A stretch of 64,000 nucleotides of DNA, taken from assembly GCA_022393335.1 (NCBI GenBank), contig JAJEKB010021191.1:828597-892596 (forward strand). The letters are read 5' to 3'. The stretch comes from Macrotrachela quadricornifera (Eukaryota > Rotifera > Eurotatoria > Philodinida > Philodinidae). Position 1 is the stretch's first letter. Each line of letters starts with the position of its first letter. The notes under the pieces were generated by a model. That model saw only the letters and a list, made by a program, of their open reading frames with translations, did not search any database and had not been told where the DNA came from. The position numbers were made by a program, and so were the translations under genes. This document shows, piece by piece, positions 1-64,000 of the stretch.

Positions 1-2388
1 TACGAGATATAGTTTTAATAAATTATTTGTGATATAATTGTGGATGAGGTTTAATATAGGAATAAAATCGATTAAGATGCGTTCGTCTTAAGGATGTGAT
101 TTCTGTCAATTATAATCCATTGGTTCTAGAAAAACGATTGAAATCTTCTGTAGTTCCTGACAAAATTACCATCGGCTAAAATCCGTTGTTCTTGTGCTAT
201 GTCTAGGTCTAGCCTTATGACCACCGTTTACGGTCGTAAATGGTGTATTTACGATCGTATACGTGCCGCGGATGACACGTTTGGTATGCCCCGTATTACG
301 GTTGTTTCTTGCCACGTTGTATACGACGAAATACTATCGTCGTCTAAGATACGATATGCGACGTAAAACGGCTGCATTTTTCCGTATACATCCGTACACA
401 TCAACGTTTTCTGTCCTATGCTAGCGTAAACCATCGCATTTCACCGTGTCATAACACATAATTAATCACCAACAAGAGAAAAAATTCTCAAAATACCTTT
501 TTAAGGCTAGTTCCATTCATTTGGATTCAAAATATCTTATAAAATTCAAGAAATAAAAAAAAAGATCTTTTTTCAAAATAGACTATTTCTATAACTTAAG
601 GCGTTATATATATACAGATATCTCCGAAAAATAAAACGGTGGATAAGTAGTGGGACTAAAATGTTGTCGAACACATTTCGAAACCGTTTTTTCTAAATAA
701 TTATCCCTCTAAACATAATACAGCCTATTTAAAACAGAAAGCTCTTAAAATACCTTTCTCAGACTAGTTCCACTACTTTGTATTAAAAATTCCTCTGCAA
801 ATCTGAAAAATAGAAAAAGGTCTTAAAAGACTTTTATTTTGAATTCCAGATTCTTTTGGATGTAATAAAATCTGCACGTACAGAAAGACTTTGGAACCAG
901 TTCCATTGATTGGTATCGGATATAACCGACTAAATCCTAAAAATTGAAAAGTTTTCTATTTACTTTTTTCTAAGTTCTGATTCTTTCGCACATAATAAAG
1001 TCAGTTGATGCAGATAGACTTTACAGGCCACTTTTTCAATTCCAGATTTCTGTGGACCTAATACACGGTGTTCTTAAAGCATAGCCTTAAAGTACCTTTC
1101 TATGGCTCATTCCATTGATTTAGATTAAAAACAGCATATCAAATCTGAAGAACAGAAAAAGGCCTTTTTTTCTAAAAACTAATTATTTGATATAGTTATC
1201 ATCTGCTCCCGGAAAAAGACCTTCAGATACCTATTTATGATTAGCGCAATGATTGATATTAAAAACTATCTTAGCAAATCGTATAAATGGAACAGGGTCT
1301 TTTTTCTAGTTATGTATTCTTTCGGACAGAAGAATATAAGAATAAGACATCGAGAGAAAACAACTTATTCTTACACCAATATTTGAGCAAATGAGTATTA
1401 TTTGAGAAAACTTGCGTTTTATAGGGGCTAGGAAGTTAGTCTAGATGGATGTGAGAATGACAGCGTTTGCTAACTGGATGAATCATAAGTCTCTTTGATG
1501 ATGATAGATCTTCACTGTAATTGAATGACATCACAACTGATAGATTAGTTAGGAAAAGCTTAATTCGCCTGAGATATTTGAAACAGTCGAGTTTTAGTCA
1601 TATTATTTTTCTCTTGATTAGAGATTTTGTAATATTCACTGTGTATTCATGCACACCATTTGCTAATTAAGGTAATAGAATATTAAACCTTTGCTATATT
1701 TGTTAAACAAATTTTACTTGGAACTCTTTTATCATTGTACAATGTGATCACTTTATTGAAATAAAAATTTATTACCCAAATGCTAATGCTTTTCCCAATA
1801 AACTGACAGAAAAATATTAGATTGTGAATCGATGAATAGTATTAACGGCCGTTTACAGATGTATGCAACAAAAAACGATGCATGTATATCTTACTATTTA
1901 TAACTGATATTTACGATAGTATTCGAGAATCGTTTATAGTCACTGTGTTTTTACGATACTCGTGGTACACTATACGGAACTGTATACGATTCCTATAAAC
2001 AGTCAGATTAAACAGCTGCCGTTTCCCATCGTAATTCATCGGTTATGGTCGTTTACGACCGTACGTAATGGGCCTGGGTAGAGATTCTCCTAGAGAGGCT
2101 AGAGAAAAGGACAGCAAGAAAAAGATAAAAGCCAAGACACAGCTCTTTGCAACAGATGATATAATGTGTGACCATTTTTATATATGTTCGTGATCAACAA
2201 GCGAATGTTGAATAAGGCTCATTGTTTTTTTCTCAAGATTTGTCTCAACTTCCTCAATCGAAATTTTGTTAAATGTGCATAAAATTACATAACTTTTTTA
2301 TTGATCGTTTTCATGTTTTTTTTTAATTCTCTATAGTTGTACTTATTTTTTCAAATATCTATAATTCTTGCAAGGTTTTATAATAAAA
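1..2388. other. gene-free stretch with degenerate repeats
   Basis: I see no convincing gene here. About 480-1340 is a badly decayed tandem repeat: blocks resembling 'aaaatacctttct' followed by 'ctagttccatt' recur near 493, 747, 895 (partial), 1091 and 1226. Two patches, about 180-445 and 1835-2080, are relatively CpG-rich and full of short palindromes of the type TTTACGGTCGTAAA. They may be the two ends of an old DNA element, but I could not align them as clean terminal repeats. Confidence 0.4.
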
Positions 2389-3303
2389 CTAGCGGTAGTA
2401 CCCGGCGTTGCTCGGGAAATCTCCATACTGGAAACTTATCATGTCAGAAAACAACAGAAGATGTATAGAAGGCTTGATTAAGACCTTTTCATCTATTATT
2501 ACTACATATCCCGCCGTACATACACTTATATTCATTTTTAAATCGGATAATTCAGCAATTAGTGTGGGGGTGTAACAGACTTTCTCTTAACTCATGCGTA
2601 TTTCCATACTTTATACCAATACCCAGTGCAAAAAAACTGACACTAACAGGCAGATATTCTAACAATGGTACCATATGTTCCGAAGTTTTTGAAAAACTGG
2701 GGAAAATTGTAATGTATCATAACCTGTTGTGAAATTTCAGCCCAATCCTCTCGCCAGTCATCCTGATTCATTTTGACCTTCCTCAAGACCTAACAGTATG
2801 CCATGAAAAGTTTGGAACCCTCAACTCGTGCGATGTCCAAATGTATAAAAAACAGACAGGCAGACAAACTTTCTCCTTTATATATATAAATTAGAAACAT
2901 TCAATTTTCAAAATTAAACCAAAGAATCCTCGATAAAAAACGATTAATGTTAGAATCATAACAGATTCGCGAAATTTCTGGAAAATTAACCCAAAGTTCA
3001 TTGCGATAAAACTTCAGTGAAATTTCACCCAGACGCCTCCTCCCCACTCTTATTAATGGTAACAGCACTCTTTAAAAATGCCTCTGTACCCAGAGAAACA
3101 CCACGGAAAATTTCGTAATGCTAGCTAATACAGCACGATCTGGGTGAGACCTCACCCACACCCTCGGTGGGTGACTACGCCATGACCTTCCTCTGGGTCT
3201 GGGGAGGCACCATGGAAAATTTGGTGACGCTAGCTTTTACCGGGATTGAGTTATAAGCGAACAAACAAACAAACAAACAAACTTTCTTCTTTATATATAT
3301 AGA
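2389..3303 (-). mobile_element. non-autonomous Helitron, copy 1
   Basis: Read on the minus strand, the element starts TCTATATATATAAAG (5' end at 3303) and ends with CTAG at 2389-2392. The end is preceded by the hairpin-forming CCCGAGCAACGCCGGGTAC. The flanking bases are A on the 5' side and T on the 3' side, as expected for Helitron insertion between A and T without target duplication. A nearly full-length relative lies in the opposite orientation at 51831-52868. No Rep/helicase ORF is present, so it would need an autonomous partner. A second 5'-like module (TATATATATAAAGGAGAAAG on the minus strand) lies inside near 2880, suggesting the element was built from nested 5' ends. Assignment rests on established Helitron end structure. 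Confidence 0.82.
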
Positions 3304-5488
3304 TAATAAAGAAATATAGTTATAGTTGGTATATATTAATGATGATAATAAAACACAGGAATCTTGCCAGAAAATGCAAGAATTTTTTTCTTTTGTAATA
3401 AAAAGAATCAGATAAGAATTAAAAAAAACAAGATTCTTGCCTGTCGAAGCATTTCTTGCCTCAACAGACAAGATTCTGTCTACAAGAATACCATAAGGAT
3501 GTCAACGTCTAGTTTTTCAGGTAGGAATCTGACTGAAAACCAAGAACACCCACTTCAGCATAAGTTTCATTGAACATTTAACTTATCTGTTGACAAACTT
3601 CTCATAGATTTATCATTTTTGACATTGTTATTAATTTAACATAACTTTTTTTGAAGAATAGTCATAGGAACTATTATTAAAAAGTTCTATCAAAATAACA
3701 TGAAATAGTGATGATCAATAAATCATAAATAAACCTTTCTTAATAAGAATCATTCTAAGAATAGTTACTCTTCAATGTTGATCATTATTGATAAATTGAA
3801 TAATGTGTATAAATATAGATTTTAATAACAAAATAATAGTTTTCAAATAATACAATCTTATTTACTTTGTTCATTCTTCAACTGATGATTTTGACAGAAT
3901 TATTGTAATAAACTCTCCAGACCGATCAAAATGAAAATGACGAAAGTATTTAATGAAAAAGAACATCCAAAATAAATGTATTCAGAAAATTTAACTTCAT
4001 GTCGTATCTTATAAATACATTGCATCTACTATCTTTAAAACTGCAATTATAATACGTAGCTTGATAGAGAAAATCAAAGAGACTAATGATATGAGAGCAC
4101 ACCAAAAGCTTAAATAAATACGATCCGCTTGCAATTGGCAATGGTGTATAAAATAAATAATTTAACCTGGAGGTACGAGTATATATTTGCTTAAAGTTAG
4201 TAGACAATTTACTTTGCAATGCTGTCGAATCTATTCGTTTTCTTTTAGCGTATTAGAATACGCACCTACTTAGCATATAAATGGACTGCATTTTTTGCTT
4301 GTCCAAGAAGCTTTCTGAATTAGATTAAGATATTTGTTATTTTCTTTTCATTATTCCTTTATTGTAAGTCCATATAGTATCGATATACAAACTAAAAATC
4401 AACAAGAAACAATGAATATATATATATGGCATTTGATGCGAAAAAAACCAACATACAGTTTATAGCACATTATAAAAAAATCTATGTATCAATTTCCATC
4501 ATGTTAAATAATGTGCAATACAAACGCCTTTAAGCAAATATCGTTTTTCCACATTACCAAGCCCTTCGTCGATTTTTAAAGGTAATATTTTCTACCATAA
4601 CTGCTTTCAAATAAAGTATAGAGAGCTTCCGGGCCATATACAGAATGTCTGGAAGGTTATTTAGCAAAAGTTTTTCCGTATATCTTTGCTATTTCATTTA
4701 ACTTTATCAAAATTTTTTTAAAACTACAGATGAATATAATGAGTTCTTATTTATTCGGACGATCTTCGATACTATTATGCGAGATCATCTCCTTGCATCG
4801 AAATACAAAACATTTGTTTTCTTTTTAAGATGCAGCTTAACAAAAAATTAGGCAAGATGTTTTAATTCTTATTTTCATGTGGTTAAATAGAGCTTCTGGA
4901 GTTCTACAAGAATATGTATATTGAAAAAGTTTTAAACTTTTTCTTTAACGGAAAATTTATAGAAAATCACTACAGATAGTCAAAAGAATCAACGAAAAAT
5001 AACACAACTTTTTACTGGACATATGGAAAAAAGCAAAATTTCTATATTTCGATTCAAGATGATGCTTCTGCATATTAGTATCAAAGGTCGCTGGAATAAA
5101 TAAAACCTCAATGTATTCATCTATCATTTAAAACAAAACTGCATATAAAACTAATGAAATACAAATACATAGGAAAAAAATTTTCCTGAATCGCATTCAG
5201 AACGTTCTTTACACTTACCTAAGACTTGTACCAATCATTATAAAATTCGTTTCGGTCTGATAAGCGCAACAAGGATTATTAAAAAGAAACGTCCACAACA
5301 AAAACTATAAATTCTCTATTTAATCTCGTAGAACACAATATCCTTCTCAATAGCATTTATTAAAGGAGTCGCACAAAAAAATTAATCCGATTCATCAAAA
5401 AAAAATTCATGTATAAAACTAGAAGACTATTTAATGTACTTATCAAAGTACATTGCTGCCATCGGCATCTTCTTATGAGCGCTCATAT
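3304..5488. other. gene-free AT-rich stretch
   Basis: No supported gene. Short open frames near 3364-3573 and 3950-4219 show no recognisable domain and look like chance openings in AT-rich DNA. Confidence 0.4.
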
Positions 5489-8400
5489 TTATTCCTTCAC
5501 TGACTCGTTGTTTTTGAGCATTTCTTTAATACGCTGTTCTAGACTTAAATCGATTTCATTCATGGAGCACACCAATGCGATGATTGTCTGTGCAAAATAG
5601 TGAGTGCAAAGGTGATTAAGAAGTATATTCATGTGATTCATATTACTTTGTTCTGTTTTAAAGCATTGGCTAAATGTTCTGCTCCTTCATCACCAATTTC
5701 ATTGCGCCAGAGGTTCAATGTGGTGAGCGTCTGTGTAAAACAACAAGTCCTTAGATAAATAACCAGAAGATTAATGTGATTCATATTACTCTGTTTTGTT
5801 CTAAAGCATTGGCTAAATATTGTGCTCCTTCATCACCAATTTGATTGTTCGCGAGGTTCAATGTCGTGAGTGTCTGTGTAAAACAGCAAGTCCTTAGATG
5901 AATAATAAGATTGATATGATTCATATTACTTTGTTTTGTTCTAAAGCCTCAGCTAAATGTTGTGCTCCTTGTGGACCAATTTGATTGTATTCGAGGTTCA
6001 ATGTGGTAAGTGTCTGTGTAAAACAGTGAGTTCATAGATGAATAAGAAGAAGTTTGATATGATTCATATTACTTTGTTTTGTTTTAAAGCATTGGTTAAA
6101 TGTCGTGCTTCTTGTGGGCCAATTTGACTGCTGTTGAGACTCAATCTGGTGAGTGTCTGTGTAAAACAGCAAGCCCTTAGATAAATAAGAAGATTGATAG
6201 GATTTATATTACTTCGTTTTGTTCTAAAGTATTGGCTAAATATTGTGCTCCTTGTAGGCCAATTTTATTGTAATCGAGGTTCAATGTGGTGAGTGTCTGT
6301 GTAAAACAGTGAGTCCATAGGTGAATAAGAAGCTGAATATGATTCATATTACTTTGTTTTGTTTTAAAGCATTGGCTAAATCTTGAGCTCCTTGTGGACC
6401 AATTTTATTGTACTCGAGGTTCAATGTGGTGAGTGTCTGTGTAAAACAGTGAGTTCATAGATGAATAAGAAGAAGCTTGATATGATTCATATTACTCTGT
6501 TTTGTTTTAAAGCATTGGCTAAATGTTCTGCTCCTTCATCACCAATTTCATTGCACCAGAGGTCCAATGTGGTGAGCGTCTGTGTAAAACAACAAGTCCT
6601 TAGATGAATAAGAAGATTGATATGATTCATATTACTTTGTTTTGTTCTAAAGCATTGGCTAAATATTGCGCTCCTTGTAGACCAATTTGATTGTACTTGA
6701 GGTTCAATGTCGTGAGTGTCTGTGTAAAACAGCAAGTCCTTAGATAAACAACAAAATTGATATGATTCATATTACTTCGTTTTTTTCTAAAGCACTAGCT
6801 AAACGTTGTGCTGTTTGTGGACTAATTGGATTTATCTCTAGGTCCAATGCGGTGAATGTCTGTGGAAAGTAGTATTCAAGTATATATTTTGAAAATATTT
6901 TATGAACGAGATTTCAGTGGTAGAAAATTTGTCAGAAAATTAAGGAAGTATTGTAAAGTTATATTTGTCAATTTACGAGGGGGATCACCAACTTAAAAAT
7001 CGGTTTTGGGCTGATACTTTGTGCATAAGTAGACCCTAATAAGACTAGTAAAAGTCTAAAATGATAAGAGCTAATAGGCCTTTCTTTCCGCGTTATTGCT
7101 GTTTTACTAAAACTGTAGTTTTTGCCTGACCATATATTCGAAAATCGAATGATCGTATTTCGATCTGAATTCCGGTCAATAGGCAGATGTAGCGATAGCT
7201 AACAGACCGTAAAATTTTCAGTTGAATTGGACGGTTCCTTCATGAGATAATGAATTTTCAAAAAGTACTCATATTTCACCAATGATTCATGAAAATCGGT
7301 TTTTTTGAAAATTTATTATCTCGTCAAAGAAGCGTCCGATTGAACTGAAATTTTTAGGGTCAATTGGCTATCGCTTGACCTGCGTATTGACAGAAATTCA
7401 GGTCGAAATACGGTCATTCGATTTTGGAGTATGTGCTCAGGCATAGACTGAAATTTTAGTAAAACGGCAATAACGAGCAAAGAAAGGCCTATTAGTGCTT
7501 ATCATTTTAGACTTTTATTAGTCTCACTAGGGCCTACCTATGCACAAAGTATCAGCTCAGAAATGATTTTTAAGTTGGTGACCCTCCCTCGTTAGTGTGA
7601 AGAATGGAAATCTATATATAAAAATACAGAGCTATACTTGGTTATCTGTATTAGTATAGATGAAGTATCTAACCTGGATTATTGTTGAAATGAGTTACAC
7701 ACAGATAATAGAAATTACCCAGTATAGAGGAGGTTTTTTCCCAAAATATTTTCGATCGCTTTTGAGAGAGTGAAAATGTTGGAAAGGAGTTTAGTTATTG
7801 ATATTTTTAGAAATCACGCATTTGCAAAGTAGAACATTTTTTATTAGGAGGAAATTCGCGGCAATATTATTGGCAAAAGAAGAATTTTTCACGAATTTGG
7901 CACGATTATTTACAAAATTTGTTGAGCTAGATCGCGTGGTTCAAAAGTCTCTTATTTTATCTTTTACGAGGACTTATGAACTTTGTAGATGATAATGATT
8001 AAATGAGTTTTAGAAATCAGGCTATTTGAGGCGATAACTTACATAATATAATAAAATAAACGATATTTTTAGTCTCATTATCCTCATTACTTGCAATCAG
8101 TATTTTATAGTTCAACAACTACCTGAAACAATATCAGATGAGACTGCAGCAAATGCAGTACCCAAAACATATAATGATTAACATTCTAGATTAGAAATAC
8201 TTATCCATTTAAGCTTGTAAAATTGATCGATAGAATATTGAACGCTACGTAGCTTTTTGAATAATGAATGATAATCAACATTAGTTGAAATATTGGAAAA
8301 AATATACTGTGCATTCAGTTCAGCAATCTCTTCCACTTCAATCTGATTTTATTGTCTATTGTTATTGAAAATAGTCAAAGTCATCATATTCATCATAGTA

Positions 8401-9163
8401 TAGTGTATTATGATAGAGATGTTTCAGCTCCATTTTACAGTAAAAGTTTTTAAGAGAAAAAATTACCTTGGATATATATCGAACCAGGTTGAAGTAACAT
8501 ATCCAAGCAAAAAGAACCAGAAAGAAATCTTTAGGCTATTGCGAACTATCAAAGTGCCTTATTTTATAACCTTCAATTTTTTACTTTAGCTTATAATAGT
8601 TGTTTAGGTAGTAGAACATGAATAGTATGATGAGTCATTTCTACAAACTAATGTCAACAAAAAAAAACACATTCAAGTTATTAGAAATCATTTCATACAT
8701 GATATTTTCGCTTTTTCACCGTCAAAAACAAAATAACTTTATTACTTTCAAAGATTGTCTTGGTTCTGTTTTGTGTTTCCTAAGATATCATAGAGTTTTA
8801 TAAGCTTACGAAATTTTCCACAACACTTGTATACGTCTTTCTAAGTTCGTTTCATCGATAAAAAACAATTAAGTATATGATACTCTCCAATGAAATCTAT
8901 CTGTTAGAATTAGGAATAGAAAGTGTGAAGGAAAATAATGCATTGATGAAAAAAATAGCATTATTTGAAAGACGATAAATATATAATTTTATTCTAGAAA
9001 TAAATATTACCTGGTATCGATGGTATGTGTCTGTAATGTCATTCAGTCTTGTACAGACATTACGACACGACAGTAAAATTGTTACTTGATCGAGATGGTC
9101 GAGAATTCTATAAGCCAATTCGACCGGTAGTGTATGAAATGATAAAATCATTCTGTTCGACAT
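5489..9163 (-). CDS. F-box / RNI-type leucine-rich-repeat protein
   Basis: Exon 1 (9011-9163) encodes 51 residues with an F-box core (LPVELAYRILDHL, then NVCTRL). Nine exons of exactly 84 bp follow at 6776-6859, 6636-6719, 6496-6579, 6353-6436, 6213-6296, 6073-6156, 5930-6013, 5790-5873 and 5647-5730. Each encodes one 28-residue ribonuclease-inhibitor-like repeat (TLTTLNL..N.IG..GA..LANAL..NK). A last exon (5489-5587) ends in TAA. All introns are phase 0. The repeat introns are 56-59 bp, start GTAATATG and mostly end TTTTACACAG. The spliced product is 335 residues. F-box proteins normally recruit substrates to SCF ubiquitin ligases through such repeats; the substrate is unknown. Linking exon 1 to the array spans a 2151-bp intron and is inferred from matching phase and acceptor. 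Missing exons in that gap are possible. Confidence 0.72.
6976..7591. mobile_element. Harbinger-like MITE, TTA target duplication
   Basis: A 616-bp fold-back element. Both ends read inward as CGAGGG followed by GTCACCAACTTAAAAATC (with small differences), and the two arms of about 290 bp are inverted copies meeting near 7290. TTA flanks both sides (6973-6975 and 7592-7594), the 3-bp TWA duplication typical of PIF/Harbinger transposons. It has no coding capacity. It lies in the presumed first intron of the F-box/LRR gene and probably accounts for much of that intron's length. Confidence 0.72.
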
Positions 9164-10681
9164 TGATGCTGCTTTCTTCAAATTGTGTAGGTGCGCTGTC
9201 TAAAATAGCCTGTTTCTTTTCAAATGTTCGTTTGTATACCTTGTTTTATAAAATTTATTTTGATGGTGCAATTTTTTTTCTCCATATGTAGAAATGTAAA
9301 TATGTTAGACAAACAGTAAAATTTGAAGGCCTCATAGAAGCAATTATATATTGCGCTCTTTCTATGTTTCATACAACAAAGTAATGAATTGCTTGTATGT
9401 TGATTTTTCATTTTTCTCCAGTAACTATGCAAATGTAACTCATATTTTTTTTGGCTTAAACCTATCACAAATTTATTAAAAGAAAAATCAAATGAACGCA
9501 TTTAAAGACAGTGAAGAACTGTAAGGTAAATGTCATTAGTAAAGACGTTAGTTAAAAAAAAAATATTACTGTTTGAGTTTAGTCCTTAAATTCCTTGTCA
9601 AACATAATGTTTTCATTTTTGAATAATATTAATATGTATAAAAATGTTAATACTTTAAAGAACAATGATCATATTAAGTAATATGAGAAGGATATTATAG
9701 AACAGATATTATTGAAGATAAGATCAGACAAATATTACATATGTAGGAAATTGTTGATTTTTCTATTAGTATCATAAGTACACTAAAAAGCCACTCTTAA
9801 TTTAGACAAATCAATGTGTCAATGCATAACAATCAAAACTATGACAGTAGAATGAAAACTGTTCAGTACAATCTGTATGAAATACATTTACTATCTATTT
9901 TAGATATATTTCCGTTTTATGTATGAATTCAAGTGTGACATTTCAGTCGTATTTTGCGTTCGAGTATTAAAATTAATACTTCATATGAAACTAACATGAA
10001 TCAATCTGACTTAATAATTTAGATAGCTCATTTTATAATTACAAGTAGGATGAATTCAAAAGTTTTGCTAGCCCTTTCATAAACAAAAGCAAATCTATCA
10101 TTGTATGATTGAGAAGAGAATTCATTTCGAAGCCCTAGGTGTTTTTTCTAGGAATGAGCAATTTCGATCTCTATTCTGAACTACTGCATGAAGATTCTGC
10201 TATAGTTTCGATTCAAAAAAAACCTTGATTTTTACCTATTTCAAGTTTCCCCACTAGAAATGTACCAGTTACTTTTTTCATACTCATGATATCGAAAGTA
10301 TTGCTCTATTATTTAAACAAGAATCATGCCAGAGTGAAATTTTCACAAATACGTTGCATTTATCCTGCTCAGTGTGCAATAGTTTTGAGAAAAAAGTGTG
10401 GCATTGGAACCATTATCAAAAGTCAACTACTGCCCTTTAGTTGTTTAGTGATAGTTCATGCATGGCTCATTAATTTGCATGGTAAAATAGCTCGTTGTTT
10501 GGTCTTTCATAAGCAATAAATTTTTTTCTCGGTATCATAATTTTCACAAAAATGTTTCAAGATTTCTATATTTCCCTATTCAAAATAAAATCGGTTTTTT
10601 GAAAAATCAAAAAATCAATTTAGTTCTTTCTTAAAACATTTCAAGGAGCATCTCCAATGCGATTCTGTCTTAGCACAATAT
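9164..10681. other. gene-free stretch upstream of the F-box gene
   Basis: No supported coding region. It should hold the promoter of the minus-strand F-box/LRR gene, but I cannot point to a specific element. Confidence 0.4.
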
Positions 10682-11693
10682 ACCCATGTAATCAAAACAT
10701 GGCAAGACATGATGTAATTTACATCATTTTTATGAATTTTTTTTAAAGAAAAATGATGACCAACATCAAAAAAATGCGATTTCAGATGATGAAAGCGACA
10801 TAATCTTTGAGGTTTTTTAAACGGCATGCCATGTTTCTACAATTTACACTCATGAAAATGATGACTTTTACATGAAAGTCATGCAATGAATATCATGAAA
10901 ATATCATGAAAATCATTTCATCAAAATCATTAATTTTTTCCAATGACGAAAGCCAAAAAAATTTGATTTCAAATGATGAAAGCGACATAATCTTTGAGGT
11001 TTTTTAAACGGCATGCCATGTTTTTACACTTTACACTCATGACAATGATGACGTTTACATGAAAGTCATCCAATGAATATCATGAAAATATCATCAAAAT
11101 CATTCATTTTTTCTAATGACGAAAGCCAAAAAAATTTGATTTCAAATGATGAAAGCGACATAATCTTTGAGGTTTTTTAAACGGCATGCCATGTTTTTAC
11201 AATTTACACTCATGACAATGATGACTTTTACATGAAAGTCATGCAATGAATATCATGAAAATATCATGAAAATCATTTCATGAAAATCATTAAAATATCA
11301 TCAAAATCACGCAGTATATGGCATTTATCAGTGACATATCTTATGTATTCAAAACATGGCAAAAAATGATGATTTCATGTGAAAAACACGAAAAAAGTTA
11401 CATTTTTATGGTAAAAGCAACATAAAAATCGATGCTTTTCATTTTCATCGATTGGAATGAAAACTTTCACCAGTTGCATTTGATGATTTTGATTTTTAAT
11501 CAAAGTCATCAAGTGACATTGATTAAAAATCAATGTTTAACCAAAGTCATTCGATGATTTTGATTTTTAATCAAAATCATGAAATGCAACTGATGAAAAT
11601 TCTCACTTTAATCGATGAAAATGAAAAACATCGATTTTTACGACGGTTTCATTATAGAAAATATCATTTTTCCGATTTTTTAGTTACATGGGT
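10682..11693. repeat. AT-rich palindromic element I (TIR ACCCATGTAA)
   Basis: The ends are inverted copies of ACCCATGTAA (10682-10691 and 11684-11693), each flanked by ATAT. Inside, a block containing 'gatgaaagcgacataatc' and 'aaacggcatgccatg' recurs at about 10782, 10968 and 11139 (steps of 186 and 171 bp). The right third is a set of short inverted repeats built from ATGATTTTGATT. There is no ORF. Related elements lie at 17051-17416 and about 17580-18053. Confidence 0.6.
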
Positions 11694-11705
11694 ATATACT
11701 ATCCC

Positions 11706-11931
11706 TGGGTGCTTACCAATCTATCTATCTAACTATCTATCTACTTACGCACTTACTCATCTATTGAAGTACCTAACTGTCGAATCATCTATCTATTTAG
11801 CTAATCTCTTTATCCATGTATTTATTTATTTATTTGTCTATTCATCTGTAGATAAATAGATGAATGAATAGGTAGATAGATACATAGATACATTCATCTA
11901 TTTGTCCACCTATTTGTCTGTCTATTTACCT
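11706..11931. repeat. TCTA-type tetranucleotide microsatellite, left part
   Basis: Imperfect CTAT/TCTA and GATA repeats. The array continues at 16119 after the hAT element, so it was one array before the insertion. Confidence 0.85.
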
Positions 11932-12138
11932 ACCTATCCCAGGGTTGTCGATTGTTTCTAGGAGTGGTGGGGGCTGAAAATTTGGCAGACAGTCAATTTG
12001 GCAGACAGTCAATTTTTTAAATAACTTCCAGCTGAAAAGATTTGTCTAAAGAGAAACAAAAAATCGTGTTCTTCAAAAAATAACAATGCTTTCAAATATA
12101 TTGAAACTTTCAACAAATAAAAAAAACAATTTTTTCAT

Positions 12139-15100
12139 CTAATCATTATCACTGTCCTCCTGTTCATCATCGCTGTTGCCCATGAAAATTGTGATATTTC
12201 TAGATTTTGCTCGACCTGGATGACTTACAAAGTCACGTATAATAAATTGAATAGCTTCATTACTTAAACATGTAACTAATGTTGATGCTTTAATACATAT
12301 TTCCACTGTAGAATCACTAATTCGATTACGTTGCCAAGTTTTGATTCGACGAAGTGTGGAAAATGATCGTTCAGCTTCATTGGAGCCAACCGCAAATGTA
12401 CCTAATACTTGGTATAGTTTATACCATTCGGAAGCTTGTTCTTGTCCATGTACAGCCAACTGTTGTAATATCGATTGAATTGAGTTTAAATCTTTTGGTA
12501 ATACCAAAAATGAATGAACATCATCCTTTAATCGATTGATGTTCAATAGAGGTGGATCATTTCTTTTGAATTTTTTTTTATCGACACTTGTATGTTCATA
12601 TGAAATTTCATTAGCATATGTATGAATTAAGCCGTTTCGAAGTAATTCATCAGGTGTCAGATTGGATGGCATCGATAACACAGCTAAATTTTCAATTAGT
12701 TCTTTAGCTTCTCTGTCGAATTTATTTGAAAATGAAGTCAAAACAGCAGATATCATTTCTTCCCCATCTTCTCGTAATTCATCTTCATTTAACTCTTCCG
12801 GAAAATTTACAGTTGAAACTTCGGTTGTTTTACGCCGTGTTGAATGAGCAGTAGCGTTGATTGTTGGTGCATATTGTTGTAAATCCTTCATTAAAGACTT
12901 AAATGTTTGGAAATCAAAATCTTGAGCAGTTTTACTAATAGAAGCAGTGGCCGCTTCTACATGTAACGAAAAATTATCCAAACAACATCCACGTGATTCG
13001 ATTTGACGAAGAAATTTCATAGATATTTTAAATATGTTTTTCAACATCATAATTTCAAATACTGTTTGATATTTTAATAAGACAAAAGTATATCGTTTGG
13101 CATCCGAAGAACCATCAATTTTTAATTGTGAAATTGTTGTGAGTGTTTGAATAATTGACAAATAATGTTTAACACCAAAACTAAGTATTTCGTAATTATA
13201 ACTCCATCTAATTTTCGATGCTTTTGGAACTGTATGTCCTAGGAAAGAAAAGAGAAAATATAAAATCAGATTGCGTCTAAACTCTAGAGAAAGAAGTTGA
13301 TACCTTTTTTGCTTGTACCATTTAATTTTTGGCTATTGAATAGAATCTCGAGACGTTGTGGACTATCACGAATGAATGATAATGCACTTTTTAGTGTATC
13401 AAAAGAATCGTGAAAATGGCTTTCTCCCGTTTCTTTCACAGCTAAGTTGAGAAGATGACTTCTACAATATATGTAAAATGCCCAGACTGATAATCGAGCT
13501 CGTACATGACCACTAGTTTGATATCTCATGCTTGATACGCCGTCATATGTTTGACCTGTTATAATGAATCGTTTGCCGGCGTCTTTTTCTAGTTGGTTGA
13601 GAAATTTCTCAATCATAATAAAAAATCCTGTAGGTGAAAGTGGTATGTTTCTACTATTCATTTGGTGAAAGTTACGTTTATTACTTTCTCCAGATGTGTC
13701 CGTAATGGGTTCAATTTTGAATAATTGTTCTTGTATTGTACCAGTATCTTTTTCAATATATCTTAAACATATGGAGACCATTTTTCGTACCGATATATCT
13801 TGTGTTTCATCAACTATTAGATTGATGTAATCGGTCTTTCGAATCGATGCCAGTTGCTGTTGGTATACATAAGTATTTATTGATAAAAGCCATTCAGAGA
13901 TTGCTTCTTTCCCCCAATATCTGAAAAAATAATAAATTTTTAAATCAGTTTTTCGGATGAAACTTAATTGTGGTACCTCTGTTTATTATTAGATAGATTC
14001 ATCCATTCTGCAACACCTGGACACTGCAGTCTGCCCAATAACTGTATCAACGATTTAAACTTGTTCATTGGCATTTCTTCAGTTAAAATATACCAGAATA
14101 TTTGAACTAACGTAGATAAATATTTTTCTGTTTGTTGTTGCAAATTACTACAATTTAATTGTCCAATGATATTCCCATTATCTTGAATATTCTTTGAAAG
14201 AACGCGACGCTCTCTTGACGAACGATGAAGATCACTTGATTCGTGTTTGCGAATACCTAAAAATGAAAAAAAAAATTTGTGAACCTTATGCTGAGTTGTA
14301 ATCGTTCATAAGAATGCTAACATACTCTCAATTCCCTTGTGTTTTAATTTCCAAAACGGGCGAACTACAAAAGCACCTCCATTTTTGGCAATTTTCACAC
14401 TATCGGAAGCAAATTCACTGCAGTAGGTGCAAAGCAATCCATAATTCCCATCCGAACAGATCGCCCTGAGCCACGGACGATCACGAGTAAACCATTGGCT
14501 GCTAGGTTTATGATGTAACTTAGCTTTTTGATATTCATCAATATTATTCGGATACCATTTAATGTTCGGATGCGCTGCACGTTGTTCATCAACAAAGTGT
14601 AACTCCTGGTTGTTAATAAATATAACACCTGGAAGAGGTTTTGGTGTTAAAATAGGGCGATCTGAATTCTGAATACCAGCTGTATTTAATTCCAAACAAT
14701 TATTAGTAGTACCAAAACTACAGTCATCTGTATTATTGATATTTCCGTTGTCAGAATCAGATGTTGTGTCCGAATGATCGTCATCGCTCTGTTGTTCTGC
14801 TCCTCGTCCTGTGTTATAAAAAAGATAAAATTGGAAACCCATTATTCTAACTAACTGTCAGAAATCATCGCTTACGAGGTGATAGTTGTAAATCAGCATC
14901 AATACTTTGCAATATATTCACTGTTGTTGGTGTAAATAAACGAGTATCTAGATTTTCTGGTTCACGATCAATTACTAAAAGGAAGTTTATGAAAAATATT
15001 ACTATATAATAAGGAAAATATTTGAATTATACTCTCTGTATTTGTACTCTCAAATTCAGTTGATAATGTTGTTGAACAATCAATTGGTGAAGGAACATCC

Positions 15101-15471
15101 ACTATAAGATTGCTGTCGTGATGTTGAAAAGCAGATATGTTGCTAATGTTATCACTGCTGATGTTGTTAATACTACTGTTAACACTATTATCATTAACTG
15201 TGCTTATGGTTGGCGAATTTTTGGTTAATGAAAAATGTTTCATAGAAAACAAAGTATTTGTTGACGATGCAGCAGCCGATGACTTGGATGAATATAGAGA
15301 TGAGGTGGTTGTGTGTTTCAACTTTTCATATTCTTTCTGAAGCTTTTCTCCTGATAAAATCATATAATGTTTTGTTTGACAATGATCTTTCCAATTTTTC
15401 AACAACATTGTTTTTGCACATACTGGACAGCTAACTTCTTTACATGTAGGATAAACTGTCCTAGAAGCCAT
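12139..15471 (-). CDS. hAT transposase (TTF zinc finger, DUF4371, hAT dimerisation)
   Basis: Six exons: 15033-15471, 14876-14974, 14326-14808, 13977-14256, 13304-13920 and 12139-13238. They splice with GT..AG ends to 3018 bp, an unbroken 1005-residue protein; every junction keeps frame. An N-terminal C-x2-C..H..H finger (PVCAKTMLLKNWKDHCQTKH) is followed by a Ser/Asn-rich linker. A TTF-type finger (about residues 240-340) carries WFTRDRPWL and CTYC, and KHESSDLHR follows. The hAT core has a first candidate catalytic Asp in LIVDETQDIS (about 471), a second in GQTYDGVSSM (about 560), the hAT CxxH in CRSHLLNL, and RWSY. The C-terminal dimerisation region includes NEAERSFSTLRRIKTWQRNR. The layout matches ZMYM1-like hAT proteins. 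It should cut and rejoin the element's ends in the nucleus. Confidence 0.9.
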
Positions 15472-15620
15472 GTGGTATATAATTTAGAAAAGATAATAAA
15501 AATCTAGAACAGATATACGAATAAACATTATTAATTAATAACAATTAGAAAAGTTGTATTAATAATAAAATTTTAGCAGCATTCTTTACCCAAGAAAAAC
15601 ATAAATGTTTTTCAAAAATC

Positions 15621-15768
15621 ACAATATTATCTGCCTTTTTTTTGGCAGAAAGAGTCTTCATAATATTATCTGCCTTTTTTTGGCAGAAAGAGTCTTCATA
15701 ATATTATCTGCCTTTTTTTGGCAGAAAGAGTCTTCATAATATTATCTGCCTTTTTTTGGCAGAAAGAG
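15621..15768. repeat. four 38-bp subterminal repeats of the hAT element
   Basis: Four near-identical tandem copies, each with the palindrome TCTGCC-T(7-8)-GGCAGA followed by AAGAGTCTTC. They lie just upstream of the transposase start, inside the right end of the element. The motif recurs near the left end as TTTGGCAGACAGTCAAT twice. Likely roles are transposase binding and possibly autoregulation of the transposase promoter (inference). Confidence 0.8.
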
Positions 15769-16118
15769 CATATTTAAAGGCTCCTGTCGAAGAAAAATAT
15801 CAACAATAGAATTTCTGCGAGAATTTTGCAGATAGAGTCCTCCTAATCTTATTTACCTGTTTTTGGGAAAAAATAAAACAGTATGAATGAGCTATTTGTT
15901 TAAGAACAGCTAACCAATTATCACCCATGTATGGTGCATGAAGAATGTTGTGAAATTTATCATCTTGAGTTTTGTTGCTTATTATAGCAAGACAGGAAAA
16001 TTTTTTGGTTACCAAAAATTTCAGAAATATAGCAGAAAAAATTTCGCAGACAGTGTCCAAATTTTGGTGGGGGAAAGCCCCCACCATCCCCCACCTAATC
16101 GGCGAGCCTGACCTATCC

Positions 16119-16315
16119 ATGTATGTTTCTACCTATGTATCTAACAATCCAACTACACACCTCTTTATATCTATCTATCTATTTATTTATTTCTCAATCT
16201 ACTTATCTATCCATCCATCTACGTATGTATCTATTTATCTGCCAATTAATATCTCGATTTACGGATCTATCTATCTACCTATCTCCCTACATATGTCTCT
16301 TTCACACATCATTTG
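16119..16315. repeat. TCTA-type microsatellite, right part
   Basis: Continuation of the array interrupted by the hAT insertion, with CTAT, TTAT and CATC tetranucleotides. Open frames here are repeat artefacts. Confidence 0.8.
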
Positions 16316-17050
16316 AAACGTATGAAACGAGAACTTCAATTATAATACGACTGAAATACATTGTGGCGTCGACTCACGAAATGAAACCAAAAATAAAATG
16401 AGTTTCAGTAATGTCCTTCTCGACTCACATGTAGACTTAGCTGGCATACCTTGATTCGGTCTTTATTCAAAGATCAAGTTTACTGCGCTGCACAAAGTGG
16501 TCATCGATTAAAACGGGAATTGCTTTATCTTAGTTCACCACCTATCTTTTCTACTCAATATGTAACTCATTTACTAATTTTAATCAACGAATTGAATGAA
16601 ATAAAAGAAACTCAAGCAGGTCAGAACAGAAAAACTAATAAAGCAGCGCAGGGGTTAAACGAATTGAAGGCGAAAAGGAACTAAAACGCTTGAAGTAAGT
16701 AAAAGAGGTAAAGAGAGTACAATGGGTAAAAAACCTAATGGCATTAAAGCATCTAGAATAGATATAAAGACTAAATCGACTAAAGAGTTTGTAAGGATTG
16801 AAAATACTAAAAGGAGTGAACGAACTCAAAACGCTGAAAATCAGAAAACAGAGCAAAATAGTTAGAAACTCTGAAGACATTAAAGAAAGCAAATTTCTCT
16901 AAACAGTAGAAGAAAATAAGACAAGAGAGAGTAAAGGGACTAAATATACAAGAATTGTAGGACGCAAAAGGAGCATACGGAGACAAAACGCACTAGCAAG
17001 ACTAAAGGCAATTAGAACAGTAAAAGAGCTACATGACTTAAAGGAGAGAC
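16316..17050. other. purine-rich degenerate stretch
   Basis: From about 16560 the plus strand is strongly purine-rich, with recurring ACTAAA/GTAAAG words. A short frame at 16451-16684 has no recognisable domain and runs into the low-complexity DNA. No gene is supported. Confidence 0.35.
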
Positions 17051-17416
17051 ACCAATGCAACTAAAAAATAAAAAAAATAACATTTTTTTCTGATCAAATA
17101 CATATAAAAACCGATGTTTCCCATTTGTATTGATTAAAATGAAAATTTTCATCAGTTGCATTTCGTGAATTTAATTTTTAATCAAAATCATCGAATGACT
17201 TTGGTTAAACATTGACTAAAAATCAATGTCATTTGATGATTTTGATTTTTAATCAATGTCACTTGATGACTTTGATTAAAAATCAAAATCATCAAATGTA
17301 ACTGATGAAAATGAAAATTAACGATTTTTATGCCAGTTTCATCAAAAAAATGTCATTTTTTTCGTGTTTTTTACATGAAAGTCATCAATTTTTTGTCATA
17401 TTTTGGTTACTTGGGT
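17051..17416. repeat. AT-rich palindromic element II
   Basis: A 366-bp relative of element I. It opens ACCAATGCAACTAAAAAAT, and its other end, read inward, is ACCCAAGTAACC. The interior is an array of inverted ATCAAAATCAT/ATGATTTTGAT words that can fold on itself. It has no coding capacity. Confidence 0.55.
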
Positions 17417-17579
17417 AGAGTAAGAAAGTTAATTTCTGCTAGAAAACTGAGGCATAAGATTTTGTGTGTTCTCACATATAGAGCTCTCTCTAGAAAACAT
17501 TGAAAAGGGTATTTGTTAAGACAGATGTCGAAATGTACTCTAAATTCATCATTTTCCTGGTGAATTTTTTAAAAAACAT

Positions 17580-18053
17580 CGTGACACATGATGTATTTCA
17601 CACCAAAGTCATTCGATGAAAACGATGATAAAGTAATGAAAGTAATCTAATGATTTTGATTTTTCCGTAGTAATCANNNNNNNNNNAGTAATGAAAATAA
17701 TGCAATGATTTTGATTTTTCCGAAATAATCAAAATCATCGGATGATATTGATGTAAAAATAATGAAAATAATGTAATGATTTTGATTTTCCGAAATAATC
17801 AAAGTCATCAAATGAAATTGATGTAAAAGTAATGAAAATAATGCAATGATTTTGATTTTTCCGACGTAATCAAAATCATCGGATGATATTGATGTAAAAA
17901 TAATGAAAGTAATGTGATGACTTTGGTGACTTTTGAGAGAAGTAAAGTCATGCAATTTTTTTGATGAAAATTTTAAAAATCACCATTTAAATGATGAAAA
18001 TTTTGAAAATAACCATTTACATGAAATGTGTTTGGTTTTTTAGTTACATGGGT
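17580..18053. repeat. AT-rich palindromic element III with ~71-bp tandem repeats
   Basis: The right end (TTAGTTACATGGGT, to 18053) matches element I. The interior holds tandem copies of about 71 bp containing AATGCAATGATTTTGATTT, near 17698, 17770 and 17840. A run of ten N (17680-17689) marks an assembly gap in this array, so the real copy number is unknown. The left boundary is uncertain. Confidence 0.5.
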
Positions 18054-18888
18054 AATGTCAAATATGTGTTTTTTTTATTTGAAAGCTCGTGTTTAAGGTT
18101 AGCCTACCTCGTACTCGATTCCTTAAAATAAACCCGATTATTATTATATAAGAAGCACTCGTCGTTACGACTCGCTTGATCCTCGACTGAACTCCATCTA
18201 ATCGGCATCAATAACATTTTCTTCGATTCTGTTTTAATAACTTCAGCCGAGCACATTCTTAAATAAAACAGATGTGTTATATTGTCATTGACGAGTGTAT
18301 TGTAAAGAGTCCAAATCTTTCCAACATCGTGTGAAATCTTTCGGAACAAACTATTATACGGTGCTGAAGGTTGGCCACACAGATTCCGTTGGTCGGTCAG
18401 TATTAACTGGTCGTTTCTGTCCATAATGCAATAAACAATTCAAGAAGAAACAACGTGGGATAGCTCACAGTCGACCATAGGCGTTCCTCCGGTCCGCCAC
18501 TTCCGATTGCTCAGTTTTATGCGTATAATACAGGCGTAAATTCAAGGACTGTTTTATTTTCTTGAAATGAAAATCTGTTTGCAATATCGAAGAGATTAAC
18601 CCTTTGGGGCCGAAATTATTTTTCAATTGAAAAATGGTTCTTACGTCGGTTTATGCGTATTATTCATTTATGCTGACAGCACAAACACCCACTTTGTTCG
18701 ACTTTTAGAAAAAAATAAGCGATCTACAAAGTTCAAAAAATGACCTCCTTCAACATTAACACTCAGAATTTCTCTTATGGTTCACACAAATGCCCCAACT
18801 ACTCCTCACTAACATCCACCAAACTTCATAAGCTGCATTTTGATCCGAATAAGTGCCATCCCCAAATAAACCCTTATCTAAAAGAAAG
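18054..18888. other. stretch with one unrecognised minus-strand ORF
   Basis: An open frame at 18104-18424 (minus, 106 codons) starts with ATG (MDRNDQLILTDQ...) in locally less AT-rich DNA. I recognise no domain, and it lacks flanking splice signals that would make a gene model convincing. It may be a remnant of a decayed gene. The rest shows nothing I can name. Confidence 0.25.
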
Positions 18889-19082
18889 TTTGTCTGTCGA
18901 AATCACTCAGATTTGAGTAAAGGCTTTTTCTGTTATTAATCGAATGAAACATAAGACTCTTCGAGCTCTATTAAGGATAATATCTCCAAATAATCTACTA
19001 ATGATCCGAATATGTCTATATTTCATTCGAATAACACCAGAAAAAAAAATTTGCTCAAATCTGATTGACTTCGGCAGACAAA
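18889..19082. repeat. 194-bp inverted-repeat element
   Basis: The ends are inverted copies: TTTGTCTGTCGAAATCACTC on the left against TTTGTCTGCCGAAGTCAATC on the right (read inward), each followed by AGATTTGAG. The similarity continues to CATTCGAAT-like words in the middle. It is a MITE-like fold-back sequence with no coding potential. Confidence 0.6.
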
Positions 19083-19601
19083 TAAGTACACATACATACA
19101 TTTTATGGAACTCACATACGAAAAATGTGAGTGTAAGTTTTAAGTCGAAGTTTTGCGGCTCCCCTCCCCCTTCTAACAGACACGATGCAGAAATTGATTC
19201 CTATGTTTATTTAGCTGGAGCACAATTATTTAAAGATATGTGAGTTCTACATTTTAGTCCCAAAGGAACTGTGCTGACAAGCTTTTTGATTATAGTTTAG
19301 ATCATAATTGTTAGATATAGGTTCATTTTTAATATTCAATTTATTTTATGGTTTGATCATAAGTACAGAACACATTTTTCTATCATGTAATGGATTATAC
19401 AATAATTATTTTACTTATATAAAGGAATAAACTTTATACTATAAAGAAAACTTATTCAACAAGATTAATCAGTACATTCAATTGATGTTAATGATTTAGT
19501 CGAGAGTGAAGTGAATCACTTTATTGTATTTGGAAATTGATCGATTTGTCAGATATATAAAATGAACTAAATCATAGAGAATAAGTAATACAAGAACAAC
19601 T

Positions 19602-20344
19602 AACCAAATTGCTCCGATTATTGGTGAATCAGAAGGAATTGGTTTATCAACTGCTATAGAAATTGTGAGTGAAAGTGCTTATGTGTTCATAACTGAACGA
19701 TGTCAAGAAGTACTTGATGCAGCAGTGAAAAAAATAGACAATAAAGATGTTAGTGCAATTCAATCAAATGCATCAAAATTAGATCAACTCGATAATGTAT
19801 TTAATATAATTGAGAAAGAAAAAGGTAAACTTGATATTGTCTTTGCAAATGCAGGAATTGTAACAACTTCACCATTAGAATCAATTACAGAAGATCATTA
19901 CAATTTTTTATTTTTGATCTTAAATGTTAAAGAAGTTATTTTTACTATACAAAAAGCTTTACAAATTCTTTTTGATGGAAGTTCAATTATAATAAATGGT
20001 TCAGTTCATAGTATAAAAGGTTTTCCAGTTCACAGTATCTATGCTGCATCAAAAGCTGCTGTTCGTTCGTTTGCATGTTGGTGGGCTGTCGATTTGAAAG
20101 ATCAAAAAATTCGAGTGAATGTTATTACTTCAGGTGTATTGAAACCTCACTAGCAAAAATAGTTGCTGGAGATACAGATGAAGATTGGCTAACAGCTTCG
20201 AAAAAATATTCAGAAATTATCGTCTTGGGTCGTATTGGTCAACCTGATGAAACTGCAAAACATGCTGTTTTTCTTGCTTCAGATGATAGTTCATATATCA
20301 CTGGCATTGAACTTTTTGTTGATGGAGATGTTGCACAGATATGA
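19602..20344 (+). pseudogene. short-chain dehydrogenase/reductase pseudogene
   Basis: The translated frame reads as an SDR. The Rossmann glycine motif is eroded (IIGESEGIG instead of TGxxxGIG). The family NAG is kept (FANAG), as are the active-site Ser in the INGSVHS strand, YAASK (catalytic Tyr and Lys) and the C-terminal ELFVDGD. Three lesions show it is dead. There is no usable ATG, because stops precede the glycine motif in all likely leader frames. The nucleotide-binding glycines are damaged. Near 20136 a 1-bp deletion shifts frame: the first frame ends in TAG at about 20152, and the family sequence (IETSLAKIV..., then DDSSYITGIELFVDG) resumes in the next frame to the stop at 20344. SDRs are NAD(P)-dependent oxidoreductases; the original substrate cannot be told. 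Confidence 0.8.
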
Positions 20345-20707
20345 ACCTCATTGTTTTCTTTTTTTTTACATTTTTATTTTAAAATTGTCAATAAAGTATG
20401 GATCTAGCTTTCATCTAGAATTTTCTAATTGAATCTTATTTGAAATTCTCTTTTAAATTAATGATCATCATTATTTCTATGATATTCAATATTTGATTAA
20501 TCAGTTCTTTCAAATTCAAATGCCTGAAAAATTTTGTCATTCGATAGAAACGGATTTTAATAAACATTCATGTGATTGTGACCTATCTATTCATTCAATC
20601 TAATTAAATGTGATTTTTAAATCAGTTCTATTATTGATAAAAATGCTGAAAATATTATTCATTTAAACTCAAAATAAAATTTCATACACTACAGTCAAAG
20701 TTAAAAA
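20345..20707. other. short AT-rich spacer
   Basis: Nothing recognisable between the dehydrogenase remnant and the following inverted-repeat element. Confidence 0.3.
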
Positions 20708-21418
20708 CAAGGGAGAACAAACTGATTTCTATGCTAGAAATCAGTAAAAATCACAAGAAATCATGAGAAATCAATCGGAAGTCATGTTATATTGAAGACA
20801 ACCTTTAATGACTAAATGAACAGAACTACTCTGATTTTCAGCAAAAATTCCACATTTATAGGAACAACGCTGGCTTGTCACTATTCTAAGGACAAAACAT
20901 GGAGTTGCTCGGATCCTATGAAAGAGGGCCTCCACTAACCTCTATATCGGCCCGAATAACCCTGTGTTTCACCCGAATAATAGTAGAGAAAAATCCTGCT
21001 AAAAGTTGATTAACTAGAAAATTAACCAATCATATCTTAGTACAACTTTTCTCCCGCTATAGTAAGGACGAAACATCATGTTGTTCGAGTTAATATAGGG
21101 ATTAACGGGGGCTCTCTTTCATATGGCCTGAACAACCCCATGCAGTATTCTTATAATAGTGAAATATTAAAAAAGTGAAATCTGATTGGTTGATTTTTTA
21201 GCCAATCAGATTTTAGCAGGATATTTCCCAACTATGATCCAGGTGAAACACAGGGTTGTTGAGACCGATATAGGGGTTAATAGAGACCTTCTTTTATATG
21301 GCCGGAACAATCTCATGTTTTGCTCTTACAATAGTGGCGAACCAATGTTATTCGTATGACTATAGGGTTTCTACTGGAAATCAGTGGAAATCGGTAGAAA
21401 TCAGTTTTTTCCCTCTTG
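20708..21418. mobile_element. non-autonomous inverted-repeat DNA element
   Basis: The two ends, read inward, are CAAGGGAGAACAAACTG and CAAGAGGGAAAAAACTG, both continuing ATTTCT. TTAA lies 3 bp outside the left end and 1 bp outside the right end, a possible target site. Internally, about 100-bp blocks recur in both orientations: the block at 20876-20976 is an inverted copy of that at about 21232-21340, and a third relative lies near 21056. A perfect short hairpin (AATCTGATTGG against CCAATCAGATT) lies near 21180. No ORF; transposon superfamily undecided. Confidence 0.5.
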
Positions 21419-23185
21419 GTTAAAAGTTTCGATACACTTCTTGCCTGCAGTTATTTATCTAAACTGTAGAATATTATTGTAATTCAAGATATATTTGAAT
21501 AGCAGAAATCAGATATTGTGTATTGTTAGGTGTCTAACTCTAGATCGTCGAGATGAGATGAATGTAGTCGTAGATCGCTCTGGTTTATGCATGAAAAGTC
21601 GTATGCTATATATAGGCAAGAGGATCATACATCTCTAGGAACTGTCCATCAGATGATGGTGGAAAGAACCCATCGAATATAATACATATGAGAAGATGAC
21701 ATATATAGAACGAAAGAAAAAGACCACATATATGTAATAGACAGGAAAGGAAAAAATCCATATATGTAATATACAGAAAAGAAGAAGATAGAACGAAAGA
21801 AAAATATCTCTATAGACAAGAGATGCAGGAGAGCTACATCTGAAGAGTTGTCGGTACCACTTCCTAACAATATCCTTCCGAAAAAAACTAGTTAGACTAT
21901 ATTTTTCGGTTATCATTATCATAACAGCATTTTTTTAAATAACGATGTATTCTGAAGGTTCATAGTTTTCTTTCATCCTATATATTTGCATTCTCATTTG
22001 TACATATGTTTTACCAAAAAGAAAGCAATGATTGTAATTTCTATATAAATAGACTTGCATATTCATTTCCTTCATTAACTACAATTCAACAGATTCTCAA
22101 GTGAAATATGTGGTGTTACAACAATCTTATTACTCGAGCTGCAATATAAAATAAATTATTATCTCATTTATGGATTGAACCAAATGTTCCAGGTGACTTA
22201 TACACAATAAACCAATGAAGATCTGATGTATTTTATCATTGAATGCTCTATTCACTTTAGGTCTACTTGGTCAGGTATTAGATGATATGACGAGTGGAAA
22301 TTCTCATTGATATGTTTGGCATATATCAGGAAGTAAATCTTCTAGCTTGTATCCTTTTCAATAACTATATTTACAAAAAATTCTAGAAAAATAGATTTAA
22401 AAAGTTATTCTTCATGTTAATATTTCTTTCGTTTTCTTTCGATGTATTTTTTATTGATCGAAATAGCCACATATATGTCTCAAGTGGCCCTGAAGACATA
22501 GGCCAATTGGTATTTTCAACTTTTGCAATCTAATCTCAAATACTCCTCCACATTTTGTACGAAAAGATGCGCCAGAAAATTCTCTTCAAAAATATATTGA
22601 AATTTTTGGTTTCAAATGCTAATCAGACATATTAAGTAGCAGATATAGCGAAATTTCATCATGTTTAATTGTCTAAATTATTTTCTCATAAATAACTCAA
22701 ACCGTTTTCTCTAGATTTTTCAACAAAAAACACCTGATTAGTCAAAGTATACCTTTGTGCAATTCAAGTGAGCTCCGTTTCAATGAATAGAATTCAATAA
22801 GAAAAAAAAATCTGGCTTTGTACTTTTTATCTTGTGATCATGGCGTTAATGATGTTCATCGAGAGTTCATTTGGAAAATTTTTCAATGCTGATTTATATC
22901 TCTCATAAAAGGACTCCCTATTGGTACTCAGATGATAGCGTCACGGAAAATTGTGCACTCTTCATACAAAAGTAAAGATCTACTAGTACTCAATTAATCT
23001 TGATTATAGCTGATGCTATATTTTTCTTTTACAGTACGTATGTAATCAAATATAATTTCGAGATTTTATATAGTTCAAATAAATAGTATCAATTTCATTC
23101 TTTTCATCATTAAGGAACAAATAATCCAATTTGTACAGAATTGAGTTCAATTTAGACATAAAGTAAAGAAAAATATTTTCCACTT
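21419..23185. other. gene-free stretch with a possible decayed coding remnant
   Basis: Around 22110-22360 the plus strand reads as a broken but protein-like frame (for example EPNVPGDLYTINQ and, after a frameshift, GLLGQVLDDMTSG). Several stops interrupt it. I do not recognise the family. Frames around 21635-21922 come from AGAAAG/TATATG low-complexity DNA. Confidence 0.3.
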
Positions 23186-26102
23186 TTAACTGCAGAAATA
23201 TGTCACTACAAAGGTTTTGGCGTAATTAAAACATGGATCGATTAGAAACGCATTGGTTATAGTAAATGAACATGTACTGAGACCTGTACATCGACTATTG
23301 ATCAACGATGTCTTAGTCATATTTGTATAAGCACAATACGTACAGTTACAAGAATAACACGAAGGAGGACTATAAATAGCATATACAATCTTGAGTGTTG
23401 TTGAATTTATGCATGTAAGATTAACTAGAGTATTTTCACTACATGTATAATTAACATACACTGTAAAATATAAAGAAAAGAAAATTCATTCTAGGAGATA
23501 TTTTACTATTAAAATTTTTCTTACATCCAATATTCGTGGTCGTTGTAGTTGAAGTGTTAGTTGTTGTTGTCTTTTTAATTAGACTTAAACCAAGAAACAA
23601 TGCAGTAAGAGCAGCAATCGCTAACAGAGTACAGATTAAAGAAAAGAATATCTTCAATAGTGTACATCGACAACATTTTATTTTGAATTTTCGGGAATGA
23701 CTATTTGCTTTTTTCTTATGTGCCTTGGTTGTTCTTTTCTGTATGAATTTTATGAATAGATACGTGAAAATCGAAGGGAATAACGAAACAATGCTTACTT
23801 TAAGATCTAATTGACCGAAACGAATCTAAAAAAAATAGAACTCAAGCATATTTAAGAAAATATTAGTAGTATATTTACTCGCTCTTTGGATGGTTGATGT
23901 TGATCATTTTGATTCATATTTATGGAAGATGATGTCACCTTCCCTGATTCAAATGGTGTATACTGATTGTCATTGATATCTTTGCGAGTATCTTGATCAA
24001 CGAGAATCTTCGACATCTATTCAAATAAACTTATTTATGTATTGTAGTGATAAATTCTAACTGATAAGGTTAAACCTTCATTATAATCAGGGTTGCCAGA
24101 TCTTCTGAATTTATCTGATTTTTTTAGATTTTTTCTAAATTTTCTGCATCATCGTATTTTTTTAAATTTTCTTTTTATTGTGTATTCGATCAATTTGGTC
24201 ATAAGTTTTATCAGCTATTATTACGCCATCTTTATTTTCCTGTCATCATTGGATTATTCGTTCTATTCAGACTGATGTGGTACATACAGTACAATTAATA
24301 CGGTCTTCAATCTAATCTAAGTTCTTTAAGAATAATTGCAATCAATCTCTTATTATCATAAAAAGTTATTTGAAGTAACAATATCTGTAACAAATTATAG
24401 TCAAATATAAATAAACGTGCTTTTTCACTTGCAATTGTTACCTTTCAAATTGAGTATTATTATGGAAGATCAATATGAAGATCCAAAAATGAGTATTAGT
24501 GTAGGTGAAGAAGAACAAGAAAATAATCCAACGACGATTTCTGTCCAAACAATAACAGTGACAACATCTAATTCATAGAAACTTAAAAGAAAAGGTGTTT
24601 TTAGAAAGGAATGGATTAGTATGAAAGAATATTCGTCTTGGCTACAAGAAGTAAAAGGTAATTGTAGACAAGCTCGATGTAAAGCATGTTTAGAAACATT
24701 CAATATTCATAATGATGAAAAAACAGCTTTAAACAAACATATGAATACTGAATATCACAAAACTTGTATGAAATCATTTGGTAATAATGCATTGATAACT
24801 TGCATTAGACCTTCTAGTAGTGAAGCACATCAAGTTTCAGCTATAGAAGGTACTTTTGTACATCATGGTGTTAAACATGGTCATAGTTATATTTCTCAAT
24901 AATCCACAATTAGTTTAGTGAAAGAATTATTTGAATCATCTTCTACTACTGCTAAGTCTTTATTATGTACAAGAATGAAAATCGAGAGCTATTGCATGTA
25001 AGGTTCTTGCTCCTTATTTCACGTGTAAAATCATTGATGAAGTGATAGAATCAAGATTTTATTCTATATCATTTGATGCTTCAAATAAAGGAAATGCCAA
25101 AACATATCCATTTGTTATTCAATATTTTTGTGATACCGCTGTTAAAAAAGGTAAATATACATGTATATTTTACAATTTGAAATTAACGTTTGATTTACAT
25201 ATAGGACTTATTAAGTTCATTGATGATTCATGTGAAACAGCACTTGATATATGAAACAATAGCTTCTAGTAATCGTATATTTGTTGTATGCTTTTTACTA
25301 TCGGAAAAGTGTGTATAAATAGCTGATAACTAGAAAGAGAAATTGTTGTTTGTAACAGAAAATAATCAATTTCAGCATCGCAAAGGTAATTAACTACTTT
25401 CTGATTTTTTTCTGAATTTTTCTGAATTGAGATAAAAAATTTCCGATTTACAACTTTTTGATCTGGCAACCCTAATTATAATCAAGTCGATTGTTATCGA
25501 TTGAATTGAAACTACATGCATTCAATGTTGGTTGAACTCATGAAGAAAGAATTGCTGTAGTTCGTATACCTTCTTTTAACTAAACAATACAATAAACTGG
25601 AACAAAGTGTGTTGGAATCAGATATGAATGAACGCATTTTCATTCGATCAGAGAAAAATCATGAGTATAGAGAAAGTATTCATCTATCTTTCTTCAAGTT
25701 GTATACTTTACCCGTTTTATCGATAACGAATGTTGATCGATACTATTTGCATTGAGAGAAGACCTACTGTTCCTTCGACTTATGATTGATTTCTTGCTTC
25801 CAATGGATTTTCTTGCTTCACTTCTATAAATTCGAGCAACAGATACACCAGAGTGCTGTGAGAATAAAATAAAATAAAATATCTACATAGAAAAATAAAA
25901 CTGAAAATGCATCGTACAGATTGAGAATTCTCATTGCGATTTTTCAATAGGGCACTCTTTCGAGATGATCCATATTTGACATGGATAATTTTATCAGGTT
26001 GAACATTTTTCTTCGATAAACATTGTTTCTATATGAAGAAAATTCTATCGAAAAAAAAAAGATCATAAACAAAGTTCAAATTCTTACTTGAACACGTGGC
26101 AT
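23186..26102 (-). CDS. type II membrane protein with SUEL/rhamnose-binding-lectin domain
   Basis: Seven exons (26088-26102, 25918-26028, 25712-25855, 23879-24016, 23799-23825, 23525-23738, 23186-23460) join in frame to 307 residues. Order: a basic Ser-rich cytoplasmic region (about 150 residues); one transmembrane segment (FFSLICTLLAIAALTALFLG) after a Cys/Lys-rich stretch; a Thr/Asn-rich stalk; and a C-terminal domain of about 90 residues. That domain has the Gal_Lectin (SUEL) pattern: an early Cys pair, IVYAIYSPPS, C.GLSTCSF, then NAFLIDPC and VVTYFC at the end. SUEL domains bind rhamnose or galactose, so a cell-surface sugar receptor is likely. The 60-bp intron 23739-23798 is a multiple of three, so retention would stay in frame. 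Less certain: the first three exons; the protein could instead start at the ATG at 24016. Intron 3 contains a hAT insertion. Confidence 0.72.
24088..25474 (+). mobile_element. defective hAT element, 8-bp target duplication
   Basis: A 1387-bp element with termini CAGGGTTGCCAGATC on the left and TAGGGTTGCCAGATC on the right (read inward). It is flanked by an exact 8-bp duplication ATTATAAT (24080-24087 and 25475-25482). The interior carries only the front part of a transposase, with stops, so it is an internally deleted copy. It belongs to a different hAT lineage from the 11940-16110 element. It lies in an intron of the lectin-receptor gene, or just upstream of that gene if the shorter model is right. 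Confidence 0.88.
24462..25254 (+). pseudogene. truncated BED-finger hAT transposase
   Basis: From the ATG at 24462 the frame gives an acidic leader, then a TAG near 24578. It continues in the same frame through a BED-type zinc finger (CRQARCKACLETFNI, later H..T.YHKTC) to a TAA near 24901. After a short gap the frame resumes with FYSISFDASNKGN, which resembles the region of the first catalytic Asp of hAT transposases. It ends at 25254 without the rest of the core or the dimerisation domain. It cannot make an active enzyme. Confidence 0.8.
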
Positions 26103-27661
26103 TCGAATAGTGTACTGTTTGAAATATAAAAATGAAGTTTTATTTTGATTTTTTCTTTTTGAATATATATCTTATTATTTCATTTCGAAAAAAAGACGAA
26201 ATGCAGCCATTTAAATTCGTTAATAATTTGCATGTATTCTTTTAGAATTTTTACAATCGAAATCTCATTAGATGTTAATCGAAGCACTAGCAAAAGCTAA
26301 AGAAATGAGAAGGTAGGTGCGTGTATACATTTTATGAACAACAATTGAAACCATAAGGAGAATACTTCATTGATCTTTTCGGATAATGATCTTATCGAAA
26401 TTCATATTTTTTTTTATAAAATTTGATGTAGACACAAGATTGAAATGTTTTTTAATTGTTGAACTTATTATCAACTATCAAATATTATTCTCATTAGTTT
26501 CAAAATTAAAACAAATATCTACCGATAGTTGAATAAATTTTAACCCAAAAGAAAATTAACAAGTCATTTGACGAGCATATTTAGTGGACACGAAATAAAT
26601 TATTTTATCAGACAAATTTTAGAAATTCATATTGGAATTCTTTTATTAAAAATTATCGCTAATATTTTTTCAGCGATAATTAAGGTAAAAAATAGGTAGA
26701 AGAAAAAGAATTGCAAAATGACATGTCTTTATTTGTTTGAAGTCTGTCTGTTTCGTCTAAATAATACATTTTATAGTTAACATTGAAACAAGTTTTTCCA
26801 TCAGTACAGGATATTCTCTAATGACAAACTAAGCATTAACGTAAAAACTGGAACGAACGTCTCGCGTAGTCTAGTATTTCTCTACTTTAATTATATAGAA
26901 AAATTAATCAGTAAATTTCCTAAATTTATATCCATGCAAGTGTATTTCTCCTCCTTACACGCATATGATATAGATACAGACATGAATGACGTATCTTAAC
27001 TAAGTTTTTTAAAATATAGTCATCTTGTTTAATTACATCTATTAGATCACATGCATATATTTTAATTCTTTACTCATGTTCATGGAGTATTGATGTCATA
27101 ATAAGCATGAAAAAAAGTTGATAATAGAATTTAAAACTCATTCGACTAGTCAGATAAGATAGTCTTCCAGAAAAGTCGAGAAAAAGATAGAACAAAAAAA
27201 TAGTAAAGTGATTCTCTTTCTTCTCCAATATTTACCCCAGGAACTGTGAATAATCAACATAATTTTCAAAATGTTTGATTATAGTCATGGATTAGTTGGT
27301 TATAATCTCACATTCATTTCTCTTCTCCGTGTATTAAGGCCCTCTACGCTAATTTCTATTTTAGCTTCTGATTACCCAATCTTGCCGAAAATTTCAGAGA
27401 AGATATATCTCATGCTAGGTATCTCACAGTAAAAATTTCAGATCAGAATGTTGAGTCTACCAAGTTTTATCTCAAGGTTGCTAGTCAAAATGAAGATGTT
27501 CACATTTCGCAAATCTCACTGCTATCTCAAATGCTAGAAAGCTCGGGTTGATTTTAAAATATATCAAAGATTTATCACTACAACTTAACGGAGCCCCAAT
27601 TTTAATTTTCGTTTTTCATTTTTTTCAAGGAAGCGTATCTTATAGTGTGTGATAATGATAG
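26103..27661. other. gene-free stretch upstream of the lectin-receptor gene
   Basis: No supported gene. It should contain the promoter of the minus-strand gene that starts at 26102. The last five bases, GATAG (27657-27661), are the target duplication of the LTR element. Confidence 0.4.
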
Positions 27662-27864
27662 TGTGCCGATATCTATATATCATCTCTTATTGACCTCCTT
27701 CTAACCTTTAGCTAACTTTCATCTGACCTTCCTTTCTTCTACTCTCTTTCTCCTATCTCTATTGTTACTTTCTTGTGGATATATCTCTTTCGTGACCGAT
27801 GTATATATACGATGAAGATTGATGAAATAAAGGCAGTTGTGAAAGATACACGTTTGTTGTTACA
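27662..27864 (+). repeat. 5' LTR
   Basis: 203 bp, TG..CA. It contains a TATA-like GTATATATAC (27801-27810) and AATAAA (27826-27831), giving a very short candidate R region. It is identical by eye to 29622-29824. Confidence 0.92.
27801..27810 (+). promoter_or_regulatory. TATA-like box of the LTR promoter
   Basis: GTATATATAC within the LTR, upstream of AATAAA. The same copy in the 3' LTR is at 29761-29770. Assigned by position and composition only. Confidence 0.5.
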
Positions 27865-27878
27865 TGGCGACCCTGGCA
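27865..27878 (+). other. primer binding site of the LTR element
   Basis: TGGCGACCCTGGCA lies immediately 3' of the left LTR, the position and TGG start expected for pairing with the 3' end of a tRNA. I cannot name the tRNA. Confidence 0.65.
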
Positions 27879-28027
27879 AAACAAACCACGCACTTCTGAT
27901 CAAAAAAAAAGAAACAAATTTTTTTGGCAATCTGTCGATTATACATTTTGCAATTTCGATACCAATTCAAAGCTGGTCAATTAGTCAAGTTTAGAAGCGT
28001 TTATTCTTCTCAAATCAAAGACTTAAT

Positions 28028-29179
28028 ATGAATATATCCTTCGGAAAATTAAATGGTGTGTGTCTTGATTGTATTTATTTACACGCACATGTAATCAATA
28101 AATGTAAACACACAGTGTGTATGAACTGTTTATATGAAGCAATTGACAAAAAGATTGAACTTCAAAGAACGGTATTTGTATGTCCGCGATGCGAAAATTT
28201 TAATGAACATCAAACTCGTGTGGAACCAACGTCGAGTCAAGAATCAAATATAGATCAAGAAGAAAACGAATTAATCAAGCAGCTACCGAAATTAGAACAA
28301 GAAGAATTAAATGAACAACAAACACAACCAATACTGGCTTCGAACAATATTCATGAAAACTATTCAATATGGCCGGTTGGAACTGAATCGTGGCTGATCC
28401 ATGAAATTAAACCTCAAAGAGAAATTTTCGCCCGGGAAGAATGTGCAAAACAATCCATAATAAATCACACCACCGAAAATATGAATGATTGGTGCTCCCA
28501 ACAAACTTCAGAAGGTGATTTATCATGGCTTAAAGGAACAGAATCATGGCATGTTCATGAAATTAAACCACAACGCGATCGATTTAAAACTATACTCGCT
28601 CCGAAGACTGAAAGATCTGAAAAATTGGATGGTTCTAAAAATTTATTAGAAGCTTCAGCCCAGTATTCACCAGCTGAACAATTACCCCAAACTAATTCCA
28701 ACAGCGATCCTCCAACAAAATCAATGAAAATAAGAAACCTGGAATTTATTAGTGCTGAAGAAATTATTCTTCATAGTTTTGGTGAACTTCCACAATATGT
28801 ATCGAAGATGCTACAAGATCTAAACAAATCGAGTCCAAAATTACGGGTGCGACAATCACCAATTTGTTCTCGTCTCTCAACGACAAGAAAAATGTCAAAG
28901 AATCGCTCACTCATTCGTTTATTATGGCTAATTAGTCATGGCATTACTGCACTACTTACTTTCTTCTTGTTAATATTAATAAAAATAGGAATCTTATATG
29001 GTTCAACACCTGTCGCAAATAACTTTCATACTTTCTATCAAAAGCCACAATCGATACTAAATAGTTACACGATGCCATCGATTTCCATAACACAGCATCC
29101 TACGAAATTCCTGATCGACAAAAATATAATTGAAAAAGTTCGAAACCTCGAATCTCTATGGATTTATGCTATTACGTAA
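28028..29179 (+). CDS. RING-finger transmembrane protein inside the LTR element
   Basis: A 383-residue single-exon ORF, the only long one between the LTRs. The N-terminus is a textbook C3HC4 RING: C12-x2-C15, C26-x-H28, C31-x2-C34, C52-x2-C55, suggesting E3 ubiquitin-ligase activity. A Glu/Gln-rich linker follows. Next are two copies of a motif, GTESWLIHEIKPQR (from about residue 118) and GTESWHVHEIKPQR (from about 170), each followed by a charged stretch. About residues 295-325 form one hydrophobic segment (LLWLISHGITALLTFFLLIL), so the product is probably a membrane-anchored RING protein. There is no zinc knuckle, protease or RT motif. It could be a captured host gene, a strongly diverged element-specific protein, or an accessory ORF that counters host silencing. 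All three are inference. The frame is intact. Confidence 0.8.
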   Translation: MNISFGKLNGVCLDCIYLHAHVINKCKHTVCMNCLYEAIDKKIELQRTVFVCPRCENFNEHQTRVEPTSSQESNIDQEENELIKQLPKLEQEELNEQQTQPILASNNIHENYSIWPVGTESWLIHEIKPQREIFAREECAKQSIINHTTENMNDWCSQQTSEGDLSWLKGTESWHVHEIKPQRDRFKTILAPKTERSEKLDGSKNLLEASAQYSPAEQLPQTNSNSDPPTKSMKIRNLEFISAEEIILHSFGELPQYVSKMLQDLNKSSPKLRVRQSPICSRLSTTRKMSKNRSLIRLLWLISHGITALLTFFLLILIKIGILYGSTPVANNFHTFYQKPQSILNSYTMPSISITQHPTKFLIDKNIIEKVRNLESLWIYAIT

Positions 29180-29621
29180 CATGACTTTTTACTTCGAATA
29201 TTTCTTTCGGACTTTTGGCCTTCAGATTTCGTTTGGTTATCATGTTTATTTTTCTCCGTTCAATTCTTGTTCAAAAAGCAAATGCTTAACTCTGAATTAT
29301 ATTTCGTATTAATCGCGTTGCTGTCTGTTTAATTTTTTCTTTTTGTTGTTTTGCTGTGTCTAGAGTATTTTGTGTTATAACTTCTCTAAATATGACTTGC
29401 TTCACATATACGGTCGATCTTTTCCTTACACATAGACTTATGGTGTTCTTCTTATTCGTTTGTTTTCATGTATTACAATATTGTTCTCATAATCTGTTTT
29501 GTTATTGTACACGTATGAAACCGAGACAATGTAGCTCATGGTGGAGGCTACCAGTTTCTATTCATGCCGTAAAATGGCATATGGCAGACGCTCAGGAGCG
29601 CGTCTAAACTGAGTGGGAGGG

Positions 29622-29824
29622 TGTGCCGATATCTATATATCATCTCTTATTGACCTCCTTCTAACCTTTAGCTAACTTTCATCTGACCTTCCTTTCTTCT
29701 ACTCTCTTTCTCCTATCTCTATTGTTACTTTCTTGTGGATATATCTCTTTCGTGACCGATGTATATATACGATGAAGATTGATGAAATAAAGGCAGTTGT
29801 GAAAGATACACGTTTGTTGTTACA
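29622..29824 (+). repeat. 3' LTR
   Basis: Copy of 27662-27864, preceded by the polypurine tract at 29611-29621 and followed by the target duplication GATAG. Confidence 0.92.
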
Positions 29825-29829
29825 GATAG

Positions 29830-30979
29830 GGCGTGTATTGTGATACATTTGAAGAGTTCATGAGGTATTTGATTTGACGGCAAATTCAAACAAAACAGTA
29901 TTTTTAACCAATATCAGCGAAGATAGACAATATTTATTATGATGACAGTCTAATCCACACAGCAAGAAGATCTATATAATAATTTTACTATCTATGTGGT
30001 ATAATACTGTATATCATTTAAACGCTTCATCCGTTGGTTACGATGATTTGAAACGTTTTCAGTGCTTGTGGTATTGGGATGGTGGTAGGGGCAAGATAAA
30101 GGCAATACCGTTTATAGTTGCAGTTATTAATATTTTTAAAAGTAAATGGTTTTGCTACAAAATCAAATTCTCCATCATATGCAGTTTCATCTACAATTAT
30201 AAAGATCTTATTTGAACTTATAACTTTTTCTAATCAGATTACATATAAATTTGAACAAGTATAAATACTACTATAAGCACAATACACAAAACAATACGAG
30301 ACATAATTTCACGCGCAAATTTAAAAATTTTCGAGGCGATCTAGAACATTATGAAGAAAGAAACAAAGTACTGTGAATATTTATACGACCATTTGTATTG
30401 CATCAGATATATGCAAAACAATATGTTGTTTTATTTTTGTACGAATATTGAGGCATCTGATACATCAAGTTAAATAAATTATACAGGTAGGTCTTGTGAA
30501 AGTGAGTTACATAAATAAGATTAAAATTAAAGAAGGAGACGAAGCACCGCCGATATACATAAAATGTTCGGATTATATGTATTGATTTAGTTCGAAGTGG
30601 TTTAAATTAATCTGTGTACTTTTAATGCACTGTTAAAATTTAAAATATCAACATTTTTCTAGTTGTAAAAAACTAATACTCATCTATTGTTCGACATTTA
30701 TTGAAAGATTAACATCAAGACATTAACATTCATATCACTTTTATTTTATTCTACACTGAATACAGCGTATATTTAAATGAATCTAATCAAGTCCATCCAG
30801 TTATTTCTACAATATTCTTTTAGTCGGATCAGTAGGAAATCAGTCACAAAATTTACGGTTTAATTCTGTTTGTAAAATAGTTTATTAACTTATACTCATG
30901 ATAAAACTTTTATTTTTGTAGCATATCTTAAATTGAAAAACTTTCCGTAAAGGAAAATAAGTTACAATCAGAAAATTAA
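29830..30979. other. gene-free stretch
   Basis: No supported gene. The short frame at 29994-30215 has no recognisable domain. The end nearest 30979 should hold the 3' end of the transcript of the large minus-strand gene. Confidence 0.4.
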
Positions 30980-33900
30980 TCAATCAGTTCGTGCCATTAC
31001 CTTCTTGATACTAGCTTTGATATCGTCTAAAGTATATTGATCGTATGCAACTGGCACTGGTGGATTAGGCTTGATTCTATAATATCGAGCTATATCATTG
31101 TGATATTTACTCATTAAAAATTCCCCTAAGTGAATTTCTCGAACTTGACTATGAGGAATTTCATATTCAAGTAACGCTGGAAAATCTGTATATGGATGAA
31201 ATGGTCCATCATTATTAAGACTAAATTGATAATCTCGAAGCTTACTCTCATAACACGTTTCATGTACAATAAGATGAGTATCATGCCATTTAAATCCTGC
31301 TAATCCTGCCGGTTGATGATGAAAATCGTGATGTCCTGAATGATTATGATGCTTGAAACATGGTGCACCACATAATCTACAAGCATGATTACATCGAGGT
31401 CTTTCATTATCGGTAGAAGGATTGTCTCTCAATCGTTTTAAAATGATTTCACTTTCATTTCCGTTTAACAAAGATTTTGGTGATTTTGGAACAATGGCTG
31501 ATTGAACTTTACTAACAACACCATCAAAAATATTTCTTGGTTGATCATCAACATTTCCATAAATCTCTGTTGTTTTTGGTAAACGCGATCTAATCGCAGA
31601 TGGTAATGGTTGTGCAAGCAATATTTTAAGAAAAGTATTCAAACAATCTTTTGGGCTATTCCTAGCGTCATCTCCTGCTTTTTTAATTGAATCATTTAAA
31701 AGTTTATGATATGCCGGCCATTTTTCTTTAGTGTACTTGTCAACATAAATTTGAACAAATTTTTTCATGCATTTCTCATGAAATGCACTAGCAGAATTAA
31801 TTTCATCCAATAGTTTATCAATTCCTTCTTTTTCTAATATTTGTACTTTTTCATTATCAATGTAAGCACTAAGAATATCACTATTTCCAATCCAACGTTG
31901 TTGAGCAACCTCTGTTTTAACATCTTCTAGAAGAACTTCAATAAACCCATCTCTCCATGTACTTTTTATTTCATTATACAATTCTAATTCAAATAGTTTT
32001 ATACCTCGAATACCTTTAGCCACATTTAAAAAAAAATACAACAATACTTGACGATTATCTTCTAAAAGTTTTGTACGATTATGTTTTTCATCCCATTGAT
32101 TTTGTAAACGAATTAATTGATCACTTAGATAACAATATGTACTACGATGAATATCTTTAATTGTATCACCCACAATAACTGACCGTTCATTTATTGCTTG
32201 TTGTAAACGTTGTAACACTTCATTGACAATCAACGAATCATATCGATCATTATTACTAATTAAATTATCAATATATAATTTAATATCATTGACAGTTTCA
32301 TTATATTTTTGATTTTCATCTATATATCGATGTCTACGAGATGATCGTTCATGTTCAGATTGAAAGTTTTGAATATGTGTTAATTCATCTTCATCTTTTA
32401 CTGATCGTTTAAAATGACCATTTTCATTACAAAATTCCTTATCATCGAATATTTTAACATTTTCAATAACTATACTTCGATTATAAACATTTTTTATTTC
32501 TTCTCTAACATCAACAATTCCTGTATGATAAGGTTCTTGAAATTCTTGCATACGATTTTTGAGAGTATCATTAAAAATTTGTTCACGTTGTGTGCTATCT
32601 AAATTCATACAATTTATTTGATCACATTTTAGAATAAAATCGTAACGAATTTTTTCTGCAACTTTCTCAACAAAAAATGAAATTGCTATTTCACGATCGA
32701 TTTTTGTTGCTAAAGATTTTCGATTACGAACTTTTTTCTCTTGAATAAACAGTATCCAATCAGTTTCAAATGAAGCTTGACGTTTACTATTTTTAATTAA
32801 TTCAAATATTTTTTTTTGTGCATTTAAAATTGTTTCTTGCATTTCATTTAAAACCATCGTATGTGCTTCATTAATAATATTTTCAATAATATCAAATGAT
32901 AGCTTTAAAATTGAAAGTTTATTTGATGAACTTGTATATTTTTGAATAATTTCATTTTCAATTCGAGTTCGAATTGTTGTAAAATTTAATGAAACATTAT
33001 ATTTTATACTTTCAATTTGTTCTTTTAATCTATTATTTGCTAACATTTCTAATGATGTACTAACACCTGTTATATGTGGAGCTTGACGAATTGTATGACT
33101 AACTGCTTTTATATATTCAAATATATCAGAAATAGATCGTGCTTTCCATGGACGTATATCATTTGTTTCTGTAATTCGATAATCAATCCGTTGTCTTAAT
33201 CGAAGACATTCTTCACCAAATAAATCAACTGGATGATTAATTGGTGGATGATTTGTATTAGTTGATAATATTCGAAAATCTGAATTTGTTAAATTGTCTA
33301 AATCTAATCGATATTGTCCAAAACCATGAAATGTCATATTTTTCAATGCAATACCTTCATGTATTCGATTTGTAACATTATGTAATCGTGTTATTAAATC
33401 TTGTAATAATTCTGTTCCTTTATCTTGTTGTCCTGGATCAATTTGGTTGTAAACAAAAAATAATTTTGATGGCATTTGTCCACCTAATTGCATTGATAAT
33501 GCACTTGTTGCATAGAGATATAATACAATCGGTAAAACTTCTTCTAATGCTTGATTAACTTCTCCTTTATTTAATAAAATCGTTCCATCTGCAGGTAAAA
33601 CAGCAAATGTTGCTAAAGTATTATCTCTCATATCAGCATCGGGTAAAAAGCTAAATTCAGGTGCTCGAAGTCCTTCAGTATCAAGTAACAATATATAATC
33701 ATATTCTTGATAAAGAACTTTGATTAACATTGCATTTACTCCTTGAGTACAAGCACCAACACTACTTCGAATACGTATTCCATACATTGTTTTTAATAAA
33801 GTCGATTTTCCCGAACTTTGTGGACCACAAATTGATAGAACTAAAACACGAGCTTGTCGATCAAGTTCTTGATATAATTTTTTATTTAATGAATCAAAAA

Positions 33901-36900
33901 CATCTTCAATCCATTTTAAATTTAAAAGCATAGAATCACCATCAAGAAGTTCTAATGGAAATCCATCAATTAAATGTTGGGCAGCTAAATCTGGAAGAGT
34001 ATAATATAAAGTTTTATTTGTTACATATAAATGTGATATTTCACGCCAAAAATGATCAATATTTAATGATGCATCAATTAAATCTTGTTTAGCTTGATAA
34101 TGTTTCTGAATTGCTTTTATTTGTTTCTCTTTAAAAGATAAATAATTTGTATGATTTTCTTTTATATTAAGAATATCTTGTGTTGCTTGTGTCATTTCAA
34201 TAAATTTTCTATCTCGTTTTTTTCGTAATGGTGCAATTGTTCTTTCATTTAATTCTGTTAAAGCATGTTCAAATTGACGTTTTTGTATATAACGTTGTTC
34301 ATCATTTATTTCAGCAATAAGTGTACAATAATATTTTAATATTGGAATTTCACTAATAGTCTTTTGTAATTGAAAACGTTGAAATCTTTCTTGACGAATA
34401 TTATTTTCTAATTTTTTTCGACGATTATCATTTAATTGTAATATTGGATCATCTAATTGTAGTTGAGATTTAGCTTCTATATTATAGCTATGTTGAAATT
34501 TAAATTGATTTTTTCTCAAATCTTTCGTATCGATATTTTTGAATAGATTGTCTATATTAAGTAATGGTATATCATCATCAATAAATAATTCAGTGTTTTT
34601 AATAATATCTGCTAAACGAGGTCGAATTGAAACTGATGAATGAAGATAAGTTTTTGAATGAGAAATTTCTAATAAATCTTTTTGTAATGTATGAATTACT
34701 GCTTTACTACTTCCTTCGTATATATTCATCGCAAATGGTTCTTGTAATTCAATAACTTCATCAAAATCAGCATCAATTGTATGCTTCCATATAATTATAT
34801 TTGGAACACGTAAAGACTTATATAAATCATCATATTTGAATTCAGCAAAATTTGAATTATCTTCATTATATTCGACAATTAATACATCAATATATTGTAC
34901 AAGAAATGATAATAATGGTTGAAAATTGCCAATGATATGTGTTAGTATAATTGGTTGATAAGATAGAGAAGATTTTGTATCAGGTAAAAAACCATATCCA
35001 ATTTCTGCTACTGTCTCTGCTTTAATACCTATTCCTGTTCCTGGTATTGATTGTCGAATAGAAAATGTTTGAAAAAGATTTTCTATTAAATCAGGTAATC
35101 CACCAATTTTTTTTTGATTGGTTGAAATCAATCCAATACGTAATAATTTTGAATCTAAAGCTAGAAAATTTTCTTGTGATTGTAAAACAGGAACATCAAC
35201 TAAACTTAATGTTCTAATATAAGAACGAAATGGAGGTGATACGCCATTTATATTTGATACCAATATTGGTACTAACATTCGTTGTTCTAATTGAAGTTTC
35301 ATTAATTCCATTCGTGCATCTATACCATATGTTTCATAAATTATTAAGCATGCATCATAAACACTTGTTACATTCAATAGCATTTTTTTCTTAATCTCAA
35401 TTTTTGTATTCATTTTTGTTATACCAGTTCGATATTTAATAGCGGATAGAAATTTTCGGATTATATCATTTGTTAATATTGAATTTAATATTTCGGGTGT
35501 AGCTGGAGGTACTGCAATCATATTCGTATAACTTGCACCGGAACGAAATTGTTCATATAAATGAGTAGAAAAATGAAATGGTAATGGAATAATCACAGGA
35601 TGATTTGAAGTTTTTATATATTCATTTGATTCTGATGATGAAAGTAAATTTGATAAAGTTTGTGCTTGTATAAATTCTGATGTTTTTTTATTACATTGTC
35701 TTAAATCCATAATATATGATGATATTGAATGATTTTGAAATATTTTATCTGTTTTACTTGAAAGTTGAAGAGTTTCATGTAAATTTTCATTTAAAGCTTC
35801 GATATTAATGACATTGATTAAATGCCATGTTTGATCATATTTACGGAAGGTAATTAGATTATATATACCTATTGGTCGATAGATTAATTGTGGAATTGAA
35901 TCTTCGTGTAAATATTTGCCAATAAAATCAAGTGATTTTTTAAATAAATCTAATGCTGTATCAACTACAATAGGTTCGCATAGTTTTGAAGAAACTGATG
36001 AATAATAAGTAGTTAAACTATGACATAACCAAGTTAATAAATGTTTAAGATGAGATCTACTCGGTGAAATTTTACTTTCCCCGACTGAGAAGTAACTTGT
36101 GAAAGTAGACCATATACTTGGTTCTGCCGTTATTACTTCATTTTTTTCTAATATTAATACTGACTGAGATAAAAGTTCAGCCATATTAAATAAAGATGGT
36201 ATAATATCCATTTCATGATAAATATTAATAAAATGTTTTTTTAAACCACGATTTTCAATATAATCAATTATTGGTTTTCGAGCAAAAAATAATGCACCTA
36301 AAGTAATACTTCGAAATTGAGTATAATGTAAATTACTTTCTTTTGATAATATATGTAATGTTGATAATTGTGCAATAGTACCACCAAATCCATGACCACA
36401 TAAAACAATTCGTACATTTGAATGTTGTCGAAGTAATTGTTGAAAAATAACAAGAGGTAACATATCAATAATAGATAAAAACGATGGATCAATATCATAA
36501 CGATAAGATAAAGTATCTGGATTATTCAATGGTATATTTGATTTTTGTTCAAAATTTTGAAAAAAATTTAATAATAAATCATTTTCAGGATAAGATGGAA
36601 ATGTTAAATAAAATGTTATTATTGAATTACATTCTTCGATTATTTTAAACTTTTGATCAATATCATCTAGAATTTCACTAGAACTTTTATTCCAATCAAT
36701 TGATATATAATGTAATTGCTTTCCATTATCAACATCGAATTGATCATCGATTTTTTCAATATGATTGTCATTTTGATCAATAGTAGATCCAAGAAGAAAA
36801 GTATAATTATTGTGATATTGAGTAAATGAATGTAAATGTCCCTTGTATAGATATGAATATGGAAGGTATCTCAACAAATAATCTTTTACAGACATCTTTA

Positions 36901-37075
36901 TATCAGCACTATCGATATATGATTGCATAAACATAGTACACATGTCAGTATCTTTAGACATATAATTGTTATCGAATAATTCAAAATCTGGTCGACGGCA
37001 AAAGTCATTGAAAACATATGCAGGTAAAAATAGAAGTATAACAAAGAAAATTGATAATCGATTTGAAATTTTCAT
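30980..37075 (-). CDS. VLIG/GVIN-type giant GTPase fused to a secreted lipase-like domain
   Basis: One uninterrupted 2031-codon exon. The N-terminus is a signal peptide (RLSIFFVILLFLPAYVF). Next comes a class-3-lipase-like region with the elbow GHGFGG (about 226-231), where the catalytic Ser is Gly. The acid-type motif YHEMDIIP (about 284-291) is still present, so it looks like a pseudoenzyme. Residues about 850-1060 are a charged coiled-coil linker. The GTPase domain has G1 GPQSSGKST (about 1083-1091), a candidate switch segment SSVGACTQGV, G3 DTEGLRAPE (about 1131) and G4-like NQID (about 1210), as in very large inducible GTPases and URGCP. A helical region follows, then a C-terminal Cys/His cluster (CNHACRLCGAPC, HHNHSGHHDFHH) from about 1890. 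Known VLIGs are cytosolic and interferon-induced in vertebrates. A signal peptide on one is odd and would place it in or beyond the ER. Confidence 0.85.
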   Translation of the reverse strand: MKISNRLSIFFVILLFLPAYVFNDFCRRPDFELFDNNYMSKDTDMCTMFMQSYIDSADIKMSVKDYLLRYLPYSYLYKGHLHSFTQYHNNYTFLLGSTIDQNDNHIEKIDDQFDVDNGKQLHYISIDWNKSSSEILDDIDQKFKIIEECNSIITFYLTFPSYPENDLLLNFFQNFEQKSNIPLNNPDTLSYRYDIDPSFLSIIDMLPLVIFQQLLRQHSNVRIVLCGHGFGGTIAQLSTLHILSKESNLHYTQFRSITLGALFFARKPIIDYIENRGLKKHFINIYHEMDIIPSLFNMAELLSQSVLILEKNEVITAEPSIWSTFTSYFSVGESKISPSRSHLKHLLTWLCHSLTTYYSSVSSKLCEPIVVDTALDLFKKSLDFIGKYLHEDSIPQLIYRPIGIYNLITFRKYDQTWHLINVINIEALNENLHETLQLSSKTDKIFQNHSISSYIMDLRQCNKKTSEFIQAQTLSNLLSSSESNEYIKTSNHPVIIPLPFHFSTHLYEQFRSGASYTNMIAVPPATPEILNSILTNDIIRKFLSAIKYRTGITKMNTKIEIKKKMLLNVTSVYDACLIIYETYGIDARMELMKLQLEQRMLVPILVSNINGVSPPFRSYIRTLSLVDVPVLQSQENFLALDSKLLRIGLISTNQKKIGGLPDLIENLFQTFSIRQSIPGTGIGIKAETVAEIGYGFLPDTKSSLSYQPIILTHIIGNFQPLLSFLVQYIDVLIVEYNEDNSNFAEFKYDDLYKSLRVPNIIIWKHTIDADFDEVIELQEPFAMNIYEGSSKAVIHTLQKDLLEISHSKTYLHSSVSIRPRLADIIKNTELFIDDDIPLLNIDNLFKNIDTKDLRKNQFKFQHSYNIEAKSQLQLDDPILQLNDNRRKKLENNIRQERFQRFQLQKTISEIPILKYYCTLIAEINDEQRYIQKRQFEHALTELNERTIAPLRKKRDRKFIEMTQATQDILNIKENHTNYLSFKEKQIKAIQKHYQAKQDLIDASLNIDHFWREISHLYVTNKTLYYTLPDLAAQHLIDGFPLELLDGDSMLLNLKWIEDVFDSLNKKLYQELDRQARVLVLSICGPQSSGKSTLLKTMYGIRIRSSVGACTQGVNAMLIKVLYQEYDYILLLDTEGLRAPEFSFLPDADMRDNTLATFAVLPADGTILLNKGEVNQALEEVLPIVLYLYATSALSMQLGGQMPSKLFFVYNQIDPGQQDKGTELLQDLITRLHNVTNRIHEGIALKNMTFHGFGQYRLDLDNLTNSDFRILSTNTNHPPINHPVDLFGEECLRLRQRIDYRITETNDIRPWKARSISDIFEYIKAVSHTIRQAPHITGVSTSLEMLANNRLKEQIESIKYNVSLNFTTIRTRIENEIIQKYTSSSNKLSILKLSFDIIENIINEAHTMVLNEMQETILNAQKKIFELIKNSKRQASFETDWILFIQEKKVRNRKSLATKIDREIAISFFVEKVAEKIRYDFILKCDQINCMNLDSTQREQIFNDTLKNRMQEFQEPYHTGIVDVREEIKNVYNRSIVIENVKIFDDKEFCNENGHFKRSVKDEDELTHIQNFQSEHERSSRRHRYIDENQKYNETVNDIKLYIDNLISNNDRYDSLIVNEVLQRLQQAINERSVIVGDTIKDIHRSTYCYLSDQLIRLQNQWDEKHNRTKLLEDNRQVLLYFFLNVAKGIRGIKLFELELYNEIKSTWRDGFIEVLLEDVKTEVAQQRWIGNSDILSAYIDNEKVQILEKEGIDKLLDEINSASAFHEKCMKKFVQIYVDKYTKEKWPAYHKLLNDSIKKAGDDARNSPKDCLNTFLKILLAQPLPSAIRSRLPKTTEIYGNVDDQPRNIFDGVVSKVQSAIVPKSPKSLLNGNESEIILKRLRDNPSTDNERPRCNHACRLCGAPCFKHHNHSGHHDFHHQPAGLAGFKWHDTHLIVHETCYESKLRDYQFSLNNDGPFHPYTDFPALLEYEIPHSQVREIHLGEFLMSKYHNDIARYYRIKPNPPVPVAYDQYTLDDIKASIKKVMARTD

Positions 37076-38718
37076 TCTATGATAAAGTCTAAAAAAAATT
37101 CTGTCACCACTTTAAAAGAATATTATTATTTGTGTTGCTCGACATATATGTTCCTATATATAGCTATGAATAGATAAGAGACGTAAAAAACCCAAAAACG
37201 TAATAAAAATGAAATACTTGGCTTGGAATATACACCTTTAAACAAAGGAATTAACCAATGTTACAAGAACAAGATCTGATAAGAAAAAAGAAGAGTAACA
37301 AAACCGACCAGTCACATTTAAAAGCATGTTACAAACAGTCCAAAATAATGGCTACAACTACATAAACAATCTTATATGCTTATATTATCTGACTACTAAA
37401 TTTAGCGAGCATAGTATTCTATTGCACCATATACAACGACATACGCCATGTGTTTTTAAATGTATATTCTTATCGATGAAATACTTTCCAGCTTTTTATA
37501 TATGACAGACTTGTGCAGAAAAAAGAACAGGTTATAGCTACTACTCATATGAGCCGAAAGAGCATCTGCATTCGTTTATCATAGATTTGAGAGTTAGCAT
37601 CGAAAGTAGTTATATTTCCTACAAAAATATGTGTAGATATCTTCTAATAGAAATGAACTACCAGCATTACCTTAAATGGATGTCAACAACTATTTACCAT
37701 GATGATATCTGTCATTAAGGCTTATAAAATATGCCAAAAATACTAAAAGTAAAGTTCTAACATTCTCATGATTCAACCACAGTGCTCGTTATTTCTACAA
37801 CTTTTATGTGTTTACAAAAATTTACTGTATTATTTTTTTTACTATTCGAACTATAGGAAATAGCCATTCATTTCATCTAACATTATATTTATTCGAGTTA
37901 CATGATAAGAAATTTAACTCTTTCTCGTCACTTTATAGTTATTTATACAAATGTGGTGGCCGAATGATAGAATTATGTAGAATGTGTGATGTATTAGGTA
38001 GAGTAAATTAATCATACAGAGCTATGGTGTTTTTGAAATATCGCAGTCCACTTTGTTGAAAAAATTAGTGTGCAACAAAATATACTCTCAATTTTAGTGT
38101 TTACTTATATACATAAAATACCATATCGATTTTACATAACTGATGGCGTTATAGCAGTGTTGATTCAGCATAGAAATCTGCTTGATAGTTTCCGTTTATA
38201 ACGTTGTTGCGCTGCGAAAGCCTTTTTTTGGATAACAGAAAGAAAAAAAATAGAAGCATGAGAAGAATTATAGCATCGTTTAACATAAAATATCTTCGAA
38301 CTATTTTTTTCTATTATTATTATGTCATAGAAAATTAACTTCCTGATTTTCTATATCTACGTTGTCTTGACATTTATCAATAAGTAAAAGGAATACGAAT
38401 TTCAAGTGTAAATTCTGAGAGAACTTGACTCATCCATTACTTTCCTTATTAAAAAACTTCAGATTTTATTTTCAATTTGGAAACCATGTTTCACAGATTG
38501 ATTTTGATCATATGAAAGTCTCATTTTCTACACCATTCTATGTACTTGAAAAGAAATTGTTTTTTGTTGTGATAAAATATGTCATAGAAATTCATCAGTA
38601 GCAGCCATTTGTACTATATCATATGCATTTGATCAATTAACAATTTGTACAGATTCTGTCGATAAAAGTATATCAACTTAAAAATAATAACATTTACAAA
38701 AATGTTAAACCATCAATA
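37076..38718. other. gene-free stretch upstream of the giant GTPase
   Basis: No supported gene. It should contain the promoter of the minus-strand GTPase gene. Open frames such as 37808-38011 show no domain. Confidence 0.4.
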
Positions 38719-38943
38719 TTGAAAGAAAAGCATCGATATCTTGATCAAGGTTTCAATAACACTGGAATTGTTAATTTGGTTATTAATACTGAATTTGATT
38801 CACTCAATTGGATATATTTATTAACTAAACTATGTTATTTAGAAATTATATTGAAGGTAATACTATCATCAGAAAATTTTCGTTTCTTGTTGGATGATAC
38901 ACCACATTTATATTCATTGGTTGTAGAAGAGAGTATTTTATGA
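38719..38943 (+). pseudogene. possible decayed F-box/LRR-like fragment
   Basis: A 74-codon open frame reads FNNTGIVNLVINTEF and FRFLLDDTPHLYSLVV, with a Leu pattern like that in the non-RNI F-box/LRR proteins of rotifers. Pieces with similar flavour lie just outside it (LNLNYLILEEHRVYEF near 39280). Frames are broken and no start is credible. I call it a fragment with low confidence. Confidence 0.3.
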
Positions 38944-39346
38944 TTATCAACAGAAGACTAGAACAATGTTTCTGTATGTAATCATCTATCCAATAAGATT
39001 CAATTTTTGAAAATAGACTCAACAAGTATTCAATTGTATTGTTTAAATATCGATGTATACAAGTGCCTGCGTACCCTAGTATTCAATACCCTCTTTTCCT
39101 ATCATAGACGCTAAGTATGATTTTCATAATATTAGATTTGAAACTCTAGTCAATCTTAATTTTCTATTATGTGATATTCTGTTCATAAGATGATAATAAT
39201 AATTGGGCATCTCTACAATGGTTTCATTATATTCTTTCACTATATACCGGAGTTAAATGATCTTTTACAAAATATGTTGAATTTAAATTATTTAATATTG
39301 GAAGAACACCGTGTCTATGAATTTAAATGGTAAAAATATTGTAATT

Positions 39347-42300
39347 CCCTCGACTGAAAGGAGGATCATATGAAAAAAATAGTTTGCTTGCTTGCTTGCT
39401 TGTCGTCGGGGTCAAAGGTCAAAGGTCAAAAAAACATGTTTTCAAGAAAATAACGATTTTTTATAAAGTTTGACCAAAGGTAATCGAGGTCGAGGAATCG
39501 ATTGGCATGATTAGTTTTTTAGTTTTCTGACCCAAAATATTATTTTTTTACCAAAAAAGCTTTTTTGATCCAAAAAATTATTTTTATACCAACAAGGTTT
39601 TTTTGACCCTAGGTTTCGGACCAATCAGAATTGTTGGGGGCTCGGTGTCACTAGATCATGTTCTCTCGACTGAAGGGAGGTCATATGCAAAGACTAAAAT
39701 GCGTTCGTTTTCTGGTATTCGGGTCAAGGGAACATCATGTTTATATGTCCTCAGGTTTTCGATCAAGCAGATTTCTTTGCGACCGGGTTTTACCAGAGCA
39801 TGTTCCATGGTGTGTAACGAACACCATTGTTTATTGTGGTGATATCTGAATTGATCAATTCATGTTAGGAATTAGTGAGATTTGGTATATTTTACCAAAA
39901 ACAGCTGCTTTTTTCGTGAGTTGTTGTTTTTACCATGGGGTGTGATGAACACAATCGCCTATAGTGCTGGTATCGAAATTGATCAATTGATGTTAAGAAT
40001 GGATAAGGTTTGATATTTTTCGTCAAAAACAGATGTTTTGTTACAAACTGAGGATTTCCTCATGGTGGGTGATGAACAGCATTGTGTGTTCTTTTTTTCC
40101 CTCTTATCCCTTCGATTGAAGGGAGGGTGATATGAAAAAAACTAAAATGCGTTTGTCTGTGTGTGTGTATGTGTGTGTCGCAGGTCAAAAGAACACAAAG
40201 GCTTCAAAGTACCATTATAAAGTTTGACCAAAGGTTTTCGGGCTCGGGGAATCCGAATCAAGAATAATTTTTTGTAAAATTTTTTTGAGATTAATTTTTC
40301 ACACAAAGGATGTGTTTTTTCGGAAAAAAATGATTTTGTATAAAGTTTGACCAAAGGTTTACGGGGTCGCGGAATCGAATGGAACTATTAGTTTTTCAAT
40401 TTTTTCAAGTAATTTTTTTTTGCTAAAAAAAGGCTTTTTTAAGAAAAAAATTTTTTTTTTAGAAAGTTTGATCAAAGGACATCAGGGTAGAGGGATCGAT
40501 TGGTGATGTCAGTTTCTTAAAATTTTTTTCAGATTAATTTTTTTACACAAAGGAAAGGTTTTTTTTATAAAAAAATTTTCTTTACTTATAAAGTTTGACC
40601 AAAAGCTGTCGGGGTCAAGAAATCGAATGGCATTATTAGTTTTTCAAGATTTCCAAATGATTTTTTTAGGTCATAAAAGGTTTTTTCTAAGAAATCAATG
40701 ACTTTTAATAAAGTGTCACTAAAGGCCCTTGCGGTCAAGGAATGGAATGATATTATTATTTTATCAAAATTTTCAACGGATTTCGCTGACTGAAGGGAGG
40801 GCCACATAAAAAGTTATAATTTGTTTGCTTGTTTGATTGACGTCGGGTGTAAGGTCAAACGTTAAAGGGCAGTACAATAACGTAAAATTATCTATCTGCA
40901 GAATAATCACTGCGATCATTTTCAACACGGTACCATAGGTCAGCGATCGCTGCACCCTAATTTTGAACTGATCAGAATCTTTTAGGCTACAGAATCAGCC
41001 AATCATGTTTTTTAGTCCTCAAACATTCGAGCAATTAGATCCTTTTGGGCTATGCAGTCCGCCAATCCCGTGTTTAGATCCGTGAACCTCGACCTAATCA
41101 GATTCTTCTAGAGTGGTAAGTAAACCCATCGACTTCCTGAACTTAAACGCATCGAGCTAGTCCGAGTTTATATAATTTTGTGAGCCGTAATTATATGTTG
41201 TGGAAATGGATATTACAGTTAAGCCTAGGTCTTTCGAGACGAAAGTATCAGGCGAACATATATTGTAGCTATCTATCTTCGAGCGAGTTAGGTTGTCGAA
41301 GTTGTAAACTCATATCGGCTGCGATGATTAAGATAAGATTTCTGTAGACCACGTAATTTTAACTTACGAGCAAGCCTTTTTAGGTGGTAAAAAGCTTTTG
41401 GATTCAGACTACTTCTATCTTGTACACCCCAATGAGTAGTGAAATACCCTCAGTTGATTCATCCCCATAATACTTTGGGATGGAGTTATGACCATTTTAC
41501 TGGTTTTTCGACCTATGGCACCCTGTCGATAGCACTTCTAAATGAGTGAATTTAGATCTGTAATTATGTCCATAAAGAGATCTTATAAATATTAGTATAC
41601 CCTGAAACTTTCAGACAAAACGAATGTATCCTCATCGAGATAATGAGTTTTTAAAAAACGACTGTTTTCCATGATAAATTTTATAATCGTGCGTGAATGA
41701 GTCGTTTTCTAAAAACTCATTATCTCGATAAGGATACATTCGTTTTGTCTGGAAGTTGTAGGGTATACTAATATTTATTGATAATGTTGTGCATGCTATT
41801 TGATAGATACTAGTTCTTTTCATATTCATTTTTAAATGATGTATAAAATAAACTTTTTTGTTATTTAGTTGGTTATGAAAATGCTAGAATAAATCTTCTT
41901 AGTTATAAAATAATTCGGATATTTTTCGGCTTTGCTGCAGAGCAATAAAATTTAATTTGTATATTACTTTATTTAAAGGTATATTCATGAATACTACAAC
42001 TGGAAATGATATCAAGAGCACTTTCATTTCCCATCATTCCAGTTAAACACTCTAATTCATCTGTATACTCTGTTATAAATTGCCAATATTGAAGCGATAC
42101 AAAATAAATAAAAAGCACATGGTAACGCTGTTGCTACCATAAACTAAAGAGAAAAATTGTATTTCTGAATATTTTTCTCGGTTGTAAGGGATACTTCTTT
42201 CAAATATGATTTTCTCACATAATATTGTACTGAACGATTAATTTTTGCGTCAACGATTGATTAAATTAGAATAAACGGTATTATTTATATTATTCTGATG

Positions 42301-42517
42301 CTCAACATAACTACCGCAATATATTTATTTCATAACATGGTTAATTCTAATACTAATCACATTTTTAAAGTTAGAGCCGTTTTTATAGAGGAAAAAAATA
42401 CCAATAAAATATCAAAATAGGGTTATAACTAGTTGTTTGAGGAAGACAAAAGTATCAACTTGAGGATAAAAATTCAGTCGAGGGTTAAGCGAGTCAGCCT
42501 CGACGAGCGTTATCTTG
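39347..42517 (+). mobile_element. Helentron-like composite element
   Basis: Begins CCCTCGACTGAAAGGAGG (39347) and ends with the inverted partner CAGTCGAGGG (42475-42484). That partner is followed by a hairpin-prone GCGAGTC..GACGAGCG and TTATCTTG (to about 42517). Subterminal inverted repeats plus a 3' hairpin outside the right repeat are the structure of Helitron2/Helentron elements. The 5' module (ACTGAAGGGAGG, a CATATG-like word, then GTTTGCTTG-like words) recurs near 39660, 40108 and 40787, but there is only one 3' end. Blocks with TTGACC..AAGG..TCGGGGTC repeat in between. No Rep/helicase ORF is present. Related elements: 47504-48548 and 61829-62031. Confidence 0.55.
41585..41777. repeat. 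long near-perfect palindrome
   Basis: Arms of about 80-90 bp: the left arm contains ATTAGTATACCCT, CAGACAAAACGAATGTATCC and GATAATGAGTTTTTA, and the right arm is its inverted copy. A spacer of about 25 bp separates them. It would form a strong hairpin. It lies within the composite element above. A related word (CATTCGTTTTG..CTTCCAGGATAGTAT) appears near 61665. Confidence 0.8.
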
Positions 42518-43038
42518 TATTTATAGTAATAAACTATACTTACTTTAGTTTTCAATAATAACAATAATCTAAAATAAATAATATTATATTTATAATAAAT
42601 AAATTATACTTACTTCAGTTTTAAATAATAATAATAATAATCTAAAATGGAAAATAATATTATATTTATAATAATAAGTAAAACTTACTTTAAGTTTAAA
42701 TATTAATATAATCTAAAATAAAGAACATAATATTTAGAAAAAATAAGTTATACTTACTTTGTTATTAAATGATGAAAATAATTATCTATAATAAGAAAAA
42801 TAATATTTATAAATATACATTATATATTATCATTAGTTTCAAATGGATCCGGCTATCGGAAAGTGTCAGATTACATCGGATCCTGTAGGATCCGATAGGG
42901 CAAGTTCGACCTGGGTCTGTTTAAAATACTGAGAAAAAAATCTCTGATTTTTTGTAAAATGATTTTCTATTTGACTGCATATGTCAAAAAATTATTTTCT
43001 TTATTTTATTTTATTCCAATTTCAATTTATTTTTGTAG
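42518..43038. other. AT-rich spacer with a GGATCC-rich patch
   Basis: 42530-42840 is (TAATAA)-rich with recurring ACTTACTTTAGTTTTAAATAATA blocks. 42845-42915 has a short hairpin (ATCGGATCC against GGATCCGAT). GGATCCGGCTATCGGAAA at 42845 partly matches the inverted sequence at 50091-50105, a weak candidate for the termini of the EnSpm-type element. Confidence 0.35.
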
Positions 43039-46000
43039 GTTGATGGATATCAAAGTAGAAGTTGATGATGCTCTTGAATTAGCCAATGAAACCTATAATC
43101 TTCGCTTATTAAAGAAAAACGAAAAAGCTCGATCAGCTCGTTTACACAATGAAAATTCAGATCCAATCCCTTTACAATCAATTCAATTCTGTTTATCACC
43201 TTCATTTCAGTTAAACAACAACAACAACATTTCTCTTCCATTAACAAATGATGATGTTTCTGAAGGTAATGATGATTTATTTTCTTGTAATATTGGTGAA
43301 CATTTCCGATCAATTTTTGATGTTAGCAACGTTGAAAAATTTTCCATGTTTAGTCCAAATGATGATGCCGATGAAGAAAATGATTATCTTTCTTTTGCTC
43401 AACTTCATCTTTATACTGATTTATCTACACGTGCTTTTTGTCGAAAATTGCTTGAAACATTTCGTCAGTCTAAATTGTCTAAAAATGAACATGATAAATA
43501 CCTGAATTTATTTCATGATGTTTTACCAATTCCAAATAATTTACCCCCGAATATGAGCAAACTATTATTATTAATGGATATGAAAAGAAATTTATTTAGT
43601 AAAAAAAGAACTTGTCTTATATGTGCTCAAGGTATTCCTGATGATTTATCTTTTTGTCCTAGATGTCCAAATTGTGATGATACAAATGTTGCTTTGTTTA
43701 TCAATCTGATATAAAATTTATTCTTTCATTATTATTGAAAAGCCTCTATAATGAAGTTCGTGATTATACACAACAACTTCGAACAAATCATGATCGATTA
43801 GGTACTAATGATATTGGTATTGGTTATGCTTATCAACAATTATTACAACAATATTCGAATGAAAATTTTATTACGGCATTGATGCATTTAGATGGTGTTA
43901 GTCTGTGTCAGTCTAACAAGTTAAAAATGTGGTTATTTTCCTTTTTCATTATCGAATTATCGTCCAAACTTCGTTACCAGAGATATAATATGCCAATAGT
44001 TTCTATATGGATTAGTCCAAAAGAAGCAATTGCATCTGTATGGCTTCAAGATAATGTTGTAGTATTTGAAGAACTTAAAATAACAGATAAGACTAAATTT
44101 CTATTAATACGGGATAGTGTAGATGTAGACAAGGAAAATATAAGCATTCCTATCATGTATTAGTTTCTGCAGTTAAGTTTTTGTTTATTCTTCTAACAAG
44201 ATTAGTTACCCCAATCATTATTTATTCGGTTGAAAGTCCTTTAGTGTTATTTAATTTAGCATTCTTAAATTTCCGATAACTAAGACGATGCTATATTTTT
44301 TAAGGACACCACCTCTTATATTTATCTATCATTTTCATATCGCTAAATCTTATAGAAAGTTTCTTATCATTTTATACGTCAAATATGCACATTCAAAACA
44401 AAATTTTTCAACATAGTTGAATTCAAAATGTTCTACTATTTGTGTGAGTGTTTAGAAATTCTCTAAAATAATCATTAATAGTATTAAGAATATTATTGTT
44501 AGTAATCTGTTCTAATTAGATGTTAATGAATTCATGTTTGAAGAACTATGCAAGGCTTTCATTAGGAATCAAAACTTAAAAGAAATCCTTACATTTCACT
44601 TAATTATCAATATTTTTATGATTATGTATTCTTTCTTTAAATAGGTATTGTTGTAAATAATGATATTGTTAAACTTTAAGTTCTTGCTGTTACTGGTGAT
44701 TCACCTGCATTGAAAATAGCTTTAAATTTTGTGGCACACAATGGTTACTACTGCTGTTATTATTGCTTTCTACGTGGTGTTCATGAACAAGGTAAGCGAC
44801 AATATCGATATGAATGTCCTATGCAATTGCGAACCGCTGAAAGTTTTGCTCGTGATTCACTTATCGCTTCTCAATTTAATCGAAATCAAAGCGGTCATTT
44901 AGGTGTTTCTGTTATTGCTGATGTAGTTGATATTCAATTACCTTATTCAGTAATTGTTGATTATGCTCATGCCAGTTTACTTCGTCATTCAAAATCTATA
45001 TTTAGCGAAATTTATAAACGTTTAACTCCAGCTATTCGTGATACTGTTGATATTGCTTTAGCTAAACAATCATTTCCACACTTTTTCAATCGTTGTATGA
45101 AATCATTTAAAGATCTTTCATTCGTTAAAGCTACTGAAGTTCGTAATATACTTTTCTATGGTTTTCTTCCAATATTTCATCAACATTTACCGATAAATCT
45201 NNNNNNNNNNNNNNNNNNNNNNNNNNNNNNNNNNNNNNNNNNNNNNNNNNNNNNNNNNNNNNNNNNNNNNNNNNNNNNNNNNNNNNNNNNNNNNNNNNNN
45301 NNNNNNNNNNNNNNNNNNNNNNNNNNNNNNNNNNNNNNNNNNNNNNNNNNNNNNNNNNNNNNNNNNNNNNNNNNNNNNNNNNNNNNNNNNNNNNNNNNNN
45401 NNNNNNNNNNNNNNNNNNNNNNNNNNNNNNNNNNNNNNNNNNNNNNNNNNNNNNNNNNNNNNNNNNNNNNNNNNNNNNNNNNNNNNNNNNNNNNNNNNNN
45501 NNNNNNNNNNNNNNNNNNNNNNNNNNNNNNNNNNNNNNNNNNNNNNNNNNNNNNNNNNNNNNNNNNNNNNNNNNNNNNNNNNNNNNNNNNNNNNNNNNNN
45601 AGACCGATGTTCGTAAAAAAAAGCGAGGACGAAAAGGGAGCCCCCCGTGTTCATGAACAAGGTAAGCGACAATATCGATATGAATGTCCTATGCAAATGC
45701 GAACCGCTGAAAGTTTTGCTCGTGATTCACATATCGCTTCTCAATTTAAACGAAAGCAAAACGGTCATTTAGGTGTTTCCGTTATTGCTGACGTAGTCGA
45801 TATTCAATTACCTTATTCAATAATTGTTGATTATGCTCATGCCAGTTTACTTCATCATTCAAAATCTATATTTAGCGAAATTTATAAACGTTTAACTCCA
45901 GCTATTCGTGATACTGTTGATATTGCTTTAGCTAAACAATCATTTCCACACTTTTTCAATCGTTGTATGAAATCATTTAAAGATCTTTCATTCGTTAAAG

Positions 46001-46938
46001 CTACTGAAGTTCGTAATATACTCTTCTATGGTTTTCTTCCAATATTTCATCAACATTTACCGATAAATCTTCTTGATCATTTTGCTTTATATATAACTGG
46101 TATGTGTTTATTTCATAGTAGGCCAATATTTGGTGATCAAACAGCTAAGATTGCTAATGAATTAATAATGAAATATTATCAAGATTTTCGTTCATTCTAT
46201 TATGGTCTTGAAAATTTTGTTCTTCATGTTCACTCACATTTAAAAACTCAATATAAAATGTATGGATCATTCACACATTTAGGTTCCGTTGGACAAGAAG
46301 GTTTAATGGGATATATGGGATCGAATTTTACTGGTACACGTTAACAAGGTGATCTAATTGCTGAAAATTATAGTCTTGATATATTTCTTCGTCATGAGCT
46401 TAATAATTCAAATTCAATTACTAAATCAATTGATGGTCCTTTTGATAAAGTTGTAAATTTTGATTTCACAACAAATTGTATTTTTCTTGACATACATAAT
46501 CGTCAATGTAATTGTATATCAATAGGAACATGTTTAACTGCTTTTCGACGATGTTCAATCAACCATCGAGTGTTTCATTCGATACATTACAAACAACGAC
46601 AAAAAAGCGTCAGTTATTTCGTTCGATATAGTCATTCAACTAATGATGATGTTTATTTATTTGGAAAAATTATTATGTTCTTTCAAGTTCAAAGGGATAC
46701 ATATGCTGTGATTCATCAATATCCGATTCATTGTTTATTTAGTGATCTACTATCATCATCATTATATCATGAAATTTTACATAAATCTATTAATCATTTG
46801 TTTTATGTTGTTTCAAAAACATGTCTTCCACTTTATGAAATTGTACTTATAAATCGAATAGTAGATCATTGTATTATCTTTGATTGTACAAATTATGATA
46901 TTGTTACATCTATATCGTCATATGATGAATATGATTGA
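43039..46938 (+). pseudogene. EnSpm/CACTA-type transposase, decayed
   Basis: The coding block starts after an acceptor (TTTTTGTAG, 43030-43038). It holds an acidic leader, a zinc cluster (CLICAQGIP, CPRCPNC), a segment LSSKLRYQRYNMPIVSIW, then DSPALKIALNFVAHNGYYCC..C and the family-typical IVDYAHASLL and KATEVRNILFYGFLPIF. It ends with the region after ENFVLHVHSH. This order matches TNP2-like transposases of animal EnSpm/CACTA elements. Lesions: a 1-bp frameshift near 43708, an in-frame TAA near 44680 and a TAA near 46342 with coding similarity continuing to 46938. A 400-N gap (45201-45600) is flanked by two near-identical copies of the same segment (about 44781-45200 and 45651-46070), probably an assembly artefact. 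It is not a working gene as assembled. Confidence 0.75.
45201..45600. other. assembly gap (400 N) with duplicated flanks
   Basis: The sequence before the gap (from GTGTTCATGAACAAGG near 44778) is repeated almost identically after it (from about 45645). About 45 unrelated-looking bases, including CGAGGACGAAAAGGGAG, follow the Ns. Unmerged allelic copies or a misjoin are more likely than a biological duplication. Confidence 0.85.
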
Positions 46939-46941
46939 ATA

Positions 46942-49891
46942 ATGAAATATTTTAGATTTAAAACATTTAAAATGAATAATCGAGTTCGAACACAGAAAAA
47001 AATTTTTACACCAACAACAATTACACCTGAACCCGAATGTTATCTTTGTTAACTTATTGAAACAAATGAATGTAGGATTGTCCATCGTTCAAGTATAAAA
47101 CGTATTTACGATGATACAGCTGCAGTATTAGTTCATGGTCATCGTATGGAAGCAAAAATTGAATATCATGGTAAGCTTAAGTTTTTCTAAAAAAAGGCGA
47201 TTTTTTATTTGTATTATACAAATTATTATTTTTCCTATAGGTACTCGTATTGAATGTCAGCGTGTATGGGAAAAAAAAGAAGATGGTCAGAAATTGAATC
47301 GTAAATAAACATATATTTTTATATAAATAAAAGATCATTTGTTCTAGATGTCGATGATGTCAATGATTTAGAAAATGAAAAAGATACTGATGATGATGAA
47401 TCAATTATTCAAATTAAAAGATTATCGAGTAGATAGAATTATCTGAATTAATAGAAATAAATTGACTTAAGAATGTTTTCATTTTTAAACATAATCTGAT
47501 GTTCTCTTTCTCGTAGAGAAGAGTCTTAGAAACATAAATTGTTTGTTTGATTGATTGATTGATTGTGTGTCCGCAGAGTCAAAAAAACATCGAAAATTGA
47601 TTTTTCGAAAAAGACATTTCTAGAGGTAATTTCATGTGGAGACTTCGAATCTGAAGTCTGTTCGGTGATCATGTGGTATCAGCATTGATCAATTGATGTT
47701 AGGAATTGGTGAGGTTTGGTATTTTTCATCGAAAACAGGTGTTTTTTCACGAAATGATGATTTCATCATGGTGGGTGATGGACACCATTGTCGATTGTTA
47801 TGGTATCAGCATCGATCAATGGATGTTAGGAATTCGTGAGGTTTGGTATTTTTCATCGAAAACAGGTGTTTTTTCACGAAATGATGATTGCATCGTGGTG
47901 GGTGATGGACACCATTGCTGATTGTTATGGTATCAGCATTGATCAATGGATGTTAGGAATTCGTGAGGTTTGGTATTTTTCATCGAAAATAGGTGTTTTT
48001 TCACGAAATGATGATTTCATCGTGGTGGGTGATGAACAGCATTGCTGATTATTATTCTCTTTCTCGTAGAGAAGAGTCTTGCAAACATAAATTGTCTGCT
48101 TGATTGCTTGCTTGTATGTCCGCACAAGGTCAAAAGAACATTTTACTAATATTTTCTATAAAACTTAACCATAGTGTAATCGGGGTCCAGGAATCCGAAT
48201 CTGATGTTAGTTTTTTAAAATTTTTTTGAGAATCAATTTCTACACAAAGGATCACTTTTTTGCAAAAAAAAAATTTTTTTATAAGGGTTTCCCGAAAGAT
48301 AACGGTGTCGAGGAATCCAAAACTGAAGTCAGTTTTCTAAAAATGTTTCAGGCTCAGGTCCTTAAATAAACGACAAATTTTTAACAAAAAACATTAGTTT
48401 TTATGACGTTTGGTCAAAGGCAGGTGAGGTTGAGGAACTTACATCTTACTTGGTTTTTTTAATTTTATAAGTGAATAGCTTGATGGTAGTTTAGAAACAC
48501 GATTTCTACGAGAAAGAGAAGAGCGAGTCTTTAGACGAGCGTTACTTGTTTCTTACCCGTTGTAAATAATATATGCTTATATCTTTCATTTCGTTCACGT
48601 ATTAGAAAGAAATTATAGAAAGAAAATACTATCTATTTAAAAAAAAGTCCTCATATATTTTTTTTCATTCCATATTTATATAATTAAGATTATAGTCTTT
48701 ATTTTTTGTATTTTTAGCTTCTGATACCATGATGAAATCACGAACACCACAAGTGAAACGTAAAATACTTGATTCAGTTGTGAAAAGTCATCGTCGTTCA
48801 TCTTCAACATCAAATTCTAATATAACAAGGACAAATGATGGTGTTCAAATTTACCTTCTAGGTAAATTATCACTAATAAGTTTTTTAGATCTTGATAATT
48901 ATAATTTAGTAAGATCCTTTGAGAATAATGATCGACGAGAAATTGAAAAAAATAGATTCATATTATGATTTATAAAAATACATATGTATATATAGGCATG
49001 TATAAAGGGAATAAAATTATACAAAGATCAGATTTGTTAAATTAATTGTTATATATATGATTTATAAACTATCTTTTCATCATTTTATTTTAGATGATAA
49101 TGATTCGGGTGAAGAAGAAAATAGTGAACCACAATTTCTAATATCTTCATCAAGTTTGAATTATTTGACTGTTTTAAAGCGAAATAAATACATAATCCTT
49201 TTTTTAAATAGATTCTACTCTCATAAAACATCTGGATATGCAATTCAAAACAATTCGAGAAGAAAATGAAAAACAATATATGCACCTATCAAAAAAGATC
49301 GATCCTAAACGTCAATTTGATACAGTAATAATTAACTATGTTGATTATTATATTTATTTGACATTCTTATTTCTTCTGTTCCAGACTGATCTTTCTTCGT
49401 TTCGTGAATCATCTGATAATGAAAAATTTACTGATGTGGTTTGTTTCAAACTTTTGTTTAAATACTATACATTCTACTTAATTATTTAGATATATCAAAA
49501 CGTTAATTTAACATGTATCCGAGGGACAAATTTTGGTGATTATGCTAGACAAGTACTTCGAAAATTATATACACATGAAGAATTAATATCATTGATTTTA
49601 CCTCCAGGTGGTCCTCAATATGTTCGTAAACCATTAGATGTTGAAAAGTTCGAATTTCTTCATGGTATGTGACATTTATTTTGATAATTACTGAGCAAGA
49701 TTACATAATTTTGCAAAGTAATTTTCTATTTATCTAATTATACATTTCTTGTAGATGCAATGCGCAGTAAATATCGTATTGCTGCAGATAAATATGATGA
49801 TTTTTATAGTAAATTACTTCGACCAAAATTAGCAGATTTTCTTAATGATGAACGTAAACGTGATCGTACATCAAACCAAAATGGTCTATAA
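46942..49891 (+). pseudogene. BEN-domain companion gene of the EnSpm element
   Basis: Exons at 46942-47170, 47241-47300, 47348-47428, 48718-48861 and 49094 onward, then three or four short exons ending with the stop at 49889-49891. They join in frame across GT..AG introns. The product has acidic and basic low-complexity parts, a coiled-coil stretch (MQFKTIREENEKQYMHL) and a C-terminal BEN domain (CIRGTNFGDYARQVLRKLY...EEL, ...KPLDVEKFEFLHDAMRSKY). BEN domains bind DNA or chromatin and are known beside transposases in several animal DNA elements. One in-frame TAA (47050-47052) interrupts the first exon; the rest is open, so decay is mild or the true start lies elsewhere. The intron 47429-48717 holds a Helentron-like insertion. 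Confidence 0.65.
47504..48548 (+). mobile_element. Helentron-like element in an intron of the BEN gene
   Basis: A perfect 14-bp subterminal inverted repeat: CTCTTTCTCGTAGA at 47504-47517 and TCTACGAGAAAGAG at 48505-48518. The 3' tail is GCGAGTCTTTAGACGAGCG then TTACTTG (to 48548), with a GTCT/AGAC hairpin. The 5' repeat occurs a second time at 48057-48070, so there are two 5' ends and one 3' end. Between them are three tandem copies (about 128 bp, from 47672, 47800 and 47929) containing TTAGGAATTCGTGAGGTTTGG-like sequence. The same motif appears near 39860-40010 in the larger relative. No ORF of its own. Confidence 0.62.
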
Positions 49892-51361
49892 ATCTCCTGA
49901 TGGTATTGTTAATTATGACTAAATTGAACTCGTCGAAATAAGATTTTTAACTCTTATTTTTTTATTATTGTGAAACAAATCATTGATGTGAAAAGTATCT
50001 TTCATGCGTCTACGTATCTTTTGTTATTGTAAAATATTTTTTTGTTATGTTTTATGTAAACGACTTGAAAATAAATGGGGTTTAGTGGGGTTTCCGACGG
50101 GATCCGGAGTCCGGATTACTCGTCCTGGGTATAGCTATGTATAGAAAAGAAAAAGAAGAAAGGCATATAGTAAATGTACACTGATTTATAGAGCAAAGGT
50201 TGATCTATAAAAATGCAGAATTTGTTATTCTCGTAAATCATTCTTCATTTTTTTTGCGTAGAATACAAATTTATAGGATGATTGTTGTGGTAAAGAAACA
50301 ATATTATTATCTAGAAAGATCAATCTAAACAATTGATAATATCATAGAATAAAATTTGTATGAATTAAATCAAAAAATTGAAAATCAAGAATTTGATGAG
50401 ATAAAAAACAATGCTTACGATACATTCTACTTTTGGTGAATAATTAACTTTTAATAAATATATTGTGAGACACTTGGTGATGATGAATTTCTTTTATGTT
50501 TATTAAGATAATTATATTCAATTCAATGTAACAAAAGAAAGATCAGTGAAAATGTAATTTATTTTTAATAAGGTTTCAAGATGTACTATAGAAGAAGAAA
50601 CCTGGAAAATTCATTTATTTCATTATACATTGGCATTTTATCAGCAGAAAAAAAATAGAATATAAAGTTCCTTCGGAATTTGTTTAAATAAAGACAAAAA
50701 TCAATCTGAATATGAAGTATGATTATTCAGTGAATACTAAAAGAAGTGGTAGGTAAGAAATTGTTGAACCGCCGGAATTTTCCACGACAAATACTCAATA
50801 TATACAAAACATTATATATTCAAAGTATAGATTTTATTTTAAATAATATATGAATTTCATATCTAATTCACTTTTTTGAAACACAATCTAAAAGGAATGT
50901 TCATATACAATAGTGACGGAGTCAGAATTTTGAGTTAGAGTAGGCTGAGCCTCCTTAAATTTTTCGGGATCCTTCAAATAAAACGATTCTTGAAAACACT
51001 ACTGTATATCGCCTGATTTCTAAAAAAAATTATGACCGGGGTCGGGTAGTTTCGCAAAGGTTCGCTGTACTCCCCCTCAGGGATAGATTTCTGTACCCTA
51101 CTATGTACAGTTTTGGGTTAGGAAGGCTCAATCGTCCCACAGTAGTGTAAAATTTAATACTTGAACTCAACTATTCAAGTTTTGAACTATTCAATTATTC
51201 AACTATCCAAGCCCATCGTGGCACATTCACGCGGGGCTGCATTTCTTTGCCCTTCGTGATAACCTCATGCAGAATCAATACTTGAATAGCTGAATAATTG
51301 AAAAATTGAAACTAAGTTTCAAGTTTTACACATATGCATAATGCAGATAGAAACCCTAGAA
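49892..51361. other. gene-free stretch after the BEN gene
   Basis: No supported gene. 50078-50130 is a GGATCC/TCCGGA-rich patch that may include the right end of the EnSpm-type element. About 51140-51340 is rich in repeated 'caactattcaa'/'tgaataattgaa' words in both orientations. Confidence 0.35.
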
Positions 51362-53291
51362 AGATTCGTCTCACTAGCTTGTTTTTGGTGAGATATAGAA
51401 TTTTTCCTGTAAGAGCTCATTTTTTTGATCGCATCAAATTTTGGAATTTCAACCTGAAACTTTGCCCGAATAAAGGTCTCAACTAGAATAGCTTTCATTA
51501 AAAAAATTAAGTAAAGTCATCTCCACAATCCACATTTTACCAAGCAATACTGCTACCTATTTTTCGATATGCTGTCGAGACATCTTTCCAAACCTTATCA
51601 ATATCAATTAAGATCAGTACTCATCTAATTAACACTAATTAATTAGGTATATATCTTAATTCGTGCCAATTAGTTCAATACTCACCTTAGTTAGTGCGAA
51701 TGAGCGCAATACTCAACTAGTTAGCACTAATTAACCGAGCACTCATCTTAATTAGTGTTAATTCACTGACTACTAATTTATTGAGCATCAATTGTTTAAG
51801 TAATAATTAATTATTTAATTAGTATTAAAATCTATATATATAAAGAAGAAAGTTTGTCTGTCTGTTTGTCTGTTCGCTGTGCATTCGGCCCCTGTACAAG
51901 CTAGCGTCACCAAACTTTCCATGATACCTCCCCAGGCCCAGAGGAAGGTCATGGCAGGGTCACCCACCGAGGGTGTGGGGTGATGGGTGGGTGAAATCTC
52001 ACCCAGATAGTACTGTGATAGCGAACATTACGAAACTTTCTATAGTGCCTCCCCAGACCCAGAGGAAGGTCATGGCGGGGTGACCCTCTTTGAGGGTGTG
52101 AGTGAAATCTCACCCAGATAGTGCTGTATCAGCTAACATTACCAAAATTTCCATGGTGCTTCTCTGAGTTCAGAGGCATTTTTAAAGAGTGCTGTTACCA
52201 TTAATAGGAGTAGGGAGGACGCGTCAGGGTGAAATTTCACTAAAGTTCTATCGCAATGAACATTACGTTAATTTTCCAGAAATTTCGCGAATCTGTTATG
52301 ATTCTAAGATTAATCGGTTTTTATCGAGGATTCTTTGGTTTAAATTTGAAAATTTGATGTTTCTAATTTATATATATAAAGGAGAAAGTTTGTCTGTCTG
52401 TGTGTTTTTTATGCATTTGGACATCGTACGAGTTGAGGGTTCCAAACTTTTCAAGGCATACTCTTAGGTCTCGAGGAAGGTCAAAATGGATCAGGATGAC
52501 TGGCGAAAGGATTGGGCTAAAATTTCACAACAGGTTATGATACATTACAATTTTCCCCAGTTTTTCAAAAACTTCGGGACATATGCTGCCATTGTTAGAA
52601 TATCTGCCTGTTAGTACCAGTTTTTTTGCACTGGATATTGGTATAAAGTATGGAAATACGCATGAGTTAATAGAAAGACTGTTAGACCCCTACACTATTT
52701 GCTGAATTATTCGATTTAAAAATGAATATAAGTGTATGCACGGCGGGATACGTAGTAATAATAGATGAAAAGGTCTTAATCAAGCCTTCTATACATCTTC
52801 TGTCGTTTTCTGACATGATAAGTTTCCAGTATGGAGATTTTCCGAGCAACGCCGGGTACTACTGCTAGTATCATATAATGATGGAAACATATATGTGGGT
52901 TTGAATGGTCTATTTCTGCTAAATTATAAAATATGGACTGCAGATAATAGATAAAACTTATATGGTGAGGTGGACTCCAAATGTGGAATTTACATTGTGG
53001 AGATCACTTTCCTTAACCCATTAAAAATTTCAAAAGTTTTGAATTATGAATTTCTCAAGCTATGGGCGTTTTTCCATTGCTACTGTAAAAAGCATGTATT
53101 TTTTGAAAAATTCATAATTCGAAGAAACTTTGTTCAAAACTTTTAAAATTTTTAATGAAAGCTAGCCTAATTGAGAACCTTATTTGGGCAAAGTTTCAGG
53201 TTGAAATTCCAAAACTTGATATGGTTCGAAAAATGAGCTTCTATAGGGAAAATTCTACATCTCGCCAAAAACAAGCTAGTGGGACGAATCC
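51362..53291. repeat. fold-back element interrupted by a Helitron
   Basis: The left arm (51362-51545) and right arm (about 52960-53291) are inverted copies. Shared words include GATTCGTCTCACTAGCTTG, GGAATTTCAACCTGAAACTT and TCTCCACAATCCACATTT with their complements. The Helitron 51831-52868 sits between the arms, next to a patch of degenerate TTAGTGCTAATTA repeats (about 51610-51830). The right arm also contains a smaller hairpin (53020-53155). Confidence 0.65.
51831..52868 (+). mobile_element. non-autonomous Helitron, copy 2
   Basis: Starts TCTATATATATAAAG after an A and ends CTAG (52865-52868) before a T. The terminal hairpin region reads CCGAGCAACGCCGGGTAC. It is the inverted-orientation relative of 2389-3303. 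It is 123 bp longer because a segment of about 125 bp (CCTCCCCAG..CAGAGGAAGGTCATGG..CTCACCCAGATAGT) is tandemly duplicated. A second 5'-like module (TTTATATATATAAAGGAG, about 52368) lies inside. No helicase or Rep ORF. Confidence 0.85.
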
Positions 53292-54166
53292 CTACATTAT
53301 AAGGCCTATCTATGAGCTCAAACAGAGTATATCAGTTGGAGAGGTTCCTTCGTTACAGACTCTTCTTCTTTTCTAAACATCGGTATAAACATTTTCGCAA
53401 TATCAAAATCTACTGTAGAATTAATGAGGCACACGGATCAGCTTAACTCACCTGTACTTTGTTTTTATTTCAAATCGAAATACATGCTAATAAATTTCAT
53501 CATCATAATGTAATTAACTCCATCGTATCTCACATTAGGAATTATACAAATATATATATTTTTATTAAAATGTATCGAAGGATAAAATATAATATCAAAT
53601 GTTTAGAAACATTTACTTCTTTGACTAATAATATATAGAATTATGTATTCATATGAACAGAAAATGCTCAGTAAATCCTTCAATTAAAGCTAAGATAACT
53701 GTCACAAAATAAATTATTAAATGTGGAAGCACAAATGCAGACGCTGAAATTGATAATATTTTCCTACAAGATATATTATTGAATAAGGCATCAATGTGAT
53801 AGTTGTCTTATTCCGTCATGTTAAATATTTGATGGATAAAATTATTTAACATATGAAACTTGAATAACGACTTATTCTTACTGAATTCATTGATTTCGTG
53901 AGGGATTACCAAGTGTTGCAAGAAAAATTGTGAATTCTTGTGTACGTCTCTATGAATCAAATTGCAGCTGATTTCAAATCGACTCATCTCACAAAACTCT
54001 CATTCTAAGTAAGTTCGTAAAATTTCGGTCGTGGACTCGATTCTAGAATATTGAACATTACAAAATAGCATGTATTATCGAAACAGTATCTAATCTTTTT
54101 AGTTGAATCCAGTGATACTCTCTATTTATAACTGTTTAAATGATAAATTCTTAAATATATTTTCAG
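53292..54166. other. upstream region of the mucin-like gene
   Basis: No gene is supported. An acceptor-like TATTTTCAG lies directly before the ATG at 54167, so the transcript may have a 5' non-coding exon further upstream. Confidence 0.35.
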
Positions 54167-57100
54167 ATGTCTAAGAAAATGATCAATTTGCTTATACTTT
54201 CATCTCTTTACTGTATTCTTACTAACGCTAAGCATTTTAATGGTGGTACTATTAGATGGGAACCAGCCTATCCTCATCTCAATTCAAGTAATGTGCTAAT
54301 AACCATCATTCAATCTTATTCATGGACTTATCCGACCATCACTTGTGCCGCTAATGTACCCAGTTCGACGAGTGGCCGAAGCACTCAGTATACTAATCTA
54401 ACATGCGTCACTGATTGTTCAACTGATGGTGGTTATCATACTAAACCAATTACTACATTAACTGATTGTACATCAATTTCTACATCATTAGGTATGATGA
54501 CAAGTCAAAGATCAGTCAATATTACATTAACTTCAAATGCACATTTTTATATTGCAAATGTTGGATCTGCTTGGAGACCGCTAAATTATCCTACTATAAG
54601 TAATCTTGAATGGTCAATGGTTTGTTCGATTGATCTTCGAAGAAGATTAGATGGTTTTATTAATACACCACCTGTTGCAACTGTAGTTTCTCCACAATAT
54701 GCTGTTGTTAATAGAACAACTCTAATCACTATTCCTGTTTCAGATGCTAATGCAGCTGATGATGTGCGTTGTCGATGGTCGAAATATACACCTGGATATC
54801 GTAGACGACGATCAGATGATGAAGAATTCGCATATCATGTAGAAGAACCTTCTACAATCAAAACGACGACTACACAACAAAAGATAATTCCTAGGAGAAG
54901 AAGACGTTATTCATATTCATACTGTTCAAGTTGCACTAGTTCATGTGGGCAATGGTGCTATTGTTCTTGTTCTGGCTGTGATGGTACTACATGTGACGGA
55001 TACCGATGTTATACAAATGGCGGTTGTCCAACTGCAACTACCACAGTCGAGACTCCTGGAACATTAAAACCTACATCATCGTATCCTAATCGTCAAGCCA
55101 TTGATGAATGTGGTGGAATTTGTTATCCAAGTAGCGTACCTAGTGGTACAACACTATCTGATTGTACTATTTCATTCATTGGTCTAGTGCCGAATACTTG
55201 GTATGGTATTGCTGTTCAAGTAAGCACATTTTATTGTCTCAAATAACATGGATATTTTTCGTTTTTTTTTCGAATAGGTCGAAGATTTTATTAATAGTAC
55301 AAGTAATATTTCAATGAGTTCAGTACCAGTTCAATTTTTAATTTATGTCATGGATACACCAACATGTGGATTGACACCAGTTATTGTTCCTCCCAGCCGT
55401 TGTTTTGAAGTACAAGTTGGTGTCGCAATAAGTTTCAATATATCTGCCGTTACTTTATGTAATCCTAATATATCAGACATTGACTCAATTATTGTTACAA
55501 ACAGTATTTCTGGAATGAATGTGAGCAATATAACTGATTCATCGACAAATTCCTCAGTATCCTATCTTACATTCAGTTGGAAACCTCAATCAAATCAAGT
55601 TGGATATCAACAATTATGTGTAATAGCTTATTCTGAGTAAATTTTTTTATTGGCTTAATCTTCTAATAATTCTAGTATATTTTTTTCTATTAATTAGTGA
55701 ACAAATCCAATCTGAACAATATTGTGCTACATTTACTGTAATGACATCATCATCCACTTGTATAACAACAACAACAACAACGACAACTTCAACTTCGACA
55801 ACATCAAAAACAACAACAACAACAACAAGTACATCATCGACTAGCACAACATCAAAAACAACAACAACATCAACAAGTACATCATCGACTAGCACAACAA
55901 CAACAAGAACAACAACTTCTTCCGCCACAACATCAACCAGCAAGACAACTTCAACAACAACATCGTCAACATCCACATCAACGACAAGTACTACGACTAC
56001 ATCATCAACATCAACTTCNNNNNNNNNNACAACTACAACGACTACTACATCAACATCAACTTCAACAACAACTACGACGACTACTACATCAACTTCAACT
56101 ACAACAACTTCAACCACAACTACAACAACTTCGACTACTACAACTTCCGTAACGTCTACAACAGCAACAACTACAACCACTACAACCAGGTAAATGATAT
56201 GTATCATAAATAATTTCACTTCTCTATTGTTCACCTGATTGAAACATGTTTTTTTTCTATCTAAAATACTTATGAGATTTAGCATTATCATATTCCTATA
56301 TGCTGTTATCTCCTAACATAGTATTTTTACATTTGATTATAACTGGAAGAATATTTTGTTTATGTATCTTTCTGCATTCATCGTTTCATTTTTCAAAATG
56401 ATCTTTGTTCGAACTGCGTGTGGATGTTTGAGTCAAATTATGATAGATTTTTACTGATTCATCATCATTTTTATATCTTATTTTTATAAGTGTTTTTGTC
56501 CATAAAGAAACGTATGAAAATATTTTAATTCATTGTTTTTATTCAATAATATAAATAAAACAAGTATTCTTACTAGAGATCTGTGGACCCACCCAGGCCC
56601 GGGTCCGAAATTAAGTTCATTATCGGAACCAGGTCCATATCTAGTTTTATCTCATACCGGATTGACTATCCTTTGATGGTAGCCAATAGCTAGTAAAAAT
56701 ATCGATTTTTTCTTAATTTATGCATAAACAAGGTGTTAGATATTGATAAAAAAGACCGGGCCTGAAGTCAATTGCTTTGGACTCGGATCCAAGGAAATAC
56801 TAAGTTACAGGTTTCTAATTCTCACTATTCTTATTTGTTTTAGTACGACGACGAAAGCAACAGGTAAGATATGTGAAATATACATCTATAATCTCTATAA
56901 AATGATCTACACTAATGTCTAACGAGGAAAGGTATCCAAGTGTGACGCGCCGTTTAGAATCGAATCTATACCAATTTGTAGGATTCTATGAGACTACTCT
57001 AAAGGAGAAACAGCGAAGACTTCAGCCTTGAAGTCTCGTTGAAGTCCTTCGAAGACCGCTGTTTTCTCCTTGGACTAGATGAAGCCTAAAAGCGTTCGTC

Positions 57101-58801
57101 CCCATACGCTGCCTTTCTGGAGTTATGATCGTTTTTCTGGATTTTCGACTACTGGTAAGACATATGTGGGAAAACCGAATTACAGGATTTTGATCTGAAA
57201 TTTTGCTCACAGATAGGCCTCATGGTCCTTAGAATGTTCTAAAAAATTCAGCTCAAAATAATATGCTTTTCGTGAGATATTGGGTGTCCAAGAAACGATC
57301 ATGTGCCGTAAGAAAAGGTCAGAAACACGAGTACTTTCAACACTCGATATCTCAAGAAAAGAACATTCTAACGATCACGAGGTCTATCTATGAGCAAAAT
57401 CTCAGACCAAAATCCTGTAATTCAATTTTTCTACATATGCCCTGTCAGTAGTCGAAAATCCAGCAAAACGATCATAACTCAAGAAGGACAGCGTATGAGA
57501 ACGAACCTTTTCAGGCTTCATCGAGTCTTGCAAATTGGTATAGATCCGATTCCAAACGGCGAGTCACACTTGGATACTTTCCTTCGTAAGCAGCTATCAT
57601 GAAGTCTTTAAATATTTAATATTTTAAATCTAAATGAATCTTATTTACATATTCATAGCACAATCAATAAATTGGCTATTAATTTTGGGTTTATCTTTAT
57701 TGGGTTTATTACTTGCTTGTTGTTGTTGTTGCTGTTGTTTGTATTGTTTGCTTTGGTAAATTTTTACTAACAAAACTTATTAAAAGAGAATTATCAATAA
57801 TTTGTTTTTTTAATAGTGGTCCTCTTGCAAGACGCCGTCGTCGAAGACGAGAAAATGAAGAAAAATCTCAAAAAGATAATATTATGCCAATCAAAATAAT
57901 AAAGAATACATGGAGAGATCGATGGCTTATCAAATTTTTCAAAAGACACAAATCACGCACAGATGTTTTAGATTATGATAAATTAACAACTAGTGCATCA
58001 TTATCGAAATCACCTTTAACTATATCTGAAATAGATTCTCTTAAATCTGCAACTATTTCAATAAAATCAGACGAAAACATTGAATTAACACCATCATCTA
58101 CTAATCCAAAAGCACATGTCGATGTTATTAGAATAAATAAAATTGAAAAACCACTTGAAACTGGAAATGCATTGATTAAATCACCAATTCCTAAAGATGA
58201 TAATGAAACAACTTCACCTAATCGACATTCATCAGTTACTGTTCAAAAAATCAATAAATCCGAAAACTTAAATGAAACAAATTCACCTACTCAACGTTCA
58301 TCAGTTACTGTTCAAAAAATTAGTAAATCCGAAAACTTAGATGAAACAATTTCACCTACTCAACGTTCATCAATTACTGTTCATAGACTCATTAAATCAC
58401 CAAAAATAGATGAAACAATTAATGAATCATCAAAGTTAAATGGAATAACTTTACCTAATAAAAAATCACTAGTTACTGTTCAAAGAGTGAGTAAATCATC
58501 AGAAGTAATTGAAACAAATAACAATCCGAATGAAAAATTACCAATTTTATCAGCTTTGTCATCTAGACCTAGCCGAATAAATGTTGTTCGACTTCCACGA
58601 AATAAATCCGATATTACACAAGAAAAGCGATCTTCAAGTATTTGTACTATTAGTGTTATTAAGTTGGATAAACCATCGAAAGAAATGAGATCAATGTCAG
58701 ATCTATTAAAACTTCCATCATTTATACAAGATCGAAATAGGAATTCAACAAGTGGAATAACTGTAATTAAACTTCCAAGAAGTTCTTCTATGGATCAATA
58801 A
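54167..58801 (+). CDS. mucin-like type I membrane protein with repetitive cytoplasmic tail
   Basis: Six exons: 54167-55219, 55278-55636, 55698-56189, 56844-56863 (a 20-bp micro-exon), 57659-57755 and 57817-58801. All junctions keep frame: about 1001 residues including a 10-N gap (56019-56028). Parts: a signal peptide (MINLLILSSLYCILTNA); an ectodomain with INTPPVATVVSPQYAVVN and VSDANAADDVRCRW; an Arg-rich, possibly furin-cleavable stretch and a dense Cys/Ser cluster; a second extracellular domain; a Thr/Ser stalk of about 160 residues (likely O-glycosylated); a transmembrane segment (LLILGLSLLGLLLACCC); and a cytoplasmic tail of about 325 residues. The tail is basic, then repeats a unit of about 22 residues (SSVTVQKI.KSENL.ET) and the related words INVVRLPR, ISVIKLDK and ITVIKLPR. 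I do not know the family name. A surface adhesion or barrier role with an intracellular docking tail is inference. Confidence 0.8.
56923..57586. mobile_element. Harbinger-like MITE, TAA target duplication
   Basis: A 664-bp fold-back element with ends CGAGGAAAGGTATCCAAGTG and CGAAGGAAAGTATCCAAGTG (read inward). It is flanked by TAA on both sides (56920-56922 and 57587-57589). The arms include matching GTTTAGAATCG/CGATTCCAAAC and TGTAATTC/GAATTACA blocks. It lies in the intron between the 20-bp exon and the transmembrane exon of the mucin-like gene. No transposase. Confidence 0.7.
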
Positions 58802-60468
58802 AAAAATTCAGAAATATTTAACATTTCATTTTCTATAACTAACTTAAATAAATGCTTATGAAATTTGTTCGTGTAGAATAAAACCTGATGCATCCGCCTA
58901 TCAATTAAAAAAAATAAGTTCATGAAACTAAAGAAAATAGTAAAGATAAACGAAAAATATAAAATGGAAGGGACTTTTGGAACATCCGATAGAATGAAAC
59001 AAGAATAAAGTGATTTAACCTACATAGAACTATTGTAGAAAGTAAAAAGAATTATTCTTGTCATTTATGAACATGTAAACACTTTCGGACCGTTCTTCAG
59101 ATCAGTGTTACTTGTGTTTGGCTTGCAATCGACTGATCATGGGTTCGAATCTAAGTTCAATCTATGAAATAAAAAAACTTCACCCTGTTGCTCACTGTAT
59201 CTGAGTGTTATACCATGACTTCCTATGGTGTAATAAACACGTCTACACGCTCGAAAATATGGTTATATAGAAAATTCTATACTGAATAGTAGTATTTTCA
59301 AAAAGATCATTGGAAAAAAAAGTAAGGCTTTCATTGAAAGTATTAAGTTTACACCGACTTTCCATTTTCGAAATGCGGAATTGACAGCACTCCTACCAAA
59401 TTCTCACTTTCAATCTTGACGGTTTCTGATCTTCGAAGTGATTTTTATGTTTCGCATTCTTGCTATCGTATTCCTCTATTATGATTATTCAAATTTATTT
59501 GTAATTGAGATTCAACGTCGATAATATAACTTCCTATTTCTGTTTTTTATTGATATGCATGTTTACTAGTTTGATTATTATTATTAAAATATTTCAAAAT
59601 GAATCAGCAGAAGAATTCTAATACGATGTAGTACCTTTTTTCACATAATGATCACTATGCAATTTCTTTCAAAGGATATCACATATCAAGAAAGTTTTAA
59701 AATATGTATTATATTTCTCCTCTAAATAAAGAACAATGCTTTTTTTTGTAGAAGAATATTCGTAACGACAAAGAAAATTTAATATTTTTTACAAAAAACT
59801 TGAAAGTATTGTATATTCTTTTTGTTTTTGCATAAACATTTAATTTCACTTGCTTTCTATGGTTTACTATTACTTTAACACTTTAAAAAAGAACATAAAA
59901 TTTCACTTTATCGTCTTGCTTTTTTCGTTTTATTAAAAGAAAATTGTCGTTAAGAGTAAGAAACAACAAGCATTGTCGTCATCTTTGAAATGTGCATAAG
60001 AAGAAAATATTTTATGAGACATTTTAATAGTATTTTATCACGTTTCGACAGATCTTCATCAGTAACAAAGTGGAAGTTTGCTGAGCTAAGTCTGTATGCT
60101 GTTCTCTTTTTGTACATTCATAGTTACGTAACAAACAGAAAATTGATTCACAATTTTATCGTATCTATGGAATATAAATAGAGATACTGCAACTCATGTA
60201 AAAATTTATATAAATTAAACAATTAAAAAAGATGCTTTTTATCGAAATCCAACAAGTTATTTCAGATTGATTTGATTTTAACAAGAAATAATATATAAGA
60301 CTTCGTTAAAATACATATTTTTAACACGTTCTCATGGTAAAAAAGTAATGTTAAATTTATATAATTTTACAAGAGAAGACTAAGTTAAAATTTATTTCTA
60401 TTAAATTCGTAACAATAAATTTTTTAGTAGAAATCTTTCTTTTTGAATTTGATTTAGAAATAACACAA
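58802..60468. other. gene-free stretch
   Basis: No supported gene. A GGTTCGAATC word near 59150 recalls a tRNA B box but no tRNA fold can be built. The end next to 60469 should contain the promoter of the E2 gene. Confidence 0.35.
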
Positions 60469-60909
60469 ATGGCCTTAGCATGCATCATGAAAGAATTGAA
60501 AGATATAAAAGAAGATACATCAGAATATATTAATGCAAGACCATATCATCCTGACAATATATTTTGTTGGCAAGCTACAATATTGGGTCCTCCTGGTACT
60601 CCTTATCAAGGAGGTCGTTTCTTTCTTGATATAAGCTTTCCAATAAACTATCCGATCAAACGGGCAAATTTTAAATTTACCACAAAAATATTTCATCCAA
60701 ATGTATATTCAAATGGTAATGTATGCATGGAAATTCATGGAAATCAACGGATTCTCACAATCTCCAAACTATTATTATCAATTTGTTCACTGTTGAGCGA
60801 TCCAAATACCGATGATCCAGCTAATCCTGAAGCTGCACATTTTTATCGATTTGATCGTGATAAATATAATAAAATTGCACGTCAGTGGACAAGAAAGTAT
60901 GCTATGTGA
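60469..60909 (+). CDS. UBE2D-like ubiquitin-conjugating enzyme E2
   Basis: 146 residues in one exon, close to the usual 147 of the UBE2D/effete group. The UBC fold landmarks are present: WQATILGPPGTPYQGG, the HPN motif (76-78), the active-site Cys86 in GNVCMEI, LTISKLLLSICSLLSDPN and the C-terminus WTRKYAM. It should accept ubiquitin from E1 and pass it on with a RING or HECT E3. It differs from canonical members just after the Cys: that loop is two residues shorter and lacks the conserved Trp-Ser-Pro. It also has a one-residue insertion near the N-terminus, so it is a diverged paralogue. The absence of introns in a region of intron-rich genes suggests a retrocopy, though the frame is intact. 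Confidence 0.9.
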   Translation: MALACIMKELKDIKEDTSEYINARPYHPDNIFCWQATILGPPGTPYQGGRFFLDISFPINYPIKRANFKFTTKIFHPNVYSNGNVCMEIHGNQRILTISKLLLSICSLLSDPNTDDPANPEAAHFYRFDRDKYNKIARQWTRKYAM

Positions 60910-61828
60910 TGTTTTGAGAAGATTTCGATGGAAAATATAACTAATCTGATTATTTGAAAACCTTTTTTTTTTTGAAATAAACTATTTATTCCAATCATTT
61001 TACGGTCTAGACATTCTGCTGAAGGTGTATGAAGGTAAGAATGACAAATTTACAGTAGAATTGTGGAAGTGAGAAACCAGAAAACCTTCTAAGAATCTGA
61101 CAGAAACTCAGTTTGTTTTAGGCTAACTTCACAAGTGTGAATATACTACCATTGCACCATTTATAATTAATATTGCTTCATATAATCATAACAGTTCACT
61201 ATGTTTGATTAATACAAAATGCATTTTGTCTGTGAGTTGCTCAAAAAACTATTTATGTGACTTGTATATGGCAATCGAGTTATAGTTGAAACCTTGCGAT
61301 AATTATTTTTTCTCTCAGTTCTAAGTATCTGTTTTATTCATTTAAAAATATATTGTGTCTATCTTGATAATGAAGCATTCTTCTTAGTAAAGATTTTGTC
61401 AGATCTACCATATTTCAAAACTGTAATTATAACCACAATCTATGACAAGTTATGCAATCAAAATCACATATAATTGGTTGAAAAAATGAATTCATCGACT
61501 CCACAAACCTTTAGTCAAACATGCAGAAGTTATATATCAAAAACAATGGTCATTAGCCTTTGGGTCATGCTTTTCTTTTTTACTTTAATGTTCTTTTGAC
61601 TTGTGACAAACGGAGAAACTAGATAGATTAGTGTTTTCTTGAAAATATAATATCTCAAGAAGAACGCATTCGTTTTGGCTAAAGCTTCCAGGATAGTATA
61701 AAAATCACAAAACCTACATGTGAAAGAAGTTTCAGGTCGAAATTCTCTGTTTTGATATTTCTGTAAATATCTTATTGTAGGTGATATATCCAATAATATA
61801 ACTATAAATTAGGAAGGAAGATCCATGG
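60910..61828. other. gene-free stretch
   Basis: No supported gene. The patch near 61630-61720 resembles part of the palindrome at 41585-41777. Confidence 0.35.
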
Positions 61829-62031
61829 ACGCTTTTGCTTGTCCTACTGGACTCGCTTCCTTCAATCAAAAGGAAACATTGACTCAAAAAAATCTATCCT
61901 ACACGAGATGATAAGCTTGAGAATATCTGATTCCCTAGAAACTGACTGCAATCGAGATTATCAAGAATCTAATTGGTTCAATTCCTGCTCTCAAACAAGC
62001 AAGCAAACGTATTTTATTTCATATGACCCTC
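61829..62031 (-). mobile_element. short Helentron-like element
   Basis: Read on the minus strand it opens GAGGGTCATATGAAAT, then ACGTTTGCTTGCTTGTTTG, matching the 5' modules of the 39347-42517 element. It closes with GAAGGAAGCGAGTCCAGTAG, then GACAAGC and AAAAGCG, a variant of the family's GCGAGTC..GAC hairpin tail. At about 200 bp it is the smallest of the three related copies. Exact ends are approximate. Confidence 0.42.
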
Positions 62032-62670
62032 TATTTATTTGGCGAAAAAATCTCTTTCCATTGTCATTATAATAAAAAAATCATAGATAATACATTACAA
62101 GTTTCGCGAGATTTTTATTTTTGTTTTATCTATCATCCTGCACATTTCTTCAACTTGTAAGAAATATTTGTGGCTAAAAATCAACTGGCAATGCCGAACA
62201 ATTTGGTAGAAGATTACATATTGATATAAAAGTGTGCCACGAAATATTTTGCGTAAAAATCATACTAAATCGTGAATAAAACCAAACTTATTTCAGTTGA
62301 ATATCAACAATTCATTTTTGAATTGTTGGTCAATTGAATAGTTGCATTCAATTTTCAAATTCTTTTCCTTCCTCTACTATTACATTTAAATTAATGCACA
62401 CAAAATATATTTTCGTCTTTCACGATCATATTCACTTTGCTCATCGGATGAAAAGCATTCTATATCCTTTGTTCTTGCGCTATGCGGTGAAATACATAAC
62501 ATTTTTATTAGATGCATCACTGACATGAACATAATCCTCTAATCGATTTTTTACAAAAGATTATTCTATTCTGGTCCTTTAATTTCATATTGAAGTGAAT
62601 ATTTTTGAAAAAATCATTAAGTCTATGTAGTTTTCTATGTATAATTATAATATTATTCTTTTGATATTTG
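62032..62670. other. gene-free stretch
   Basis: No recognisable gene or repeat. The frame 62334-62528 has no domain. Confidence 0.35.
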
Positions 62671-63122
62671 TTTTTATTTTTTGTAAAATAATGAAAGTTT
62701 TCGATCTTGCACGATCATTTTCAACTTTTTGCCAGGACAAATTTACAAGAAGTTACAAGACACAAAATATAAAATTAATAAACTAAACAACATAAGTATG
62801 ATAATTATGATTAAAAATTTATTATAAAATCTCAAGACACTTCAATTTTCATATATCCTTATACAAAAAATAGTACTTAACATCTTGAATAATTAAATTA
62901 TAGATATTTGGTAATGGATTTGAATTGTATTAATAGTTTCACATCATAATCAGCACGATTCAAATATCGGAAAACATCAGATAATGATGTGAATGTTCAT
63001 GCTGTCTAGTTTATTAATTTCATGTTTTGTGTCTTGTAACATCTTGTAAATATATCCTGGTAAAAGGTTGAAAATGATCGTGTAAGATCGAAAATTTTTA
63101 TTATTTCACAAAAATAAAAAAA
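62671..63122. repeat. 452-bp inverted-repeat element
   Basis: Inverted arms of about 110-120 bp. The left contains GTAAAATAATGAAAG, TTTTCGATCTTGCACGATCA and TTACAAGACACAAAATAT; the right carries the complements with a few changes. The middle is unique AT-rich DNA. MITE-like; I could not identify a clear target duplication. Confidence 0.65.
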
Positions 63123-63784
63123 ACCACATAAACTTCCATCCGTGTCTTCGCGAATATAATATGCTCTCTGATGCATTTATACACACGTTTTACATCTTAT
63201 TTGATATATAATTATTTTCGTACACATTTAAAAAGGCCTGTCAATTAACTAAAAAAAAACTCTTACATAAATATTGTTTTTAAAATTGAATATATACGTA
63301 TATTTTTGTGATTGATCGGTGAGAGAGCCTATTATTTCGATAAATTTTCAAATTAATCTTCATAGTTTTTTCTTCATAAATTTTTTTTTATGACTTTGAT
63401 AGTATTTCATAAAATATTGTTTTATTGAATAAGAAAATGTTTTTCTTTTACTATTATTGCAATAGTATTCTTATGTGCACGTTAAATTCCATTTCATCAT
63501 ACCAAACACTAATATTTGAATAAGATGAAAAGAAAAAAGAAAAAAGTTCTTTTTATTTTGAATAATAAGAAAAACATATTCAATTTACTTCAACTAGTTC
63601 AAAATAGAAACAAAATATCATTAAAAGAAAATTTTCATTTCATTCGTTTATTTTTCTTTTTTTGGAAGAAAAAAAGCAAAGGTTAAAATTAGAACAAGAA
63701 AAATACTTCATTCAATCTTATAGTTTTGAATATCGAATAATAAAATCATTGTATCGTCGTCGTTTTATCAACATTTAATAATAT
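63123..63784. other. upstream region of the last gene
   Basis: AT-rich with no clear gene. A short frame near 63680-63778 (RLKLEQEKYFIQSYSFEYRI) looks protein-like but ends in TAA before the next start. It could be a remnant. Confidence 0.3.
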
Positions 63785-64000
63785 ATGATGAATCGTTTTG
63801 GTGATATTGATGCATCATGTAAACGACTTCAACCTATTATTGGTTATCATACTGAAAAGCTTGTTTCAATTGAAAAAGCTCTCGAACCCGTCGAGCCTTT
63901 TATTAATGAATTATCTCGTTTTATACAAATAGCTAAAAAAAATTGTCATTTTCCATCGGAACATGGATTATCAAAAGATGAATCTGCTGCTGTTTATATA
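63785..64000 (+). CDS. 5' part of a gene, possibly ADP-ribosyltransferase-like (cut by window edge)
   Basis: 72 codons from ATGATGAAT, open to the end of the window; upstream in-frame stops fix the start region. The visible part reads MMNRFGDIDASCKRL, then EPVEPFINELSRFI and LSKDESAAVYI. From memory, a '..DESAA(I/V)Y.' segment of this kind precedes the catalytic region in many rotifer arginine-ADP-ribosyltransferase-type proteins. The diagnostic R-S-E residues would lie beyond the window, so the family call is tentative. Confidence 0.5.
   Translation, partial: MMNRFGDIDASCKRLQPIIGYHTEKLVSIEKALEPVEPFINELSRFIQIAKKNCHFPSEHGLSKDESAAVYI

What the first reader, a model, noticed from the sequence alone, without database searches (positions are those of the whole stretch)
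27662..29824. A very young LTR retrotransposon whose only gene is a RING-finger membrane protein
The sequence shows two identical-looking 203-bp TG..CA LTRs, a 5-bp target duplication GATAG, a primer-binding-site-like sequence and a polypurine tract. Between them is a 383-codon ORF with a perfect C3HC4 RING, a doubled GTESW..HEIKPQR motif and one transmembrane segment. There is no gag or pol. A parasite-like vehicle that spreads a ubiquitin-ligase-type gene would be unusual. It may be a captured host gene, or an accessory protein that blocks host silencing.
Basis: partly seen in the sequence, partly recalled or inferred. Interest (0 to 1): 0.88.

Follow-up and report, generated by a model that had tools for sequence, protein, structure and literature searches.

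The report
Satellite LTR retrotransposon carrying RING protein
In what is probably a bdelloid rotifer genome, a small jumping element with no machinery of its own carries a single RING-finger membrane protein gene, and appears to be copied by a larger retrovirus-like element that has nearly the same ends.

Summary
Window 27662-29824 is a complete non-autonomous LTR element: LTRs 203/203 identical, TG..CA, TSD GATAG. Paralogous empty sites run across the junction with a single GATAG. The genome (450 Mb) holds a second complete copy with its own TSD (L010), two probably allelic 3' halves at contig ends and two decayed copies at one site. The ORF belongs to a family that, where a species is named (13 of 30 proteins), is bdelloid. 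Its C-terminal module (WPxGTESWxxHEIKPQR, often a TM segment, LRxLESLLIYAI tail) has different heads: RING, Gag or coiled coil. Decayed Gag-headed relatives sit between unrelated LTRs here. RING, motifs and tail are better conserved than linkers, but dN/dS between the two intact copies is uninformative (0.66, p=0.42). Best reading: a satellite of an env-bearing LTR element with a modular accessory protein. What the protein does is inferred.

The parts
27657..27661 (+). target site duplication GATAG, left copy
   Evidence: single copy in paralogous empty sites L048 and L049
27662..27864 (+). 5' LTR, 203 bp, TG..CA
   Evidence: 203/203 identical to the 3' LTR; 200/203 to each LTR of the partner
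27826..27831 (+). AATAAA in the LTR, possible polyadenylation signal
   Evidence: read in the sequence; function not tested
27865..27880 (+). primer binding site region TGGCGACCCTGGCAAA
   Evidence: directly after the LTR; same 16 bases in the partner. An Arg-type tRNA is recalled, not confirmed
28028..29179 (+). ORF, 383 aa: RING, two GTESW-HEIKPQR motifs, TM segment, conserved tail
   Evidence: homologues; stop-free in second copy L010
28061..28192 (+). C3HC4 RING, residues 12-55
   Evidence: same 44-aa length in 7 of the 30 proteins
28364..28420 (+). motif 1, residues 113-131, SIWPVGTESWLIHEIKPQR
   Evidence: 12 invariant columns in a 12-sequence alignment; coordinates checked
28520..28576 (+). 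motif 2, residues 165-183, LSWLKGTESWHVHEIKPQR
   Evidence: 13-16 of 19 residues kept in 4 of 5 homologues compared, absent in P0002
28940..28996 (+). single transmembrane segment, about residues 305-323
   Evidence: hydropathy 2.45; predicted helix 293-319, the best block (mean pLDDT 72 at 301-310) of a poor model
29120..29176 (+). conserved C-terminal tail KNIIEKVRNLESLWIYAIT
29586..29621 (+). 36 bp before the 3' LTR, identical in the partner, ending in the polypurine tract GAGTGGGAGGG
   Evidence: no special fold (z -0.23)
29622..29824 (+). 3' LTR, 203 bp
29825..29829 (+). target site duplication GATAG, right copy

Best explanation
The element is a satellite of an env-bearing gypsy/retrovirus-like LTR retrotransposon (TelKA-like by layout), probably in a bdelloid rotifer. 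Shown: matching ends, PBS and PPT region with a partner that has gag and pol; several copies; a precise insertion with a 5-bp duplication; identical LTRs. Inferred: its RNA starts and ends in its LTRs, is packaged and reverse transcribed by the partner's Gag and Pol, and is inserted by the partner's integrase. Its only product is a membrane-anchored RING protein whose RING most likely faces the cytosol, because positive charges crowd on the N-terminal side of the TM segment (6 Lys/Arg in the 25 residues before it, 1 in the 25 after). It belongs to an accessory family in which one C-terminal module (GTESW-HEIKPQR motifs, often a TM segment, conserved tail) is paired with interchangeable heads. 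Proposed job (about 35% likely, inference): the module brings the head to the membrane where partner particles form, through contact of the GTESW-HEIKPQR motif with a partner or host protein. A Gag head would enter the particle directly; a RING head would act as a clustering or ubiquitin-ligase device that favours the satellite or removes a host restriction factor. The confidence below is for the satellite part.
For: LTR, TSD, PBS and PPT. Empty sites. Partner L009:809-8752: LTR pair identical, TSD GTACT, three base differences to our LTR, same 16-bp PBS region and same 36 bp before the 3' LTR; gag with PF03732 (and zf-CCHC at 20.4 bits, just under its cut-off of 20.8), pol with RT, RNase H and integrase, and a 584-aa third frame with a C-terminal TM. 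Second complete copy L010, TSD ATCTA, ORF stop-free, 96% aa identity; 3' halves L013/L014, with 2 substitutions and 1 indel in 1,185 bp for L013; decayed copies L011/L012 at one shared site. Family in bdelloids: 13 of 30 proteins bear a species name, all Rotaria or Adineta. Rotaria magnacalcarata prediction P0007 joins a gag core 63% identical to the partner's gag to a sequence 48% identical to RING-type P0003 from mid-RING onward. Second LTR family with Gag-headed module: L039 and L040, TSD GTTTC for L040. Conservation against P0001: RING 35/44, motifs 16/19 and 15/19, tail 14/19, long linker 29/107. Charge bias around the TM segment.
Against: Trans-mobilisation and every protein function are inferred. 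dN/dS between the two intact copies is 0.66 with Fisher p 0.42 (6 synonymous, 15 replacement changes), so recent selection is not shown. The structure prediction is poor (pLDDT 38) and RING models score under their cut-offs. P0002 lacks the second motif. No LTRs could be looked for around the homologues P0001-P0036, because their contigs were not available. Some Gag-RING fusions are database gene predictions of unknown exon structure.
Confidence: 0.8

Rival explanations
1. Neutral passenger. A host RING gene was captured by chance between LTRs, as host gene pieces were in maize Bs1, and its protein does nothing for the element.
For: dN/dS between the two intact copies is not different from 1. 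Older copies L011 and L012 have stops. RING plus coiled-coil frames without the module exist in the same genome (L036, L037), with RINGs 23/44 and 22/44 identical to ours.
Against: Long relatives P0001, P0003 and P0004 (31-52% identity) keep all RING ligands, both motifs and the tail; P0002 keeps the RING and one motif. The module occurs in a second LTR family and next to a gag like the partner's in R. magnacalcarata.
Confidence: 0.15
2. Env substitute. The TM protein serves cell exit or entry of partner particles, as proposed in print for small TM-bearing ORF3s of bdelloid LTR elements.
For: One TM segment and a conserved tail; the 2017 paper describes small TM ORF3s as possibly env-like.
Against: No N-terminal hydrophobic segment in the window ORF, a RING at the N terminus, and the partner already has a 584-aa third frame with a C-terminal TM.
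Confidence: 0.15
3. Host defence gene family (interference with retroelements, as with Gag-derived restriction factors) that LTR elements have picked up.
For: Gag-headed and RING-headed forms resemble restriction-factor designs (recalled); a stop-free RING plus coiled-coil frame with no direct repeats within its 3.3-kb locus stands at L036.
Against: Both complete module-bearing copies read in this genome (window, L010) lie between LTRs, as do the decayed Gag-headed copies L039 and L040. L043 and L038 have no LTR pair established.
Confidence: 0.15
4. Blocker of host small-RNA silencing or another antiviral factor, acting as a ubiquitin ligase.
For: RING with complete ligands. Small RNAs map to ORF3s of A. 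vaga LTR elements (PMC5408684).
Against: No target or ligase activity shown; a TM anchor places it at a membrane (inference).
Confidence: 0.2

Closest known systems
TelKA LTR retrotransposons of bdelloid rotifers and the non-autonomous TelKA2n (Rodriguez et al. 2017, PMC5408684; abstract and Results read)
   Same: Bdelloid host group; partner has gag, pol and a third ORF with TM, TG..CA LTRs in the 159-551 bp range; a non-autonomous derivative that keeps an ORF3 is reported.
   Different: TelKA2n lacks the end of gag and most of pol but has env. Here everything between PBS and the last 36 bp is replaced, and the ORF is RING-TM. The paper's main text has 0 occurrences of 'RING', 'ubiquitin' or 'zinc finger'.
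TR-GAG elements of plants (definition seen in passages of PMC6022998)
   Same: Gag-headed module copies L039 and L040 are small LTR elements with a gag-like ORF and no pol seen between their repeats.
   Different: The window element has no gag; its head is a RING.
Maize Bs1 and other LTR elements with captured host genes (review PMC13317346, passages)
   Same: LTR element that carries a non-retroviral coding segment, possibly gained by template switching or read-through.
   Different: Here a complete ORF of its own family recurs with swapped heads in bdelloid sequences and in two LTR families.
Defective oncogene-carrying retroviruses that need a helper (recalled, no call)
   Same: Helper-dependent LTR genome whose internal genes are replaced by one other gene.
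   Different: Genomic satellite in an invertebrate, old protein family, no oncogene.

Membership tests
Non-autonomous LTR retrotransposon | Two LTRs with TG..CA, TSD, PBS, PPT | tested here: met
Non-autonomous LTR retrotransposon | No gag or pol, partner with gag and pol and matching ends | tested here: met
Non-autonomous LTR retrotransposon | Mobilised in trans | not testable with these tools
   Only copies and matching ends seen; no RNA or particle data
TelKA (for the partner) | gag-pol-third ORF order, TG..CA LTR | tested here: met
TelKA (for the partner) | Paramyxovirus-like fusion protein as env | tested here: inconclusive
   No Pfam fusion-protein hit and no meaningful solved-structure hit; C-terminal TM only. 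The paper used HHpred, not available here
TelKA (for the partner) | dUTPase between protease and RT | tested here: inconclusive
   No dUTPase hit in pol with Pfam
TelKA (for the partner) | RT places it in the TelKA clade | not tested
   No reference TelKA sequences at hand
TR-GAG | Only a gag (or gag and protease) domain between LTRs | tested here: not met
   Window ORF has no gag hit; L039/L040 are Gag-headed by resemblance to P0026, itself a weak gag hit (E 0.033)
TRIM or LARD | No coding domain | tested here: not met
   383-codon ORF with homologues
RING-type E3 ligase | Eight C3HC4 ligands with RING spacing | tested here: met
   0 of 20,000 shuffles
RING-type E3 ligase | Passes curated RING profile cut-off | tested here: not met
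   17.8 bits against 30 for the best model; P0001, P0003 and P0004 also under cut-off
RING-type E3 ligase | RING fold | tested here: inconclusive
   Block means under 50 across the RING
RING-type E3 ligase | E2 binding and ubiquitin transfer | not testable with these tools
   Needs a bench assay

The most novel reading that the evidence does not exclude
Bdelloid rotifers host a guild of LTR satellites whose members all carry one accessory protein family: a fixed membrane module (GTESW-HEIKPQR, TM, LESLLIYAI tail) on swappable heads (RING, Gag, coiled coil). The element-borne, ubiquitin-ligase-like head gives the satellite an edge over, or a grip on, an env-bearing helper, so that these are invertebrate retroelement counterparts of helper-dependent satellite viruses that bring a gene of their own.
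Probability: 0.4. Interest if true: 0.78.

Novelty: new variant of a known kind. Interest (0 to 1): 0.6.

Why it matters
Gag/pol-less LTR elements described so far (as far as the passages and my recall go) carry no gene, a gag, or pieces of host genes. A satellite that carries its own conserved accessory protein, with a clear partner in the same genome, makes it possible to ask what a retroelement parasite gains from coding for a RING protein, and how modules move between retroelement families in animals thought to be anciently asexual.

Tried and rejected
Viral contigs (19 pattern matches, none confirmed) and bacterial/archaeal genome contigs (10 pattern matches, none confirmed) gave no relatives of the protein. 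Solved structures gave no meaningful match for the ORF or for the partner's third frame. The structure model is too poor to interpret, so no fold search was made. A first tRNA pattern was mis-spaced and gave 0 matches; the corrected one did not complete, so the primer tRNA is unconfirmed. The 36-bp shared stretch has no unusual fold. Copy number of the partner was not obtained: the search with its third frame did not complete. Assembly duplication was rejected. The idea that the whole ORF is one captured host gene was dropped because its parts have different partners. My first RING search pattern was too narrow and missed every RING; it was mended.

Full report
What is there. Window 27662-29824 is a complete LTR element of 2,163 bp. 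The two 203-bp LTRs are identical, start TG, end CA, and are flanked by GATAG. The insertion lies in an older repeat. A search with the two flanks joined gave 62 matches from 40 scored of 202 candidates, among them the two flanks themselves and short inverted pieces; many of the long matches run straight across the junction. The two that were aligned (L048 at 85%, L049 at 86%) have a single GATAG and no insertion. This shows precise insertion of this unit and speaks against an assembly duplication.

Copies. A DNA search of the window's own genome (450,031,034 bases, 5,695 contigs; counts are lower bounds) gave 29 matches. They are: the element itself; a second complete copy on C4980 (L010, 2,133 bp, LTR pair identical at 188/188, TSD ATCTA); 3' halves at the ends of C560 and C561 (99.6% alike over 4 kb, so probably two alleles); three pieces of two decayed copies on C4463 and C4635 whose flanks match, hence one old insertion; the two LTRs of a partner on C4901; and 20 matches to the LTR or its edge. 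I fetched 14 of those 20. None of the 14 has gag, pol, third-frame or RING sequence in the fetched stretch at E 1e-5. By my reading of the 13 whose LTR ends were printed, 8 have a perfect 5-bp duplication (L015, L016, L017, L019, L024, L025, L027, and L026 if its last LTR base is taken as mutated; L019 and L027 share flanks); L020, L021 and L023 do not, and L018 and L022 are cut at one LTR end. So at least 8 of the 14 look like solo LTRs.

Partner. L009:809-8752 (minus strand; 7,944 bp) has identical LTRs, each with 3 differences from ours in 203 bases, TSD GTACT, the same 16 bases after the 5' LTR and the same 36 bp before the 3' LTR. It has stop-free frames of 446 aa (Retrotrans_gag E 2.2e-13; zf-CCHC just under its cut-off), 1,287 aa (RT E 1.6e-39, RNase H, integrase) and 584 aa. 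The 584-aa frame ends in a strong TM segment but matches no Pfam fusion protein. The layout fits TelKA as described in PMC5408684 (Results read); a bdelloid insertion called most likely TelKA, with Pol and Env, is mentioned in PMC7943196 (passages only). TelKA membership itself was not tested by a tree.

The protein. A search of 5.8 billion proteins found 11 relatives with the single sequence and 30 with an alignment. A species name is given for 13 of the 30 and is a bdelloid each time: Rotaria magnacalcarata, R. socialis, Rotaria sp. Silwood1, Adineta steineri, A. ricciae. A complete RING is present in 7 of the 30 (P0001-P0004, P0013-P0015), always 44 residues long. Several others are partial, so 7 is a floor. 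Of the 16 proteins with the tail pattern, 12 have a TM-like segment. The C-terminal module follows other heads: a gag domain in P0007, P0010 and P0011 (precomputed PF03732) and weakly in P0026 (E 0.033) and P0028 (E 0.02); coiled-coil-like heads in P0017 and P0027 (my reading). P0007 has a gag core 63% identical over 180 aa to the partner's gag, followed by a sequence 48% identical over 120 aa to the RING-type P0003, starting in mid-RING. So in another bdelloid the same kind of ORF stands next to the same kind of gag, as predicted genes go.

A second carrier. A protein search of the own genome gave 17 matches. L039 and L040 hold the module with a gag-like head (similar to P0026) between direct repeats of 146 bp (97%) and 203 bp (91%). 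L040 has GTTTC on both sides and L039 has TGGTGCCGTGACCC next to its first repeat, a different primer site from the window element (my reading). Their frames are broken. L043 is a further copy without an LTR pair established. L036/L037, on two contigs 95% alike, hold a RING followed by a coiled-coil-like stretch, with no module; no direct repeats were found in the 3.3-kb locus L036. Six relatives of that protein were found. The RING head is therefore probably of a host-type family (inference); the module was met only in bdelloid-named or unnamed sequences.

Selection. Against P0001, identity is 35/44 in the RING, 16/19 and 15/19 in the motifs, 14/19 in the tail and 29/107 in the long linker; P0003, P0004 and P0013 also keep the motifs best. 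P0002 lacks the second motif. This points to constraint over long times. Between the two intact copies there are 6 synonymous and 15 replacement differences, ratio 0.66, Fisher p 0.42: no evidence of recent constraint, and none against it.

A mosaic. Window copy and L010 differ at 28 of 350 sites in LTR plus 5' leader but at 27 of 1,594 in ORF plus 3' leader (p 1.8e-8). The non-coding 5' and 3' leaders alone differ in the same sense (14/162 against 6/442, p 5e-5). Selection on the ORF cannot explain the low 3' leader figure. Template switching between co-packaged RNAs would, and fits a satellite; gene conversion is an alternative.

Mechanism and limits. Helper use is inferred from matching ends, absence of gag and pol, and several copies. 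There are 6 Lys/Arg in the 25 residues before the hydrophobic segment and 1 in the 25 after, so the RING probably faces the cytosol. The best guess is a membrane-anchored accessory protein that acts where partner particles assemble; ligase activity, target and benefit to the element are unknown.

Print. Searches for 'bdelloid, LTR retrotransposons, ORF3' (4 of 4 listed), 'LTR retrotransposon, RING finger, non-autonomous, additional ORF' (20 of 26 listed), 'TelKA, rotifer' (2 of 2), 'retrotransposon, RING finger, rotifer, ubiquitin ligase, LTR' (15 of 78 listed), 'bdelloid, retrotransposon, RING finger' (5 of 5) and 'Terminons, bdelloid, zinc' (1 of 1) listed no title or abstract opening describing such an element. 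PMC5408684 has no 'RING' in its main text, nor has PMC7943196. The library lacks most subscription papers, so this does not show that the element is undescribed.

Noticed in passing
window 30983-37111 (-): A 2,043-codon stop-free frame with a class 3 lipase domain (E 1.3e-9) and a URGCP-like large GTPase domain (E 1.2e-49), a pairing that struck me as unusual.
   Followed up: no
window 12142-13982 (-): Weak hAT transposase traces (Dimer_Tnp_hAT, DUF4371, both under cut-off).
   Followed up: no
window 60355-60906 (+): A ubiquitin-conjugating enzyme domain (UQ_con, E 1.4e-40).
   Followed up: no
window about 27334-27661 and 29825-29853: The element sits inside an older repeat with dozens of matches in the genome, many with a short inverted piece beside the match.
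   Followed up: partly
L023:4797-4850: An LTR is followed by an inverted primer site and what looks like the end of another LTR; that primer site reads TGGCGACCCTGGCAGAATTCA, a longer possible tRNA complement than in the window element.
   Followed up: partly
L020 and L021; L019 and L027: Pairs of LTR loci with near-identical flanks, so probably shared old insertions on homologous or duplicated segments.
   Followed up: no
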